DNA of 64,000 nucleotides from NCBI GenBank assembly GCA_903824675.1, contig CAIJXV010000102.1, forward strand, positions 1 to 64,000, in the 5' to 3' direction. Under the pieces are notes generated by a model. The model was not told where the DNA came from and searched no databases. It saw nothing but the letters and a program-made list of their open reading frames with translations. This DNA comes from an uncultured bacterium (GTDB lineage: Bacteria; Verrucomicrobiota; Kiritimatiellia; CAIKKV01; CAIJXV01). Positions 1 through 64,000 of the stretch are shown in pieces (position 1 is the first letter of the stretch; the number at the start of each line of letters is the position of its first letter). The position numbers and the translations under genes were made by a program.

Positions 1-179
1 GATACGACCCATCGGAGTCAAACCCCAAAGTGAGGCGTGCGGTATCCGCTCTGCAGGAACTCAAGAAGTGGCTTGAGGCACCGGCACCAGAGGATTTTGT
101 CGAGCGGTTCGTAGACGAACACGATTACAACCCCGAAATGGACAACAGGCAGTTCTGGGACGGTATCCTCCAAGGCTAG
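1..179 (+). CDS. C-terminal end of a truncated unknown protein
   Basis: An open frame enters from the left edge (codons in phase with position 3) and stops at TAG 177-179, giving 58 residues. It is acidic and hydrophilic (PEDFVERFVDEHDYNPEMDN), consistent with the soluble C-terminal tail of a larger protein. I do not recognise the family. Function cannot be assigned without the upstream sequence. The frame is open across the whole stretch and carries no signal or membrane segment. Confidence 0.45.
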   Translation, partial: YDPSESNPKVRRAVSALQELKKWLEAPAPEDFVERFVDEHDYNPEMDNRQFWDGILQG

Positions 180-498
180 CCGGGTGCTTGCGTAGAGCGA
201 AGCCATCGCCGAGCAGGTCGGCGTGGCGTGTGCTGATCCGCATCTGGTTGTCAGGGCGGCAGTCACAGAAGGTCAGGTAGGGGGCTGGCATATCAGCATA
301 CGATACTGCCAGCCCAGATCAGGTCGGGAAAGCCTAAAAGGCCGTCACTGCCATATTCACAAGTCATTCAGATCAAGGAACTACGGACAAGTTCGAGTTG
401 TCTCCTATGCGGGGAGCCATTTTTCGTTGGTAACCACCAAGTCGTCACGCCTCGGCGTGACTCGCGGAGCCATTTTTCAGGGATTCAGGGGATTCCGA
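180..498. other. Intergenic stretch with small repeats
   Basis: About 320 bases with no convincing gene. An open frame from 223 runs into the downstream nuclease, but its first 92 residues are arginine-rich and featureless, so I treat them as upstream untranslated sequence. The stretch contains a palindrome and a short direct repeat, listed separately. Confidence 0.5.
413..478. repeat. 13-bp direct repeat flanking an 18-bp palindrome
   Basis: GGAGCCATTTTTC occurs at 413-425 and again at 466-478. Between them lies the perfect palindrome GTCACGCC/GGCGTGAC (444-461, CTCG at its centre). The arrangement resembles a small intergenic palindromic element. There is no T-run immediately after the palindrome, so it is not a typical intrinsic terminator. 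Confidence 0.5.
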
Positions 499-777
499 GT
501 GTTTTCGGTTTATATTCTCTTTTCCACCACCTGCCAGCGTTGCTACTGCGGCATTTCAACCGATGTTCCGCGTCGACTTCGAGAACACAATGACCCGCAT
601 TACACTCTCTCCCGCACAACCAAGGTTTGGCCGGGACCCTGGGTCTTGAGATGGGTCCAATCGGGTTTTTCTCACGGAGAAGCGCTCCAGCGCGAACGAC
701 AAATCAAAAAACGAGGAATCGGCCGATTCCTTGAGAATCCAACATCCGTTGGTAATATCCCGCCCACGCGGGATTAA
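499..777 (+). CDS. GIY-YIG nuclease superfamily protein
   Basis: This encodes a single-domain GIY-YIG endonuclease-like protein of about 92 residues, the usual size for the UPF0213/YhbQ-like group. The chosen GTG start at 499 puts the motif VYILFS (the 'GIY' equivalent) close to the N-terminus. It is followed by CYCGIS (the 'YIG' equivalent), the conserved T-D-x-x-R-R-L-x-E-H segment and a C-terminal E-A-x-x-x-E-R-x-I-K-K motif. These are hallmark positions of the domain. An ATG/GTG further upstream at 223 would add 92 residues with no domain character. The family is DNA-cleaving and often linked to repair or mobile DNA, but the substrate of this stand-alone version is unknown. It has no operon partner; the next gene is on the opposite strand. 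Confidence 0.75.
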   Translation: MFSVYILFSTTCQRCYCGISTDVPRRLREHNDPHYTLSRTTKVWPGPWVLRWVQSGFSHGEALQRERQIKKRGIGRFLENPTSVGNIPPTRD

Positions 778-891
778 CCCGATGCCACTTAGTTCGGCTT
801 CTTGTCTTGAAAACTCCGCCTCCTGACCCTTCCGAACTGATTCTTGGCTCATTCGGATTTACATTTGGAGAGATCTAATCGTCGTCTTCCT

Positions 892-1926
892 CTAGTCGGC
901 GCATTCCGCCTTCCGCGTGGTCCATAAAAGTTTCTTGGCCTGCGAAATCAGCTTCTTGCCTTTAAACTTTTTCGGATAGATCGACCAGCGATACGTGAAC
1001 GAATCCACCGCGTCCGGCTTGATGAATCCCGGTCCTTTTTTTCCGATCAGGCGGTGTTCTTCCCCGGGCGCCAGGTCAGCCATTTCCAGCAATACTGGCA
1101 GGTCCAGCCGGTTTCTGGAATATTTTTTCCACTGTTCACCATAGTTGGAAATCCGCAGGTCGCGCTGCGAATGGATGAAATCCATCATGCGCCTCGCCGT
1201 GTCCTTGGCCATCCTGATCTGGGCCCTGGAGCGGAGGGGTGCAGGGACCACCTTTGCCGGTCTTGCTCCCTTGTAAAACTGGCGGTCCCAAAAGGCGGAG
1301 GTCACCAGCCGGGTGGGGTGTGTATAAAGGGTCATGATCCCGCCGCCATCCCGGAGGATCTCCCCTTTCTTCGACAGGAACACCGTTTTGAATTCATCAA
1401 AACCGGTCTTTCCCTTATCGAAGAATCCATCCAGGCCCAATTCCAGACTGAAACATAACAGCCCGCAATACCAGACCGGCCCCTGGGTGGTCTTTCCAAA
1501 TCGATAGGCGCCGAATGTCTTTATTCCCATGCTAGCCATGGCGATCAGGGTCGCCGGCGTCCAGGAATCCCCGGGCGAACAATAGTTGACCGGGACACGG
1601 CCGAAGGTGGCAACCAGTTCGGAATAGCCGGGTGCCTCTCGCTTCAGAACCCAGGCGATCTGGTCCTTGAACTCCAGTCCCTCCAGGGCGACCGGATGCG
1701 TGGGCCAGAGTGAATGATACATTGAATGGTAATTGATCTCGTGGCGGGAATATGCCCGGATAACATCCCTGCGGTTTTCCCGGTTGAGCTTTCGCAAAAG
1801 TTCGCCTACGATGTTGAAAGACGCGCATACGTCCCGGGCGGCCAGTTCCTCCGCCCACCATTTTTCCGCGTCCATGGTTTCGTCTGTGAAAAAATCCTCG
1901 CAATCAAGAAAGAAAAGCAGGTCCAT
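892..1926 (-). CDS. Polysaccharide deacetylase-like (NodB-type) protein
   Basis: A 344-residue protein resembling the carbohydrate esterase 4/NodB superfamily. The N-terminus reads LLFFLDCEDFF, a likely motif 1 with metal-binding acids (D-x-E-D). It is followed by RHEINYHSMYH, the H-x3-H zinc-ligand motif 2, and GRVPVNYCSPGDSWTP, where the R-x-P motif 3 is expected. The last 100 residues are basic and lysine-rich. I start at ATG 1924-1926. An upstream in-frame ATG adds 33 residues of Cys/Arg-rich sequence without domain character. There is no signal peptide at either start, so the enzyme is probably cytoplasmic. The function would be N- or O-deacetylation of a glycan or glycolipid precursor; the substrate is unknown. 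Confidence 0.6.
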   Translation of the reverse strand: MDLLFFLDCEDFFTDETMDAEKWWAEELAARDVCASFNIVGELLRKLNRENRRDVIRAYSRHEINYHSMYHSLWPTHPVALEGLEFKDQIAWVLKREAPGYSELVATFGRVPVNYCSPGDSWTPATLIAMASMGIKTFGAYRFGKTTQGPVWYCGLLCFSLELGLDGFFDKGKTGFDEFKTVFLSKKGEILRDGGGIMTLYTHPTRLVTSAFWDRQFYKGARPAKVVPAPLRSRAQIRMAKDTARRMMDFIHSQRDLRISNYGEQWKKYSRNRLDLPVLLEMADLAPGEEHRLIGKKGPGFIKPDAVDSFTYRWSIYPKKFKGKKLISQAKKLLWTTRKAECAD

Positions 1927-2104
1927 ATTATGTATAACTGTCAGGTGTACTGCGTTGCAGCCAGTACAGGCACACGCCCGTTTCGACTGGCCTGTAGAAG
2001 CGTCTCTATGAGGAAAACCTAGCAAGGTTTGGATGACGGGACAAGCAGAATGCGGGTGCCACGTTTTGACCGGCGCGTCTGCGAGACAATACGGCGCGCT
2101 GCGT

Positions 2105-2410
2105 TCAGGATGCGAGATCGCGCAGGATCAGGTCGCGCACCTTCTGGCCGCACAGCACCACCCTGCAGGTGCCACCGCCGGGGTTGATGCTGCCGCCGGT
2201 GAAGTGCAATCCGCGATAGCGCGGGCTGCGTTTCGGCGCCTGGAGGGCGTTGTTGCGAAAACGCGCGGCCGCCACGCCGTAGATGTCCCCGCGAGTCGAG
2301 TAATATATCCGCTCGATGTCGTCGGGCGTAAGGAAATCCTCAACCAAGATGTGGCGCCGCAGGTCGCGCAGGCCAGCAGAAATAAGAGGCGCAAAAACAG
2401 GTGTAATGCG
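2105..2410 (-). pseudogene. C-terminal remnant of a CrtI-type carotenoid desaturase/FAD oxidoreductase
   Basis: The open frame between in-frame stops (2413-2411 and 2107-2105) encodes about 101 residues with no ATG start. The sequence matches the C-terminal signature of the phytoene desaturase/CrtISO family: a short helix (GLRDLRRHILVEDFLTP), then STRGDIYGVAAARF, then ALQAPKRSPRYRGL, and finally FTGGSINPGGGTCRVVLCGQ, the FAD-binding P-G-G-G loop of this family. About 400 N-terminal residues, including the dinucleotide fold, are missing. The 5' end is replaced by the upstream region of the SOUL gene on the other strand. I conclude this is a truncated gene relic. Confidence 0.75.
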
Positions 2411-2459
2411 TTATAGTCTTGTCCTTATAGCTTTGAAAACATCTTTAAGAGGAGTCACT

Positions 2460-3092
2460 GTGAAGCATCTCACCGCATTACCCGTTTTGATGAGGTCGGT
2501 CGGTTTGATATTTGGAATGATGGGAGGAGTTGCTATGGCCGTCGAAGAAGCCGCCTACACCGTTGAGAAAACAGATGGAAATTTCGAGATCCGACTTTAC
2601 GCGCCACAAGTGGTTGCAGAAGTCGTGGTGGATGGGACCATGGAGGATGCCGGGAACCAGGCGTTTCGTCCACTTTTCAAGTACATCTCGGGTGCCAATC
2701 GCACTCAAGGCAAGATCGCCATGACGGCACCCGTGGCGCAACAAGCGGACGGTCAGAAGATCGCCATGACCGCTCCGGTTGGACAGGTGGCACTCAGTAA
2801 TCGGTGGTCCGTCTCGTTCATGATGCCCGCCCATTCCACGTTGGAAACACTTCCCGTGCCTACGGATGAGAACGTACGCCTGCGTTCCGTCCCCGCCCGA
2901 CGGATGGCCGTGGTGCGATATTCAGGCACCTGGAGCCAGTCGCGGTATGAGCGCAATCTGGCCCGATTACGGGAATGGATGAAGGCGAAGGGGATATCCG
3001 CCGCAGGGGATCCGGTCTGGGCTCGATACAATCCGCCCTTTACGCCGTGGTTTTTGCGGCGAAACGAGATTCTTGTGCCTGTGAAGCCCTGA
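2460..3092 (+). CDS. SOUL/HBP heme-binding family protein, exported
   Basis: A 210-residue protein. The GTG start at 2460 is preceded by the strong ribosome-binding sequence AAGAGGAG at 2446-2453. Residues 1-28 form a Sec signal peptide ending near VAMA. The mature part starts with the canonical SOUL opening (EEAAYTVEKTDGNFEIRLYA). It contains two I-A-M-T-A-P-V repeats around residues 82-110, the family signature, and ends with ARYNPPFTPWFLRRNEI, also conserved. SOUL proteins bind heme or other tetrapyrroles in animals and plants; bacterial roles are poorly known. The protein would act in the periplasm or outside. It sits divergent to the desaturase relic and stands alone. Confidence 0.9.
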   Translation: MKHLTALPVLMRSVGLIFGMMGGVAMAVEEAAYTVEKTDGNFEIRLYAPQVVAEVVVDGTMEDAGNQAFRPLFKYISGANRTQGKIAMTAPVAQQADGQKIAMTAPVGQVALSNRWSVSFMMPAHSTLETLPVPTDENVRLRSVPARRMAVVRYSGTWSQSRYERNLARLREWMKAKGISAAGDPVWARYNPPFTPWFLRRNEILVPVKP

Positions 3093-3455
3093 GGGCGCCA
3101 TCATGTCGATCCGTTTCAATCGCGAACAATTCCTGCTGAGCATCAGCGTTTGACGGCTGCGTGGGGTGAGCGGTTACCCGTTTGGAACGAGCGCATCCAA
3201 CTCCGTGCCAACGCCGCATTACGCGGAGAGTCCGTGGCGGAAGCCGATCACCCTCTCTGCCCGAGACGGCCTCTCGACTTCCTAGCCTCCGCCTACCGGG
3301 CAACCGGCGACGAACGGTACGCCGTCGCCGGGCGGAAAAGGTTGGAGCCGCTATCCGGCCCTTCACCCGAACAGTGCGGTCCGCTCCGGCCCTATTTCGG
3401 TTTGCGTGAAATAGCAAAGCGAATCTTATGTCGCCCGGTTATGGATGACGCTTGA
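3093..3455 (+). pseudogene. Possible decayed polysaccharide-lyase fragment
   Basis: Between the SOUL gene and the rubrerythrin promoter there is no intact gene. A frame from 3150 to 3455 encodes a segment reading DFLASAYRATGDERYAVAGR, which resembles the alpha-helical repeats of heparinase-II/III-like and related lyases (aromatic, then T-G-D-x-x-Y-A). The flanking sequence does not continue the similarity in the same frame. A short ATG frame from 3102 stops at about 3152. The best reading is a relic, but the evidence is one short motif. Confidence 0.25.
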
Positions 3456-3480
3456 CAGAGGGGGGCCATTCTTCTAGAAC
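3452..3480 (+). promoter_or_regulatory. Sigma-70-type promoter of the rubrerythrin gene
   Basis: TTGACA (3452-3457) is followed after exactly 17 bases by TAGAAC (3475-3480). This predicts a start near 3487 and a leader of about 60 bases before the Shine-Dalgarno GGAGGTG and the ATG at 3549. The -35 is perfect; the -10 matches the consensus at four of six positions. Confidence 0.55.
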
Positions 3481-3548
3481 CCTATTCATAGATTTAAATC
3501 GGCCGTGATGTTGGTGATGATCGCTAACCCAAATGATGGAGGTGTCTC

Positions 3549-4202
3549 ATGACGAAGCTCAGGATGATTTCGGTAATGTGTTCGATTGTGGCCTTGAGTG
3601 TCGGGTTGGCGCATGAGGTGCGGGCGGCGGATGCCGCGGTCCCGGCGGGCGCTACTCCTGCCATCACCACGCTCGATAATCTGCAGGCGGCTTACCAGGG
3701 CGAATCGAACGCCAAGGCCCGATACGAGGCGTTTGCCGTCAAGGCCGATGAAGAAGGCTACAAATCCGTGGCGGCTTTGTTCCGTGCGGCGGCCCACTCG
3801 GAAGGCATTCATGCCAACAAGCATGGGGCCGCGCTCAAAGAGCTTGGCGTAGCGTCCCAGGCGACGGTCGAGAAGCCGGTCGTGAAATCGACCCAGGACA
3901 ATCTCGAAGCCGCTTTGGGCGGTGAAACCGCAGAGAAAACGTCGATGTATCCCGCCTTCATCAAGCAGGCCGAAGCCGATAAAAATCTGGGCGCAGCCCG
4001 CTCCTTCAAGGGGGCCATGGCCTCCGAGGCGGGACATGTTCTGCTGTTCAAAGAGGCCTTGGGGAATTTGAATGAGTGGAAAGCAGCGGGCCAAGAGTTC
4101 ATCGTTTGTCAGATCTGTGGGTACACGGCTAAAAATACCGCCACGCTGCAGAAATGTCCGGTTTGCGCGGCTCCCCGCTTAAAATTTGATATTTTCAAAT
4201 AA
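3549..4202 (+). CDS. Exported rubrerythrin
   Basis: A 217-residue rubrerythrin with an N-terminal Sec-type signal peptide (hydrophobic 6-20, probable cleavage near VRA-ADA at 26), which is unusual for this normally cytoplasmic family. The ferritin-like di-iron domain (about 42-178) carries the expected ligands E52, E60, E85 with H88, E126, and E160 with H163. A rubredoxin-like FeS4 domain follows, with C187-x2-C190 and C203-x2-C206. Rubrerythrins reduce hydrogen peroxide with electrons passed through the rubredoxin site. The export signal implies peroxide detoxification outside the cytoplasmic membrane. The next gene, 11 bases downstream, is a membrane flavocytochrome, a plausible electron source. 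Confidence 0.9.
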   Translation: MTKLRMISVMCSIVALSVGLAHEVRAADAAVPAGATPAITTLDNLQAAYQGESNAKARYEAFAVKADEEGYKSVAALFRAAAHSEGIHANKHGAALKELGVASQATVEKPVVKSTQDNLEAALGGETAEKTSMYPAFIKQAEADKNLGAARSFKGAMASEAGHVLLFKEALGNLNEWKAAGQEFIVCQICGYTAKNTATLQKCPVCAAPRLKFDIFK

Positions 4203-4213
4203 ATGGTTGTTGA

Positions 4214-5554
4214 ATGAAGAAAGCCGCCTGCCTGCTTTTCCTCGGATGCCAAATTCTGGTTATCTTAGGATTCTGGGGATGGAACCATGTGTACCACCCC
4301 ATGGGTAATCAACTCACCGGCGACCGGATTGGCCAGTTGTTGGCCTACGGTCGCCTGGCTGGGTTGCTCGCGGCTTTCGCGATTCTGTTGCAATTGATCC
4401 TGATCGGACGGGGGCGTTGGATCGGGCGGACCTTCGGTCTCGATCGTCTGACTCATTTACACCACGGGGTGGGTTTTGCCCTCGTCAGTCTTCTCCTGGC
4501 CCACCCGATTTTGCTCACGTTTGGACATGCGCTTCAGGCCGATGTCAGCCCTTGGGCTCAGTTCATCGACTTCTGTCGTTCCTGGGAAGACGTTTTGGCG
4601 GCGGTCATCGGGCTGGGACTGCTGCTTGGAGCCGTGGCTTTTTCGGTGGCGGTCGTGGTTAAGCGGATCCGATATGAAGTCTGGTATGCGACTCATCTCA
4701 CCCTTTATCTCGCGCTGGCATTGGCTTTCGGACATCAACTTTCGGTCGGAAGCGACTTTACGGATAATCGATGGTTCAGAATCTATTGGATCGCGCTCTA
4801 TGCCGGCGCCTTCGGCAGTCTGATTCTCAATCGCGGCATTCGTCCCCTGTTGGACTTCGTTCGCCATCGTTTTGTGGTGGCGCGCGTGGTCGAAGAAACC
4901 ACTGATGTGACGTCGGTCTATATCGAAGGCCGGAATCTTCCGGTCTTCCCGGTTGAAGCCGGACAGTTCATGACGGTCCGGTTCCTGGCTCCGGGCTTTC
5001 GTTGGGAAGCGCATCCTTTCTCGATGTCGTGCCGCCCGGATGGAAAACACCTCCGTCTGACCATCAAGCAACTGGGCGACTTCACACGGCGCATCCCGAA
5101 ACTCCGGCCCGGCACTCGGGTGTTCATTGACGGACCCCACGGAATCTTTACGGCCCGGCATAATGCCTCGAACAAGCTTCTCCTGATTGCCGGGGGAATC
5201 GGCATAACGCCCATCCGTGCGTTGGCCGAAGAATTTGTCGTGGAAGGGCGCGAGGTCATCCTGCTGTATGGCAACCGGAATAAATCCGCGGTGGTATTCG
5301 AACAAGAATTGGAAACCCTGGTGGGCTCTTCCGCCGGCCGCTTGCGGGTGGTACACGTGATGAGCGATGACCCGGCTTGGATCGGAGAACGGGGACGGAT
5401 TGATGCGGAACGGTTGGCCCGGCTTGTGCCCGATGTCCTTCTTCGTGAAGTTTATCTGTGTGGACCGCCCCTCATGATGAAGTCCGTCCGGTCCGCTCTG
5501 GCCCGTCTGGGGGTGTCGCGTCGCCGCCTGCATGATGAGCGGTTCGCGCTTTGA
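4214..5554 (+). CDS. Ferric reductase-like transmembrane flavocytochrome with ferredoxin reductase module
   Basis: A 446-residue membrane oxidoreductase. Residues 1-205 hold about six transmembrane helices of the ferric-reductase-like (NOX/FRE) type. Two bis-histidine pairs with 13-residue spacing, H84/H97 and H161/H174, are the expected ligands for two stacked b hemes. The cytoplasmic half (about 215-446) is an FNR-type module: the FAD motif HPFS at 267-270, the nucleotide-binding GGIGITPI at 327-334, and a C-terminal LCGPPLMM. Such proteins move electrons from NAD(P)H through FAD and heme to the outer face. The 11-base gap from the exported rubrerythrin indicates co-transcription, so periplasmic rubrerythrin may be the acceptor. 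Ferric iron reduction is the alternative role. Confidence 0.85.
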   Translation: MKKAACLLFLGCQILVILGFWGWNHVYHPMGNQLTGDRIGQLLAYGRLAGLLAAFAILLQLILIGRGRWIGRTFGLDRLTHLHHGVGFALVSLLLAHPILLTFGHALQADVSPWAQFIDFCRSWEDVLAAVIGLGLLLGAVAFSVAVVVKRIRYEVWYATHLTLYLALALAFGHQLSVGSDFTDNRWFRIYWIALYAGAFGSLILNRGIRPLLDFVRHRFVVARVVEETTDVTSVYIEGRNLPVFPVEAGQFMTVRFLAPGFRWEAHPFSMSCRPDGKHLRLTIKQLGDFTRRIPKLRPGTRVFIDGPHGIFTARHNASNKLLLIAGGIGITPIRALAEEFVVEGREVILLYGNRNKSAVVFEQELETLVGSSAGRLRVVHVMSDDPAWIGERGRIDAERLARLVPDVLLREVYLCGPPLMMKSVRSALARLGVSRRRLHDERFAL

Positions 5555-5568
5555 TCTTCACCTTTTGA

Positions 5569-5597
5569 TTGCAGGGCGTTCCCCGGCCGGATATAAT
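5569..5597 (+). promoter_or_regulatory. Sigma-70-type promoter of nfnA-nfnB
   Basis: TTGCAG (5569-5574), a 17-base spacer and a perfect TATAAT (5592-5597). Transcription would start near 5604, leaving a leader of about 57 bases before ATG 5661. This separates the Nfn operon from the upstream flavocytochrome gene. Confidence 0.65.
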
Positions 5598-5660
5598 CCT
5601 TGGCTTCAAATACGAATTTCGCCCCTGAATGAACCCGGGGTGGACTGAGGGAGAGCACGT

Positions 5661-6521
5661 ATGCATGAGATCGTTTCGAAAGAAATTCTAACAGATGACG
5701 TTTACCGTCTGCGGGTCCGCGCACCCCTGATCGCGGAAGAACGCCGACCCGGCCAGTTTGTTATCGTTCAATTGGAAGAAGAATACGGAGAACGGATTCC
5801 CCTGACCATTGCCGATGCCGATTCTCGGGAGGGAACGATCACTCTGATTTTTCAAGCCGTCGGGAAAACCACTCACCAGTTGGGCGATTTGAAGGTGGGT
5901 GAATCCATCCAAAGTATCCTGGGGCCGCTCGGGAAACCCACCCATATTGAGAAATTCGGGACCGTGGTTTGTGTCGGCGGCGGGATTGGAACCGCCCCCC
6001 TGCACCCGATTGTCCAAGGCATGAAGGCCGCCGGTAACCGGTTGATTGTCATTCTCGGCGCCCGGACTCAAAAACTGATTATCCTGGAGCGCGAAATGCG
6101 CGCCTTGGCCGATGAATTCATCCTGTGCACCGATGACGGCTCCGCGGGGCGCAAAGGGTTGGTGACGGATCCGCTCAAGGAGATTTGCGGGCGGACGCCG
6201 AAGCCCGATCTGGCGGTCGCCATCGGTCCGCCGATCATGATGAAATTCTGTGCCGAGGCCACGCGGCCCTTTGGCGTGCCGACCGTGGTTTCGTTGAACA
6301 CCATTATGGTGGATGGCACAGGAATGTGTGGCGGATGCCGGGTGACCGTCGGTAAAAAGACACAGTTTGTTTGCGTGGACGGGCCGGAATTTGACGGTCA
6401 CCAGGTGGACTTCGACAATATGATGAAACGGTTGAAGGCCTATAAATCCCATGAGGATGAGGCCCATCATAAATGCCATATGGAGACGCAGGCGGACCTG
6501 CTGAAGGAGGGACGGGCATGA
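5661..6521 (+). CDS. nfnA: NADH-dependent reduced ferredoxin:NADP+ oxidoreductase, small (FNR-like) subunit NfnA
   Basis: A 286-residue FNR-fold iron-sulfur flavoprotein, also annotated as the sulfide dehydrogenase beta subunit. The FAD motif is RIPLTI (45-50) and the pyridine nucleotide motif is GGGIGTAP (106-113). Near the C-terminus, M-V-D-G-T-G-M-C-G-G-C binds a [2Fe-2S] cluster through C223, C226 and C238, with D218 as the likely fourth ligand. The family's NfnA cluster is known for an aspartate ligand. NfnAB couples NADH and reduced ferredoxin to NADP+ reduction by flavin-based electron bifurcation, a mark of anaerobic metabolism. The gene's ATGA stop/start overlap with nfnB indicates translational coupling. 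It has its own promoter and a GAGGGAGAG ribosome-binding site. Confidence 0.9.
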   Translation: MHEIVSKEILTDDVYRLRVRAPLIAEERRPGQFVIVQLEEEYGERIPLTIADADSREGTITLIFQAVGKTTHQLGDLKVGESIQSILGPLGKPTHIEKFGTVVCVGGGIGTAPLHPIVQGMKAAGNRLIVILGARTQKLIILEREMRALADEFILCTDDGSAGRKGLVTDPLKEICGRTPKPDLAVAIGPPIMMKFCAEATRPFGVPTVVSLNTIMVDGTGMCGGCRVTVGKKTQFVCVDGPEFDGHQVDFDNMMKRLKAYKSHEDEAHHKCHMETQADLLKEGRA

Positions 6522-8014
6522 GCCATCTCTCTTCCCCGAACTTGCGCCAGCAGGCGATCGATCTGTTGAAAGATCTGGACCCCCGGCAGGCGACCTTGAA
6601 AGCGAAGGACCGGATCCGGATTCCCGCCCAGGATATGCCGACCCAGGATCCGGCCATCCGCCGGCGGAACATCCAGGAGGTTGCCGAAGGCTATTTTCCT
6701 GAACAGGCCCGGGTTGAGGCGATGCGCTGTCTGCAGTGTCGGAATGCGCCCTGTGTTGAGGGCTGTCCGGTGCGGATCGATATTCCCGGGTTCATCCGGG
6801 CGATTGCCGAAAATAATTTTGCCGGGGCGGTTGAAATCATTCGTCGAAACAGCCTGCTCCCGGCCGTTTGCGGACGGGTCTGCCCCCAGGAAACCCAGTG
6901 CCAGGCGGAATGTACCGTCGGTAAATCGCTGAAAGATATCAACCAGGCGGTGATGATCGGCCGGTTGGAGCGGTTTGTGGCCGATTGGGAGCGGGAACAA
7001 CATGGCGTTCGCCTGCCGCCCATCAAGCCGGATACCGGTCGGAAGGTGGCCGTGATTGGGTCCGGTCCGGCGAGTATCACCGTGGCCGCCGATGTCCGCC
7101 GGGAAGGCCATGCGGTGACGGTTTTCGAAGCCTTTCACCGGCCCGGTGGGGTGTTGCTCTACGGGATTCCGGAATTCCGTCTGCCCAAAAAGATCGTGGA
7201 GATGGAGATCAATGCCTTGAAGACGATGGGGGTTGAGATCCGGACTAATTTCGTAGTGGGTCGGACGCGCAAACTGATGGATTTGATGGTCAAAGATGGA
7301 TATGATGCGGTTTTTGTCGGGACGGGAGCCGGTTTGCCAAAATTTATGAATATTGAAGGGGAGAACCTGGTCGGGGTCTTTTCGGCCAACGAATATTTGA
7401 CCCGTGCCAATCTGATGCGTGCCTATGCGGTGGGGCAGGCTGACACCCCGATTTTTCGCGGGCGGCGAGTGGCTGTTTTGGGCGGAGGCAATGTGGCGAT
7501 GGATTCGGCCCGGACAGCGGTCCGCTTGGGTGCGGAAGAAGTCCATCTGATTTATCGCCGGACCGAGGTGGAGATGCCGGCCCGGGTGGAAGAGGTGGCT
7601 CATGCCAAAGAGGAAGGGGTCATCTTCCATTTTCTGGAAAATGCCCAGCGGATCCTGGGGAATGATTATGGGGTGGTGACCTCCATCGAATGTTTGCGAT
7701 ATGAGTTGGGTGCGCCGGATGAGTCCGGGCGTCGCCGTCCGGTTGAGCTTAAGGGGAGTGAGTTTATTCTGCCCATGGATGCTGTGATCGTCGCGATCGG
7801 CAATGAATCCAATCCGCTGATCCGGCAGACGACCGACGGATTGAAGACCAATAAATGGGGCAATATCGTGGTCGATGATACCGGCAAGACGTCGATCGAC
7901 CGGGTTTATGCCGGTGGGGATATCGTGCTGGGCGCTGCGACGGTTATTTTGGCGATGGGCGAGGGCCGTCGTGCCGCGGCCAGCATCAATGCCCAACTGG
8001 CGGCGAGTCCGTGA
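6518..8014 (+). CDS. nfnB: NfnB / GltD-like large subunit (annotated widely as NADPH-dependent glutamate synthase)
   Basis: A 498-residue homologue of the glutamate synthase small subunit and of NfnB. The N-terminal ferredoxin-like region has two four-cysteine sets for [4Fe-4S] clusters: C71, C74, C79, C83 and C118, C122, C128, C132. A FAD-binding GSGPAS follows near residue 176, and a second dinucleotide fold (VLGGGNVAMDSA) near 320. The ATG at 6518 overlaps the stop of nfnA by four bases. NfnB is the bifurcating-flavin subunit that reduces NADP+. The direct pairing with nfnA and the absence of a gltB large subunit here favour NfnB over glutamate synthase. A longer start at 6473 would overlap nfnA by 49 bases and is not preferred. 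Confidence 0.9.
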   Translation: MSHLSSPNLRQQAIDLLKDLDPRQATLKAKDRIRIPAQDMPTQDPAIRRRNIQEVAEGYFPEQARVEAMRCLQCRNAPCVEGCPVRIDIPGFIRAIAENNFAGAVEIIRRNSLLPAVCGRVCPQETQCQAECTVGKSLKDINQAVMIGRLERFVADWEREQHGVRLPPIKPDTGRKVAVIGSGPASITVAADVRREGHAVTVFEAFHRPGGVLLYGIPEFRLPKKIVEMEINALKTMGVEIRTNFVVGRTRKLMDLMVKDGYDAVFVGTGAGLPKFMNIEGENLVGVFSANEYLTRANLMRAYAVGQADTPIFRGRRVAVLGGGNVAMDSARTAVRLGAEEVHLIYRRTEVEMPARVEEVAHAKEEGVIFHFLENAQRILGNDYGVVTSIECLRYELGAPDESGRRRPVELKGSEFILPMDAVIVAIGNESNPLIRQTTDGLKTNKWGNIVVDDTGKTSIDRVYAGGDIVLGAATVILAMGEGRRAAASINAQLAASP

Positions 8015-8625
8015 AGCGAAGCGATGCCCGCGTTCACGCGCATTGGCGCGGGGTCATCTTTGATATGGACGGCACCTTGACCGTGCCGGTGATTGATTTT
8101 GCCGCGATGCGGCTACGGCTGGGCATTCCCACGGGGGATATTCTGCACACCTTGCGCGGCTGGCCGGATGACCGGCGGCATTGGGCGCTGGGAATCATTG
8201 AAGAAATCGAAGACGAGGCTTTAGACCGGCTGGTGTTTCAGGCCGGATGCCTGGAATTATTGGATTTTATCGCGTCCGGCGGGCTGCCGATGGCTATTTT
8301 AACCCGCAATACAAAACGAACGGTCGAAATTTTCATGGCCCGGCTGGGACGTCGATTCGATATCGTCATCACCCGCGAATTCGAACCCGTCAAGCCGGCT
8401 CCAGATTCCGCTTTGTACATTTGCGGGCGGTGGCAGGTTGCGCCGGGGCAGGTGTTGTTGGTGGGCGACTATCGCGATGATATTTTATGCGGGCGGGCGG
8501 CGGGAACCCTGACCTGCCTGCTGAAGAATCCGCACAATGAGTCGTATGCGGAACTCGCCGATTATGCGGTTGCCGGGCTGGGCGAGGTGGTGGGGATTCT
8601 ATCTTCCCTGCCGGGTCATCGATAA
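8011..8625 (+). CDS. HAD superfamily phosphatase (phosphoglycolate phosphatase-like)
   Basis: A 204-residue HAD subfamily IA hydrolase. Motif I is FDMDGT, with nucleophile D18 and acid/base D20. Motif II is the threonine in AILTRNT, motif III the lysine in VKPAPD, and motif [10 protein letters not shown] helical cap lies between about 30 and 85. The GTG start at 8011 overlaps the nfnB stop codon by four bases (GTGA), so the gene is the translationally coupled third member of the nfn operon. Phosphoglycolate or another small phosphoester is a reasonable substrate by family, not by direct evidence. Its 3' end overlaps the convergent NifA-like gene by ten bases. Confidence 0.85.
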
Positions 8626-10148
8626 CTGTGGGGTTCGATGCCGAGGTGGGCGATGCGATAGTTGATGATGCGTTGGGTGGTATGCAGGAAACGAGCCGCG
8701 GCGGCGGCATTGCCCCGGTGTTTTTTGAGCGTATCGACGATTAATTCCCGCTCATAGGAATCGACCATCACCTTTAATTTTGCGCCATCTTGAGGGATCA
8801 GCGCCGTGTTCGTTTCCTCGCTGGTTTGCAGGGAGGGGGGGAGACTGTATCCATGAATGACATCGTCAGTGGTAGAGAGCAGGGCCCGTTCAATGCAATT
8901 TTCCAACTCCCGCACATTCCCGGGCCAGTGATAGGCCATCATCATATTGATAGCCGGGGTTGAGATCCGTTTTACGGTTTTGCCGTGAATGGCATTGTAT
9001 TTTTGCAGAAAATGATCCGCCAGCAGGATGATGTCGGTGCGCCGTTCCCGCAGGGGCGGGATATGAATCGGGAAGACATTGAGGCGGTAATAAAGATCCT
9101 CGCGGAATTTTCCGGCCCGCATGTTTTCTTCCAGGTTGCGACTGGTTGCGGCGATGATCCGGACATTGACCGTGAGCGTTTTGTCGCCCCCGACCCGTTC
9201 GAAAGCGCGTTCCTGAAGGACGCGGAGGAGGCGGATCTGGACCGGAAGGGTGATGTCGCCGATTTCGTCAAGAAAGAGCGTGCCGCCATTGGCCAGTTCA
9301 AACCGGCCTTTGCGTTGTTGGGCGGCGCCCGTAAAAGACCCTTTTTCATGACCAAAGAGTTCGCTTTCAATCAGATTTTCGGGCAGGGCGGCGCAGTTGA
9401 CGGCGATGCAAGGCTGCCGACTCCGGGAACTGGCGAAGTGGATGGCCCGGGCTACCAGCTCTTTGCCCGTGCCGGATTCGCCGCGGATGAGAACCGTGGC
9501 GGAACTGTCGGCGACCTGGGCGATTTGGTCATAGATGGCCTTCATGCTGGAGCAATTGCCGATGATGTTTCCGGGCCGGTAGCGGTCGCCGAGCTCGCTT
9601 CGCAGGCGTTGGTTTTCGGCCAGAAGACTATCGCGTTCCTCCAATTGGTGGCGAATGGCGGCGACCGCTTCCGCGAGCAGGTTGGCGACCAGTCGGAGGA
9701 AGGAGAGGTCGCGATCGAGCGCGGCCTTGTCGGCGGCGGGCAGGTCGATACTCATGGTTCCGATGACCATGCCACTGTGGAGAATGGGGACGCAAATGAA
9801 GGCGGTGCCTTGGGCGCGCCGGGCTTTGGTCCGGTTGAGAAACGCAGGGTCGTGGCTGATATCGGGGACGACAATGGCCTTGCCGGTCTGGGCGACGCGG
9901 CCGGTGATGCCTTCCCCGATGCGATATTGTCCGCGGCGGATTTCCTCGCGGGTCAGGCCACGGGAAGCCTCGATGCCCAGGATGTCGGAATCCGGTCGAC
10001 GCAGGGCCAGGGTCCCCATGGTGAACCCGATTTCAGTTTCGAGAATGTCGAGGACTTCATGGAGCAGGGCGGAAACATCATGCTGGTGCGCGACGGCCTG
10101 CGATATCTTGTAAAGCACGTTGAGTTCGGCATTGGCGCGTTTTTCCAT
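8616..10148 (-). CDS. NifA-like sigma-54-dependent transcriptional activator (GAF-AAA+-Fis HTH)
   Basis: A 510-residue enhancer-binding protein. A GAF sensor domain covers about 15-170, followed by a short helical linker. The AAA+ domain has Walker A GESGTGKE, the sigma-54-contacting loop GSFTGA (a Ser replaces Ala of GAFTGA), Walker [12 protein letters not shown] and [10 protein letters not shown]. The C-terminus is a Fis-type helix-turn-helix ([23 protein letters not shown]). I start at ATG 10148, preceded by GAGG; the longer GTG option adds ten residues. Overall architecture matches NifA, but no nitrogenase genes are in the window, so the target and GAF ligand are unknown. It may be co-transcribed with the upstream YihY-cNMP gene (131-base gap). 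Confidence 0.9.
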
Positions 10149-10228
10149 GGCAAGGCCTCGTGAATCGGGGACGGACAATCAGCGCCGTCAGTATTACAAA
10201 ATTGTCGTTTTCGGGGAAGGAAAAACAT

Positions 10229-10238
10229 TTGTGCACAA
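10229..10238. promoter_or_regulatory. Ten-base perfect palindrome, possible operator
   Basis: TTGTGCACAA lies in the 131-base gap between the YihY-type gene and the NifA-like gene. It is a perfect palindrome about 80 bases upstream of the regulator's start. The identity of any binding protein is unknown. Confidence 0.25.
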
Positions 10239-10279
10239 GCGGCGGGAAAACGGCCGCCAGCCCGATGCCCAGCCTCGCG

Positions 10280-11518
10280 CTATTTAGGGCTGGAAAGGGG
10301 GTAGGGGCGGGATTCGTTGGAATTTTTTAAACGATGTGCCATTTCCACCAAAAGAGACCGAACGATGGCAGGGTTTTCGCGGAGGATGGCATCCAGGTTT
10401 TGGGGTGTAATCCGGACCAGACGAGCCCCTTCCGGGCCGGAGAGAGCGGTGGCCGAACGGGGGGTGTTGATCAACATGGACATTTCGCCAAAGTATTCAC
10501 CGGGCCCGAGGGTTTTGAGCGGTGCGCCGTGGAGGGTGAGATGGATTTTGCCGGCGAGGATGTAAAACATGGAATCGCCGGGATCATTTTCGGAAAAGAG
10601 GGTTTCCTGGGGGGCGTGGATGGAGAGGAACGGATCCAGCAGGGGATGATTGGCAAAAGCGATGGACGCTCCGGGGGTAAAGAGCGAACGCAGGAGGAGG
10701 ACCTCCCGGCGATGAGTATGGGCCATGATTTCCGCGCCCAGGAGGAGAACCGCAAAGGAATAATAGACCCACACAATGATGAGGAAAATGGTTTTCAACG
10801 AACCAAAAGCAAACCCGTATTGCGGATTAAACCGGAGGATCGCGAGAAACAACGGGCGCAGGATAAATAAGAGGAGGGTGGCAGAGAAGGCGCCGATCCA
10901 GAGCGCGCCGAGGCGGGGTCGGACCGGAGCAAAAACCCGGTAAATGAAGGCGATCGCCGCGACCGTGAAAAGGAACGGCAGTCCGCCCCCGATGATCGAT
11001 TGCAATAATCCCCCGCCCGGCAGGTAGTTCGCCCAATATCCAACTGCCAGACGGACCAGGACCCCGGCGATCAGGATGACCATAAGAGCGAGAACCGCGG
11101 TGACGTCGAGGAGCTTGGTCGTGATGAAATGCCGTCGGGATTCGACTTTAAACATTCGCAGGAGGGCTTCCCGCAGACCGGCGGCGAGGGGGGTGACAGA
11201 CCAAGCTAGAAGAAATACGCTAACCATGCCTCCGATGCTTTGTTGGGAAAGCAGGGTGATGTCGTTGAGAATGGCGTCGGTAAAATGCGGAAAGAGGTCA
11301 TGCGTCAACTCGCTCAGGAGATCGAGGGCTTCCTGTGACGAAGAAAAGAGATGGCTGAGAACGATCATCAACAGCAGAAGCAGGGGCATAAGGGCAAAAA
11401 AACCGTAGAGTGCTAGACTGGCGGCAAAGGCGATATGGTTATCCCGCGCAAAGGATTTGAAGGATTCGGCCAAAATTCTACGGGCGGATATAAGGGTCAA
11501 TTTAATGTGGTCCGACAT
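10280..11518 (-). CDS. YihY/BrkB membrane protein fused to a C-terminal cyclic-nucleotide-binding domain
   Basis: A 412-residue protein of two parts. Residues 1-275 form the YihY/virulence factor BrkB fold: about six transmembrane segments, starting with AFAASLALYGFFALMPLLLLL. Residues about 300-405 form a cNMP-binding-type beta-barrel (LFSENDPGDSMFYILAGKIHL, then LGPGEYFGEMSMLINTPRSATA), the phosphate-binding-cassette region of Crp-like sensor domains. Plain YihY proteins lack this domain, so this is a fusion. The function of YihY proteins is unsettled (once misnamed RNase BN). I use ATG 11518; in-frame alternatives at 11542 and 11593 (GTG) exist, and no start has a good ribosome-binding site. 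Confidence 0.8.
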   Translation of the reverse strand: MSDHIKLTLISARRILAESFKSFARDNHIAFAASLALYGFFALMPLLLLLMIVLSHLFSSSQEALDLLSELTHDLFPHFTDAILNDITLLSQQSIGGMVSVFLLAWSVTPLAAGLREALLRMFKVESRRHFITTKLLDVTAVLALMVILIAGVLVRLAVGYWANYLPGGGLLQSIIGGGLPFLFTVAAIAFIYRVFAPVRPRLGALWIGAFSATLLLFILRPLFLAILRFNPQYGFAFGSLKTIFLIIVWVYYSFAVLLLGAEIMAHTHRREVLLLRSLFTPGASIAFANHPLLDPFLSIHAPQETLFSENDPGDSMFYILAGKIHLTLHGAPLKTLGPGEYFGEMSMLINTPRSATALSGPEGARLVRITPQNLDAILRENPAIVRSLLVEMAHRLKNSNESRPYPLSSPK

Positions 11519-11710
11519 TGGGTCCCAATGATTTGCGGTCATCTCCCGAAGTGAAAACAGGATGACTTTAAACACTTTTATGGGAAAATACACGCTCTTT
11601 TGGTGGGGTTTTGGGGAATATCACGGGTTGCGCCCTGAGTGCACAATTTGCAATACTTTTCCGATGGCCTTCCATTCTCTATTTTGGCGAAGGATGTTAT
11701 TGAGGTATCC

Positions 11711-14209
11711 ATGAAAAACGGATGGATCCTGTTGATCGCGGTCGTTGGGTTTTTATGGTCCCCCGCGGAAGGTATTGATGCCGCTCCTGCTTTTGTGGCG
11801 AATGGGCAGTTCAAGGTCGTATTGAGAGGGGCGCTTGAAGGACCTGACCGCTCCGCATTTGTGCGCCGGGACCTGATTCACATTGTGTTCCCGGTCGTGG
11901 TCCGAACGCAAGGGATGGCCCGAGTTGACGGGCAGGTTCGTCTGGTCGCGTCCGATGGGACCGTGCTCTGGGAGACCAAGGGCACGCTCTCCCAGCCGAA
12001 AACAGGTGTCTCTCCGATTGAAATACTTTTGGATAGTTCCCCTTGGCGGGTCGGGGAATATGCGATTGAAGTCCGCGCTTGGGTTGGTTCTGAAAACTTT
12101 CAAACCAATTTGCCGTTATGGATTTGTCCTGAACCCGACCGGCAGGGTCTTGTTTTCGGGATGCTCGATGAGCAAATTCGCCGGGGTCGCGTTTTGTCGG
12201 ACCATTTGGACGAATTGAAAACCATGGGTTTTTCAGCGGTTATGCATTATCAGCCCACGCCGGAATTGATGGAAGACTGCCTGCGTCAAGGTTTGAACGG
12301 ATTGGCCATTCTGTCCGTCGGGGGATTCAAAGGGGATCATGAATCGACTCGGCGTCTGAATGCCCGGGGAATTCCGTTTGAGTATGATCCCCGAAAACCC
12401 GACAGCGGACGGTGGGGGATCGCGCATCCCGGCTGGCAGGCGGCGGCTGCCGTCCAGATGGAGGCCGGGGTGAGAAAATGGGCGGCCTACCCCGGGTTCT
12501 GGCCGATGATCAATACCAGTGATGATTTTTATCGGTGGACCGGTTTGGATTATAATTCAAATAATGTCACGGCATTTCGCTCGCGGGAGGGGATCGACCC
12601 GCCCCGTCCGCCGGAGGCGCTCGAGTCGGATTACCCGATGCAGGTTGCCCATCCGCCGGGAATCCTTTCCAATAATGAGCCCTGGGTCCTGTGGCAGGCA
12701 TTCAATTCCCGCGACGTTTTGGGGCATTATAATGGGTTGTTGGCCGAAGCGGTGCGTCGGGCCACGAAGGGCCAAGGGCGGATTGGGCCGGTGTGTGGCG
12801 GCGGGCCCTGGACCTTGGGTACCGTCCCCCTGGTGGATCTGCCCTCCGGGCAGTGGCCGCCCTATAATTTTGGACGTGATCAATTCAGTTTGAATTCGTA
12901 TTACAATTACAACTCTTATTGGTTTCCGGCCATCGCCCAGGTTTGGTGGGCCGAGCTGGCCCGAATGGGAAATCGGTCGGCGACCGTTTGGGTGATGCCG
13001 GATACAATGGATCTGCGCCGGACCTACCATCTCCAGAACGCATGGATGTTCTTGGCGGGCGGGGTCAATGGATTGATTTATTTTATTTACGAATGGACCT
13101 CGCCGGGGTCGCGCGCGGCATTAAGTCAGATCGGGCCGGACCTTGCCAAAGTCAAGGATCTCCTGGGGGAACTCAAGCCTGCGCCCCGCCGGTTGGGATT
13201 GGTGATGCCGTTTGAAACCGCTTGTTTTCGCGCCTCCCATCCCGCGGATGCGGCTTACGCTTTCGCCAATCTGGCCATGGCACATGCCGAAGTCGAGCCG
13301 GTCTGGCCGGAGGAATTACCCGAAAGGGGAGAGGGCTATCGGGCGTTGCTGTTATATGATGTTGATTGGCTGACCGAGGAGAACGTCCATCGTCTGCGTG
13401 AATTTCAAAAGCACGGGGGACGGGTTATTGCCGATGCCGCCTCCGCGGTCGATTGGCCGGGACTGGAACGGTTGGATTTTTCCCTGGCGAGTCCCCTCCG
13501 GGATGGAGGTTACGGGGATACGCAGTTGATCGCGCGGATTAAGGGGGTGACCGATCGAATGGTTCAACCCTGGGCTCAATCTGCAGATCCTCATCTCTTA
13601 TTGCGACATTTCCTGTTGGATGGAGTGGACTATCTCTGGATCGTCCAACTCATGACCCGGGAGGAGGATCGAGCCCATATTCACCTGACCCCGGGTCAGG
13701 AATTCAAGACGCCGGCTTTGGCAGCCTATGCGGAGTATGATCGCACGCGGTATGCCGCCCAATTTTCCATCCCGTCGGGATCCTTCCGAATGGTGGCGGA
13801 TGTTTTGGGGCAGCACCCGCCGGTGGAGGTGAGGGAACAAGCGGGACGAAGCGAAATCTCCCTGTCGATTCCGGGTTGGCAGGGACGCCTGCTGGCCTTT
13901 TATCCCCAGCATCCGGATGCCATCCAAATCGATTTTCCGAAATCAGTCAGGCGGGGAAAAACGATGGAGTGTAGGGTTGAAATCCAGGCAGACGGCCGCC
14001 CCGTTTCAATGACCCTTCCGCTTGAAATTGACGTGATCCAACCGGATGGAACCCGCCACGCTGAATTCAGTCGGACGGTTCTGGCTCGACGGGGTCAGGT
14101 TCGCTTCGGTCTGGATTTTGCCCGGAATGAACCGGTCGGCGACTGGATTTTACACGTCAGGGAGGCGACCACCCGGGTGGTCGGGGAGAAACGGTTTTCG
14201 GTGCGTTGA
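11711..14209 (+). CDS. Exported glycoside-hydrolase-like protein (TIM-barrel type)
   Basis: An 832-residue secreted protein with a signal peptide (MKNGWILLIAVVGFLW..., cleavage near GIDA). An N-terminal beta-sandwich of about 120 residues (RVDGQVRLVASDGTVLWETK) precedes a large region with barrel-like features: ELKTMGFSAVMHYQP, WPMINTSDDFYRW, ATVWVMPDTMDL and LIYFIYEWTSPGS. A Rossmann-like segment (RALLLYDVDWLTEENVHRL, GGRVIADAASAVDW) recalls the glutamine-amidotransferase-like trimerisation domain of GH42 enzymes. It ends with beta-sandwich sequence. No catalytic pair can be named with certainty. It stands alone, divergent from the YihY gene. A carbohydrate-active role is inferred. Confidence 0.55.
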   Translation: MKNGWILLIAVVGFLWSPAEGIDAAPAFVANGQFKVVLRGALEGPDRSAFVRRDLIHIVFPVVVRTQGMARVDGQVRLVASDGTVLWETKGTLSQPKTGVSPIEILLDSSPWRVGEYAIEVRAWVGSENFQTNLPLWICPEPDRQGLVFGMLDEQIRRGRVLSDHLDELKTMGFSAVMHYQPTPELMEDCLRQGLNGLAILSVGGFKGDHESTRRLNARGIPFEYDPRKPDSGRWGIAHPGWQAAAAVQMEAGVRKWAAYPGFWPMINTSDDFYRWTGLDYNSNNVTAFRSREGIDPPRPPEALESDYPMQVAHPPGILSNNEPWVLWQAFNSRDVLGHYNGLLAEAVRRATKGQGRIGPVCGGGPWTLGTVPLVDLPSGQWPPYNFGRDQFSLNSYYNYNSYWFPAIAQVWWAELARMGNRSATVWVMPDTMDLRRTYHLQNAWMFLAGGVNGLIYFIYEWTSPGSRAALSQIGPDLAKVKDLLGELKPAPRRLGLVMPFETACFRASHPADAAYAFANLAMAHAEVEPVWPEELPERGEGYRALLLYDVDWLTEENVHRLREFQKHGGRVIADAASAVDWPGLERLDFSLASPLRDGGYGDTQLIARIKGVTDRMVQPWAQSADPHLLLRHFLLDGVDYLWIVQLMTREEDRAHIHLTPGQEFKTPALAAYAEYDRTRYAAQFSIPSGSFRMVADVLGQHPPVEVREQAGRSEISLSIPGWQGRLLAFYPQHPDAIQIDFPKSVRRGKTMECRVEIQADGRPVSMTLPLEIDVIQPDGTRHAEFSRTVLARRGQVRFGLDFARNEPVGDWILHVREATTRVVGEKRFSVR

Positions 14210-14241
14210 CTTTGGAAAAAAGAATCCTCTTCTTTGCGAGG

Positions 14242-14271
14242 TTGACAATGGGCCCTATTACCGGTACTAAT
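14242..14271 (+). promoter_or_regulatory. Promoter just upstream of the M23 peptidase gene
   Basis: TTGACA (14242-14247), 17 bases, TACTAA (14265-14270, followed by T). The predicted start near 14277 lies only about five bases before ATG 14282. The transcript would be nearly leaderless, which fits the lack of a convincing Shine-Dalgarno sequence. Confidence 0.5.
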
Positions 14272-14281
14272 CGGGGCCTTT

Positions 14282-15436
14282 ATGCCGAAAAACCCCAGAT
14301 ATTCCGGGCGCAATAAGCCTAGTTTTTTAAGGACCCATGCGGGATGGGTGATCCTGTTTGTCGTGATTGATCTCGTTCTGGCGGCGGCCTGGTATTGGCA
14401 TCATTCCCAATCATCCTCTGGCCGTGACATGGCACCCGTGACCGGACCTGCGGGGCCACCTCACCCCCCCGTGCCGCCGCCCCTGGTGATCAGTCCGATC
14501 CGATTGGGATACCCAACGGATCGGCAGGAGTTGAATGCGGGTAATCCCGAGGCCTTCATGCCGACGGCTTCAGGCAAGCCCGAATCGGCGCTTTACGGGT
14601 CTGTTCGCACGGCCAAATCGGGATCCGGTTTGATTTCCCAATTTCACGAAGGGATCGACATTGCCCCCTTGGCCCGCGATACCGCCCATCGGCCGGTGGA
14701 TTCAGTTTATGCCGCTGCCGAGGGGCGGGTTGCCTATATTAACCGGACACCGGGTAATTCATCGTATGGCCAATTTGTAGTGCTCCTGCATTCGGATCCC
14801 CTGGGTGAAGTCTATACGCTCTATGCCCACCTGGCGATGACTGCGCCGGGTTTGAAGGAGGGCAATCCGGTCCGACGGGGGGCCCTGCTCGGGTTGATGG
14901 GCAATACACCCAATGCCAACATTCCCCTGGCGAGAGCGCATCTCCATTTCGAGGTCGGGTTGGTGAATAATAACCGCTTCGATCGGTGGTTCCGTGCCCA
15001 GCATTTAACGCCGGATCATGGCCTTTATAACGGTCAGAATCTGACCGGGGTTAATCCGTTGGATGTGTTTGCCGGGTGTGATTCGGATGGTCTCTTTGAG
15101 TTTAGAGACTACCTCCAGCATTTATCGCCGGCGTTCGAACTGTTGCTGAAAACCCCAAAGCAATTGGATTATTTCACCCGTTATCCCACGCTCTGGAAGG
15201 GCCCCCCCTATGAGGGGCGGGGCATGCACCTGTCGGTCTCCGAAGGGGGGGCAATACTCCAGGGACGGAATCTGGAGCCGGATGAGAAAACGCGCTTGGA
15301 TAGAAAACGAGCCGTGGTGGTGCGGGTGGATGAGGCGGGCTTGGGCCGCAACGGCCGTCATCTTATTGTGCACCGCGGATCGTCCTGGGATATCGGCTCC
15401 AACGGGCGGCAGTGGTTGGATATTCTCTGCTATTAA
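14282..15436 (+). CDS. Membrane-anchored M23 (LytM-type) metallopeptidase
   Basis: A 384-residue peptidase with an uncleaved-looking transmembrane segment at about 21-37, a proline-rich linker (52-68) and an M23 domain. The zinc ligands are visible as H122 and D126 in FHEGIDIA and H223 in HLHFEV, with the supporting H184 (YAH) and H221. The family cleaves peptide cross-bridges in peptidoglycan or acts on secreted proteins. About 150 residues follow the catalytic core, ending with a segment (GRNGRHLIVHRGSSWDIG) of no known family. The catalytic part faces the periplasm. The gene is single, followed by the convergent apgM. Confidence 0.85.
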   Translation: MPKNPRYSGRNKPSFLRTHAGWVILFVVIDLVLAAAWYWHHSQSSSGRDMAPVTGPAGPPHPPVPPPLVISPIRLGYPTDRQELNAGNPEAFMPTASGKPESALYGSVRTAKSGSGLISQFHEGIDIAPLARDTAHRPVDSVYAAAEGRVAYINRTPGNSSYGQFVVLLHSDPLGEVYTLYAHLAMTAPGLKEGNPVRRGALLGLMGNTPNANIPLARAHLHFEVGLVNNNRFDRWFRAQHLTPDHGLYNGQNLTGVNPLDVFAGCDSDGLFEFRDYLQHLSPAFELLLKTPKQLDYFTRYPTLWKGPPYEGRGMHLSVSEGGAILQGRNLEPDEKTRLDRKRAVVVRVDEAGLGRNGRHLIVHRGSSWDIGSNGRQWLDILCY

Positions 15437-15450
15437 TGACTCGCCACTTT

Positions 15451-16680
15451 TTAATCCGGTTTCATGGATGAAAATAGCCGGCGCATGAGGTCGTCGCCCC
15501 GCATCAGGCCCAATTGTCCCCGGGGACAAGTCGTTTCTCCATACGTCAACACGCCATCGGGAGCCCAGCCCACCTTTCGAATGGCGACCGGGACGGGGAT
15601 TCGCGTGTGCTTGCGGAGTTTAACCGGCACCGGGTGATCGGGCAGGACGACGGCATTGAGGGCGTTGGGGGCATAAGCAGCCAATACCGGAGCGATGATG
15701 CGGCGGTCGAAATTTTCAATCGCCCTTATTTTTTCATCCAGCCGTCCTTCATGTGACACTTCATCGACCGCCTCGAGATGGAGGTAAACCAGATCGTAGT
15801 GGTTCAAGGCCCGGATCGCGGCTTCGGCTTTGCCTTCAAAATTCGTATCGATGTAGCCCGTGGCGCCCGGCACGGAAATCACTTCCATGCCGAGGCAGCG
15901 ACCGAGACCGACGATGACATCGACCGCCGAGATCACGGCACTGGAGATGTCATACTTTGATTTCAAGGATTTCAAAGCGCCAGCCTTGCCGCCGCTCCAG
16001 GGCCACACCCCATTGGCGAGGGGCAGGCCTTCGACCTTTCGTTTGCGATTGAAGGGCAGGGGTTCGAGCACTTCGGGCGCGCGGCGCATCAGGTCAGCCA
16101 GAAAATCGGCGGTGGCCTGGCCGACGGGTTCCAGGGATTTGGGTAGAAACGCATCGATCCGGTCGCCCTGATGATCATCCGGTTTCTCGGTTTTCACACG
16201 GGCTGAAAACCGTTTCCCACCCAGAACCAGGAGCGTTCGGTAACTGACCCCCGTGTGGAAATGAATATCCTCTGCGCCAAAAGCCTCATTGAGGGCCTGG
16301 ACCGCCACGCGGGCATCTTCGGGATCGATATGTCCGCCGGAATAATCGGTCAGGATTCCATCGGCCTGTGCGGTCAGGTTCAGGCGGAAGGCGAGGTCGC
16401 CGGGTCCGAGGGGCAGCCCGCGTCCAGCGGCTTCAAGGGGACCGCGTCCGCAGTACTCAGAGGGGAGATCGCATCCGAGGACGGACATGTTCGCGACTTC
16501 ACTGCTGGTGGGAAAGCCATCCGGAAGGGTTAGCAGGGTGCCGGATTGTCCATCGCGGGCGATGGCATCCATGGCCGGGGTTTGGGCATATTCGAGCGGT
16601 GTGGCACCGTTCAGTTCGGGCAACGGCTCATCAGCCATGCCGTCTCCGAGAAAGATGATGGTTGGGGTGGGGCGGGTCAT
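15451..16680 (-). CDS. apgM: Cofactor-independent phosphoglycerate mutase, archaeal type (aPGM)
   Basis: A 409-residue enzyme of the alkaline phosphatase superfamily that interconverts 3- and 2-phosphoglycerate. The N-terminus shows the metal-binding FLGDGMAD motif. SSEVANMSVLG follows, containing the catalytic serine region, then GRGPLEAAGRG, VDVIVGLGR and the C-terminal VVLPDHPVPVKLRKHT metal-binding segment. I start at ATG 16680; an upstream start adds only 12 residues. The gene completes the lower-glycolysis set together with gap, pgk and tpiA 2.4 kb away, though on the other strand. aPGM-type mutases are common in anaerobic bacteria and archaea. Confidence 0.9.
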   Translation of the reverse strand: MTRPTPTIIFLGDGMADEPLPELNGATPLEYAQTPAMDAIARDGQSGTLLTLPDGFPTSSEVANMSVLGCDLPSEYCGRGPLEAAGRGLPLGPGDLAFRLNLTAQADGILTDYSGGHIDPEDARVAVQALNEAFGAEDIHFHTGVSYRTLLVLGGKRFSARVKTEKPDDHQGDRIDAFLPKSLEPVGQATADFLADLMRRAPEVLEPLPFNRKRKVEGLPLANGVWPWSGGKAGALKSLKSKYDISSAVISAVDVIVGLGRCLGMEVISVPGATGYIDTNFEGKAEAAIRALNHYDLVYLHLEAVDEVSHEGRLDEKIRAIENFDRRIIAPVLAAYAPNALNAVVLPDHPVPVKLRKHTRIPVPVAIRKVGWAPDGVLTYGETTCPRGQLGLMRGDDLMRRLFSSMKPD

Positions 16681-16790
16681 GCCGGCACTGTGACAGAAAA
16701 TCCGGGGGGTTGTCAATCGCAGGCATGCGCTAAAAATATGGAGATTGACGATTCGACAGGAAGAAATATGATGGACGAACAGAGGGGGTT

Positions 16791-16952
16791 ATGAACAAGC
16801 TCTGCATTTTTATCGGCCTGACGGTCATGAGTTCCATCGGATGGTGGCTGGGCGCCAAAATGAACTTCATGATGGGATTTGTTTTAAGCGGGATGGGCAG
16901 CCTGGTGGGCGTCTATTTAGGGTGGCGGATCAATCGTGATTATTTCGAATGA
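16791..16952 (+). CDS. Small two-helix membrane protein
   Basis: A 53-residue protein starting at ATG 16791 behind the ribosome-binding sequence AGAGGGGG. It has two hydrophobic segments (LCIFIGLTVMSSIGWWLGA and FVLSGMGSLVGVYLGW) with glycine spacing that suits helix packing, and a short charged tail (RINRDYFE). Similar two-helix proteins with G-W-W-L-G and G-V-Y-L-G-W motifs occur widely in bacteria without known function. It is followed after 34 bases by an exported protein gene in the same direction, so the two may be co-transcribed. Confidence 0.65.
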   Translation: MNKLCIFIGLTVMSSIGWWLGAKMNFMMGFVLSGMGSLVGVYLGWRINRDYFE

Positions 16953-16986
16953 CACCGTGAACCGGACTTATTGAACAGGAGTGACG

Positions 16987-18804
16987 ATGAAGCTGAAATT
17001 ACGTTGGAATGGGGTCGTGTTGGCTCTGGTGATTTTCGGGGCGGTGACCGGCTCGGGGGGCGCATCCGATCGGGTGGCGGCGACGCTTAAAATTACAAGC
17101 TTCAACAGTTTGGTCGCCGATATCGGGACCGTTGCCACGTCCCTTCAGGCGGTTCCCCCCGGTATGACGATAGGGGACACACTTTCCAGTGTGATTGATC
17201 AACGCCTGGGGACCCTCGGCATGAAGGGCATTGACCGTGACTCGGCTTTGTATTTTTTTGTTTTAATTCCGGATTCCGGAGCGCCCCAGGTCCCGTCGGT
17301 TGTGAGCGTGATTCCGGTGACGGATCAAGGGACGGCTTTGCTGCAGGGGCTGTCGACTCGCTATGCGGAGACCAACTTCAACAAGGGCGTCTATCACTTT
17401 TTCGCGCAGGGCAGCGGCAGCGGGGAAGGGCCCGATGAACTGTATGCGTCCGTGGTGGGTTCATCGCTTATTTTGGCGCCCGTGCGGGAGGACGTTGTTC
17501 TCGTCGCGGCGCAAGCCGCCCATGGGGAATTGGGATTAACAGTTCCAGTGGTTCCCGGGACGATGCAGTTCGCCGTGGATCTGCCGGTGATGATTCCGCT
17601 CATGGAAAAAGCGCTGGCGGGCATGTCCAATGCCCTCCAGCAGGCGCACGAGAGGCAAACGATGCCGAATTCCAGCGCCCATCCGGACCAGATTCTCAGT
17701 CTGGAAGGACAATGGCTGTTACGCATGGCCCGCCAACTGAAGTCCGTTTCGTTCAGTTTGAGCGCCGATGCCCAAGCGATTCGGTTCGCCACCGATGTGG
17801 TCGTTCAGCCCGGCAGCAAACTGGAAGACATCACCCGGCATCTCAAGCCCGTTTCACCCCGCTATACGGCTCTTCTGCCGGCTGACAGTTTGGCGACGTA
17901 TGCCAGTGGCGGAATGAATGCGTGGGATGAAATGATGGATCCCTATCTCCGTTTTATGGATCAGATGAGAACGGCGATGGGCCAGGAGGCCACGAATGGA
18001 CTCGCCGCAATGTGCGAGACTTTGCGGGCCGCCAAAGGCTTGTATGCTGGCGATATGGCCGCCGGCATCTTTTATCGGGAAGACCGGAAAGGGTTGAGTT
18101 TTGTCGAATATGTGGCCGTCAAGGATGGCGTCAAAGCCCGCCAGTATATCGTTGATTCGGTCGCCAACTCAGCATCCACTTTCAGTAATGCAAACCCGGG
18201 CGTCAAAATATCCCTCGGCCAACCACGGATGTATAAAGGCACCGAGATCCTATCGGTTCGTTATGCGATCGATTCACAGGCCTTGATGTCTGCGATCGGT
18301 TCCACGCCGACGATGACGCCCCTCCTTCAGCGCTTGACCCATTTCACGGTTGAATTTGCCATTGTGAGCAACACGCTGGTGACTGCGGCCTTCTCTCCAC
18401 CCGCGATGGACGCGGCATTGGATCAGTTGAGTACCCCGGGCACAGCCTTGAATCAGGGACCTGTCTTTACGGCGTTGTGCCCGGAGGCCAATCCCGCACC
18501 GGTCAGTCTCTACACCCTCCGTCTGGTCAGCCTGTTGAAAGCCTTCCTCGCCCGCGCGGGACAGGTTGATTCGGCGCTGGTGTCCTCGCTTCCCGAAAGC
18601 ACCAGCGGGTTGGCGGGTTATACCTATCTGAAGGGGAATGAGGTGATCGGAGTTAATAACCTGGGGATGGCGGAACTCGCGACGATCCGCACCGCCGGGC
18701 CGATCCTGATGCGGCTGATGATGCAGGGTTTCGTGCCCCCGTCGGCCAAGCCCCCGCCCGTTCTTCCGCCTGCGACTCCTCCGGGCACTGCGGTTGCGCC
18801 ATAA
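16987..18804 (+). CDS. Exported protein of unknown function
   Basis: A 605-residue protein with a clear signal peptide (LRWNGVVLALVIFGAVTGSGGA). ATG 16987 lies five bases after AGGAG. The mature part looks like alternating alpha/beta sequence with repeats of the type 'A-x-Y-x-S-G-G-M-N-A-W' and 'L-L-P-A-D-S-L', reminiscent of DUF3352-like bacterial surface proteins. I cannot assign a family. The C-terminus is a proline/alanine-rich tail of about 30 residues. It would act in the periplasm or at the cell surface. A hairpin terminator lies 75 bases downstream, which ends this transcription unit before gap. Confidence 0.65.
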   Translation: MKLKLRWNGVVLALVIFGAVTGSGGASDRVAATLKITSFNSLVADIGTVATSLQAVPPGMTIGDTLSSVIDQRLGTLGMKGIDRDSALYFFVLIPDSGAPQVPSVVSVIPVTDQGTALLQGLSTRYAETNFNKGVYHFFAQGSGSGEGPDELYASVVGSSLILAPVREDVVLVAAQAAHGELGLTVPVVPGTMQFAVDLPVMIPLMEKALAGMSNALQQAHERQTMPNSSAHPDQILSLEGQWLLRMARQLKSVSFSLSADAQAIRFATDVVVQPGSKLEDITRHLKPVSPRYTALLPADSLATYASGGMNAWDEMMDPYLRFMDQMRTAMGQEATNGLAAMCETLRAAKGLYAGDMAAGIFYREDRKGLSFVEYVAVKDGVKARQYIVDSVANSASTFSNANPGVKISLGQPRMYKGTEILSVRYAIDSQALMSAIGSTPTMTPLLQRLTHFTVEFAIVSNTLVTAAFSPPAMDAALDQLSTPGTALNQGPVFTALCPEANPAPVSLYTLRLVSLLKAFLARAGQVDSALVSSLPESTSGLAGYTYLKGNEVIGVNNLGMAELATIRTAGPILMRLMMQGFVPPSAKPPPVLPPATPPGTAVAP

Positions 18805-18879
18805 TCGATTCACCGTGGATTACACCCGCGCACCGGCGGCCAGGCATTCATCGGCGATGGATCCGATGTTTTAGACCAC

Positions 18880-18909
18880 GAAATTCGACCCTGGCGAATT
18901 TCTTGTTTC
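18880..18909 (+). terminator. Probable intrinsic terminator after the exported protein gene
   Basis: GAAATTCG (18880-18887), loop ACCCTGG, CGAATTTC (18895-18902), then TTGTTTCT. An 8-bp perfect stem followed by a T-rich tract between two transcription units. Confidence 0.5.
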
Positions 18910-18961
18910 TGGATCAGCACGACGCATCAGGGCGGCCGTTTCCTATTCAAGGTTTCCGGGC

Positions 18962-18990
18962 TTGACGCCGGGGGGGGGAGGGGGTATAAA
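18962..18990 (+). promoter_or_regulatory. Promoter of the gap operon with a G-rich spacer
   Basis: TTGACG (18962-18967), a 17-base spacer made almost only of G, and TATAAA (18985-18990). The start would be near 18997, giving a leader of about 80 bases before ATG 19076. Position, spacing and hexamers all fit a strong sigma-70-type promoter for the glycolytic cluster. Confidence 0.65.
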
Positions 18991-19054
18991 AGACCCTTCT
19001 TTTTGCGAAAGGCATGAAGATTCCGGAGCGGGTTGGCCGCCCGGTGGTTTTTAA

Positions 19055-20149
<1,095 letters not shown>

Positions 20150-20175
20150 GCCGTTTCTGCGGAAAAGTATTGATC

Positions 20176-20216
20176 GATGCACGGGGCGGCCGCCGCGGTC
20201 CGCCCCGTGTGGCATC
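20176..20216 (+). promoter_or_regulatory. Strong hairpin between gap and pgk
   Basis: GATGC-ACGGGGCGG (20176-20189) pairs with CCGCCCCGT (20200-20208) and GCATC (20212-20216) across a ten-base loop. There is no T-run, so it is not a standard terminator. It could stabilise or process the gap transcript and set the gap/pgk expression ratio. Confidence 0.45.
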
Positions 20217-20233
20217 GGCAAGGAGCTGGAGCG

Positions 20234-21487
20234 ATGAGCAAGAAAACATTACGGGATGTGGTTTTAAAGGGTAAGCGCGTCATCATGCGGGTGGATTTCA
20301 ACGTCCCGCAGGACAAGGTGACGGGGGCCATTACCAATACCAAGCGGATTGAGGCGGCTCTGCCGTCCATCAAGTACGTGTTGGAGCAGGGAGCTTCGGT
20401 GGTCTTGATGAGTCACCTGGGACGGCCGGACGGGAAGGTGATCGCCAAGTTTTCCCTCAAACCGATTGCCGAAGCGCTTGAAAAATTATTGGGCAAGCCA
20501 GTCAAGTTTCTCACGGACTGTGTCGGTCCCGCGGTGGAGGCCGCCTGCGCTGCCGGCGCCGTCAAATCCGGCGACGTCATCCTGCTCGAAAATCTCCGGT
20601 TCCATATCGAGGAAGAGGGTAAGATCAAGAATGAGGACGGGACCTCCATCAAGGCGGATCCCAAGGCGGTCGAGGCGTTTCGCGCGAGCTTGAGCCGGTT
20701 GGGCGATGTCTATGTCAACGACGCCTTCGGCACGGCGCATCGCGCCCATTCTTCGATGGTCGGTGTGAATTTGCCGGAAAAAGTGGCGGGTTTTTTGATG
20801 GAAGCGGAACTGAAAGCATTTACGGCGGTTCTCAATAATCCGAAGAGACCTTTGCTGGCCATTCTCGGCGGCGCCAAAATCGCGGATAAAATTCCGCTGA
20901 TCAACAACCTCCTCGACACGGCCGATGAGATCATCATCGGGGGGGGCATGGCTTTTACCTTCAAGAAGGTGCTCGATAACATGGAGATTGGCGCCAGCCT
21001 TTTCGATGCGGAAGGCGCCAAGATGGTGAAAGACCTGATGGCCAAGGCTGCGGCCAAGAAGGTTAAAATTCACCTCCCCGTGGATTATATTTGTGCTGAT
21101 AAGTTTGCCGAAGATGCCCAGGTTATGTCGGCTGACGATGCGTCCGGAATCAAGGCCGGATGGCTGGGGCTGGATGTCGGCCCGAAATCAAACGCGATTT
21201 TCAGTGAGGCCATTGCCCGGGCCAAAACCATTGTCTGGAACGGTCCGGCAGGGGTGTTCGAATACGAAAAGTTTGCCACCGGTACGAAGGTCATGGCGGA
21301 TGCGATCGCCAAGGCGACGGCTTCCGGGGCCATCACGGTGGTCGGCGGCGGAGACACGGCGACCGCGGCAAAAAAATTCAAGGTGGTTGATAAGGTCACC
21401 CATTGTTCGACCGGCGGCGGGGCGAGTTTGGAATTCCTGGAAGGCAAGGTTCTTCCCGGAGTGGCGGCTTTAAGCGACAAGGCGTGA
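20234..21487 (+). CDS. pgk: Phosphoglycerate kinase
   Basis: A 417-residue monomeric kinase transferring phosphate between 1,3-bisphosphoglycerate and ADP. The signature RVDFNVPQ is near residue 20, the triose-binding SHLGRPDG segment follows, and the nucleotide domain carries [11 protein letters not shown] and the C-terminal [14 protein letters not shown] glycine-rich loop. ATG 20234 lies behind AGGAG at 20221. Its length matches the family. It follows gap after a hairpin-containing 84-base gap and is followed by tpiA at 35 bases. Confidence 0.97.
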
Positions 21488-21522
21488 TTCGCACGCCGAT
21501 ACTGAATGACAAGGAGAGAATC

Positions 21523-22284
21523 GTGGGACGCAAACCAATTATAGCGGGTAACTGGAAGATGAACAAGACGGCAACGGCAGCCAGTCCCCTGGCCACGGCC
21601 GTGGTCAAAGAGGTCGCCGGCGCCGAGGCTGAAGTGGTGTTGTGTCCGACCTTTATCGCGCTGGGTGCCGTTGCGGCGACGATCCGCGGAACGACGGTGA
21701 AATTAGGTGCACAGAATTTACATTGGGAAAAAGAAGGTGCGTTCACGGGTGAAATTTCCGCGGCCATGCTGACGGATATGGGGTGTACGCACGTGATCAT
21801 CGGCCATAGCGAGCGTCGGGCCTATTTTCACGAAACGGATGCCGATGTGAATCGCAAGACCCAGGCGGCGCTGGCCGCCGGCCTGACCCCGATTGTTTGC
21901 GTTGGCGAGACCCTGGAAGAGCGGGAATCCAACCGGATGGAGTCGGTGATTCGTCGTCAAGTTTTGGAAGGGTTGGCGGGGTTGGGGAGCGGCTTGGGTT
22001 CCGTGGTGGTGGCCTACGAGCCGGTCTGGGCGATCGGCACGGGGCGGACCGCCTCGCCTGCACAAGCCCAGGAAGTGCATGCCCTGATTCGCCGTCTCCT
22101 GGCCGAAATCGGCGGGCCGGCGGTGGCGCAAACGATCCGGATTCAATATGGGGGCAGCGTCAAGGCGGCCAATGCGGCTGAATTGTTCGCTCAACCGGAT
22201 ATCGATGGCGGTTTGATTGGCGGGGCGGCATTGGATGCGGCTTCGTTCGGAGCGATTGTCAAGGCCGCGCGAAGTAAGGCCTGA
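21523..22284 (+). CDS. tpiA: Triosephosphate isomerase
   Basis: A 253-residue TIM barrel. KPIIAGNWKMN gives the substrate-binding Asn/Lys pair, IIGHSERR the catalytic histidine, AYEPVWAIGTG the catalytic glutamate, and IQYGGSVKAANA plus GGLIGGAALD the phosphate-binding loops. The GTG start at 21523 is preceded by AAGGAGAGAA. An upstream in-frame extension overlaps pgk and is not needed. The gene is part of the gap-pgk-tpiA-secG order commonly seen in bacteria. Confidence 0.97.
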   Translation: MGRKPIIAGNWKMNKTATAASPLATAVVKEVAGAEAEVVLCPTFIALGAVAATIRGTTVKLGAQNLHWEKEGAFTGEISAAMLTDMGCTHVIIGHSERRAYFHETDADVNRKTQAALAAGLTPIVCVGETLEERESNRMESVIRRQVLEGLAGLGSGLGSVVVAYEPVWAIGTGRTASPAQAQEVHALIRRLLAEIGGPAVAQTIRIQYGGSVKAANAAELFAQPDIDGGLIGGAALDAASFGAIVKAARSKA

Positions 22285-22304
22285 TTTACGAGAAAGAGGA
22301 TACT

Positions 22305-22739
22305 ATGGGTTTTTTAAAGGTATTGCTGGTCGTGATTGAATTCTTCACGGCCTTGTTGCTGGTGGCCGTCATCCTGGTTCAAAAATCGAAAGATGAGGGA
22401 CTGGGATTGGCATTTGGTGCCGGGGTTGGAGAATCCTTGTTCGGATCGCGGGCGGGTAACGTGCTGACTCGGATTACCATCGTTTTAACCATGGTTTTCC
22501 TGCTGAACACCTTATTCCTCGGGATGGTCTCGACCAAGTCCAGGGGTGAACAGTCCGTGGTGGATCGCCTGCCGGCCCAACCGATGAATACTCAGCCGCT
22601 GTTGCCTGCGACCGCGCCGGCTTCCGACCAGAGTGCTCCGTCTGCAAGCCCGGCGCCTTATGTGCCTGTCGAAATGCCTGCGGCCTCAGGATCAGAGTCG
22701 GCTCCGACGGCGCCTGTGGTCCCGGCTCCCGCGCCTTGA
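22305..22739 (+). CDS. secG: Preprotein translocase subunit SecG
   Basis: A 144-residue inner-membrane protein of the SecYEG channel. Two transmembrane helices (about 4-24 and 53-75) flank the family signature QKSKDEGLGLAFGAG. A proline/alanine-rich tail of about 60 residues extends the usual ~75-residue SecG core. Linkage of secG to tpiA is a common gene order. The ribosome-binding site is GAGAAAGAGG. Just after the stop a nested inverted repeat may end the operon. Confidence 0.92.
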   Translation: MGFLKVLLVVIEFFTALLLVAVILVQKSKDEGLGLAFGAGVGESLFGSRAGNVLTRITIVLTMVFLLNTLFLGMVSTKSRGEQSVVDRLPAQPMNTQPLLPATAPASDQSAPSASPAPYVPVEMPAASGSESAPTAPVVPAPAP

Positions 22740-22744
22740 TGTCG

Positions 22745-22789
22745 TTCAACACTGCCCGACGGGATAAAGCCCGTCCGTAGAGTGTTGAA
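22745..22789. repeat. Nested inverted repeat after secG
   Basis: TTCAACACT (22745-22753) pairs with AGTGTTGAA (22781-22789), and inside it GACGGG (22758-22763) pairs with CCCGTC (22770-22775) around ATAAAG. The 45-base element sits 6 bases after the secG stop. It lacks a T-tract, so it may be a transcript-end stabiliser or a small palindromic repeat. Confidence 0.5.
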
Positions 22790-22968
22790 TGCCATGGGGC
22801 AAGGTCGATGGAAGGATGCCCTTGGTGCCGTCCATAATCCAGGGGAGCGAGAACGATCCCGAAAGCGATTCTGGTCCCCACCTGATGAAAGCTATCCCAC
22901 GCGTCAATCCACGTCTGCCGGTCGTGACCGAGTCCGACCCTTCGGCAGGACCGAGAACGCTCCGGATA

Positions 22969-24714
22969 ATGTCCCGCCCTTCAGCCTGGATCCAAATTTG
23001 GGTTCGGACGATAGTGATCGGCTGGGTCAGCCTTTCCCAACTCAAGGCTGAAGAATCAGTTTTTTATAGCGAAGCCTCCCGCATCTGCGGGTTTGATCCC
23101 GTTCGCGTAGTGGATGTGGCTTCGATTCTGGCCATTGGCAAGATTTACGAGGGACTTTACCAGGTTGCCTACCAGGATCGTCCCTACCGAGTTGAGCCGT
23201 GTCTGGCCGCCGCTTTGCCACAGGTTTCAGCTGACGGCCTGATCCTGACGATTCCCCTGCGACCGGGGATTCGATTCCAGGATGATCCCTGTTTCAAAGA
23301 GTTGGGCGGGCGCGGGCGGGAGATGACGGCTGAAGATTTTGTTTATGCCTTCAAGCGATTGGCGGATCCAGCCAACCGGTCGCCTGGCTTCGGTTTCTTC
23401 CGGGGACGATTGAAGGGCTTGGATGAATTTAGAGCCCGGATGGAGGCTGATCCGGCGGGGGGATATGGCTCATCCATTTCAGGCATTACCGCGCCCGACC
23501 GGCAGACCCTGCGCTTGGAACTGACGAGGCCCTGGCCACAGGCCTTGTGGGTGCTCAGCATGCACTTTACGTATGTTGTTCCACCGGAGGCCGTGGCCTA
23601 TTATGGGGATAACATCATTTATCATCCGGTGGGCACAGGCCCCTTCCGCTTGGCGGCCTGGCGGCCGAATTACCGGATGGAATTTGTCCGCAACCCCGAG
23701 TGGCAGCGGGAGGGACGGTTCGAGCCCCATCCGGACGATGTTCGCCAGGCCCAGCCGCTATTGGATCGGGTGGTGCAATATGTGATTGGCGATCCTTCGA
23801 CGCAGTGGATGTTGTTTTTGAAAGGCCGGTTGGATGTGTCGGGTATTGCCCGCGATCAATGGGATGCGGTCGTCACACCCGAGGGAGAACTCCAGCCGGA
23901 ATTTGCAGAACGGGGTTGGCGGTTGTATCGGGCGCCCGCCTCGGACATCTCCTATATCGGCATGAACTATGATGATCCGGTATTGGGAACCAATCGTTAT
24001 TTGCGTCAAGCCCTTAGCGCTGCTTTTGATCGCGACCTGTGGGGGAAATTTTTCGGCGCCCGGATTCTCCCCGCTGCGGGGCCGCTGCCTCCGGATATTG
24101 AAGGTTATCGTCCCGGTCGGACCGGACCGCCGGATCTCGATCGAGCGCGCGAACTTCTGGCGCTGGCGGGTTATCCCGGCGGGCGTGATCCCGCAACGGG
24201 GCGTCGTTTGCAATTGTCCCTCGACTTGGGCTCGACCGATCCGGAAGTTCGCGAAGCGGTGGAATTACTGGTCGATTTCATGGCGCGGGTCGGGATTTCA
24301 ATCCAGCCATCCTATTATAACTGGCCGGTTTTTCTAGCCCGGATCGAGAGAGGGGACAGTCAGATGTTCTGGCTCAGTTGGTTGGCTGATTATCCAGACC
24401 CGGAAAACTTTCTTCAGCTTTTTTATGGGCCGAACGCATCGCCGGGGGTGAATCGCAGCAATTTTCGGGACCCTGCCTATGACCGGGATTATGAGGCGAT
24501 GATGGTTTTGCCGCCTGGCCTTGAGCGTCAACCGGTGATTGCCCGGATGATGGACCGTTTGCAAGAGGAAAGTCCCTGGCTTTTTCTTCATCATCGGGTG
24601 AACGCAACGGTTGTCCAGCCCTGGGTGACTAATTGGCGGCCCCATGATTTTCCCTATGGTCTTTTCAAGTATTACGGGGTCGATCCGGCCGTTCGTCGGA
24701 GAAGAGCGCCATGA
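22969..24714 (+). CDS. Oligopeptide-type ABC transporter substrate-binding protein (family 5)
   Basis: A 581-residue solute-binding protein of the SBP_bac_5/OppA family. After a modest signal-like N-terminus (WVRTIVIGWVSLSQLKA) come family features: IYEGLYQ, TAEDFVYAFKRLADP, the GTGPFRL motif, INYDDP-like GMNYDDPV, RQALSAAFDR and LSWLADYPDPENF. It captures peptides or related solutes in the periplasm. The start is uncertain: the frame is open from 22789, with ATG options at 22885 and 22969 and no clear ribosome-binding site. I prefer 22969 because it places the hydrophobic segment close to the N-terminus. The 3' end overlaps the permease gene by four bases. Confidence 0.85.
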   Translation: MSRPSAWIQIWVRTIVIGWVSLSQLKAEESVFYSEASRICGFDPVRVVDVASILAIGKIYEGLYQVAYQDRPYRVEPCLAAALPQVSADGLILTIPLRPGIRFQDDPCFKELGGRGREMTAEDFVYAFKRLADPANRSPGFGFFRGRLKGLDEFRARMEADPAGGYGSSISGITAPDRQTLRLELTRPWPQALWVLSMHFTYVVPPEAVAYYGDNIIYHPVGTGPFRLAAWRPNYRMEFVRNPEWQREGRFEPHPDDVRQAQPLLDRVVQYVIGDPSTQWMLFLKGRLDVSGIARDQWDAVVTPEGELQPEFAERGWRLYRAPASDISYIGMNYDDPVLGTNRYLRQALSAAFDRDLWGKFFGARILPAAGPLPPDIEGYRPGRTGPPDLDRARELLALAGYPGGRDPATGRRLQLSLDLGSTDPEVREAVELLVDFMARVGISIQPSYYNWPVFLARIERGDSQMFWLSWLADYPDPENFLQLFYGPNASPGVNRSNFRDPAYDRDYEAMMVLPPGLERQPVIARMMDRLQEESPWLFLHHRVNATVVQPWVTNWRPHDFPYGLFKYYGVDPAVRRRRAP

Positions 24715-26051
24715 AAAGTGATCTTGCCCGATATATCGGCCGCCGATTGGTGCAAATGATCCCGACCCTCCTGGGCGTAATTTTGGTGACCTTTATCCTG
24801 TTCAATGTCGTCGGGGGGAGCCCGGCGACTCAAGTCTTGGGGAAAAGTGCAGGCGTTCGTGATTTGGATGATTATGATCGGCAGCGTGGGTTTGATCGGC
24901 CCCTGTTCTGGGGAGCATGGGCCAAGACACGACTTTTTAACTCGGGCCAATGGGGAAAAATTGCGTCTGGCCTTTGGCGAGGAGAAGGATTGGAGTGGGG
25001 GGAGAGAGAAGACGGATTCCCCTTGAAAGTGCGACGACAGGTTGTCCTGCCTCTGGCTTTCGATCCGGTTCCAGGAACGCGGTATCGTTGGGAGATTGAC
25101 GGACAGCTGACCCCGGGGGCTACGGCCGAACTGGTCTGCCTTGAGGGGGGGCGCGAAATCGGGCGGCAGAATTTCCCGGAGGGAGCGGGACGGGTCCGGT
25201 TGGATTTCACGACTCCACCGGAAAGCCGCTCCATGAGTTTCGAGATACGGGTCTCGAGTGGGATGGTGGAGTTGAAAATGCCGATTTTACGGCGCGCGTT
25301 GCCGCATCCCTGGGATTCGCAGCTCTATTATTACCTGGCCCACCTCGTTCGCTTGGATTTTGGGGAATCCGTATCAACCCATCAAAAGGTCAGTCGTCTA
25401 CTGCTGGACGGGTTGGGGCCATCGCTCGCCTTGGCCATTCCTATCTTTTTGATCAGCCTGACGGTTTCTGTGGCCTTGGCGTTGTTGTGTGCCTACACGC
25501 GCGACCGGTGGCCCGACCGGGTGATCGTGGTGACCGCGGTTGCGTTGATGAGCATCAATTATCTGGTCTGGATAGTACTGGGCCAATATGGACCGGCCTA
25601 TCGCTGGGGGTGGTTCCCGATCTGGGGCTTTGAATCATGGCGAAATCTCGTGTTGCCGGTTTGGATCGGAGTTTTATCGGGACTGGGAACGCATGTCCGG
25701 TTTTACCGGACCGTGATGTTGGATGAGATTCACCGGGATTATGTGCGGACCGCATTTGCCAAGGGATTAAATGAAAGGCAGGTCTTGTTCGGTCATGTCC
25801 TGAAAAATGCCGCGGTACCGATCATCACCAATGCGGTGATGGCGATTCCGTTTTTATATACCGGGAATCTATTGTTGGAGAGCTTTTTCGGAATCCCGGG
25901 CTTGGGCGGGATTAGTGTGAACGCGATCAATTCCTCGGATTTCGATGTGATCCGTGCGGTGGTCTTGATCGGCGCGGTTCTCTATGTAACGGCCAATCTG
26001 GTCGCCGACCTCTGTTATGCCTGGGTCGATCCACGGGTGAGGCTCGGATGA
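24711..26051 (+). CDS. ABC transporter permease (OppB/YejB-like) with a large periplasmic insertion
   Basis: A 446-residue inner-membrane permease. TM1 (MIPTLLGVILVTFILFNVVGG) is followed by an insertion of about 150 residues. The insertion includes a beta-rich stretch (LPLAFDPVPGTRYRWEIDGQL, then VRLDFTTPPESRSMSFEIR) that ordinary OppB proteins (~310 residues) lack. After it come YYYLAHLVRLDFGES and the usual five membrane segments with the ABC-ATPase-contacting EAA loop (RTAFAKGLNERQVLFGHVLKNA). Start and stop are coupled (ATGA) to both neighbours. With its partners it imports oligopeptide-like solutes. No ATPase genes accompany it. Confidence 0.88.
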   Translation: MKSDLARYIGRRLVQMIPTLLGVILVTFILFNVVGGSPATQVLGKSAGVRDLDDYDRQRGFDRPLFWGAWAKTRLFNSGQWGKIASGLWRGEGLEWGEREDGFPLKVRRQVVLPLAFDPVPGTRYRWEIDGQLTPGATAELVCLEGGREIGRQNFPEGAGRVRLDFTTPPESRSMSFEIRVSSGMVELKMPILRRALPHPWDSQLYYYLAHLVRLDFGESVSTHQKVSRLLLDGLGPSLALAIPIFLISLTVSVALALLCAYTRDRWPDRVIVVTAVALMSINYLVWIVLGQYGPAYRWGWFPIWGFESWRNLVLPVWIGVLSGLGTHVRFYRTVMLDEIHRDYVRTAFAKGLNERQVLFGHVLKNAAVPIITNAVMAIPFLYTGNLLLESFFGIPGLGGISVNAINSSDFDVIRAVVLIGAVLYVTANLVADLCYAWVDPRVRLG

Positions 26052-27034
26052 CAACGCTTACTGAAAACTCTGAGATGACACCCGGTCTGCGTACCCTGCT
26101 ACGTCGGTTGTGGGGGGAACGACGGGCTCGCTGGTGCCTGGCGGCGGTGGCGATATTTGTCCTGGCGGCGGCCTATGGTGAGGGGGTTTACCGGTATGCC
26201 CAATGGCGGGATGAGACGCCCGGGTATCAGAAGACCAACTTGTCAGAACGATATTTGCCGCCCAGTCCATTCCGAGATCCTTTCGGTCAAGCCCGGCGGG
26301 CCGGGGCACAGACTGTGTGGCAAATCACGGTCGGCGGACTTCAGGCCCTGGCGCATCATCCCCTGGGAACGGATAATTTGGGACGGGACGTGTTTCAACG
26401 CTTGGTTCAGGGGGCGCGGATTGCATTTCTGGTCGGGGTGGTGACAGCCCTGATCGCGATTCCCATCGGTGCCTTATTGGGTTGCCTGGCCGGTTATTTC
26501 GGGGGGCGGACAGATGATGTCATTGTCTGGTTGTATTCCACCGTTGCCTCCATGCCCGGACTGTTGTTTATTCTGGCGATTGCCCTGGTCGTGGGCAAAG
26601 GATTGTTGGGCGTCTATTTGGGGATTGGGTTGACGACTTGGGTGAGCCTCTGCCGCTTGATGCGGGCGGAAGTGCTGAAGCACCGCGACCGGCCTTATGT
26701 GGTTGCCGCCCAGGCCCTGGGGTTGGGGCCGATGCGAATCCTGTTTCGTCATATTCTCCCGAATGTTTTTCACCTGGTGATCATCACCTTTTCCCTGCGA
26801 TTTCCGGCGGCGGTGGGGACCGAGGTGTTTTTGAGCTTTTTGGGCATTGGTGTTCAGGGCGAGCCGTCTTGGGGTGTTATGATCAGCAATGCCCGTCTGA
26901 GGTTATGGCAGGGCATGTGGTGGGAAATGACCTTTGTCACGCTGGCTATTTTTGCGGTGGTTCTGGCCTTTAATCTTTTGGGGGATGCCCTCCGGGATGC
27001 CCTGGATCCCAGGTTGCGCGTCCGGGATAATTAA
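26048..27034 (+). CDS. ABC transporter permease (OppC/YejE-like)
   Basis: A 328-residue permease that pairs with the preceding one. An N-terminal membrane helix (CLAAVAIFVLAAAYGEGVY) precedes an extended segment, then LGTDNLGRDVFQRLVQGARI, the conserved OppC family entry into the core. The EAA loop is VAAQALGLGPMRILFRHILPN, and the protein ends with ALRDALDPRLR. Its ATG overlaps the upstream stop by four bases. This is the last gene of the three-gene importer unit; the ATP-hydrolysing subunits must be encoded elsewhere. Confidence 0.92.
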   Translation: MTTLTENSEMTPGLRTLLRRLWGERRARWCLAAVAIFVLAAAYGEGVYRYAQWRDETPGYQKTNLSERYLPPSPFRDPFGQARRAGAQTVWQITVGGLQALAHHPLGTDNLGRDVFQRLVQGARIAFLVGVVTALIAIPIGALLGCLAGYFGGRTDDVIVWLYSTVASMPGLLFILAIALVVGKGLLGVYLGIGLTTWVSLCRLMRAEVLKHRDRPYVVAAQALGLGPMRILFRHILPNVFHLVIITFSLRFPAAVGTEVFLSFLGIGVQGEPSWGVMISNARLRLWQGMWWEMTFVTLAIFAVVLAFNLLGDALRDALDPRLRVRDN

Positions 27035-27072
27035 TGGCTGTTGCGTAAAACACGAATGAGAAGGGGGCCACG

Positions 27073-27477
27073 ATGTCTTCGATTCAGCATATTGCGTTCA
27101 ATTGCAGTGACATCCAGCGCATGGAACAATTCTATTCCCGGCATTTTGGATTTAAACGCGTAAGGGTTTTTAACCGGGGAAAACCGGATGAGTTTCTCAT
27201 GCTGCGATTGAAATCAACCTGCCTTGAATTATTTAAAGCACCGGTCTCCAATCCTTCCGTATCCCCTCCGGATGCGTCCATCGGATTTAAACATTTGGCC
27301 TTTGAGGTTGAGGATCTTGACGCGACGATTCAAAAGTTGCAGGCCGACGGTATCCATCCGGATCCGGTCATCAATTGCTCTTCGATTATTCCCGGCATGA
27401 AAGTTTGTTTTTTTGTTGATCCGAATGGGACCCGCCTCGAATTAATGCAGGGCTATGAAGATGAAGTTGATTCTTGA
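27073..27477 (+). CDS. VOC/glyoxalase family protein
   Basis: A 134-residue vicinal oxygen chelate protein, one complete pair of beta-alpha-beta-beta-beta modules. The metal-ligand positions are visible as H7 (QHIAFNCSD), the glutamate in CLELF, H74 (FKHLAFEV) and E in RLELMQGY, which is the classical H/E/H/E set. The family includes glyoxalase I, dioxygenases and epimerases, so the reaction cannot be chosen. It follows the transporter after 38 bases and may share its transcript. Confidence 0.85.
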   Translation: MSSIQHIAFNCSDIQRMEQFYSRHFGFKRVRVFNRGKPDEFLMLRLKSTCLELFKAPVSNPSVSPPDASIGFKHLAFEVEDLDATIQKLQADGIHPDPVINCSSIIPGMKVCFFVDPNGTRLELMQGYEDEVDS

Positions 27478-27803
27478 ATCTCCGGCAAGGTGTGCGTCTT
27501 CTTGAAGACACCGGTTCTCGTGTTTTCGCCCGTGCCTTAAGATATCGAGTGGTCTCTGCCCCTCCACGCTGTTGTGTCGGAGAGGAGTCAGGGATCTGCG
27601 AACACATTGTTTTAAGGATCTGAGTTCGGTGGCCGAGCCCAATCAGGTGACGATTACCGACACTATCACCAGCAACCGTACCGTACTTGCCGATGTGGCG
27701 TTATCGGTCGAGAAATTTCAGGAACGAGACGGATCGCGCTTGAAATATTCGGGTTGCTAATCATCGCATACATCTCAATAGAAACTTCCTGATCGGCTAG
27801 AGT
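27478..27803. other. Intergenic region with a hairpin and a doubtful short frame
   Basis: About 325 bases. GTCTTC-TT-GAAGAC (27496-27509) forms a small hairpin 19 bases after the VOC gene, possibly ending that transcript. A frame ending at 27760 encodes a segment with SVAEPNQVTITDTITSNRTV, but it has no start with ribosome-binding site and I recognise no family. It could be a fragment of a lost gene. Confidence 0.4.
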
Positions 27804-28874
27804 TTACCCGTTGAGCCGCGCGACTAGGGAGGCCAGCCGGGTGGCCCCATCATGGATGGCCAGTCGGCGGGCCGCTTCGCGAAGAGCCGCGTATCGTTCC
27901 GGTTGGTGGGCGAGCGTTTCGATGAATTCCGCCAGACGTTCCGGGGTGGCCTGGGCTTGGGGGATCCAATCCGCTGCCCCGGCTTCGGTCACTGCGCGGG
28001 CATTGGCGGATTGGTGGTCCCGGGCGGCTTCCGGGTAGGGGATCAGGAGAGACGGCAGTCCGCATGCGAGCAATTCTGCGCAGGAGGTCGCGCCGGCCCG
28101 GCTGATGACCAGATCGCTACGGCCAAAGAGGTGCGGCATATCCTGGAAGAAGGCGTGGACTTCGTGGGGGACACCCGCCTGTGCATAGGCGGCTGCGAGC
28201 GAATCAGCATCCTGTCTGCCGGCGAGATGAATGATGAAAATCGGCATGCCTTTCCGATGCAGGGCGAGCACCGCGTCGCGGACAGCCTCATTGACTCGGT
28301 GTGCTCCTTGACTTCCACCCATGGCCAAAAGGGTGAGTCCGCTGGCGTTTTTGGGGGAGGCAGCCGGGGGAAGGGTTTCAAAGCCCGCCCGCAGGGGAAT
28401 ACCGGTAACAACCATATTCGGGTGGGAGAGATGGTGGCGACAAGAATCAAAGTTGACGGCAATGGCTTGGGCCAGGTGGCTTAGAACGATCGTCGCCAGA
28501 CCGGGAATGGCATTGCTTTCGTGCAATACCACCGGTATCCGGCGGAACCACGCGGCGACCACGGGGCCAATGGAAGAATAGCTTCCCATGGCCAGCAGGC
28601 GATCCGGGCGTTCCTGTCCGAGTAGTCGAAAACAGCGCCAGATCGCGCGGCACATTTTAAAGAACGCGATGACTTTGCGAACGGGATTCCCGCTAAACCC
28701 TTGGGCGGGGATGGTTTGGACCGGGCCGTTCCAGACTGAGGCGACGGTGTTTTCAATCTGTTGGCCGGCCAACCAGAGGGTGACTTCGTGCCCTTGCGCG
28801 CTGAGTTCACGGGCGGTTGCGAGTCCGGGAAAAGTATGGCCTCCCGATCCGCCACAGGCGACGACAATTTTCAT
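27804..28874 (-). CDS. murG: MurG-type UDP-GlcNAc:undecaprenyl-PP-MurNAc-pentapeptide GlcNAc transferase
   Basis: A 356-residue GT-B glycosyltransferase of family GT28. The N-terminal glycine loop is CGGSGGHTFPG (canonical GGTGGHxxPA). VLHESNAIPG is the conserved lipid-I-side motif. AMGGSQGAHRVNE is the second glycine loop, and SRAGATSCAELLACGLPSLLIPYP contains the UDP-GlcNAc binding segment. MurG makes lipid II on the inner membrane face for peptidoglycan. I start at ATG 28874, whose ATGA overlaps the stop of the upstream alcohol dehydrogenase gene. It is outside any mur/fts cluster, so a divergent role on another lipid-linked glycan is possible. Confidence 0.85.
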   Translation of the reverse strand: MKIVVACGGSGGHTFPGLATARELSAQGHEVTLWLAGQQIENTVASVWNGPVQTIPAQGFSGNPVRKVIAFFKMCRAIWRCFRLLGQERPDRLLAMGSYSSIGPVVAAWFRRIPVVLHESNAIPGLATIVLSHLAQAIAVNFDSCRHHLSHPNMVVTGIPLRAGFETLPPAASPKNASGLTLLAMGGSQGAHRVNEAVRDAVLALHRKGMPIFIIHLAGRQDADSLAAAYAQAGVPHEVHAFFQDMPHLFGRSDLVISRAGATSCAELLACGLPSLLIPYPEAARDHQSANARAVTEAGAADWIPQAQATPERLAEFIETLAHQPERYAALREAARRLAIHDGATRLASLVARLNG

Positions 28875-30043
28875 GAAGTTTCTCGATGGATGGACGACCG
28901 TTCGGCCGTCATCGTTGGAAGGCGACAACCCAGATCTCGCAAGAGGGTCAGGACATCCGGGCGGGTAACAGTTTTACAATTGGCCTGGCAGGATCCGGAC
29001 GCGAGCGTTTCCTTGACGATGAATTCCAGCGAGTCGGAGATGTCAACGCCTTCCAGAGGGGAGTGGATATCGAACGCGGACAGATGGGAACGGATGACCG
29101 AGATGGCATCTCCCTCTAGTGCACACGAGAGGCGGTCGTATTTTTCGCCGAGCGATGTTCGGTTCAATTCCAAGGCGAGCGGGAGGCACAGCGCGCAAAT
29201 CCGGCCATGGGGAATATGATAAAGACTACCCAACGGGTGGGCTATCCCATGGACAATACCCAGCCGGGCCATGGAAAGGACCAGGCCGCCGAAATAACTG
29301 CCGGATAACAGCCCCAAACGGTCGTCGTCGGTCGCAGCCCCTGAGTAAACGGGTGGCAAATGTCGATGGAGGAGGTCAATCGATTCCAATGCGACCGAAT
29401 CACTGAGTCGGGAAGCATAGCGACTGGTGTAGGCTTCAATGGCCTGGGTGAGTGCGTCCATACCGGAATCTGCGATCACCGGGGCAGGACATCCGATCAA
29501 CAAGTTGGGATCCAGTATGACGCACCGCGGCATCCAGCGGGGATCGCGAATCGATTTTTTTCGGCGATCCCCTGGATGGATCAGGACCGCATTAACCGTG
29601 GCTTCGGATCCGGTGCCGGCCGTGGTTGGCGCTGCCAGGAAGGGGAGGGGGTCTACTTCGAGCGGGGCTCCGTTAAAATAGGCGGTAGGGGATTGGTGGG
29701 CATGGGCGAGTCCGGCGGCCGCCTTGGCCAAGTCGAGGACACTTCCACCCCCGATGGCGGCGATCCAGTCGATGGGCCGGGAGCGGATGGATTGGAGGAG
29801 CAATTCAAGTTGATCCAAAGTGGGTTCTCCTCCGACATGGACGGCGAGGTCCAGAGAGATGCCGGGCGGAGCCAATTGGGTTAGCGTTGTGGAGAGACCG
29901 GATTTGACGGCACTTTTGCCGATGACGAGCAGGCCGCGGGGGCCCCAGTCCTGAACGGCCTCGAACAGAGCGTGAATACGCCCGGGGCCGGAAAGAGTCG
30001 TCGGGGGCAGGAGAAGGGGGTCGGGGAGAAAGGGGGCTGTCAT
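28871..30043 (-). CDS. Iron-containing alcohol dehydrogenase family protein
   Basis: A 390-residue group III dehydrogenase. The NAD-binding GGGSVLDLAKA and TAGTGSEAT motifs are present. The metal ligands are expected at D in DSGMDALTQAIEAY and the three histidines of GIVHGIAHPLGSLYHIPHG. I start at ATG 30043; a longer frame adds 16 residues. Substrates in this family range from ethanol, glycerol and 1,3-propanediol to phosphonoacetaldehyde-type compounds. The four-base overlap with murG indicates a two-gene operon, hinting at alcohol/aldehyde chemistry tied to a lipid or sugar precursor. Confidence 0.85.
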   Translation of the reverse strand: MTAPFLPDPLLLPPTTLSGPGRIHALFEAVQDWGPRGLLVIGKSAVKSGLSTTLTQLAPPGISLDLAVHVGGEPTLDQLELLLQSIRSRPIDWIAAIGGGSVLDLAKAAAGLAHAHQSPTAYFNGAPLEVDPLPFLAAPTTAGTGSEATVNAVLIHPGDRRKKSIRDPRWMPRCVILDPNLLIGCPAPVIADSGMDALTQAIEAYTSRYASRLSDSVALESIDLLHRHLPPVYSGAATDDDRLGLLSGSYFGGLVLSMARLGIVHGIAHPLGSLYHIPHGRICALCLPLALELNRTSLGEKYDRLSCALEGDAISVIRSHLSAFDIHSPLEGVDISDSLEFIVKETLASGSCQANCKTVTRPDVLTLLRDLGCRLPTMTAERSSIHRETS

Positions 30044-30167
30044 GGGATTGAGCCTCTGAGTCGGGAATGACTTTGATCCTGCGCAGGCCATTGACGAAGT
30101 TGAGAAAACTGCGGATTGCCGAATGACGAGGTCGTCATTATCAAGTGGAAATACGTCACTCTGGGAC

Positions 30168-30256
30168 GAGCGCCCTCCCCAGCGAAGAACGGCGCTCTTG
30201 CGCGCCTACTACTAACACCTGTTCGTTGCCGTTCGTAGTAGCGCCGAGTGAGGCGC
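30168..30256. repeat. Cluster of nested inverted repeats
   Basis: Three consecutive palindromic pairs: GAGCGCC (30168-30174) with GGCGCTC (30191-30197), CTACTAC (30206-30212) with GTAGTAG (30235-30241), and GCGCC (30241-30245) with GGCGC (30252-30256). They lie between the alcohol dehydrogenase and cupin genes. They look like REP-type intergenic elements; similar GC-rich palindromes occur elsewhere in the window. Confidence 0.5.
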
Positions 30257-30308
30257 GTTTCCTCCGAGTCATTCGTATAATCCATAAATAGGGTGGGGGA
30301 AGCGCCGG

Positions 30309-30674
30309 TTACGTGTAGGACATGATGACCGCGACGATTTCCATGTCAATGTTTCCAGTATTGATCACTGAGTGTTCGGCGCCATTGCCGGTCAGGATCG
30401 AGTCGCCGGCGGCAATAGGGATTTTCTGATTGCCGTCGTCGAGCAGGCCTGAACCGGACAGGATGACAAAAAGCTCATCTTCGTTTTCATGCTTATGGAT
30501 GCCGATACTGGCCCCGACATGGACCGTGAGTTGGGCGCAAAGCCGTGTTTTGGCGATGATTTCGTCCGGAACGAACATGTGCCGCACGGTTACCTTGCCG
30601 GTACCGCCGCGCATATTTTCACGGACTTCGCTTTTCATTTCGTGGCGTTTACGAAGGAGGGTTTGTTTTTTCAT
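30309..30674 (-). CDS. Cupin-domain protein
   Basis: A 121-residue single cupin. Motif 1 is IGIHKHENEDELFVILSGSG (G-x5-H-x-H-x3,4-E) and motif 2 is the region GAEHSVINTG, giving a 3-His/1-Glu metal site. The N-terminal segment MKSEVRENMRGGTGKV matches a common stand-alone cupin group, and I keep the longer start at 30674 because that group usually carries a preceding basic stretch. The substrate is unknown; sugar isomerase or regulatory functions are typical. It is a single gene on the minus strand. Confidence 0.85.
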   Translation of the reverse strand: MKKQTLLRKRHEMKSEVRENMRGGTGKVTVRHMFVPDEIIAKTRLCAQLTVHVGASIGIHKHENEDELFVILSGSGLLDDGNQKIPIAAGDSILTGNGAEHSVINTGNIDMEIVAVIMSYT

Positions 30675-31300
30675 TGGCGATTACACTACAGCAGTCGGGA
30701 AAGGGATTCAATCGTATTTGATATCAGAACCCGGCAGGATCTTTTCAGAAATTGATGAAGATGATCTAATTGATAAATGAGTGAATCTGCAAATAAGCTG
30801 GCCACTGAGGTTAGGGGTGGGAACAATCCTGCGGCATTGGATGTGCGAGTGATTGGGATGCCTCAGGCCTGAACGGCGATGGTGGCCCGGTGCAATCAGC
30901 CTGATAATTTCAGGCGATTAGTGACGTATATAGTAGGCAAATATCGGGAATTTTACCGGGACCATTTGCCAGAAGTCGTGGTTGAATTACAGATGGTAAT
31001 AAAAGTAGAGGATACTGTTGGGACGATTGTCAGAGGGACCAATTACATGGCCGGTGCACAACCATTGCCAGAAATCCAGGCGACCGACTTCTCGTCGATC
31101 CACGATAACCCTTATATTATTAGGATATTAGAACGTTTTTTGGGTTTATTCGATAATCAGCATCTGTTCGGTCTGTCTGTAGGATATTCACCTAGACGAT
31201 GCCTCGGTTCTGTAGTAATTAACTGAATTTTCATGCTGACTTTTCACCTAAACGCGAGTAGTTTAAAGGCAATTGCGTTAAATCACTTGTAGTGGTGACC
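30675..31300. other. Long intergenic region without a convincing gene
   Basis: About 625 bases, more AT-rich than the neighbours. The longest frame (30879-31226, plus) encodes 115 residues with no recognisable motif and no ribosome-binding site, so I do not call it. The sequence probably holds the upstream control region of the DUF11 surface-protein gene. Confidence 0.4.
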
Positions 31301-34300
31301 ATGAAAATATCAATGCTAAAAAGTAGTATGCGGGCGCATTTATTGCTTATTTCGCTGGGTCTTGTATTTCTAAACTCGGGCTCATTGCTCCAAGCCTCCA
31401 ATCCGGCAGGAGATTTACGCATTGAAGTCCTGAAGGCGTATAATTTAGTCGTTGATTCGAATATTGAGACCCCTGCGTCATATGGACCCCGGGCGGCCTA
31501 TTTGGGAGCAAAACTTTACAATGATGGAACGAATCCGCTGACGGATGTGTTCGCCTATATCGGGGATTTCAAAGGCGGTACGAACGATACTCCCGGCATC
31601 TATCCGTCGCGCGCGCATCCTCCGTTAGTCGGACCATTGCCGGGAAGTCAATTCGCCTTAACGCACGAAGGCGGCAGTTTAGGAACGACCGATGCGACGC
31701 GAAATCTGGGTACCATTCAGCCGGGCGAATATGTCGTGGTTTACTGGTTGGTGAGTTATCCCGTCAAGGATGTCGCTGGACATACGGTTGCAGGCGGAAT
31801 TAAACCCGATGATGATCTCTGGCTGAATTATGACGTTTGGGGAATCGCGAAGGAGGGGACTACTTCAGTGACCGCGGATGTGCCCAATAAAGTGACGATG
31901 CGCAATGAAATATCCGCCATGGCCAACAAGATTCTGCCCAATTCGGCGAATAAGGTTCCGCAGGAATACCAGGATTTATTGCAAAAATATACTCCGTCCT
32001 GGACGAATGCCGCCGATGATGGAACCCCAGGGACACGGATCGTGACCGAAGGCGTTTGGTATGACATGGGGAACATTGGCGATGGTTTCGATAATAACGG
32101 GGACTTGGTGCCGGATCGGAATTTGTGGCTTCAGCCCGTGGGGGATCCCGCGATTTTCGACACGTCCAATTTTCGATTGGTTAAAACGCATGTGCTCTTG
32201 GTCGTCAAGCTCAACAACGGAACCGAGCAGGTCTACGATGTAACCGATCAGCTTTATTTCCAAAATATCGCCGCCAATAATGTGGGTGCGGTCGGATATG
32301 TGGCCTATGAATTCATGACGTTGCAGGGAGGACGTCAGAGCACCCTGAGCCCCTACCAGGAAGCCGCGTCCGGACGAGATAATGAGAAGTTCAATGGGGA
32401 TTACGGTGCCTCTTTGGGATATGGTTCATCCCTGTCCAGTGGTACGTCTCGGGTGGATATGGCTAAAGCGGCGAGCGTGACGGATGCCTTCCCCGGGTCC
32501 AATGTCACCTATTCAATTACCTTTACCAACAGGGGAACCATTAGCGTTGGAAATCCGACAGAGGCGATGCCCCTGGTGATTGTCGATGCCATTCCTTCAG
32601 GAACTTATTATGTCGCGGCGAGTGCCACCAACAATAATCTTTTGCCCGCTGGAGTGAGTAATTATGTCGTTTATTATTCAACCAACAACCAGGCGGGATG
32701 GTTGCCAACCGAGCCGGTTGCCCACTCCGGTTGATGCCACGAATGACGGAGTATTGAATTGGGCAAATATTGGGCCCTTGGCCCCCGGCGCAAGCACCTC
32801 CGTGGTGGTCAATTTCATTGCCGTTCGAAGTTCGGCGGGGACGAATCACACTAATCTCGTGGTCTCAGCCCCGACGACGCCGGTCAACTATCCGTCGGTC
32901 GCAATTCAGACCAGTAGCGCGCCATATCGGATCAGTAGGGTCGGGTTTACGCTGACCAAAACGATGATCGATCCGACCAACCGTCCGGTGGTGGTGAATG
33001 AGCCGGTGACTTTTGCCATCCGGATTGCCAACACAGGCGATATTCCATTGGTAACCGTGCCGGTGCGTGATGTGTATGAGCCGGGCGTCATGGTATATTC
33101 GAATGCAACTCCGGCTTCGGATGATAATCTGAATGACGGGGAAATAACCTGGACAAATGTTGGGCCGCTGAATCCTGGAGTGATGACGACCGTGTTGGTT
33201 CGCTTCACCATGATCGCAAACACCTTGGGGACTTTGCATACCAATAGGGTTATTGCGGCGCCAACAACGGCACCCGACGAGCCGACCGTCCCTCCGCAAA
33301 CCAATCAGGTCACCTTCTCATCTCAATTGGGTTGGATCGGGGATACCGTCTGGGTCGATGATAATTTGAATGGGCTGCCGGATGAGGATCTGGCGACACG
33401 GGGTTTGAATTCCGTGCGGGTTCGTTTGTATCGGATCGGTGTTGGCGGGACGAATTATGTGGGCGAGACTTTCACAGCGACGGTCGCCGGACGGCGCGGA
33501 ACCTATGTCTTCAGTAATTTGACCTATGGCGTATACCAAGTGGTCGTGGATCGTACCACGGTTCCTGCGGGGTTGGATATTTCCACAACCCCTCCCACGG
33601 TGACGGTTTCGCTGACGCCCAATGGATTTAATGTCAGTGCTGATTTCGGATTCATGAAGTCGCGTCCGACTGCGGTTGATTTGATGTGGTTCCGGGGAGC
33701 CCCCGACGGCGATAGGGTTAAATTGTCGTGGGAAACAGCTATTGAACTGAACAACCTGGGCTATAACGTGTATCGGGCATCGAGCGAATCAGGCGGTCGC
33801 CAAAGGCTGAATTCGGCCTTGATTGCCGGTGCAGGAACCGGAATCGGGCAAGTCTATGAGTGGTGGGATGAGGAGCCAGGTAGCGCATCCACGATGTATT
33901 ATTGGTTGGAAGATGTTGAAACGACGGGCCAGGCGGAATGGCATGGGCCGGTGGTTGTGCGACGGATAGAAACCCGCCCGGAAATTTCGTTGCCGATTTC
34001 AACGCTGACCGGGGTGCTGTTCAAGGTGACCGGCGCAACGTTGGGTGCTTTGGGGCTGCCGATCGCCTCGACGGATGCAGACCACTTGCAGATTTGGATA
34101 AATGAGGAACCGGTGTCCTGTTTTGTCACGGCAGAAGCCCGGCCGATGGCGGATGATGATTGGGTGCTCTTCAGCACGGAAGGGCTGACCGTTGCTAATG
34201 TGACGATCGATTTGAGTGGTGAGCCGGGATTACGGATGGTGAAAATATTCTCTCGACCGTCCCGCGTCTCTGGGGACGTCGGGAACCAGAGGGTGGGGGC

Positions 34301-34550
34301 TACTCAGGTTGGTCGTGTCGAGGTGACGCCTGACAAGGTTCGCTACCTGCTCAGCGGCTTTATGGGCGACTCGGCTTGGCTGTTGGATGTGACCGACGCG
34401 CGGAATCCGCGACTGATGATCGGTGCCCAATGGATTCAAGTTTCCGGTGAGGCCGGATTGTACTTCAGTCATCCCGAAGGAGGTCCGGCTCATTGCCTCG
34501 GGGTAGGGTCAACCGCGGTTATCGAGTGGGTACCGCAGACGGACGAATAA
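31301..34550 (+). pseudogene. Large DUF11/SdrD-B surface protein, interrupted by a one-base frameshift
   Basis: Two frames (to TGA near 32734 and from about 32715 to 34550) together make one protein of about 1,080 residues. Deleting one C from the CCC at 32721-32723 restores GWLPTEPVA-TPVDATNDGV. In order it has a signal peptide (LLLISLGLVFLNSGSLLQA), an N-terminal region of about 370 residues, two DUF11-type beta domains ending in WANIGPLAPGAS and WTNVGPLNPGV, an SdrD B-like domain (IGDTVWVDDNLNGLPDED), then WETAIELNNLGYNVYRA...YYWLEDV, a tail often found in secreted PVC proteins. It would be exported or surface attached. The frameshift may be real decay, phase variation or a sequencing error. 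Confidence 0.75.
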
Positions 34551-34715
34551 GGGAAAGTTGGCATGAAGTCTGGCCGCCGGTTGGACTTCGGCTGGGCCAA
34601 AACTTCATCAGGCTGTCAGGATTTGAGCAGATCAGTTCACCCTGAGATCCTCGGCATGACGGAGTTCGCCTTCGACCTTATGGCCGATACAAAACGGAAT
34701 ACAGGATGCCGACCG

Positions 34716-35420
34716 ATGAACTCTGAAAAGTGGGAGGCGCGCTCCGCCGCGCCGACACACTCTCCCCCCTATCGCACAACGATTTGCCATTATTGCCTAG
34801 TCGCCGTCCTGATGCTGGGTCTTATCACCTGCTTGGATTTAATTGCCTCTGCAGGCGGCCTCAATGGGTTTCCGCAAAATGACATCATCCGGTTCGATCC
34901 TCCCACCAATGCGACCGGTGGATACCCTTTCGAGATTCGGGTTCCGCCTTTTCGCGAGGAACTCACTTCATCAGGCTGGGTGTTGTCGTTTCCCGGTCAT
35001 CCGATTTCTGAAACTCCGGGTCATCCCCAGTTGGGTGGGTTGGCCTTTCTTCTGCCCGGCCAAATGGGACATGTGTCCCGGGTTGAATGGGTGCATTCCG
35101 AATTTGAGGATCGCACCAATTTCCCCGTGGCGCCGGTTCCCGCAATGAAACGGATTCACCTGGACGATACTCGATATCGGGACGAATATCTGCGGATCAC
35201 GAACGAGGCGGTGTATGCCAGTGACCACTTTATTCCGGATGCCGGTTTCACGGTCAACGAAGGGCAGATGGCGACCCAGCGGTGGGTTCGGTTGATCTGT
35301 CATCCCAATCAATATTATCCCACCCGCCAGATCCTGCGCTGTCATCGTCGGATTGAAGGTCTGTTGTTTTTTGATCCGGTTCCAGCATCCATCACAAGAA
35401 AAGATGACGATCGACGCTGA
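34716..35420 (+). CDS. Exported protein resembling a C25-peptidase propeptide
   Basis: About 234 residues from ATG 34716. A hydrophobic signal-like segment (CLVAVLMLGLITCLDLIASA) is preceded by a long polar stretch. The mature part has features of gingipain-type propeptides: GHPQLGGLAFLLPG (compare 'G-x-P-x-L-P'), SRVEWVHSEF, and a final RLICHPNQYYPTRQILRCHR, like 'V-x-P-x-Q-Y-x-P-x-x-x-x-L-R-x-Y'. The start is uncertain: an ATG at 34563 is possible, and a GC palindrome (34736-34753) inside the N-terminal part suggests that the true start is later. It ends 19 bases before the C25 peptidase gene. Confidence 0.55.
   Translation: MNSEKWEARSAAPTHSPPYRTTICHYCLVAVLMLGLITCLDLIASAGGLNGFPQNDIIRFDPPTNATGGYPFEIRVPPFREELTSSGWVLSFPGHPISETPGHPQLGGLAFLLPGQMGHVSRVEWVHSEFEDRTNFPVAPVPAMKRIHLDDTRYRDEYLRITNEAVYASDHFIPDAGFTVNEGQMATQRWVRLICHPNQYYPTRQILRCHRRIEGLLFFDPVPASITRKDDDRR
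34736..34753. repeat. GC-rich palindrome GGCGCG-N6-CGCGCC
   Basis: GGCGCG (34736-34741), CTCCGC, CGCGCC (34748-34753). The same style of element appears in intergenic positions at 30168 and 50687. Its presence inside the 5' part of the propeptide-like frame argues that this part may be untranslated. Confidence 0.4.
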
Positions 35421-35424
35421 TTTT

Positions 35425-35433
35425 TGTTATACT
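35425..35433 (+). promoter_or_regulatory. Extended -10 element for a leaderless C25 peptidase transcript
   Basis: TG-T-TATACT (35425-35433) is an extended -10. A start seven bases downstream falls at 35440, the A of the peptidase ATG. No Shine-Dalgarno sequence is visible, which fits a leaderless mRNA. Confidence 0.4.
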
Positions 35434-35439
35434 TCTTAA

Positions 35440-37689
35440 ATGTTAACGCGTTTAATCAATCCAGCCCGTCACCTGCTGGTGTTTTGCCTGCTCGCCGGGT
35501 TCGGGTTAAGTCAGGATGCGTTCTCCCAATATGTGCCTTCAGGGGGAGAATTCTCATCTCAAGTGGTTCCATCGATGAATGGGGCGGCGACCGATTTTTC
35601 TCCCCATCGATCTGGACTTTCAGCTTTGGCGGATTTGCGGATTCCCATCGGGTCTGCAGCGGTTTATCGGATTACTCAGCCTCAACTCGTCACGTCTGGA
35701 ATCGATTCAAATCAATTGATGGGGGACCATATCCGCCTTTTTTGCAGGACCCAGGAGGTTGCGGTTCAGGTTTCAAATTCCGGCCTTTGGACGACTAACG
35801 ATTCGCTAATGTTCTACGGTGCACCGCATCCCGGCTATTACACCACGACCAATGTCTATTGGCTTGGGGTCTCGGGAGGGTCGCGTTTGGCGATGCCCAT
35901 TCTGGATGGAGCGACCAATTCAGGGGGCATCCGTGTGACTTCGTATTGGGCGCGGGTTACCTATGCGCCGGATCTATTATGGCGCGATTTTTATCGACCT
36001 TGGGATGATACGATCGATCATTGGTTCGCGGCACTGGTCACACATACCGCTGATACGCCGACGGTCGTGACGCTGGATGACCGAATTGCGGCTGGCAATG
36101 CGACATTAAATCTTCTGATGTATGGATTGACTTCCGGTTCACACACGACCCGCGTCTACATTAACGGTAACTCGGTGTTTTCCTTTGCCTACACGGGTGC
36201 TGAACGATTTTCAACATCCAGCCAGTTTTCTGTGTCGTTTCTCCTAAATGGGGCCAATACGTTCACATTCCGGCAAACGAATGCCCCCTTGGATAGCGCC
36301 TATGTGACGGAGTATTCGGTCGATTACTTGCGCTCTTTGAAAGCGCGTAATGACACCCTGAACTTCAATGGTCTGGCCGGAACCAATCTCTATCAGATTT
36401 CAGGGTTTTCAACGAATATGGGGTTCAGGGTGTTGGATGTCTCTGATCCCGTAATGCCTCAGCTTTTTACCAATTGGAGTGTCACGGGTGGGCCGGCAAG
36501 CTTTGTTCTTAATTTCCGTTCTGTTTCCACTATTCCTCGCAGGTATTGTGTCTCGACCGACGCGCGAATCGGAGCCGTGTCCGGACTCCGCCGTTATTTC
36601 TTCCGGGATCTGGCGACCACTAATAATCAGGCGGATTATCTTATGGTGACCCCTTATGATTTGCGGCGTCCGGCCTATGATCTGTTAAAGCATCGACAGA
36701 CCAACGGCTTGGCGGTTAAGGCGGTTCCGTTGGATGACCTGTACAATGAATTTTCCTACGGGATTGTCGATGCTGCGGCCATCAAACAGTTTATCGGATA
36801 TGCTTATTATCAGTGGAAAAAACCGGCTCCGCGGTTTGTCTGTCTGGTGGGTGAGGGGACTCCCGACCCTCGTAATGGATTAGGATTGAATTCTGTTCTG
36901 ACGTTACCGGTCCATTATGGCCCATCCTCATTCAATTGGTGTGCACAGGATAACTGGTATACCTGTGTGGATAAGCCTGATGATTGGTTGCCGGACCTAT
37001 CGATTGGACGCATTCCAGTTTCCACCACGACTGAATTGGCGCGTGTCGTCGTCAAAATTAAGTCCTTTGAAACTAATACGCCGCCACCGGAGGTCCTTTT
37101 GGTTGCGGATAAAACAGACACTAATCCCCCTCCCCTTAATTTCAAAACCGCGTCAGAAAGTTTGATTTGGCCTCCGCTTGACCGATCCGGATATTATATT
37201 TTTGGTCCGCAGACAGTTTATTATGACGATGATCCGAATCCTCAAACCCTGCGATTTAACATCAAGAGTGCCATAAATACCGGAGTTCATTTAGTGACGT
37301 ATTTTGGCCATGGCGCCGCTGATCTTTGGAGCGCACAAAATTTCTGGAACACGAATGATATTCCCGGGTTAACTAATTCCCGGTATCCAATTGTCGCGAT
37401 TTTTAGTTGCAAAAACGGGGCATATGACGATCTGTCAATAAAATGTTTAGCCGAAGTCTTTGTTAAAGATACGCATGGCGCGGTGGCTTGCGTGGCCCCC
37501 ACTGTTTTGTCGGTGCAAGAGTATGCGGAAAAGATTGCCCAAGGATTCATGGGTGAATTTACCAACCAAACCACGCGGTTGGGTGATTCGATGAATGCCG
37601 GGCTTTTGAATCTCTGGCATTGGAATGACACCGCCTACGAATTGATGTGTTATGAGATTTTCGGGGATCCTGCATTGGAGAAATACTGA
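35440..37689 (+). CDS. C25 (gingipain-like) cysteine peptidase, secreted
   Basis: A 749-residue exported peptidase with a signal peptide (HLLVFCLLAGFGLSQDAFS). The first half is beta-rich. The catalytic half begins around DYLMVTPYDLRRPAYDLLKH and includes VCLVGEGTPDPR and LPDLSIGRIPVSTTTEL. The catalytic histidine is H624 in VTYFGHGAAD and the nucleophile C657 in IFSCKNGAYD, the family's H-G and S-C arrangement. No C-terminal sorting domain is visible; the protein ends with FGDPALEKY, the usual close of the catalytic domain. Gingipain-like enzymes process surface proteins. The candidate propeptide is encoded separately just upstream, and the nucleotidyltransferase gene follows after one base. 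Confidence 0.88.
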   Translation: MLTRLINPARHLLVFCLLAGFGLSQDAFSQYVPSGGEFSSQVVPSMNGAATDFSPHRSGLSALADLRIPIGSAAVYRITQPQLVTSGIDSNQLMGDHIRLFCRTQEVAVQVSNSGLWTTNDSLMFYGAPHPGYYTTTNVYWLGVSGGSRLAMPILDGATNSGGIRVTSYWARVTYAPDLLWRDFYRPWDDTIDHWFAALVTHTADTPTVVTLDDRIAAGNATLNLLMYGLTSGSHTTRVYINGNSVFSFAYTGAERFSTSSQFSVSFLLNGANTFTFRQTNAPLDSAYVTEYSVDYLRSLKARNDTLNFNGLAGTNLYQISGFSTNMGFRVLDVSDPVMPQLFTNWSVTGGPASFVLNFRSVSTIPRRYCVSTDARIGAVSGLRRYFFRDLATTNNQADYLMVTPYDLRRPAYDLLKHRQTNGLAVKAVPLDDLYNEFSYGIVDAAAIKQFIGYAYYQWKKPAPRFVCLVGEGTPDPRNGLGLNSVLTLPVHYGPSSFNWCAQDNWYTCVDKPDDWLPDLSIGRIPVSTTTELARVVVKIKSFETNTPPPEVLLVADKTDTNPPPLNFKTASESLIWPPLDRSGYYIFGPQTVYYDDDPNPQTLRFNIKSAINTGVHLVTYFGHGAADLWSAQNFWNTNDIPGLTNSRYPIVAIFSCKNGAYDDLSIKCLAEVFVKDTHGAVACVAPTVLSVQEYAEKIAQGFMGEFTNQTTRLGDSMNAGLLNLWHWNDTAYELMCYEIFGDPALEKY

Positions 37690-37690
37690 G

Positions 37691-38764
37691 ATGCACCCGG
37701 AATCGATCCAGCAATTTGCCCGTTTGCTTGTGTCCCGAATGGAGACCGGAGCGGAAGTTGCCGGTCCATCGGATGCCGATCTGTGCTCCCTGGTGGAGGC
37801 TAACCGACTTGGGCCTCTGTTTTATTTGTGGGGCATCCGTCCTGAACTCTGGCGTGATCTTTATGTCCGTAATGTGAGTCGGGCCGAACCAGCAATAGCC
37901 TTAGGCCTTGATGTGGCGGGTCGTTTAGAGCAGGCGGAGATTCCCTGTCTTCCCCTGCGCGGCCCTTTCTGGGGGATGCAGTATTGGGGGGATCCGGCGG
38001 CTCGGACATTTTCGGATCTGGATCTTCTCGTGCCTTCGGATCACGCCGAACGGGCGCTGACACTTTTGGAGAAATCGGGGTTCAATCTTCGTCCCCGGGG
38101 CATGCCGACGCGTTTCTTCCGGTCCGTACATTTACATTATCCCCTGGTTCATTCCGCAACGGGTATCTTTTGTGATCTGCACTGGGCGGTTGATCATCCG
38201 TTTAGTGGGGGACGGATTCCTTATGAATCGATCTTTGCGGAGTCAACGTTCAAGACATTTGGAAAACATCAGTGGCGGGTTGCCGCATTCCCACATGAGT
38301 GGTTGTTGGCTGCTCTTCATTTTGCCAAAGAACTCCCACCTTCAGGAAATGAGTCCGATTCGACGCTGTGGGCAAGGGCCTTGATTTCAGGTCAATTCAA
38401 ACAGGTGCTGGATCTGTCGGTTTGCGGGTTGCCACTTCAATGCGGTTCTGCCTATGAGGTTGCGAACCGTTTGGCGCGCGAGTGGCATGTCGAGGGCGCC
38501 CTGAACCGGGCACGAACGGTACTGCAGGGGTTTCACGATCTGCAAATACCGCTGGCTTTGGGTGACTTGGACTTGGCGGCGCCCCAGGACTCGTTCATGG
38601 GCCCCCTGGGTTTTCGCGCGAAGCGGTTAGGTGACGTTATGACGTATCTTCGAAAGGGGAGCGGTTGGCGTGCGGGTGCGCATTTGATCTGCGCCGGCTG
38701 TATTGCCGCCGCCTGCGTGGCCGTCTGGAAAATTCGCAACCTGCGACTGAGCGGTGCCGCATGA
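37691..38764 (+). CDS. Nucleotidyltransferase family protein (PF14907-like)
   Basis: A 357-residue protein with the core PCLPLRGPFWGMQYWGDPAARTFSDLDLLVP, in which D-L-D provides the paired metal-binding aspartates of the DNA polymerase-beta-like fold. DLHWAV and AAFPHEWLLAALHFAKE follow, typical of the NTP_transf_5 group found beside HPr-kinase-like proteins in exosortase and lasso-peptide loci. The C-terminal helix (GAHLICAGCIAAACVAVW) looks membrane-associated. It starts one base after the C25 peptidase stop and overlaps the next gene by four bases, so it belongs to this operon. A nucleotidyl transfer to a peptide or carrier is inferred. Confidence 0.75.
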   Translation: MHPESIQQFARLLVSRMETGAEVAGPSDADLCSLVEANRLGPLFYLWGIRPELWRDLYVRNVSRAEPAIALGLDVAGRLEQAEIPCLPLRGPFWGMQYWGDPAARTFSDLDLLVPSDHAERALTLLEKSGFNLRPRGMPTRFFRSVHLHYPLVHSATGIFCDLHWAVDHPFSGGRIPYESIFAESTFKTFGKHQWRVAAFPHEWLLAALHFAKELPPSGNESDSTLWARALISGQFKQVLDLSVCGLPLQCGSAYEVANRLAREWHVEGALNRARTVLQGFHDLQIPLALGDLDLAAPQDSFMGPLGFRAKRLGDVMTYLRKGSGWRAGAHLICAGCIAAACVAVWKIRNLRLSGAA

Positions 38765-39573
38765 AAATGATACTTTTCATTCTGGGGGCGGTCATGGCGG
38801 TCGCGGTTCAAGCAGCCGATCTTTTTCCGGATGACCATGGTGATGCGATCAGCGAGGCGACGTCGATGATGGTCCCGACCAATGGTGTGACGGTTTCCGG
38901 GCGAATTGAAATCGATACCGATCAGGATTGGTTCGAATTCATTGCTCTTCCGGATACGGTTTACCGGCTCCAGGCCCAGGTGTCTTCGCTCTGGGATATG
39001 GAACTTGAATTCAGGGGGCCACACACGACTCGCCTGGTGCGAGCGACTTCGTCGGCGCTCAGTTCCGCCCCGGCCAAAGTCACGCTGACCTGGACCAATA
39101 TCGGTGCGGCAGGGCCTTATTACGTCGGCATTCGAGGCTATTTATCTTTCACCACCGGCACCTATTCGCTAGCCGTTGCGCCGCTCAATTTGATCGATGA
39201 AGATGGGGATAGCCTGCCGGATTCCTGGGAATGGGCTCAGTTCGGTTGGCTCGGGAGTACGCCGCAGGGCGATGATGATGGCGATGGGTTTAGCAATCTT
39301 TCCGAGTTTTATAGCCGGACGTCTCCAACCAATCCCGCTTCCGCCCTTCTGTTACACCCACACAAAACAGCGCCGGGAGTAGTGACTGTGGATTGGCCGG
39401 TTGTTCCAGACTCGGTTTATCGGGTTTGGTGGTCCACCAACCTTGTGACCGGAATCTGGATGCCACTCGACACTCTTTACCAGCCGGTGAATGGCGGGAC
39501 CAATCTGCAATGGAATGATGCTTTCAGCGTCTCGCAACAGTTTTATAAGGTGGAGCTTTTTCTCGGTCCCTGA
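38761..39573 (+). CDS. Exported protein with PPC-like domain and calcium-binding D-x-D-x-D motifs
   Basis: A 270-residue secreted protein: signal peptide (MILFILGAVMAVAVQA), then a beta-sandwich resembling bacterial pre-peptidase C-terminal domains (VSGRIEIDTDQDWFEFIALPDTVYRL... GPYYVGIRGY). Two thrombospondin type 3-like loops follow, DEDGDSLPDSWE and DDDGDGFSNLSE, and finally a beta domain common in PVC proteins (YRVWWSTNLVTG). It has no catalytic signature. Its ATG overlaps the nucleotidyltransferase stop. A calcium-dependent surface adhesion or substrate role is plausible; it could be a client of the C25 peptidase. Confidence 0.7.
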   Translation: MKMILFILGAVMAVAVQAADLFPDDHGDAISEATSMMVPTNGVTVSGRIEIDTDQDWFEFIALPDTVYRLQAQVSSLWDMELEFRGPHTTRLVRATSSALSSAPAKVTLTWTNIGAAGPYYVGIRGYLSFTTGTYSLAVAPLNLIDEDGDSLPDSWEWAQFGWLGSTPQGDDDGDGFSNLSEFYSRTSPTNPASALLLHPHKTAPGVVTVDWPVVPDSVYRVWWSTNLVTGIWMPLDTLYQPVNGGTNLQWNDAFSVSQQFYKVELFLGP

Positions 39574-39593
39574 CGCGGTGTTTGGAGAATGTC

Positions 39594-41603
39594 ATGATGA
39601 TTTCATTCCTGATCCAGGCCTCTGTGCTTTATCTGCCTGGCAGGCTGGCGGTCGCCGGCTTTGTTCCGTTGGATGGCGAGCAAAAGCCGGGTTGGAAACA
39701 GATGGCCTTTCGGACCGTGCTAAGCCTGGTTTTGGGATTAGTGCTCAATGCTTGGGGCGCCTTCATTTTGGGAAGCCTGGGAATATGGGGCCAGCTTAAC
39801 GGGTTGCTGTTTCCTTGGATTCCCGCATTGCTGCTATGGGCGATTGCCCGGCGGCCGCTTCAGGGCTCTTTCCGCGAGTTGATTGCGGGGTGGGGGTTTG
39901 CCTGTGCCCTCTTTATGGTGATTCAATCCGTTCCCGCGCGCAGCGAATGGATGGTCGGGGGATGGGATCCGGGTATTTATACCAATGAAGCCTTGAAATT
40001 AGTTCATACCGGATCCCTGCATAGCGAGGTACATCCTTTCGCCCAGGCGTTGGGAGAGGATGCGTTGGCTCCGGAAATTCGCGCTTTTGATGTTTATGTC
40101 GAACTTTTTCCCGGGGTTCCGATCGAGCCCCATACGGGCCGCGTGACCCCCGCATTCCCCCGGATGGCGGTCGCCTTTTTTGCCAGTGTGGGGCGATGGT
40201 TGGGGCCTGAAGGGGTATTGAAGGCCCCCTTAATCTTTGCGGTGTTTCTTCTTTTTTTATTCATGGCTTGGGCGGTATGGGCCGATGAGTCGCCTTACCA
40301 CGCTTGGGCCGTGTTGATTTTGACCGTTGGACAACCTCTTTTTATTCATTATGCCATCACGCCTTCCTCCGAGATGATTGAACTGCTGTTGTTGACGACT
40401 TGTTTGGGCGGATTCTGGCTCGGGTGTTCGTCCCGCCAGGGCTGGTTTCTGGTGGCGATATTGGCGATGACTCTGGCGGCGAACCGAACCTCTTTTTTGT
40501 TATTTGGTTCCCTGGGATTGTGGGTCATGGCTCTTTGGGATTGGAAACAGGTTGATCGGCGTCAAATGCTGATCCGACATGGAGGGATTGCGGTTGCCTT
40601 GTGGGTGGGTCATTTCATTCTGGGTAACGTCACCCCGGTTGCGATTTATAAATTGTCGCATATTCTGCCTCGTATTTATAAGGCCAGCCTGATGCTAATG
40701 GGGGGGGCCTTGATAGTGGATGTGTTGTCCTTCTGGCCGGCGATTCAAGAATGGGGGGGGCGAGTCGCCAAACGCGGCGGACCTGGGGTTCTGCCCGCCT
40801 TTTGGCTGATTCTTTTGTCGATCGCCATAGGAGGGCGGATCTGGGAGGTGGAATTGGCGCGGAATTTTCGGGTCTGGGTGGTCTATGCGGGGGTATTGGG
40901 GGTGGCGGCTGCAGCGGCCGGAAGTGTGGGGCCAGCCTTACGCCGTTCCTCTGCGGCGGGTGTTCTGCTTTTATTTCTCGGGTTGGCCTTGACGATGGTG
41001 TTATGGCAAAAGCATGCGGCTGAACTCTACCCCTGGGCCTTGAAGCGTTTCCTGCCGTGGGGCATTCCACTGGTCGCCTTGGGCGCCTCATTCTTTTGTA
41101 TTGATTGGGCCCGTCGGGTGGGGCAGGACTGGCTGGTTTTAGGGTTGGCCTTGATTCTTGTGGCCCCGGTTGGACGAGTGGTTTTACAGGCTTGGAGAGC
41201 AGGCGAATATGTGGGTGTGAACCAATCTCTTTCGGAAGTGACGGGACGGGTTGGTGCCAATGCCTGGGTTGTCTGCGATCATTTCCAATGGGCAACGCCG
41301 CTTTACCTGGCATTTGGGGTGTCTGCCCTGGACGGACATCGTTTATTGGAAAATGCTGAAATGCCCGAGGCGAAGAAATTCTGGAGTCGATTGTCTGCCC
41401 TCCAGCGAAAAGGGCAGGTGATCTATTTCCTCTCCTCCAATGATACCGCTGTCGATCCCTGGGTTTTGACCCCGGGTCGGCATCGGTTGATCTGGCTTTC
41501 CGATCCTCTGCGATTCCGCGAGATCCACCAACACGCAACCAATCGTGATTTTCCAGTCCGAACACTCACCCACGAGTTTAAATTATATGAATGGTGTCCC
41601 TGA
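39594..41603 (+). CDS. Multispanning membrane protein, GT-C glycosyltransferase-like
   Basis: A 669-residue integral membrane protein with about 12-14 hydrophobic segments. The first extracytoplasmic loop reads GGWDPGIYTNEALKLVHTGSL, with an acidic residue placed where PMT/ArnT-type lipid-linked sugar transferases carry their catalytic aspartate. The C-terminal 120 residues form a soluble domain (ANAWVVCDHFQWATPLYLAFGV). ATG 39594 lies six bases behind GGAG. The role would be sugar transfer from a polyprenyl carrier outside the membrane. The 3' end overlaps the S26 peptidase-like gene by 17 bases. Confidence 0.6.
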   Translation: MMISFLIQASVLYLPGRLAVAGFVPLDGEQKPGWKQMAFRTVLSLVLGLVLNAWGAFILGSLGIWGQLNGLLFPWIPALLLWAIARRPLQGSFRELIAGWGFACALFMVIQSVPARSEWMVGGWDPGIYTNEALKLVHTGSLHSEVHPFAQALGEDALAPEIRAFDVYVELFPGVPIEPHTGRVTPAFPRMAVAFFASVGRWLGPEGVLKAPLIFAVFLLFLFMAWAVWADESPYHAWAVLILTVGQPLFIHYAITPSSEMIELLLLTTCLGGFWLGCSSRQGWFLVAILAMTLAANRTSFLLFGSLGLWVMALWDWKQVDRRQMLIRHGGIAVALWVGHFILGNVTPVAIYKLSHILPRIYKASLMLMGGALIVDVLSFWPAIQEWGGRVAKRGGPGVLPAFWLILLSIAIGGRIWEVELARNFRVWVVYAGVLGVAAAAAGSVGPALRRSSAAGVLLLFLGLALTMVLWQKHAAELYPWALKRFLPWGIPLVALGASFFCIDWARRVGQDWLVLGLALILVAPVGRVVLQAWRAGEYVGVNQSLSEVTGRVGANAWVVCDHFQWATPLYLAFGVSALDGHRLLENAEMPEAKKFWSRLSALQRKGQVIYFLSSNDTAVDPWVLTPGRHRLIWLSDPLRFREIHQHATNRDFPVRTLTHEFKLYEWCP

Positions 41604-42057
41604 CCCCCAAAAAATTCCGCCCGGTATTGTGCTGGAAACCCTTCGGAGTGTGTTGCGGGAAAAGGGTGAAGTTGCCCTTCCCGCTGTGGGTTTCAGCATG
41701 GGCCCGAGATTTCAGGCCGCTGAATCGCTGGTGATTCGCACTTCTTCTCCGGGTCAGCGGTTCTCTCCAGGTGCGATCGTTGTTTTTGAACGGAATGATC
41801 GATGGGTGGCGCATCGGCTTTGGCTCAAATGGGGCGAAATCCATTTGACGGGTGGTGATGCGATTGGGTCGCTCGATTGGCCGGCGCCCCAGCGGAACGC
41901 ACTGGATGGCGAGGTGGTGGCGCTTTGGTTTCATGGTCAACGGATTGGATTAGAGTCTGCGACGGTCTGGTGGAGGCAGCCCCGATGGATGGCCGGCGGG
42001 GTTCTAAGACTTCTGCGAATGCTTTTTTTAAAGTGGGTCAGGCGCAATTTACCTTGA
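41587..42057 (+). CDS. S24/S26 signal-peptidase-like protein
   Basis: A 156-residue protein with the signal peptidase I-type box LPAVGFSMGPRF (G-x-S-M-x-P), containing the candidate nucleophile serine. It also has GAIVVFERNDRWVAHRLWLKWGEIHLTGGDA, the matching 'V-x-H-R-x-x' and 'GD' segments of S24/S26 proteins. The general-base lysine of S26 is not obvious at its usual place; in this group a histidine (AHR) occupies the box. A short amphipathic C-terminus (LRLLRMLFLKWVRR) may touch the membrane. Such small S26-like proteins occur with HPr-kinase-like and nucleotidyltransferase genes in peptide-modification loci. Confidence 0.7.
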   Translation: MNGVPDPQKIPPGIVLETLRSVLREKGEVALPAVGFSMGPRFQAAESLVIRTSSPGQRFSPGAIVVFERNDRWVAHRLWLKWGEIHLTGGDAIGSLDWPAPQRNALDGEVVALWFHGQRIGLESATVWWRQPRWMAGGVLRLLRMLFLKWVRRNLP

Positions 42058-42100
42058 AAAATGAAGAGATTGGGTTATTTTCAGAGACAGAGGAGAGTTT

Positions 42101-42457
42101 ATGCCCAATACTCGACATAGTGATCGCCGGGAGACGTTTGCTTATTGGCCCGCGCACAATGAGTTTACAGGCAAACCATTGGGCATGGTGACGAATATCA
42201 GTGAAGAAGGGATTCAATTGCACAGCGAAGATCCTTTCGATAAGGATCAAATAATACCCTTACGACTCGCCCCGCCGGCTAATCTGACGGGCGCCAGGGA
42301 AATCCTCTTAACGGTGCAAAATGTCTGGTGTTGGCCTGCGGTTAACCCTGCGCTTTATCATGCAGGTTTCAAGATCATTCGTGCGACTCCTTTGGCCCGG
42401 AAGGCTCTGCAGAAATTAAAGGATGCCTTCAGCTATCCCGTTCCCCCCAATTCCTAG
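42101..42457 (+). CDS. PilZ-domain protein
   Basis: A 118-residue single-domain protein with the PilZ signature: an N-terminal R-R-E (SDRRETFAYW) and VTNISEEGIQLHSE, the 'N-x-S-x-x-G' part that binds cyclic di-GMP. The usual R-x3-R spacing is reduced to D-R-R-E, so nucleotide binding is likely but not certain. It has a good ribosome-binding site (AGAGGAG). It ends the plus-strand operon and overlaps the convergent HPr-kinase-like gene by four bases. Confidence 0.75.
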   Translation: MPNTRHSDRRETFAYWPAHNEFTGKPLGMVTNISEEGIQLHSEDPFDKDQIIPLRLAPPANLTGAREILLTVQNVWCWPAVNPALYHAGFKIIRATPLARKALQKLKDAFSYPVPPNS

Positions 42458-43335
42458 GATTCTTTCAGCGATGCCAGAGCGAAGGGGACCGCCTTTGCGT
42501 CGGGTTTGAAGGCCATCAGGCGGCTGGGAGTCGCCAGACAAATCTTTTCGGCCAGTTTTAGCAGGCGGGTGACACTGGCAGGGGAATAAAAGGGTGCTAC
42601 GGCAGTGGCCATCAGGCAGGCTACGGCGGTCGCGCCCTCCACGGTGGTGCACTGATTGGAGGGCGCTTGGGAAAGATGGAAAATCCCCGCCAACGGCGCG
42701 GATTGGTCGATGACCCGCTCTTCTTCCCCATGCCAGGGTGAAGCGAAAAGATAAGGTTTTCCGCCGACGAAGCGCAAAATAACGCGATCATCGTTCAATA
42801 AAATTCCACCCTGTTTTCGCCATAGACGCGCCAGTGTGGTTTTCCCGATTCCCGAACGCCCTCCGAAAATGAACCCCTGTCCCTCCCAGACGATGCCGGC
42901 GGCATGAAGAATCAAGGCATCGTGGTGGACCAGTCGATTCGCGATGATGGCCTGATCGGTGGGGTAATGCAATGCCAGCCGGGAAGGCAATCCCTGGCGT
43001 CCTGAGCGAAGTTTTATTTTGATCCGGCTGAAATCCCGTGAACAATCCGCCACCGGCAGCCACTGATTGTTCGATACGGTGTGGATTTCGATTGACCACC
43101 GGTTGAGCCCGTTATCCCCCATGCGCCAAATATCACAGGACCACAGATACTGGGACCCGACGATAGGCGGAAGCGGGGTGTCGGCGTCGACCACCCGGAT
43201 TCGGGTGGATGGATTCAACCCATTGGCCGTCCGCCGGAAAGGTTGATACTCATCGGGAATGAGGAGCGGAGTTGTTGAATGCCGGGCTCCGACTTCAAAG
43301 CGTATGCCGGCTAATTCAAACGTCAGGCGTTGCAC
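42454..43335 (-). CDS. HPr-kinase-like P-loop protein
   Basis: A 293-residue protein related to HPr kinase/phosphorylase, of the kind found in exosortase, SynChlorMet and lasso-peptide loci. The second half carries LILHAAGI, Walker A GGRSGIGKTT (158-167), LLNDDRVILR and SPWHGEEE, which correspond to the HprK catalytic core. The N-terminal 130 residues are unique to this group. There is no HPr gene here. The GTG start lies three bases after the stop of the 59-residue peptide gene, which strongly suggests co-translation and a functional link. In the lasso peptide paeninodin a homologous kinase phosphorylates the C-terminal serine of the precursor. Confidence 0.85.
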   Translation of the reverse strand: MQRLTFELAGIRFEVGARHSTTPLLIPDEYQPFRRTANGLNPSTRIRVVDADTPLPPIVGSQYLWSCDIWRMGDNGLNRWSIEIHTVSNNQWLPVADCSRDFSRIKIKLRSGRQGLPSRLALHYPTDQAIIANRLVHHDALILHAAGIVWEGQGFIFGGRSGIGKTTLARLWRKQGGILLNDDRVILRFVGGKPYLFASPWHGEEERVIDQSAPLAGIFHLSQAPSNQCTTVEGATAVACLMATAVAPFYSPASVTRLLKLAEKICLATPSRLMAFKPDAKAVPFALASLKES

Positions 43336-43338
43336 CGG

Positions 43339-43518
43339 TTAGGACGGGTTCAGGGTACGGAGTAAGGTGACCCCATCCTGGGCACAGGCCGTATTCCCCA
43401 GTGCATCCTTACAAACAGCCATTGCCACAACCCGTTGATCCTGCAGTTTGATTCGGGTAAGGGTGGGGGGGGTGTAAGCCGGTCGTTCTGACGGTCGCAT
43501 TGCGATCTTTTTTTTCAT
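43339..43518 (-). CDS. Short peptide, candidate RiPP-type precursor
   Basis: A 59-residue peptide from ATG 43516-43518, behind GAGGATGATTC. It starts MKKKIAMRPSERP. A Y-x-x-P-x-L motif (Y15, P18, L20), as in leader regions recognised by PqqD-like domains, is followed by TRIKLQDQRVVAMAV. The C-terminal half has two cysteines nine residues apart (C36, C45; CKDALGNTAC) and the peptide ends in serine (RTLNPS). The pattern 'Y-x-x-P-x-L-x-R-I-x-L ... C' is typical of short peptides beside HPr-kinase-like genes. Two homopolymer runs (eight A, eight C) sit in frame, so the frame depends on them being correct. No PqqD protein or radical SAM/cyclase enzyme is nearby. Confidence 0.7.
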   Translation of the reverse strand: MKKKIAMRPSERPAYTPPTLTRIKLQDQRVVAMAVCKDALGNTACAQDGVTLLRTLNPS

Positions 43519-43693
43519 GAATCATCCTCGCCGTCGCAGTTATATATACGGGCAAATTTGTTATTTAACTTTAAAAGAAACCACCGGATGGGGCAAGGGT
43601 TAATATTCAGTTTTTAAAAAAAGGTGTGGTGTTTTAACCCAACTATGGTATATAGAAAACCCTCGCAACCACGTCCTTTGGATGCGGATGTTT

Positions 43694-43779
43694 GCCGGAG
43701 TGACGAAATGGCATACGTACCAGACTCAAAATCTGGCGCCCGCAAGGGCATGAGGGTTCAAGTCCCTCCTCCGGCACCA
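43694..43779 (+). tRNA. tRNA-Leu (anticodon CAA)
   Basis: An 86-base tRNA with encoded CCA. The acceptor stem GCCGGAG pairs with CTCCGGC. The anticodon stem-loop is CCAGA-CTCAAAA-TCTGG, giving CAA. The class II variable arm is CGCCCGCAAGGGCAT. The T arm is GAGGG-TTCAAGT-CCCTC, and the discriminator is A. The gene stands alone. Confidence 0.95.
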
Positions 43780-43942
43780 ATTTCTTTCCGCCCCCAGCAT
43801 TAAAGACCCGGCCTTGAACCCCTTGGGATGCATCTCGCAAAAGGTTTGCTTTCAGGGGGAAGAATCAACTTGCGCGGCTATCAGGGCTGTGGCACATTGC
43901 AGAGAGTTTTGTGATTTAACTGGTTTCTGAAAGGACTTCATC

Positions 43943-45070
43943 ATGTCTATCACCCCCTGTCGTCCCAAGTGGAAAGGGACGATGACCGATCGCGCCCGTT
44001 TCAACAACCAGATGCAATATAAGCCGATTGACCGCTGTTTTAATATGGAATTTGGTTACTGGGATGAGAATTTTAGGGAGTGGTCGATTTTTTTGGACAA
44101 TAAAATCACCGATAATAATGAAGCCGATATTTTCTTTAATTTTGATGTTACGCGGTCCATCGGCGGATTGCTGGGAATGAATCCGTGCTTTCCATCGACG
44201 GTGGTCGAGGAGACGCCAACCCAGAAAATCATCATGAATTCCGACGGCTTGCTGGCCGAAGTCCCGACCACCGGGCATGATTCAATTCCGCACTACCTGA
44301 AATCTTCGATTGTGACTCCGGATGATTGGAAGCGTTGCAAGGAAGAGCGTTTCCGCCGGAATGATCCGGCTCGTAAAATTGATGTGGCCGCGATGCGCAA
44401 GACCCATCCGGTCAATCGCGATTATCCGTTGGGGGTTTGGGTTGGATCCATGATTGGTCGGATTCGCGACATCCTGACGTTTGAAGGACTGGCCTATGCC
44501 TGCTTTGACTATCCCGAGATGGTTGAAGACATGGTGGAGACACACTGCCAGATGGTTGAGGATTCCCTGGACCAGATTTTGCCCGTGATGACCGATCTGG
44601 ATTATGCGGCGGGGTGGGAGGATATTTGTTTTAAAAACGGGCCGATCGTGTCGGTTGATTTCTTCAAGAATGTGGTCGTGCCCCGCTATAAGCGAATCGA
44701 TAAGAAGATCAAAGCCGCCGGGATCAAACTGTGGTGGGTCGATTGCGATGGGGATGTTCGGCCGATTCTGCCCTTGATGATGGAAGGCGGAATTAATTGC
44801 CTGTTTCCTTTCGAAGTCAACGGGTGCGCCCATCCGGCCGAATTGCTTCGCGACTACGGCAAGGACCTGCGCATTATGGGCGGCGTGGACAAGATCGAAC
44901 TGGGCAAGGGCCCCAAGGCGATCAAAGCCTATCTGGAAACGCTGGTGCCCCTGGTGGAGCGCGGCGGCTATATCCCGTTCTGCGATCACCGGTGTCCACC
45001 TAATGTCAAGGTTTCGGATTATCTCTATTATCTCGATCTCAAGGAACGGATGTTTGGACTGAAGGCCTGA
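43943..45070 (+). CDS. Uroporphyrinogen decarboxylase (URO-D) family protein, methyltransferase-like
   Basis: A 375-residue URO-D superfamily TIM barrel of the large group seen in Lentisphaerota, Kiritimatiellota and anaerobic Firmicutes. These are thought to act as cobalamin:methyl donors (MtaA/CmuA-like) rather than in heme synthesis. Features are GVWVGSMIGRIRDILTFEGLAYA, YKRIDKKIKAAGIKLWWVDCDGD, LFPFEVNGCAHPAELLRDYG and GGVDKIELGKG, with possible zinc ligands H/C in the later boxes (FCDHRCPP). The true heme-synthesis arginine motif of HemE is not visible near the N-terminus. The stop overlaps the next ATG (TGATG), so the two products are coupled. Confidence 0.85.
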   Translation: MSITPCRPKWKGTMTDRARFNNQMQYKPIDRCFNMEFGYWDENFREWSIFLDNKITDNNEADIFFNFDVTRSIGGLLGMNPCFPSTVVEETPTQKIIMNSDGLLAEVPTTGHDSIPHYLKSSIVTPDDWKRCKEERFRRNDPARKIDVAAMRKTHPVNRDYPLGVWVGSMIGRIRDILTFEGLAYACFDYPEMVEDMVETHCQMVEDSLDQILPVMTDLDYAAGWEDICFKNGPIVSVDFFKNVVVPRYKRIDKKIKAAGIKLWWVDCDGDVRPILPLMMEGGINCLFPFEVNGCAHPAELLRDYGKDLRIMGGVDKIELGKGPKAIKAYLETLVPLVERGGYIPFCDHRCPPNVKVSDYLYYLDLKERMFGLKA

Positions 45071-46707
45071 TGAACGTCCGTCAATTGATTGATGTGCCGG
45101 TCGGCATGCGGGATAAGGTGTTTCTTTCGACGGATATCCGATGTCCGGCAGGGCGCGGCCCTTTTCCCACGCTCGTTTATCGAACGCCTTATAATAACCA
45201 GGGGTTTGCGATTGACGATCCGTATCTCGCTTCCGGGTATGCGTTGGTGAAGCAGGATTGCCGGGGTCGTTTCGATTCTGAAGGTGTGTTCGATCCTTTT
45301 CATGAGGCGGCCGACGGCGCCGACACCCTGGCCTGGGTTGCGGCTCAGCCGTGGTGCGACGGACGAATAGGCTTGATCGGTAATTCCTATTGCGCCACCA
45401 CCCAATTGAATGCCGCCTGGACCCGTCCAGCAGGGCTTCGGGCCATGACCCCGGGTGTGATGGGATGTGATCTATTCAAGGATTTGATTTATTTCAACGG
45501 AGTTTTTAATCTGTCCCTGGCTTTTGCCTGGGGGGCGGCTGTGGCTGGACGAACCGTCCAGGGGTTGGAAACAACAGATCTCCAGGCGGTTTTTCGCCAT
45601 CTGCCCCTGAATACTATGGATGAAGCCGCGGGTTTTCGGCTGTCGTATTTGCACGATTGGCTGGCGCATCCGGTCTATGACGACTACTGGGCACAAGTCA
45701 GCATCGAACAGCATTACCCGCATTTCGATGTGCCCGGCTTGCATGCCGGGGGTTGGTATGATTTCTATGCGGAAGGCGTGGTTCGGAATTTTTGTGGGAT
45801 TCGCGAGCTGGGGGGGGCACAGGCGCGGAGGGCGCAAAAATTAATCATGGGACCCTGGGTTCATGGGCTCGGAGGGCAAGCCATTGGGGCCATGGATTTT
45901 GGGGAAGCGGCTTCGGTTCAAATGGAGCCGATCTATAAGCGTTGGATCGATCGTTGGGTCAAGGGGGAAGACAACGGAATTGACCGGGAGCCCCCGGTGC
46001 GAATTTTCATCATGGGCTCCAATATTTGGCGGGATGAGTCCGAATGGCCCTTGGCGCGGACGGTGGAGACTCCCTATTTTTTAATGAGTGAAGGGGGTGC
46101 CAATACGCAGGGGGGCGACGGCCGGCTTCAGGGCCGATTCCGGGGGGGGGCGGCGTGTGATCATTTTATTTACGATCCTGCCGATCCGGTTCCGACCGTG
46201 GGTGGAAATGGTTATGCGGTTCCCTCTGGACCGACCGATCATGCGGAAATCGAAAGGCGTCCGGATGTGCTGGTCTATACCGGAGAGCCGCTTGAACAGC
46301 CGTTGGAAATCACCGGTTTTGTGCGGGCCGTGTTGTATGCCTCCTCGGATGCGCCGGATACGGATTTCGTGTTGCGCCTCTGCGATCTCTACCCTGATGG
46401 CCGTTCGATCATCTTATGCGATGGGATTGTCCGGGCGCGTTTTCGAGAGGGATTGGATAAAGAAGTGTTCATGAATCCCGGAACGGTTTATGAATTTCAA
46501 GTGCCGTTGGGGGTGACGTCGAATGTCTTTCTGCCGGGGCACCGGATTCGACTGGAAGTGACCTCGAGTTGTTTCCCGAGGTTTGCACGAAATCTCAACA
46601 CGGGCGAATCTGCCTCCTGTGGCGTGCGGATGCAGGTTGCACGGCAGACCCTCTGGCATTCGGTGCCCCAGCCATCTCGTCTTATTCTCCCAATCATTCC
46701 CCAATGA
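45070..46707 (+). CDS. CocE/NonD-type alpha/beta hydrolase (X-Pro dipeptidyl-peptidase-like)
   Basis: A 545-residue hydrolase of the CocE/S15 family. Its first box is FPTLVYRTPYNNQG. The nucleophile serine is in IGNSYCATTQ (G-x-S-Y-x-x-x-T-Q). WYDFYAEGVVRNF and IMGPWVHG carry the downstream acid/histidine elements (PWVHG). The C-terminal jelly-roll (TPYFLMSEG... FLPGHRIRLEVTSS) is typical. It lacks a signal peptide, so it is cytoplasmic. Substrates in the family include peptides with proline, cocaine and acyl esters. It is coupled to the URO-D gene upstream and overlaps the SulP gene by four bases. Confidence 0.85.
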   Translation: MNVRQLIDVPVGMRDKVFLSTDIRCPAGRGPFPTLVYRTPYNNQGFAIDDPYLASGYALVKQDCRGRFDSEGVFDPFHEAADGADTLAWVAAQPWCDGRIGLIGNSYCATTQLNAAWTRPAGLRAMTPGVMGCDLFKDLIYFNGVFNLSLAFAWGAAVAGRTVQGLETTDLQAVFRHLPLNTMDEAAGFRLSYLHDWLAHPVYDDYWAQVSIEQHYPHFDVPGLHAGGWYDFYAEGVVRNFCGIRELGGAQARRAQKLIMGPWVHGLGGQAIGAMDFGEAASVQMEPIYKRWIDRWVKGEDNGIDREPPVRIFIMGSNIWRDESEWPLARTVETPYFLMSEGGANTQGGDGRLQGRFRGGAACDHFIYDPADPVPTVGGNGYAVPSGPTDHAEIERRPDVLVYTGEPLEQPLEITGFVRAVLYASSDAPDTDFVLRLCDLYPDGRSIILCDGIVRARFREGLDKEVFMNPGTVYEFQVPLGVTSNVFLPGHRIRLEVTSSCFPRFARNLNTGESASCGVRMQVARQTLWHSVPQPSRLILPIIPQ

Positions 46708-48404
46708 AACCCATTCTCGCTTTTCCTTTTTTGCGCTGGTCGATGGATCGACACACCTTGCGCGCGGATCTTATAGCCGGGTTGACGGTGGCCTTGCTGT
46801 TGATTCCGCAAGCCATGGCATATGCCCAATTGATGGGGGTGCCGCCGCACTATGGTTTATATGCCGCGGCCATCCCGTGTGTGGTCGCAGCCCTTTTCGG
46901 GTGGTGCCATCAATTGCATACCGGACCGGTGGCCATGACCTCTCTGATGACGGCGGCCGTGATTGGCAGTTTGGGGTTGGCAGGGGTGGATTCCAGTCAA
47001 TACGTCGAATGTGCCGTATTGCTGGCTTTTTTGTCCGGTCTGATACTCCTGCTTGCCGGTGTGTGTGGGTTGTCCCTGCTGGTGAATCTGCTTTCGCATC
47101 CGGTGGTGGTGGGATTTACCCAGGCGGCGGCTTTGATGATTGCCGCCTCGCAAATTCCCTTATTGTTGCGTTTACCCATGGGGCATGGCGATTCCTTCCT
47201 GGTTGATCTAGGGGTGATGATGAGCCGGGTCGGCAGCACTCATGGGCCGACGCTGGCGATCGGAACGTTTGCGGTGACGCTCATGGTGGGGATGCGTCGG
47301 GTGTTCCCCCGTTGGCCGGGGGTGTTGATTGTCGTAGGGGTATTAACGCTTATGAGCGGATGGGTGGGCTTTGAATCCCGGTTTGGGGGACACGTCGTGG
47401 GGGTCTTGCCGGCCGGGCTCCCGTCACTTCAGATTCCCCATCTATCCTGGGGGCGGGTGCTTCAATTAATGCCCGGAGCCTGTATGATCGCGCTGATCGG
47501 GTTCATGGAGGTGGTGTCGATTAGTAAGGTCATCTCCTTGCAAACCGGACAACGTCTGAATTTTGACCAGGAACTGATGGGTCAGGGCATGGGGCGTTTG
47601 GTGGGAAGTTTTTTCCAATCCGTTCCCGTAAGCGGTTCTTTTTCGCGATCCGCGTTGAATCTGTATGCCGGGGCGCGCACCGGATTTGCCTCGGTAGTGG
47701 CGGGCGGACTGGTGGTGATTGTCATGTTGGTGTTGACTCCCTGGCTGTACCATTTGCCGCGAGCCGTGCTGGGGGCGGTGATCCTCGTTGCGGTTTGGGG
47801 TTTGTTCGATTTCAGGGCATTTTTGCGAATCGCCCGGGTGAATCGGCGGGATGGTGTGGTGGCCGCCGTGACGTTCCTGTCAACCCTGTTTCTGGCACCC
47901 CGGATCACGACCGGCATTCTGATCGGAATTCTGTTGTCCGTGGCTTTTCAGATTGTCCGGATGATGCGGCCCCATGTGGCGATTTTAGGGCGGCATCCAG
48001 ATGGAACGCTGCGGGATATTCGACGGCATGGGTTGATTCCAGACCCCGAGATTCTTGCCATTCGTTTTGACGGTCGCTTGATATTTACCAATGCGGTGCA
48101 TTTCGAGGAATCGCTGTTGGAAGCGCGTTCGGAATATTCCGGGCGGAAGGCCGTCTTATTAGTGGCGGAAGGGATCAATGAAATCGACTCCTCCGGCGAG
48201 GCGATGCTGCGAGAAATGGTGCGGGAATTGCAACGGCAGGGCATTCCGTTTGCCGTTGCACGGTTGAAATGGCCGGTGCTGGAGGTGCTGCGCAAGACGG
48301 GATTGGACCGTCTGATCGGGGAACATAACATTTACCCGACGGCGGATGAGGCACTGATTGATTTGCGGAAACGGCTGGCAGGCGGGACAGATGTGAATAA
48401 ATGA
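46704..48404 (+). CDS. SulP family anion transporter with STAS domain
   Basis: A 566-residue SLC26/SulP permease. The first transmembrane region reads DLIAGLTVALLLIPQAMAYAQLMGVPPHYGLYAAAIP, the hallmark SulP segment. About 12 membrane segments follow (HTGPVAMTSLMTAAV; SRSALNLYAGART). From about 445 the STAS domain appears (EILAIRFDGRLIFTNAVHFEESLL; ILLVAEGINEIDSSGEAML). It carries sulfate, bicarbonate, oxalate or dicarboxylates; the substrate is not readable. The start overlaps the hydrolase stop by four bases (ATGA), placing it third in the operon. Confidence 0.93.
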   Translation: MKPILAFPFLRWSMDRHTLRADLIAGLTVALLLIPQAMAYAQLMGVPPHYGLYAAAIPCVVAALFGWCHQLHTGPVAMTSLMTAAVIGSLGLAGVDSSQYVECAVLLAFLSGLILLLAGVCGLSLLVNLLSHPVVVGFTQAAALMIAASQIPLLLRLPMGHGDSFLVDLGVMMSRVGSTHGPTLAIGTFAVTLMVGMRRVFPRWPGVLIVVGVLTLMSGWVGFESRFGGHVVGVLPAGLPSLQIPHLSWGRVLQLMPGACMIALIGFMEVVSISKVISLQTGQRLNFDQELMGQGMGRLVGSFFQSVPVSGSFSRSALNLYAGARTGFASVVAGGLVVIVMLVLTPWLYHLPRAVLGAVILVAVWGLFDFRAFLRIARVNRRDGVVAAVTFLSTLFLAPRITTGILIGILLSVAFQIVRMMRPHVAILGRHPDGTLRDIRRHGLIPDPEILAIRFDGRLIFTNAVHFEESLLEARSEYSGRKAVLLVAEGINEIDSSGEAMLREMVRELQRQGIPFAVARLKWPVLEVLRKTGLDRLIGEHNIYPTADEALIDLRKRLAGGTDVNK

Positions 48405-48486
48405 ACGCCGTTTGACGCGGCAGGAGGTGCGATGCCTGCCTCATTTAGCCGCGGGCGCTCTCTTTCTTCCGACCCCAAGAAGCCGA

Positions 48487-49137
48487 TTATGTTAGTTTCC
48501 AGAATTTAGGGGACAGTTGTAAAGTCTTGCCCTTCCACTGCAACAGCCGTTGTTTCTTGAGCTTGAGGACCATACGGGAAAAAGTTTCCGGAGTGGCGCC
48601 GATGGCGGCGGCAATTTCTTTTTTGGCAAAGGGGATGGCAATCGAAGGGGATTCACCGAATTGTTCCCGCAGGAAATGGACAAACCGAGTTTCGACATCG
48701 ACCGTGGTCAATTGATAGAGCCGATCCGCCAGGTAGCGTTGTTTTTTCATCAGCATGGCGATGAAATCGGCGCGAAATTCGCGATGGGCCAGGAGGTCAT
48801 GCAGTTGCAGACGCGGGATCTCGAGGACCACACCCGGGTCCGTGGCGGTGGCGGTGACGGGGTATTCATCTTTCTCGAAGAGGATCACCTCCGCGAAAAA
48901 TTCGCCCGGCTGGACGATTTTAATGACCATTTCGCGGCCATCGGGCGTGGTGCGGGCGAGGCGGATATGTCCAGTGGAGAGCAGGAAGACGGCACGTCCC
49001 TTTTCTCCTTCACGAAAAAGGACCTCTTTTTTGCGTAGATTCCGGGCTCGGGCAATAGCGGCGAGGGCATCTTTGCCTGCGGGTGAGAGTTCCGCCAGAA
49101 ATTGAGCCTGTTCCAAGAGGGTGCGGGGATCGATCAT
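48487..49137 (-). CDS. Crp/Fnr family transcriptional regulator
   Basis: A 216-residue Crp/Fnr-type regulator. A cyclic-nucleotide-binding-type barrel (FREGEKGRAVFLLSTGHIRLART ... QPGEFFAEVILFEKDEYPVTATA) precedes a dimerisation helix (about 120-145). The C-terminal winged helix-turn-helix is FAKKEIAAAIGATPETFSRMVLKLKKQ. There are no FNR-type N-terminal cysteines, so it is not an Fe-S oxygen sensor; the phosphate-binding residues R-T-S of CRP are not conserved either. Its target is unknown. It is divergent from the cobalamin-riboswitch cobT unit and convergent with SulP. Confidence 0.9.
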   Translation of the reverse strand: MIDPRTLLEQAQFLAELSPAGKDALAAIARARNLRKKEVLFREGEKGRAVFLLSTGHIRLARTTPDGREMVIKIVQPGEFFAEVILFEKDEYPVTATATDPGVVLEIPRLQLHDLLAHREFRADFIAMLMKKQRYLADRLYQLTTVDVETRFVHFLREQFGESPSIAIPFAKKEIAAAIGATPETFSRMVLKLKKQRLLQWKGKTLQLSPKFWKLT

Positions 49138-49226
49138 GGTCCTCCTTTTTGCATTTACTAACCGGATAATAGCGGGAAAGCCCGGTGAGGGTCAATCTTC
49201 AGCTATCGCACGACATTTTATTCGAC

Positions 49227-49255
49227 TTGCATACCGTCGGACCCTTTTTTATAGT
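49227..49255 (+). promoter_or_regulatory. Promoter of the cobT riboswitch transcript
   Basis: TTGCAT (49227-49232), 17 bases, TATAGT (49250-49255). The start near 49262 lies just in front of the first riboswitch helix. Confidence 0.6.
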
Positions 49256-49264
49256 GAAACTGTT

Positions 49265-49425
49265 TTCCGGTGTCGGATATTCCGATGAAAAGGGAATACG
49301 GTGAAAATCCGTAACGTTGGGCCGGCGCTGTAAGCAGATTGTTTCCCGAGGGCCACTGACCATTCAGGTTGGGAAGGCTGGGAATGCGAGTTCTGCAAGT
49401 CAGAAGACCTGCCGGGAAACGCGGT
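49265..49425 (+). ncRNA. Cobalamin riboswitch
   Basis: An adenosylcobalamin-type aptamer (RF00174 family). In order it has CCGGTGTCGGA, AAAAGGGAATACGGTGAAAATCCG, CGCTGTAAGC, the B12 box GGCCACTGACC, the GGGAAGG core and a final AGTCAGAAGACCTGCC. It precedes cobT and is followed by an intrinsic terminator, so it most likely controls transcription: cobalamin binding would favour termination. Confidence 0.9.
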
Positions 49426-49440
49426 TAAACTTGTCCAAAG

Positions 49441-49479
49441 AAACCCGCGGAAGGTGACGTCTACCTTCCGCGGGTTTTT
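49441..49479 (+). terminator. Intrinsic terminator of the cobalamin riboswitch
   Basis: AAACCCGCGGAAGGT (49441-49455) pairs perfectly over 15 bases with ACCTTCCGCGGGTTT (49463-49477) around a seven-base loop, followed by TTTTTC. It lies between the aptamer and the cobT ATG. Confidence 0.9.
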
Positions 49480-49506
49480 CTTTGGTCACCTAGCGAGGAT
49501 TATGAC

Positions 49507-50571
49507 ATGAATGTTGAAATCAGGCAGGCCATTGACTCGATTCGTCCCCCCAATACGGGAGTGTATGCCGCAGCCCAAACTCGACTGCGCCAGCAGATCC
49601 GCCCCGCGGGAAGTCTGGGGATGTTGGAGCCGGTTGCGGCCCGTCTGGCGGCCATTGCCGGCACTCTGGATGTTCACTTGAAACACAAAGTCATTGTGAC
49701 CTGTGCAGGTGACCATGGGATTTGTGCCGAGGGCGTCAGTCTGTTCCCCGCCGAGGTCACTCCCCAGATGGTTTTTGCGTTTATGGCCGGCGCGGCGTCC
49801 ATTAATGCCTTGGCCCGTCACGCCGGGGCCGATGTTTATGTGGCTGATTTAGGAGTGAACTGCGATTTCGATCCCGCCTTGCCCATTTTGCACTACAAGG
49901 TTCGCAAAGGGACTTCTAATTTCGCTTCGGGTCCGGCCATGACCCGCGAAGAGGCGGAGCAATCGGTAGCCAACGGTATTCGGATTGTCAGACGACTCCA
50001 TGCTGAATGTCCGATTGATTTACTCGGCACCGGGGATATGGGGATCGGAAACACGACACCTTCCAGCGCTATTATCGCCACCTTATCCGGTTTACCGGTG
50101 AGCCAACTCACGGGGCGGGGGACCGGCTTGGATGATGCCGGCGTGCAACGTAAGATAGCGGCGATTGAAAAGGGGCTATCCATCAACAAGCCCCGGAGAG
50201 AAGACCCCTTGGATGTGCTGGCCAAGGTGGGCGGATTTGAAATCGGCGGGTTGGCTGGATTGGTTTTAGGGGCTGCCTCACTGGGTATCCCGGTGATCTG
50301 CGATGGTTTGATATCTACGGCGGGGGCCTTGATCGCTTGTGAATTGGCACCCGCTGCAAAGGCTTACCTATTTGCGAGCCATCGTTCCGTCGAGACCGGC
50401 CACCGGTTTATGCACGAGCATCTGGGCATGGCGCCGTTGCTGGATCTGCAATTACGCTTAGGCGAAGGAACCGGTGCGGCCCTGGCCATGGAACTTCTGG
50501 ATGCATCGACACGAGTACTGGCCGAGATCAAAACTTTTGACGAGATGAAGGTGACCGATGCGCAACAATGA
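49507..50571 (+). CDS. cobT: Nicotinate-nucleotide-dimethylbenzimidazole phosphoribosyltransferase
   Basis: A 354-residue CobT that makes alpha-ribazole phosphate for the lower ligand of cobalamin. Family marks are RPAGSLGMLE, VTCAGDHGICAEGVSLFP (phosphate-binding), LLGTGDMGIGNTTPSSAI, KVGGFEIGGLAGL and the catalytic glutamate in RLGEGTGAALA near the C-terminus. The length is normal. It is a single gene under a cobalamin riboswitch; no other cobalamin genes are in the window. The organism may remodel salvaged corrinoids. Corrinoid demand fits the URO-D-like protein upstream. Confidence 0.95.
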   Translation: MNVEIRQAIDSIRPPNTGVYAAAQTRLRQQIRPAGSLGMLEPVAARLAAIAGTLDVHLKHKVIVTCAGDHGICAEGVSLFPAEVTPQMVFAFMAGAASINALARHAGADVYVADLGVNCDFDPALPILHYKVRKGTSNFASGPAMTREEAEQSVANGIRIVRRLHAECPIDLLGTGDMGIGNTTPSSAIIATLSGLPVSQLTGRGTGLDDAGVQRKIAAIEKGLSINKPRREDPLDVLAKVGGFEIGGLAGLVLGAASLGIPVICDGLISTAGALIACELAPAAKAYLFASHRSVETGHRFMHEHLGMAPLLDLQLRLGEGTGAALAMELLDASTRVLAEIKTFDEMKVTDAQQ

Positions 50572-51032
50572 GATAGGGATAGAGTAAAGCGCCCAAATCC
50601 TCGCCTAAGCCTTCAGCCCTTCCGCAGACAGGTCAATGGTAGCCGCATGGACACGGCTGCGACAGCCCTTCGGTATGCTCAGGGCAGGCGCGGCGCCCTC
50701 CAAAAGATGACATCGAGACCAGCGAGAGAAAACCGCTGGAGGGCGCTGCGCCGTCAGCGCCGTGTGGGCGTTGAATTCAAGGAACGCCAGTGAAACAACG
50801 GAACAGCATTCGTCGCGGATCAAGGAAGCGGCTTCGCCCTTGAAGAAAAGTGCGGAGGTTGTTAGTATGAACATATGGAGGCGTCCGTTGGAAAATCAAT
50901 TCCGCCCGGCATGAAACCTGATCGGTTCGAACCCGCAGATCGGTTGACTGGGCGGCGCACCGGTTGTGTTCTCCCCGTTTTTTTTGTTTTCAGGGTCACG
51001 TCTGTTGCCTTATATGCGGAGGGCCACACTTC
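50572..51032. other. Intergenic region with REP-like palindromes
   Basis: About 460 bases between cobT and the prenyltransferase-repeat gene. I see no gene: the longest frame (minus, 50605-50874) is featureless. Two palindromic elements are listed separately. AGGAAGGC-type ribosome-binding sequence for the next gene (GGAGGG) begins at 51018. Confidence 0.5.
50665..50752. repeat. REP-like palindromic elements
   Basis: GCCCT-N11-AGGGC (50665-50685), a form often repeated in bacterial genomes as CCCTTCG-x-CTCAGGG, is followed by GGCGCGGCGCCCTCCA (50687-50702), which pairs with TGGAGGGCGCTGCGCC (50737-50752) with one G-U mismatch. Long stems like these can block exonucleases or end transcripts. 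Confidence 0.5.
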
Positions 51033-52640
51033 ATGAGTGAAGAACTAATCGTCTTGTTGGAAGAGAAGCCCTTAAAGGTTCGTTTGCAGGTTATTTTGAA
51101 AGGGTTGAAGGCTCCTAAAGCTTCAGGTGAATTCCGGCATGCGAAATTTGAGTTGCTGCGTTTATTGGGGCCCAGCACGATATCGCTTCTGGCCGGGGTG
51201 GGGGTGGCTGTGGGCTTGCTCGTTTTTGCGGTAGGACAACAACTTTCCGGTGAATCGGCTGTTGAGGTGACCGTGGTCGAGATGGAGACGGTCAAACTCG
51301 ACGATCTGAAAATTGAGGAGATTAAACCGGAGGAGGTGGAGACCCGGGAGGTGGCCGTGGACACGACGATGGTGGCTCCCCCTTCGGAATATTCCGCGCC
51401 ATCGGAGACCGTGGGCGCTGGCGTCAATGGTGATGTGGATACGCCGATGGTGATGTTTGCCCCTGTGATGACCAAGAGTCCGCTGGTGATGAAGAACCTC
51501 TATGGCAATCGCAGCAAAGGCGGGCGAGACAAAGCCCTCCAAAGTTATGGCGGGTCCACCGCGACGGAGGACGCGGTGATGAAAGCGCTCCGCTGGCTTA
51601 AGGCTCACCAGCACGCCGATGGCTATTGGAATGGCGTCAGGGCCCCCTATACGGGACTGGCCCTACTGGCGTTTTTGGCCCATGGCGAAACACCGGTTTC
51701 CCCTGAGTTCGGGCCGACGGTGGAGAAAGCCATCCGCTGGCTGATGACACAACAGAATTCCGCAGGATCCTTCTCATCCGATTCCTATGGACATGCGATA
51801 TGTACCTATGCGCTAGCCGAATCCTTTGCCATGACGAAAATCATGTCGATCCGCGAGGCCACCGAGAAGGGTTTGCGAGTGATCATGGATGGACAGCAAG
51901 ACGACGGCGGGTGGTTTTATCGCTATGAAAAGGATAAAAAATGGGATTTGTCTGTTATGGGTTGGCAGATTCAGGCCTTGAAAGCGGCCAAGATGGGCGG
52001 GCTTGACACCCCGGAAATTGAACGGTCGCTGGAGCAGGCGACCCGTGCGGTTCAAATGTCCTATCATAGTGCCCGTGAAACTTTTTGTTACCAAGGCGCT
52101 CCGGGGGTTGCCGATTCGGGCGGGGCGATGTGGTCGATGAACGGTATTGGCACCTTGTGTCTACAATATCTCGGAAAAGCCAAAACGAAAGAGGCCCGGG
52201 GTGGGCTGAAAGCGATAGAGGATCTTGAATTGGTGTGGGGCACTGTGGATGCGTCGGGCAAGGCGGTGCCGGAAGCCAATAATAAGGTCGGCAAGAATGA
52301 AAAAGTGGTAGGCGAAGGTTGGGCCCAATTGGTTCGTGTTTATGCCTACTATTATATCACGCAGGCCAAATTTCAGAATGGTGGACCGCAGTGGAAAAAG
52401 TGGAATGAGCAATTTACCCGCGTGTTAATCCGGAATCAACAACCGGAAGGATGTTGGGAGGGAGGTGATTTCGGATCCTCCTATGGTGGGGCGCAGGGAG
52501 AAGCCGACAAGGTCTACACCACCTGTTTCTGTTGCCTGATGCTGGAAGTCTATTATCGTTATCTGCCGACCTACCAGAAAATTGATGATGGAAAAGACAC
52601 ACACCTGACCACGGATGATCCGGTGGTTGAAGTTTTATAA
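51033..52640 (+). CDS. Membrane-anchored prenyltransferase/squalene-cyclase-repeat protein
   Basis: A 535-residue protein. Residues about 45-68 form a transmembrane helix (ISLLAGVGVAVGLLVFAV), so the short N-terminus is cytoplasmic and the rest periplasmic. An acidic/valine linker (to about 140) leads into an alpha/alpha-toroid with prenyltransferase/squalene-cyclase repeats: HADGYWNG, GLALLAFLAHGE, AIRWLMTQQNSAGSF, GQQDDGGWFY and PEGCWEGGD. The catalytic aspartates of squalene-hopene cyclase are not present as D-x-D-D, so a binding role is more likely than cyclisation. Proteins of this type are common in Planctomycetes and relatives. It has a good GGAGGG ribosome-binding site and no operon partner. 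Confidence 0.75.
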   Translation: MSEELIVLLEEKPLKVRLQVILKGLKAPKASGEFRHAKFELLRLLGPSTISLLAGVGVAVGLLVFAVGQQLSGESAVEVTVVEMETVKLDDLKIEEIKPEEVETREVAVDTTMVAPPSEYSAPSETVGAGVNGDVDTPMVMFAPVMTKSPLVMKNLYGNRSKGGRDKALQSYGGSTATEDAVMKALRWLKAHQHADGYWNGVRAPYTGLALLAFLAHGETPVSPEFGPTVEKAIRWLMTQQNSAGSFSSDSYGHAICTYALAESFAMTKIMSIREATEKGLRVIMDGQQDDGGWFYRYEKDKKWDLSVMGWQIQALKAAKMGGLDTPEIERSLEQATRAVQMSYHSARETFCYQGAPGVADSGGAMWSMNGIGTLCLQYLGKAKTKEARGGLKAIEDLELVWGTVDASGKAVPEANNKVGKNEKVVGEGWAQLVRVYAYYYITQAKFQNGGPQWKKWNEQFTRVLIRNQQPEGCWEGGDFGSSYGGAQGEADKVYTTCFCCLMLEVYYRYLPTYQKIDDGKDTHLTTDDPVVEVL

Positions 52641-52688
52641 GACTCAGCCCTGAGTTCGCAGGTAGACCCATCCGCCCCATTGGGGTTT

Positions 52689-54071
52689 TTACAAGGCGAT
52701 GACTTTAATGCCGGCCTGGGCGCCAAACGCGATCAGTTCCTCATAGAGATGTGCGCCATAGCCGAGACAGGCATATTCATTATTCCAGGCCTGTAGAAGG
52801 GCTTCGATGTCGCATTGGACAGTGACGAAGGCATGCGGCCAGAAGGGAATACCGCATTCCAGTTGACGCGCTTTCAAAACTCGTTTAGGGGGCTCGAACA
52901 CCTGGCATCGGGACACGACCAATTCGAATTCGCCGCGATGACGTCCCAGGCGGGCGAGTACACCGTTGCCGGGCTTACAGACCAGTTTGACCGAAATGCC
53001 ACCTGCGGCGCCCTCGGTGGGAATGCCATGTTCGGCAAAAGCAGCGGGCCCGAGCTTGCCGGCGAGGGACGGCGGGCAGGCGCCATCGCCGATAATCTTA
53101 ATTTCGCGGGTTCGCTTGTCGATGTGTTGCAGGTCCCCGTAGTAAACCGGTTCATCGCCCAGATCCGAGAGCAGTTTGACGGTGAGAAGCGTATTGAAAT
53201 CCGACAGGGTTGAAGTGGCAATGCGGTCATTCAGCATCAAGCTTTGAGCAAAACAGGTTGCGCTGTACTGGTCCCCAAGGCCAGGAAAAGATTGAATGGT
53301 GTACCCCATCCAGCCTTCCTGGCGGACGGTCTTTTTTAATGCCAAATACAGCCGGATGGAACGATCGGCAACGGCGCCGGTGGGGATGGGTTCGCTGAAA
53401 AGTGGTTGGATCCGGGCTCGGGCGTCGCGCAACTCGGCGGGGGTGATGGAATCAGCAGTCTGGAGAAGGGTGGTGGTATCGCGGGAATCAATGTCGATTC
53501 CGAACAGGCGCATCCACTGGGAGGGATCCGCGACGCCACAGGTCTGGCCCATGCCGCGACCGCCAAAGACACCGACGGTGGAGAGATTCAGGCGGTTTCG
53601 AATCCAGCCGGCGCGGCAGTAGGCGGTAATCTTCTCGATGTCGGATTTGGAATCACAGGACCCATACACGAAGCGATGGGGAAGGCCGACTTCCTGAAGG
53701 GCGCCATGCATGACGAGACCTCCAACCGGCCGCCAACCCTGGGAACCGGGATGCGTCCACAAAACCAAGGGTTTCCCCCCCAGGGCGAAATCGCGGATGG
53801 GGCCGATCAGGTGCGCTGCCCAGACCCAGGTTCCGGAGAAGAGGACCAGAGCATCGACGTCATCCTGGTGTTTGAAATGGTGCAGGCAAATGCGCGCTTC
53901 ATCCCGGGAGGCGATGACGGTGGGATACTCGACGAGATCGAGGCCGGCCTTAATCAAGGTTGCACGGGCGCGATTGACGAGGGCCTGGTCGATGAAGGGC
54001 GTCCCCATGGGGTCGCGCAGTCCATCTTTGTGAACGCCAAACACAACGAAACCGACTTTTGATGTTTGCAT
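52689..54071 (-). CDS. L-fucose/L-arabinose isomerase-like sugar isomerase
   Basis: A 460-residue protein of the AraA/FucI-like superfamily. The N-terminal alpha/beta fold reads VGFVVFGVHKD ... ALVLFSGTWVWA. A middle domain has TVGVFGGRGMGQTCGVADPSQWMRLFGIDIDSRDT, which carries the conserved acidic and aromatic groups. The C-terminal barrel contains PGLGDQYSATCFAQSLM and EPVYYGDLQHIDKR. Expected catalysis is aldose-ketose conversion of L-fucose, D-arabinose or a similar sugar, cytoplasmic. It faces the prenyl-repeat gene and is divergent from the lyase cluster (129-base gap), whose products could feed it. Confidence 0.8.
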   Translation of the reverse strand: MQTSKVGFVVFGVHKDGLRDPMGTPFIDQALVNRARATLIKAGLDLVEYPTVIASRDEARICLHHFKHQDDVDALVLFSGTWVWAAHLIGPIRDFALGGKPLVLWTHPGSQGWRPVGGLVMHGALQEVGLPHRFVYGSCDSKSDIEKITAYCRAGWIRNRLNLSTVGVFGGRGMGQTCGVADPSQWMRLFGIDIDSRDTTTLLQTADSITPAELRDARARIQPLFSEPIPTGAVADRSIRLYLALKKTVRQEGWMGYTIQSFPGLGDQYSATCFAQSLMLNDRIATSTLSDFNTLLTVKLLSDLGDEPVYYGDLQHIDKRTREIKIIGDGACPPSLAGKLGPAAFAEHGIPTEGAAGGISVKLVCKPGNGVLARLGRHRGEFELVVSRCQVFEPPKRVLKARQLECGIPFWPHAFVTVQCDIEALLQAWNNEYACLGYGAHLYEELIAFGAQAGIKVIAL

Positions 54072-54199
54072 AAAGTTCCTTGATGGGTATGTGCAATATT
54101 ACCGTGTCTATGAAGACGGGGCTATCTCAAAATTAATGTTATTCCCCTTGAATCCTCATAAATCATGATCGTATAATTTTACCCCTCTAGGAGTATTCA

Positions 54200-55363
54200 A
54201 TGAGTGCAGATGGAACAGCTCAATGCCCCTCTTCGCCTTGGACAGACGGAGCCCTCTGGCATCCCCCCCGATATGAAGAGGTTCCAGAGATGGGCGAAGG
54301 CGACATTCATGCGATTTTTTATGAAAGTCAGCCTTGGGAGGGCAGACCAACACGGGTATTTGCCTATTATGGGATACCGGTCCATGCGGTGAAAGGCCGT
54401 ACGCCAGCGATGGTTTTGGTTCATGGCGGGGGCGGGTCGGCTTTCATTCGCTGGGTCCGTCTTTGGATGGATCGCGGGTATGCGGCGATTGCGATGGATA
54501 CCTGTGGCTGCATCAGTAGCAGCGGGTTTATGGATCATCCCCGCCACGAAGCGGGTGGACCGCCGGGATGGGGGGGATTTGACCAGATTGACCAGCCTTG
54601 GTTCGACCAGTGGACCTATCATGCGGTGTCCGATGTGATACTGGCGCATTCGTTGATTCGTTCGTTTCCCGCCGTAAATCCTGAAAAGATCGGAGTGACA
54701 GGCATTTCCTGGGGCGGTTATCTGACCTGTATTGCCGCCGGATTAGATTCCCGTTTCAAGTTTGCGGCCCCGGTGTACGGCTGTGGTTTCCTGGGTGACA
54801 ACTCGACCTGGTTGGATCAGTTCAAAACGATGGGCACAGAACGTGCCCGCCGCTGGTTGAATATTTGGGATCCCTCCCGGTATCTTCCGTTTGCCCACAT
54901 GCCCTTTCTCTGGGTTACCGGAACGAACGACTTCGCGTACCCTATGGATTCTTTGCAACAATCCTATCGATTGCCGCGCAACGATCGGACTTTATGCGTA
55001 CGGGTGCGGATGCCGCATGGACATGGCATTCCCGGGGAAAACCCCGAGGAGATCCGTGTTTTTGCTGATTCGATGCTGGCCGATGGGCCGCGTTTGGCGC
55101 GGATTACCGGGACCCGGCGTCAAAGAGCGCGGGTTGAAGCCTTTTATGACAGTCCGGTTGCCATTGTTCGCGCAGAGTTAAATTACACCTGTGATCGCGG
55201 GAAATGGATGGACCGGTCTTGGGCTACTGTTCCGGCAGTGTTGGATCACGCGGCTGGACGAGTTTGGGCCGAGCTTCCGGCTGGCGTATCGGTTTATTAT
55301 TTTAATCTCGTCGACGCGCGGGATTGTGTCGTAAGTAGTGAACACGAGATGCTGGATGCATAA
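54200..55363 (+). CDS. Alpha/beta hydrolase, acetylxylan-esterase/dienelactone-hydrolase-like
   Basis: A 387-residue cytoplasmic hydrolase. AMVLVHGGGGSAFIRWVRLW contains the oxyanion-hole HGGGG. The nucleophile serine lies in VTGISWGGYLT, an aspartate in FLWVTGTNDFAYP, and the catalytic histidine in VRMPHGHG, completing the Ser-Asp-His triad. About 110 residues after the fold form a beta domain. Substrates would be acetylated or otherwise esterified sugars. It begins the plus-strand cluster, and its stop is two bases from the bioD ATG. Confidence 0.85.
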   Translation: MSADGTAQCPSSPWTDGALWHPPRYEEVPEMGEGDIHAIFYESQPWEGRPTRVFAYYGIPVHAVKGRTPAMVLVHGGGGSAFIRWVRLWMDRGYAAIAMDTCGCISSSGFMDHPRHEAGGPPGWGGFDQIDQPWFDQWTYHAVSDVILAHSLIRSFPAVNPEKIGVTGISWGGYLTCIAAGLDSRFKFAAPVYGCGFLGDNSTWLDQFKTMGTERARRWLNIWDPSRYLPFAHMPFLWVTGTNDFAYPMDSLQQSYRLPRNDRTLCVRVRMPHGHGIPGENPEEIRVFADSMLADGPRLARITGTRRQRARVEAFYDSPVAIVRAELNYTCDRGKWMDRSWATVPAVLDHAAGRVWAELPAGVSVYYFNLVDARDCVVSSEHEMLDA

Positions 55364-55364
55364 T

Positions 55365-56105
55365 ATGAAACACGGGTTAGCGGTGATTGGAACAGACACG
55401 GGGGTTGGCAAGACCTTGATCACGGCTCGACTTTGTCTTGCAGCCCGACAGTTGGGGATCGACTGTGTTCCGATGAAACCGGTTCAGACGGGGGCACATC
55501 GCATGCCCGATGGGCGGTTGCCATCGCCTGATCTGGAATGGATCCTGGCCGTGTTGGGTTTGAATCCATTGTCGGAGGATCGGAACCGAATGAATCCCTA
55601 CACCTTTGAAATGGCGGCTTCGCCTCATTTGGCCGCAGAAATGAGCGGGGAAATTCCAGATCGCCGGCGGATTTTGGAGGCCTATGACGAACTCTCGGCT
55701 GGCCATGACGCAACTATTGTTGAAGGTGCGGGGGGCTTGATGGTTCCTTTTGGCCGGGATTGGATGCTGGCCGATTTGCTGGTCGATTTGAATTTGCCGG
55801 TAGTTGTGGTGGCCCGAGCTGGGCTGGGGACATTGAATCACACCCTATTGACGCTGGAAGCGATACGAACACGAGGTCTGACGGTTGCAGGCGTCATTTT
55901 AAACCAACTTTCTTCCAATAGGATGGAGGTCATCGAAACGGACAATGTTCGGGTTTTACAAGAACTGGGAGATGTTCCAGTTTGGGGGACAATGCCGTAT
56001 TGGGATGACCTGGATGACAAGACTGAACCCGATATTGTCCGTCGCTGGTTGATGTCACAAATCCCGGAATTATCGCGACAGGTTAGCTTGTATCTCTTGA
56101 AATAA
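55365..56105 (+). CDS. bioD: Dethiobiotin synthetase
   Basis: A 246-residue P-loop ligase that closes the ureido ring of dethiobiotin using ATP and CO2. The P-loop is GTDTGVGKTL. The CPMKPVQTG segment and IVEGAGGLMVPFG (catalytic and nucleotide loops) match BioD. The N-terminal MKHGLAVIG positions the nucleotide domain. The length is normal for BioD. No other biotin genes lie near, which is unusual: bioD sits between a sugar esterase and a cysteine hydrolase. The two-base gap from the esterase makes an operon almost certain. Confidence 0.92.
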   Translation: MKHGLAVIGTDTGVGKTLITARLCLAARQLGIDCVPMKPVQTGAHRMPDGRLPSPDLEWILAVLGLNPLSEDRNRMNPYTFEMAASPHLAAEMSGEIPDRRRILEAYDELSAGHDATIVEGAGGLMVPFGRDWMLADLLVDLNLPVVVVARAGLGTLNHTLLTLEAIRTRGLTVAGVILNQLSSNRMEVIETDNVRVLQELGDVPVWGTMPYWDDLDDKTEPDIVRRWLMSQIPELSRQVSLYLLK

Positions 56106-56161
56106 GTTCATACCGAATACTGAGGATTCCCTGAGATATAGGCATTTGAAGAGAGGTCAGA

Positions 56162-56986
56162 ATGGAAACGTTTCGGCTCAACGCTCATTATTATCAGCAA
56201 TTCGGAGCTGATTATGCGCGGGAGGTTCCTGGTGAGGGATATGGCGGATGGAAAGCAGCCGATCTCGATTTTTCCTGGAAACATTCCGCTGTGGTCGTGA
56301 TGCACGCTTGGGATGTGCAGCCCATGGAAATCGACCCAGCCGGCTATAGTGAGTGTGAATATATTCCACGGGCGGATGCGATCTGCAAGAAGGTATTCCC
56401 GGGTTTACTCGCTGCGATTCGTGCCCGGGAATTCACCTTGTTTCACGTGGTCGGGCATCAAGGATATTACGAGCACCTGCCGGGCTACCAACGTGCTGTT
56501 GCATTGGCCGGCCCAGAGCCAGTGCGGCCAACTTCGGTTATGAGCGATCCTTGCTTGGACAACCTTGTCCAATTTCGCCGCGACCATGTCTGGCCGGGGA
56601 AAGAGAATCTTGTACTCCGTTCAAGGAGTCGGTTCGCCACTGATTTTCATCCTGCGGCGCGACCTCTGGGTGATGAAGGAGTGGCCGCCAATTCGCATCA
56701 ACTTGCGGCGCTTTGTCGGTCGGCCGGAATTAATCATCTTATTTATGCTGGTTTTGCCGTGGGTGGATGTCTCCTGGCATCGCCCGGGGGAATGGTGGAT
56801 ATGCAGCGACGGGGTGTCTTGTGTTCGGTATTGCGGGAAGCTGTTACGGCTATTGAGAACCGCGAGACGGCGAGGCAAGAGCTCTCCAAACAACTGGAAT
56901 TGTGGCGGGTTGCCTTGAGTTTTGGATTTGTGTTTGAGGTGTCGAGTTTTATTGCCGCACTGCGAAAAGGTGCCACCACGTCATGA
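56162..56986 (+). CDS. Isochorismatase-like cysteine hydrolase
   Basis: A 274-residue hydrolase of the isochorismatase/nicotinamidase superfamily. An early aspartate/His region (VVVMHAWDVQP) precedes FTLFHVVGHQGY. The catalytic cysteine lies in IYAGFAVGGCLLASPGG (G-C in the conserved cis-peptide loop), followed by DMQRRGV. The substrate may be an amide or ether; none can be named. It starts 56 bases after bioD and may belong to the same transcript. Confidence 0.8.
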   Translation: METFRLNAHYYQQFGADYAREVPGEGYGGWKAADLDFSWKHSAVVVMHAWDVQPMEIDPAGYSECEYIPRADAICKKVFPGLLAAIRAREFTLFHVVGHQGYYEHLPGYQRAVALAGPEPVRPTSVMSDPCLDNLVQFRRDHVWPGKENLVLRSRSRFATDFHPAARPLGDEGVAANSHQLAALCRSAGINHLIYAGFAVGGCLLASPGGMVDMQRRGVLCSVLREAVTAIENRETARQELSKQLELWRVALSFGFVFEVSSFIAALRKGATTS

Positions 56987-57026
56987 GATGTAGCCAATTT
57001 GGCGACAGATTTAACGGCGGTGGTTC

Positions 57027-59978
57027 ATGAAGACCGCTGGCATTCTGATTCCCCCCATCCAAGTCAATCGATTGCGGAAAAATATTCAGGAACAGGCATG
57101 GGCAACGGCAGAACGTGATCGCATTGTCGCATTAGCCGCAACCTGGCGATCCCTTTCAGATAGGGAACTGCGTGCTCTCATGTTCGGCAACACGATCACC
57201 CGCGCCTGGGATATTTGGTATGGGGGGTTTTGCCCGGCCTGCAAAGGCGATATTCCTTTCATGGGGCCGTTTGATGCCTTGCGTCATCCCTGGAAGATTC
57301 CCTGCCCTCATTGCCGGGAGCTGTTCCCCAAAAATGATTTTTTCGCTTTTTATCGGTCAGGACTGGATGAGGATGGTATTTTTGATCGCGCCCGTGCGGA
57401 CCGTTCACTCTTGTTCAATACCGATCACCCGGACCCTGAAGATCCGCTGCATTTGTTTGGCGTGGACGATGGGGAGGGTTATGTTGAAGGCGAATATCGC
57501 TGGCGCTATATTGGACACTACCTGATACGCGGGCAATGGCGACAGTGGGTCCTCGACGGCCTGCTCCATTTGGCGGAAGCTTATGTTCTCACCGGGGATC
57601 CGGTTTATGCCCACAAGGCAGATGTGCTATTCGACCGGGTGGCGGATCTCCACCCGACTTTTGATTTCGGCAAACAGGGGGTTATTTACCAACAGCCCGC
57701 AGACCGGGGATATGTTTCCACCTGGCATGGCGCCTGTATTGAGGTGCGCGAACTGGCCGTGGCTTTTGATCTGGTTTTTGATGGACTTTGCGAGGCGACC
57801 CGTAACAAAGTTAATGAACGTATCCTAAATGACGTGCTCGCCAACCTGTCCAAAATTAATTCCAATCCACCCGATACGGATATTACGATCATCCTCATCC
57901 GTCTGATTCAAGGATGGCCCGGGAATCGCGAGGAAGTCGTTTCCCTGCTGGGGGCGGTGTTTCGGGAAGCCACGGTGGTGGATGGCCTCACCGGCGAGAA
58001 GGGGATCCTCGGGTATGCTTGCGTTAGCCCCATGGCGATCGCCTACTTCCTGTTGCGCGTGATGCTGATCGAGGGTGATCTGGTCCGGCATCTTATGAAA
58101 AACTTTCCCCGTTTGCACAGCCTTTACCGTTTTTATGTCGATACGTGGTGTTTACAAAACTATTACCCCCTGATTGGCGATTATGGCTGGTTCGGTGAGC
58201 GGACCACGCAGTATCCCGCCGTGTCTTGGGGGCGGTCCTCGGGGGGCGGCCAACCGCCATTGCCTACGGGATTGTTGCCTTCCCTCTATTCGTTTTTCTG
58301 GGAACTCTACGAACTGACCGGTGATCCCGCCTTTGTGCAGGTGTTGTACCGGGCGAATGGTGTGTCCAGTGCCGGATTGCCGCATGATCCTTACGTTGAT
58401 CATCCGCCGTCTTTCCAGCAATCGGTCCAGGCGGTCATCGATCGTGAGGGTGTAGAATTGAAAGTGGATAGTGTTAACCTTGAAGAGTGGCACCTGGCGA
58501 TTCTTCGTTCAGGACGGGCACCCGCTGCCCATGCGGCATGGGTCTGCTATGATTCGTGGGGGCGACATGGCCATGCCAACGCGATGAATTTGGGACTTTA
58601 TGCCAAAGGCTTGGATCTTTTGCCTGACAATGGTTATCCGCCGCTTAAATTCGGACATAGCAGTCCCTTCTTCAATTGGTACTGGAGCACGGCGGCTCAT
58701 AACACGGTAGTGGTGGATGGCCGTAGCCAGGCTCGCTTTGATGGAAAAACAACACGGTGGGAAAAGGGGGATGGATTTCAAGTCATGCGCTTCGAGCCGG
58801 ATAGAATTCCTTGTGCCCTCATCGGTCCGGATCACGAACAGATTGGATTCTTCCTGACGACACCCGGACGTATTAGCCGGGTGCGAGTTCTGACCCGTCC
58901 GGATCCGGATGGCGAGTGGACCTTACAGTTTGAGGACTCTTTTGACCGGGTTGAACCGGGGAAAAACTGGATGATTCTCGACGGGGAATGGCGGATTGAG
59001 GCAGGGCACTTGGTTGGGTGGGGAACGATCCTGTGTACCCGAAAGTTTCCCGGGGTGCAACGAGTTGAATTCGATGCGGTAACCGATAGCCCTATCCCCT
59101 GTGACCTAAGTGCTTTATTGGCAACCGATGAACGGGGGGTGGGGGAGGGTATTTTCTTTGGATTGGGTGCGGATTATAACCAACGAAGCCTGATCATGTA
59201 TGACCGGCGTCCGGCCCGGGATCGAGCTGCAGTGCAAACAACACGGTGTTTGATTATTCCCGGACATACTCACCGAATTGTTTGTGAACATGATGGGCTC
59301 TGGTTGAGGCATTGGGTGGATGATGTTTTGATTCAGAGTTGTGTGAATGACGGGATGCCCCATTTGGCAATTGCACAGAATGAAACCAGTGATCTGAAAC
59401 GTTATGCCCGGACCGTGATGCTGGTCGATATTTCCGATGACGACTGTTACCTGGTGGACCTGTTCGACGTCACCGGTGGCCATGACCATGCCAAATTCAT
59501 CCAGAGTAATTATAGCACGCTTACGGTACAGGGATTGGAGTTGCGCCCAACAGAGGAGTATGGATACGGGACACTGATGCGTAATTTTAGCGGCGATCTG
59601 ACACCTGTGCCAGGGTGGACAGCCGATTGGAAAATTGATGGGCTTCAAGCGGGAGACCCCTTTGACCGCAATGTTCACCTGCGGTACACTGACTTGACGG
59701 AAGGGGCCGAGGCGCATACTTGTGAGGGATGGATTGCCAAACGCGGAGTTGAGGAAACATGGATTCCACGCCTGCTGGTTCGACGTCAATCAGAAGGAGA
59801 TACTTTGTCGTCCCTGTTCATTGCGGTGTTAGAGCCCTATATCGATACCTCTCGTATTTCCCACATCCGCCGGACTGGCTTGTCCTCTTTGGAGATCGAC
59901 TTGAAAAATGGCCGGCGGGATTATATTGAATGGACTGTGGACGGACGGATTAAGCTGGCCTCGCGAATGCACAAATAA
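57027..59978 (+). CDS. Heparinase II/III-like polysaccharide lyase (large form)
   Basis: A 983-residue protein. The N-terminal alpha/alpha toroid (about 100-450) includes LLHLAEAYVLTGDPVYAHKADVLFDRVADL and a C-x2-C/C-x2-C pair (CPACKG ... CPHCRE) near 70-95 that could bind a metal. The heparinase-II/III-type beta-sandwich has SWGRHGHANAMNLGLYAKG and STAAHNTVVVDGRSQ, the typical His-containing stretches. It has no signal peptide, so it would be cytoplasmic, unusual for the family. It is followed after 27 bases by a second lyase-like gene. The target is an oligosaccharide of uronic acid type. Confidence 0.8.
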   Translation: MKTAGILIPPIQVNRLRKNIQEQAWATAERDRIVALAATWRSLSDRELRALMFGNTITRAWDIWYGGFCPACKGDIPFMGPFDALRHPWKIPCPHCRELFPKNDFFAFYRSGLDEDGIFDRARADRSLLFNTDHPDPEDPLHLFGVDDGEGYVEGEYRWRYIGHYLIRGQWRQWVLDGLLHLAEAYVLTGDPVYAHKADVLFDRVADLHPTFDFGKQGVIYQQPADRGYVSTWHGACIEVRELAVAFDLVFDGLCEATRNKVNERILNDVLANLSKINSNPPDTDITIILIRLIQGWPGNREEVVSLLGAVFREATVVDGLTGEKGILGYACVSPMAIAYFLLRVMLIEGDLVRHLMKNFPRLHSLYRFYVDTWCLQNYYPLIGDYGWFGERTTQYPAVSWGRSSGGGQPPLPTGLLPSLYSFFWELYELTGDPAFVQVLYRANGVSSAGLPHDPYVDHPPSFQQSVQAVIDREGVELKVDSVNLEEWHLAILRSGRAPAAHAAWVCYDSWGRHGHANAMNLGLYAKGLDLLPDNGYPPLKFGHSSPFFNWYWSTAAHNTVVVDGRSQARFDGKTTRWEKGDGFQVMRFEPDRIPCALIGPDHEQIGFFLTTPGRISRVRVLTRPDPDGEWTLQFEDSFDRVEPGKNWMILDGEWRIEAGHLVGWGTILCTRKFPGVQRVEFDAVTDSPIPCDLSALLATDERGVGEGIFFGLGADYNQRSLIMYDRRPARDRAAVQTTRCLIIPGHTHRIVCEHDGLWLRHWVDDVLIQSCVNDGMPHLAIAQNETSDLKRYARTVMLVDISDDDCYLVDLFDVTGGHDHAKFIQSNYSTLTVQGLELRPTEEYGYGTLMRNFSGDLTPVPGWTADWKIDGLQAGDPFDRNVHLRYTDLTEGAEAHTCEGWIAKRGVEETWIPRLLVRRQSEGDTLSSLFIAVLEPYIDTSRISHIRRTGLSSLEIDLKNGRRDYIEWTVDGRIKLASRMHK

Positions 59979-60005
59979 TGTTCTGATTCTGAAACGAAGG
60001 AGCTC

Positions 60006-62201
60006 ATGGCCTCTTTGCCTCCCGCTATTTTAAGAAACACGTCTGATTGTTATGGCTTAATTCCACCGGAACTCCCGCCGCATCCCCGTGTGTTTGTAAC
60101 GCCAGCCCACATTGAATCTACACGCAGCCATCTGGCCACTTGCCCCTGGCGCCGTTCCGCGTTGTCGATTTTATTGGAACGATGCCGGCAGATCCAGGAC
60201 TTCAGCGACGATCCCCAGGCGCCTCTGACACCCGCCATAACACAGGCTTTCAAGAACGCTGGATTTTATATCATGCGCAATGCCCTGGCGTTTCACCTCA
60301 CCCGAAAATCACATCATTACCACGAGGCTTTACGGGTCTTGGTTGCGCTGGCCGAAGCCTATGCCCGGCGTCCCTTGACCGGGCACGACTGCCGGGCGGT
60401 CGGTGGGGGTATGCACGAGCAGGAGTTTGTCTCCTGGCTGGCTTGCGCCTACGATCTCCTGGCCGCCGATGGCTTTGGTGATGCGGATCAACGAGTTCTC
60501 GACGCGGGTTTACAGGCCGGCATTGAGGTGGTTGAAGCCAATCGCCATTGTTCGTGTTCCAATCATAACTCGTGGGGTTTTCGTGCGAATCTCTCGATTG
60601 CCGGCGCAATTGGTGATCGCCAAAGAGTGATGGCCACTCTTTATGGCGGGCACGTAAAGGAGCGTGGGCGTTATGGATTCATCCATCAACTGCGGCATGA
60701 TCTGCTTGCCGATGGCATTGAATGGGAACACAATCTTCGGCATCACTTTCTAACCATGGCCACCTATGCCGATCTTGCGGATCGCGGACGGAATCTTGGA
60801 ATTGACCTCTGGAACCAGACATTTCCCGCCAGTTTGGAAAATGAAGGATTCGATTTGCATCGGGATTATGGTCCTCCGGGAGACAAAGCGTTATGGACGG
60901 CATTTGTAGCGCCCCTCTATCAGATTTTCCCCAATGGCGAATTCCCACTTTTAGGCGATTCGCGATTAAGTCAGATTCAGGGATTGAGTTATTGGGGGAT
61001 CTTTTATCATTTGGCATATGAAGCCCATCCAGATCCCCGGCTGGCCTGGGCGATTCATCAAATTGAACTGCAGAGTCACACACGACGACATCCTGATTTG
61101 CCGGCGGGCCTTCAAACCGAAACGGCCGATCTGGATTTTGTCCGACTCCTTCAGGATGAATGGCCTACCGGACGGTTTGACCTGAAAGAGGATGCGACCT
61201 TTGGTTTAACCGGGTTAAACCAGAAGGGGTGTTCCCTGTTCCCAACTCATGGGTCGGCTTTGCTTCGCGTCGATCCAGACCAAATCGAAACGCCCTGCAC
61301 CTTTCTCTTCTGGGGGCCGCATAGCGGCGGGCATCAGGGGCCCGGGGCATTGAATCTTGAGCTTTCTGCGGGTGGGCATCGGATTACGGATGCACCCTGG
61401 TCCCGTTCGTTTGAGGATCCCCTGCACTTGGCCTGGTGTCGCACGACTCTGGCACATAATACCGTGACCGTGGACGAAACCCCGATGCATCCTTACGACC
61501 AGCCAACCGAATCCGTTTGGGAAAGCGATTACTGGCATCACACCGTAACGGATGGCGAATTGCTGGGGTTTTATCCGGATGGCGACTATAAAATCGTCAG
61601 GGCGTGCAATGACACGGTCTATCCCGGAGTTCGGTTGGATCGAACCGTTGTTGCCGGTCGCGATTACGTGTTGGATATTTATCGATGTCTGTCGGCGGAC
61701 GAGCACCATTATGATTGGGTGTTCCAATGTCCGGCCCTGATTCATGTCCCGAGCGGGATTCCTTCCCGGGAAGAAGTTTTCTTTGCAGGGACGAAACGGG
61801 GCTATTCGCAACTCAGGAAATTGCAGGGATACAGGTTACCGGTCCAGAACGGGATTGAACTAAAATGGACCGATGGGCCCGGTGCCTTTTGGACACATTC
61901 GATGGCGACCACAGAGGGTACAGTCGTGACGGCCCTGACTCCCGAGCCGGACAGCGAAAACGGATTCCCGGGTTCGGATCATTATCCTTTACGCGCCGGT
62001 TCGCTTCTGATGCTTCGGTGTTGCGGGCGATCGGTCGCATTTGCCACGTTGTTTACTTTTCGACCTCGGAATTCTTTCCAACTTGAATCACTGGCGGGAG
62101 ATGCAGAGGGCGATTTAACCCTCGCGCTGAAGGGCTATGATGGGAGTGGTCAGAATTGGGTATTCCCAATCAATCCGCTCAAGCCTCACTGGAACGCCTG
62201 A
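60006..62201 (+). CDS. Heparinase II/III-like polysaccharide lyase (short form)
   Basis: A 731-residue protein with an alpha-helical toroid (about 1-380; HPRVFVTPAHIESTRSHL; NSWGFRANLSIAGAIGDRQR) and a beta-sandwich (about 420-725; GAGPSH-like FWGPHSGGHQGPGALNLELSAGGHRI; TLAHNTVTVDETPM). These histidines and the tyrosine in the toroid mark heparinase/alginate-lyase families. No signal peptide, so a cytoplasmic or membrane-bound location is implied. The start has GAAGGAGCTC nearby. It ends the cluster, and a hairpin terminator follows 35 bases downstream. Confidence 0.8.
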   Translation: MASLPPAILRNTSDCYGLIPPELPPHPRVFVTPAHIESTRSHLATCPWRRSALSILLERCRQIQDFSDDPQAPLTPAITQAFKNAGFYIMRNALAFHLTRKSHHYHEALRVLVALAEAYARRPLTGHDCRAVGGGMHEQEFVSWLACAYDLLAADGFGDADQRVLDAGLQAGIEVVEANRHCSCSNHNSWGFRANLSIAGAIGDRQRVMATLYGGHVKERGRYGFIHQLRHDLLADGIEWEHNLRHHFLTMATYADLADRGRNLGIDLWNQTFPASLENEGFDLHRDYGPPGDKALWTAFVAPLYQIFPNGEFPLLGDSRLSQIQGLSYWGIFYHLAYEAHPDPRLAWAIHQIELQSHTRRHPDLPAGLQTETADLDFVRLLQDEWPTGRFDLKEDATFGLTGLNQKGCSLFPTHGSALLRVDPDQIETPCTFLFWGPHSGGHQGPGALNLELSAGGHRITDAPWSRSFEDPLHLAWCRTTLAHNTVTVDETPMHPYDQPTESVWESDYWHHTVTDGELLGFYPDGDYKIVRACNDTVYPGVRLDRTVVAGRDYVLDIYRCLSADEHHYDWVFQCPALIHVPSGIPSREEVFFAGTKRGYSQLRKLQGYRLPVQNGIELKWTDGPGAFWTHSMATTEGTVVTALTPEPDSENGFPGSDHYPLRAGSLLMLRCCGRSVAFATLFTFRPRNSFQLESLAGDAEGDLTLALKGYDGSGQNWVFPINPLKPHWNA

Positions 62202-62531
62202 TCGGCTGAGTCGCACGTAAAATGCAACCTGCGAAAAGGCCATGGAGTGACCTTTTTAGAAAAGCGCTATTTACTTTGCGCGTGCCAACCATGCCATGCG
62301 TTTGTTTAAATTCCGCCACGAGTTTGATTGCGCCGGATGGGACGGGCCAAGCCTGCATCCCGTATGACAAGGAACAAGTATCGATCCACCCGCTGGCGAA
62401 CTGTCCGTTCTTAATATGGCAAAGCTCTTTATGGCCAAGGTGATCTCGTCGCCTTACAGGGTTGATGATCCTGTCGCGCTAAAAAAAAACGTGCCCATCC
62501 TTTGCGAATCCCGATCCCGCGACGGAGCTCA
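62202..62531. other. Intergenic region after the lyase genes
   Basis: About 330 bases. The first part holds a probable terminator (listed separately). An A-run at 62481-62489 and short unconvincing frames are all else I see. Confidence 0.4.
62234..62257 (+). terminator. Probable intrinsic terminator of the lyase operon
   Basis: AAAAGGCCA (62234-62242), loop TGGAG, TGACCTTTT with one C-A mismatch in the stem, ending in a run of five T (62253-62257). Confidence 0.5.
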
Positions 62532-63569
62532 TTACTGCATATTAATGATGGCTTTTACCACACCATCGCGATAATGCTCGACGAGATCGAAGGCTTCGGG
62601 GGTTCGGTTGAACGGGAAGTGATGGGTGATCATAAAGTCGGCATTGATTTTGCCGGAGGACAGAAGGTCGAGTGCCGGTTGGACGCAATGATTTTGCCGG
62701 CGCACGTTTTGAATACAGAGTTCCTTGCGGCGGGCTTTATCAATGGTGAACGCGATTCGGTCGACAGTAGGGATGCCGATCAGGAGTAATTTTCCGCCCG
62801 GTTTGAGAAGATCAACGGCCTGATCGATGGCGGATTGTTCGCCACAGCATTCAAAGACCACATCCAGCAGCAGGGGTTCGGCCTGGGTGATTTCGGCGAC
62901 AATGTCCTGGCGGTCGACATTGCCGGTCCAGTCGGCCCCGGCTTTTTTCGCGGAGGCCAGTCGGGAATCGATCTTGTCGGTAACATAGATTTTGCGCGCT
63001 CCCTGGGCGCGAGCGGGCAGGAGCACGCTGAGACCGATGGGGCCGGCTCCAAGAATTCCGATTGCGGCTCCGGGCATGGGCAGGGATTGCTTGACCCCGT
63101 AGTAGCCGATGGACAGGGGCTCAACGAGCGCGGCGCGATCGAAGGACATGGATGCCGGGACCGGAAAGCAGCATTCTTCAGGCATGACAATAAATTCTGA
63201 CAGACAGCCTTCTGCTTGTCCGGGGCAGCCGAGAAACCGCAATTTGCGACAGGTATGCGGCCGGCCCACTTTGCACTGGTCGCATTCCCAGCAGGGCATG
63301 GCGGGCTCAACCGCGACCCGGTCCCCGGCCTTGAGTTTTGTCACCGCGGATCCGGTGTTGACGACCACTGCGGAGCATTCGTGGCCAACGGTAAATGGAT
63401 ACTTGACGATTTGGATGCCGATGCGGCCGGTGGAATAATAGTGAACATCCGAGCCGCAAACGCCGACGGTGGCCAGTTTAAGCAGGACATCATTGGGCTG
63501 TTGGATCTTGGGGTCGGGGACTTCGCGAAGTTCCATTTTGCGAATACCGGTTAAAACCATGGCTTTCAT
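62532..63569 (-). CDS. Zinc-dependent MDR alcohol/polyol dehydrogenase (sorbitol/xylitol dehydrogenase-like)
   Basis: A 345-residue medium-chain dehydrogenase. GVCGSDVHYYSTGRIG gives the catalytic zinc cysteine and sugar-alcohol specificity region. The GHECSAVV box holds the histidine and glutamate. The structural zinc loop is CWECDQCKVGRPHTC with its four cysteines, and the NAD fold is GILGAGPIGLSVL. The sequence pattern points to sorbitol, xylitol or threonine-like substrates. It faces the lyase cluster and could oxidise a polyol formed from the sugars. Confidence 0.9.
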   Translation of the reverse strand: MKAMVLTGIRKMELREVPDPKIQQPNDVLLKLATVGVCGSDVHYYSTGRIGIQIVKYPFTVGHECSAVVVNTGSAVTKLKAGDRVAVEPAMPCWECDQCKVGRPHTCRKLRFLGCPGQAEGCLSEFIVMPEECCFPVPASMSFDRAALVEPLSIGYYGVKQSLPMPGAAIGILGAGPIGLSVLLPARAQGARKIYVTDKIDSRLASAKKAGADWTGNVDRQDIVAEITQAEPLLLDVVFECCGEQSAIDQAVDLLKPGGKLLLIGIPTVDRIAFTIDKARRKELCIQNVRRQNHCVQPALDLLSSGKINADFMITHHFPFNRTPEAFDLVEHYRDGVVKAIINMQ

Positions 63570-63622
63570 TTTTCATACCTCATTACGTTGTGAATCGATA
63601 GAAAGAGTTGTCCGCAAAATGA

Positions 63623-64000
63623 TCACCATTGTTCATCCGCCTGAGGGCCGGCAGGAGTTGCGATAGCCGGGGGCAGGTCTTCGATCGTGTCGGCCGAGGC
63701 GGGTGCCGGAGCCGGGGGAGGGGAGACGGCCGGGGAGAGTGCATCGGGACGACTGGAGGCGGGGACGGCTATGGGGGCCGTTTGATCGGCCGATACAGGG
63801 GTATTGGTGCCTACTGCACCTGTCGGGTGGGCTGTAACTTTGCTTTTGTCAAAGAGATGGACATTGAGACGATCAAGGGCACCGATCCGGGCCACAAAGG
63901 GATCCTGCCGGGAGGAAAGAAGCCGATTGGCCAGATTATCCGTGTGTGTTTCATCCGCGGTATAGTCCCGCGCTGCCATGGCGAGGATGTTCGCCGCCTG
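63623..64000 (-). CDS. C-terminal part of an unknown protein, cut by the window edge
   Basis: The frame is open from the right edge to the stop at 63623. The visible 125 residues start with AANILAMAARDYTADETHTDNL, then a short alpha/beta stretch (LLSSRQDPFVARIGALDRLNVHLFDKS) and a long proline/alanine-rich tail (PAVSPPPAPAPAS). No domain is recognisable. Methionine codons exist inside the window, but the frame continues beyond the edge. The P/A-rich tail suggests an envelope-linked or exported protein. Confidence 0.5.
   Translation of the reverse strand, partial: QAANILAMAARDYTADETHTDNLANRLLSSRQDPFVARIGALDRLNVHLFDKSKVTAHPTGAVGTNTPVSADQTAPIAVPASSRPDALSPAVSPPPAPAPASADTIEDLPPAIATPAGPQADEQW

Follow-up and report, generated by a model that had tools for sequence, protein, structure and literature searches.

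The stretch of DNA analysed here (the window) comprises 64,000 nucleotides of a draft genome from the class Kiritimatiellia. On its minus strand lies a 59-codon frame (43339..43518, −) encoding the peptide MKKKIAMRPSERPAYTPPTLTRIKLQDQRVVAMAVCKDALGNTACAQDGVTLLRTLNPS, which starts at an ATG at 43518, seven bases behind a ribosome-binding-site-like GAGG (43526..43529, −), and ends with a TAA at 43339, followed by CCG and then by the GTG start, at 43335, of a gene for an HPr-kinase-like (HPrK-like) protein. The peptide carries Y15-T-P-P18-T-L20 (43459..43476, −), a candidate RRE-binding leader motif, two cysteines, C36 (43411..43413, −) and C45 (43384..43386, −), and a C-terminal serine, S59 (43342..43344, −). 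This anatomy had been described in a sequence-only reading, which proposed the frame as the substrate of the kinase and of neighbouring enzymes, and every element of it, including the three-base gap to the kinase, proved exact on re-reading. No Pfam or NCBIfam family matched the frame, and a promoter scan did not find a sigma-70-like site. A tRNA-Leu (CAA) gene (43694-43779) lies about 175 bases upstream on the opposite strand.

Taken in isolation, a 59-codon frame is not significant, and many spurious ones are present among the frames listed for the window. The argument for a gene comes from its relatives. Relatives of the kinase were found in 50 of 146 related genomes, and the short same-strand frames adjoining them constitute a single family, as the sequence-only reading would have it, with Y-x-x-P, a cysteine and the terminal serine conserved. 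Among 34 aligned precursors, Y15, P18 and C36 are invariant, the last mostly with a lysine directly after it, L25 and C45 are near-invariant, and the leader motif takes the family-wide form Y-x-x-P-x-[VIL]-x-x-[IVM]-x-[LF]. The expected conservation of both cysteines held fully for the first only; the second, at least 90% conserved, is missing from one member, and the number of cysteines differs between precursors. The same reading had flagged runs of eight A and eight C as possible sequencing errors, but they do not call the frame into question, because the alignment of homologues stays in frame through both of them with no indels (Y-T-P-P-T-L-T-R-I-K-L vs Y-T-K-P-V-V-T-R-V-K-L). Differences between precursors fall chiefly at third codon positions, with dN/dS of about 0.1 to 0.5 for pairs with unsaturated dS (dN 0.18 and dS 1.6 for the pair from loci L036 and L044; dN 0.17 and dS 1.0 for L067 and L069), and these codon comparisons indicate purifying selection among relatives.

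The terminal residue is serine in 31 of the 34 aligned precursors, the remainder ending in Thr, Ser-Ala-like or Ser-Leu. Because the full model already contained the C-terminal serine, a leader-only profile without it was run on loci outside the alignment. It recovered 31 further precursors, ending in Ser (26), Tyr (3), Val (1) and Gly (1), against a background rate of terminal serine of 12% over all frames; the formal p-value of this enrichment (2e-19) is optimistic, since the sequences are related. The residues ahead of the terminal serine vary widely (NPS, DPS, SPS, GS, DMS, SIS), and three of the five held-out precursors that do not end in serine (those ending in Val and Gly and one of those ending in Tyr) also lack the cysteine. 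The precursor profile matched 31 of 388 genomes in a sample of the phylum, every one of them in the class of the window, and, within that class, 57 of the 346 genomes searched (about one in six). On these sequence comparisons, the 59-residue frame represents a real, conserved and uncatalogued precursor family. One related locus (L051, G038:C12) has a tandem pair of precursors ahead of one kinase, and a further precursor (L138) lies some 10 kb from them.

The kinase gene (42454..43335, −) encodes 293 amino acids and carries H144, G159, G162, G164, K165, D182 and D183, corresponding to the H-G-G-G-K-[ST]-D-D residues reported to be conserved in lasso-peptide kinases (PMC10368454). Its structure model, reliable only from about residue 135, matched 1knx and 2qmh (Foldseek E=1.6e-5) over the C-terminal domain only, which has the HprK/P fold. 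A PilZ-domain gene (42101-42457) lying between the kinase and S26 genes was considered and rejected as part of the system, as no homologue was found near the other kinases examined.

Further genes of the region are on the plus strand. A signal-peptidase-like S26 protein (41545..42057, +), the proposed leader peptidase, has a Ser51-His90-Asp105 triad of the SipW/archaeal type; it scores 19.5 bits against TIGR02228, under the cut-off of 51.85, and its structure model (pLDDT 41) was too poor for use. An NTP_transf_5 nucleotidyltransferase (37652..38764, +; PF14907 E=1.6e-18) is a candidate for elaborating a phosphorylated serine. It is followed by a small protein, putatively carrying a signal peptide, that has a weak Amuc_1099-family match (38761..39573, +; homologues in 10 of 37 kinase loci) and by an integral membrane protein with no Pfam match (39582..41603, +; 6 of 37). 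Farther out lie a C25 (gingipain/PorU-like) peptidase (35440..37689, +; PF01364 E=1.3e-68), a Propeptide_C25 protein upstream of it (34563..35420, +; PF08126 E=9.2e-07) and a conserved neighbour, a DUF11-repeat surface protein (31292..34550, +). The latter is read as two overlapping frames (31292-32734 and 32664-34550), whereas locus L043 has a single frame; a frameshift or a split gene is possible.

In relatives, these genes belong to a longer cassette, with the usual order DUF11 protein, C25 peptidase, PqqD-type RRE, radical SAM/SPASM enzyme, precursor, HPrK-like kinase, S26 peptidase and sometimes NTP_transf_5. Over 37 kinase loci, radical SAM genes occurred in 32, the RRE in 29, S26 in 28, C25 in 21 and NTP_transf_5 in 13, so that the proposed linkage of the precursor with kinase, nucleotidyltransferase, S26-like peptidase and PqqD-like leader binder is borne out by the relatives' loci. 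The statement that radical SAM and PqqD are absent holds for the window but not for the genome, where both are adjacent on contig C35; in relatives, both genes lie directly upstream of the precursor. The cassette often adjoins a Wza/Wzc-type polysaccharide export set in relatives. At eight loci (L052, L055, L060-L064 and L069) it lies beside FecR-like/glycosidase-like, beta-barrel, Wza and Wzc genes, a link to exopolysaccharide export.

The window thus holds the second half of the cassette, and the RRE/radical SAM pair of the same genome is on C35 (L072, G000:C35:208-1568), where a PqqD gene and a radical SAM/SPASM gene overlap by four bases; after them comes a PPK2-like gene on the opposite strand. 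Both members of the pair find their best matches among the cassette genes of relatives; the radical SAM protein, 42% identical to a relative's enzyme, carries CNLRCHQC and a Cys-rich C terminus, in line with the CxxxCxxC motif and Cys-rich C-terminal part of the relatives' enzymes. At only 3.9 kb in a draft assembly, C35 could have been misbinned, but this is unlikely because its tetranucleotide make-up resembles that of the window (r=0.93, compared with 0.85 or more for the window's own pieces and 0.45-0.89 for other genomes). L041 and L043, from the same taxonomic order, share the window's downstream set (S26, small protein, NTP_transf_5 and C25) and still have RRE and radical SAM genes upstream of the precursor. 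Genome G028 likewise has an intact radical SAM gene some 33 kb from its usual place. An in-frame TGA suspected in that gene was only apparent, being its natural stop.

Since the C35 pair and the precursor are unlinked in this genome, their joint action is something that we infer. The separation would also suit a linear phosphopeptide as in the LPPs of Bacillota, which would be only phosphorylated, perhaps elaborated, and cleaved, with the C35 pair serving another substrate; kinase, S26 and NTP_transf_5 alone fit the LPP gene set (PMC13381572). We regard this reading as unlikely, considering that members of this precursor family are flanked, in most relatives, by the radical SAM gene on one side and the kinase gene on the other, that a genome search and the profile found no second precursor of the family in this genome, and that the cysteine is invariant in 34 precursors. 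It is also opposed by fusions of radical SAM enzyme and kinase in three genomes (G003, G084 and G110), which are single open frames (L058 9218-11233, L140 3283-5592 and L141 1534-3651) whose lengths, in rising order, are 672, 706 and 770 amino acids and which, because the two activities are joined in one protein, constitute strong evidence that they share one pathway. Beside each fusion gene lie an RRE gene, an S26 gene and another gene for a radical SAM enzyme. At these three loci no member of the 59-residue precursor family was detected.

The system has the general features of a RiPP: a short precursor with a conserved leader and a variable core, linked modifying enzymes and a PqqD-type RRE. 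We consider it probable that the frame encodes a RiPP precursor modified by a radical SAM enzyme and tailored by a kinase. The conservation, anatomy and linkage of the frame, the presence of all the enzymes in the genome, the catalytic motifs found in the kinase, in the peptidase and in the radical SAM enzyme, and the fusions in relatives can be read directly from the sequences; from them we infer the chemistry of each step, the order of steps and the function. The discrete RRE of C35 would bind the Y-x-x-P-x-L leader, a fit to the [Y/W]xxPx[L/V/I/F/A] motif that discrete lasso RREs recognise (PMC13381572), and present the peptide to the radical SAM/SPASM enzyme. This enzyme would modify the Cys-containing core, of which C36 is the proposed start; a Cys-based cross-link is a guess. 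There are strong grounds for supposing that the HPrK-like kinase phosphorylates the peptide, putatively on the hydroxyl of the C-terminal serine, and NTP_transf_5 may then add a further group onto the phosphate; in lasso peptides, kinases phosphorylate the C-terminal serine and a nucleotidyltransferase adds hexoses (PMC8498205). The S26 peptidase would take off the leader, as an SpI-like peptidase does with RRE help in LPPs (PMC13381572), and the product would reach the cell surface, where its partners may be the C25/DUF11 surface proteins or the layer of exopolysaccharide.

Several observations count against this pathway. NTP_transf_5 is near just 13 of the 37 kinases and a dedicated exporter near few of them, with ABC homologues lying no more than 6 kb from the kinase at four of the 37 loci and none in the window, so that an MsbA-like transporter is not a regular companion. 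The terminal residue is not serine in three of 34 aligned and five of 31 held-out precursors, and the choice of the terminal serine as target draws on the analogy with paeninodin, because LPP kinases use an internal serine (S3).

The short gap between peptide and kinase genes, together with the fact that HPrK proper phosphorylates a protein, might fit a peptide that is a small regulator or partner of a kinase acting on a protein elsewhere. The RRE-type leader motif, the invariant cysteine, the variable core and the terminal serine are, however, features of a substrate, and RRE and radical SAM genes accompany the peptide, which makes a regulatory role highly improbable. Somewhat less remote, yet still very unlikely, is that a small redox cofactor, comparable to PQQ or mycofactocin, is made from this peptide instead of a secreted product. 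The logic of RRE, radical SAM enzyme and short peptide is common to both, and one relative's radical SAM enzyme shows similarity to the mycofactocin maturase and PqqE in NCBIfam and to PqqE in the PDB. The precursor core varies in length and sequence, which is not the case for the cores of PqqA and MftA, and the cassette is linked both to surface proteins of the C25/DUF11 kind and to genes for exopolysaccharide export. We also know of no terminal-residue kinase in the PQQ and mycofactocin pathways, which counts further against a cofactor.

Membership of the lasso peptides was considered in view of the Y-x-x-P-x-L leader, the kinase with NTP_transf_5, and the RRE of a relative, which scores with lasso PqqD models, although at 41.1 bits in NCBIfam, under the curated cut-off of 70. 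It was rejected, since no B2 peptidase (PF13471) match in the genome exceeded the cut-off of 26 bits (the best, on a contig other than the window's, reached 21.6); radical SAM and S26 genes are linked instead, and a lasso product is hardly credible. Nor was a lasso cyclase (asparagine synthetase homologue) noted among the proteins of the window. The probable radical-SAM-modified RiPP shares with lasso peptides of the paeninodin/pseudomycoidin type an HPrK homologue with a C-terminal serine as its target (here the proposed one), a nucleotidyltransferase, a discrete RRE and a [Y/W]xxP leader (PMC8498205).

These lasso peptides and the LPPs are the nearest known relatives of the family, which has no NCBIfam or Pfam model. 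LPP loci combine a kinase, an RRE, an SpI-like leader peptidase, an NTP transferase and a transporter in capsule loci and lack a radical SAM enzyme (Popov et al. 2026, PMC13381572). The discrete RRE, the HprK-like kinase, the archaeal/SipW-type SpI peptidase and the NTP transferase are all present in this genome, the RRE unlinked, and the YxxP leader and the position beside capsule or exopolysaccharide genes are further likenesses. In contrast to LPPs, the present family has a radical SAM/SPASM enzyme and an invariant cysteine, a conserved serine that is terminal and not internal, usually no MsbA-like transporter and a distribution outside Bacillota; of the LPP consensus YxxPxVLxHQxIxFETxxS, only YxxP and the next hydrophobic residue are held in common. 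SynChlorMet cassettes also unite HPrK-like, PqqD-like and radical SAM genes, and two radical SAM genes occur at L058, L140 and L141, but the scores are far under the curated cut-offs (ScmC 20.4/125, ScmD 21.2/100, ScmE 77/400 and ScmF 42.6/400). The HPr-rel-A system (TIGR04352/TIGR04353) similarly pairs an HPrK-related kinase with a PqqD-family chaperone, and here too both components fall under the cut-off (kinase 22.5/200 bits, PqqD 23/35).

A literature search, which missed most subscription journals, found no paper on a RiPP combining radical SAM and HPrK enzymes. The family would therefore join two RiPP logics that are separate so far in the searched literature, namely radical SAM modification of the core and HPrK-type phosphorylation of a terminal serine. 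The role of phosphorylated RiPPs is unknown according to the authors of the LPP study (PMC13381572), and the recurring linkage to C25/DUF11 and polysaccharide export genes offers a testable lead on it. In a more speculative and rather unlikely extension, the phosphoserine could be an attachment point at which NTP_transf_5 or an exopolysaccharide enzyme links a sugar or surface polymer through a phosphodiester, so that the radical-SAM-modified peptide would covalently decorate the exopolysaccharide/surface-protein layer on which the C25 (PorU-like) peptidase and the Wza/Wzc export genes act; if so, a RiPP would serve as a building block of the cell envelope. Split clusters such as the present one, with enzymes in trans, escape window-based mining.

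Beyond the class, a search for the kinase in viral contigs found nothing, and a scan of genome contigs with the kinase alignment gave at least three distant loci. In Nitrospirae (L104), kinase, radical SAM, RRE and S26 genes accompany a 53-residue peptide, MEKKKWIKPECIKVRLVPEESVLWGCKG...PSPSS (12003-12200, −), with a W-x-x-P leader, a Cys-Lys pair and a terminal serine. The Clostridiales locus (L106) has RRE, radical SAM and kinase genes without a precursor of the 59-residue family. In Mesobacillus (L105), kinase, RRE, S26, ABC transporter and NTP_transf_5 genes occur together with a leader that keeps most of the LPP consensus, and a radical SAM match was not obtained at this locus. The region L105:6568-11189 of Mesobacillus subterraneus, with the leader HQPIKFETAHS, appears to be an LPP-type cluster.
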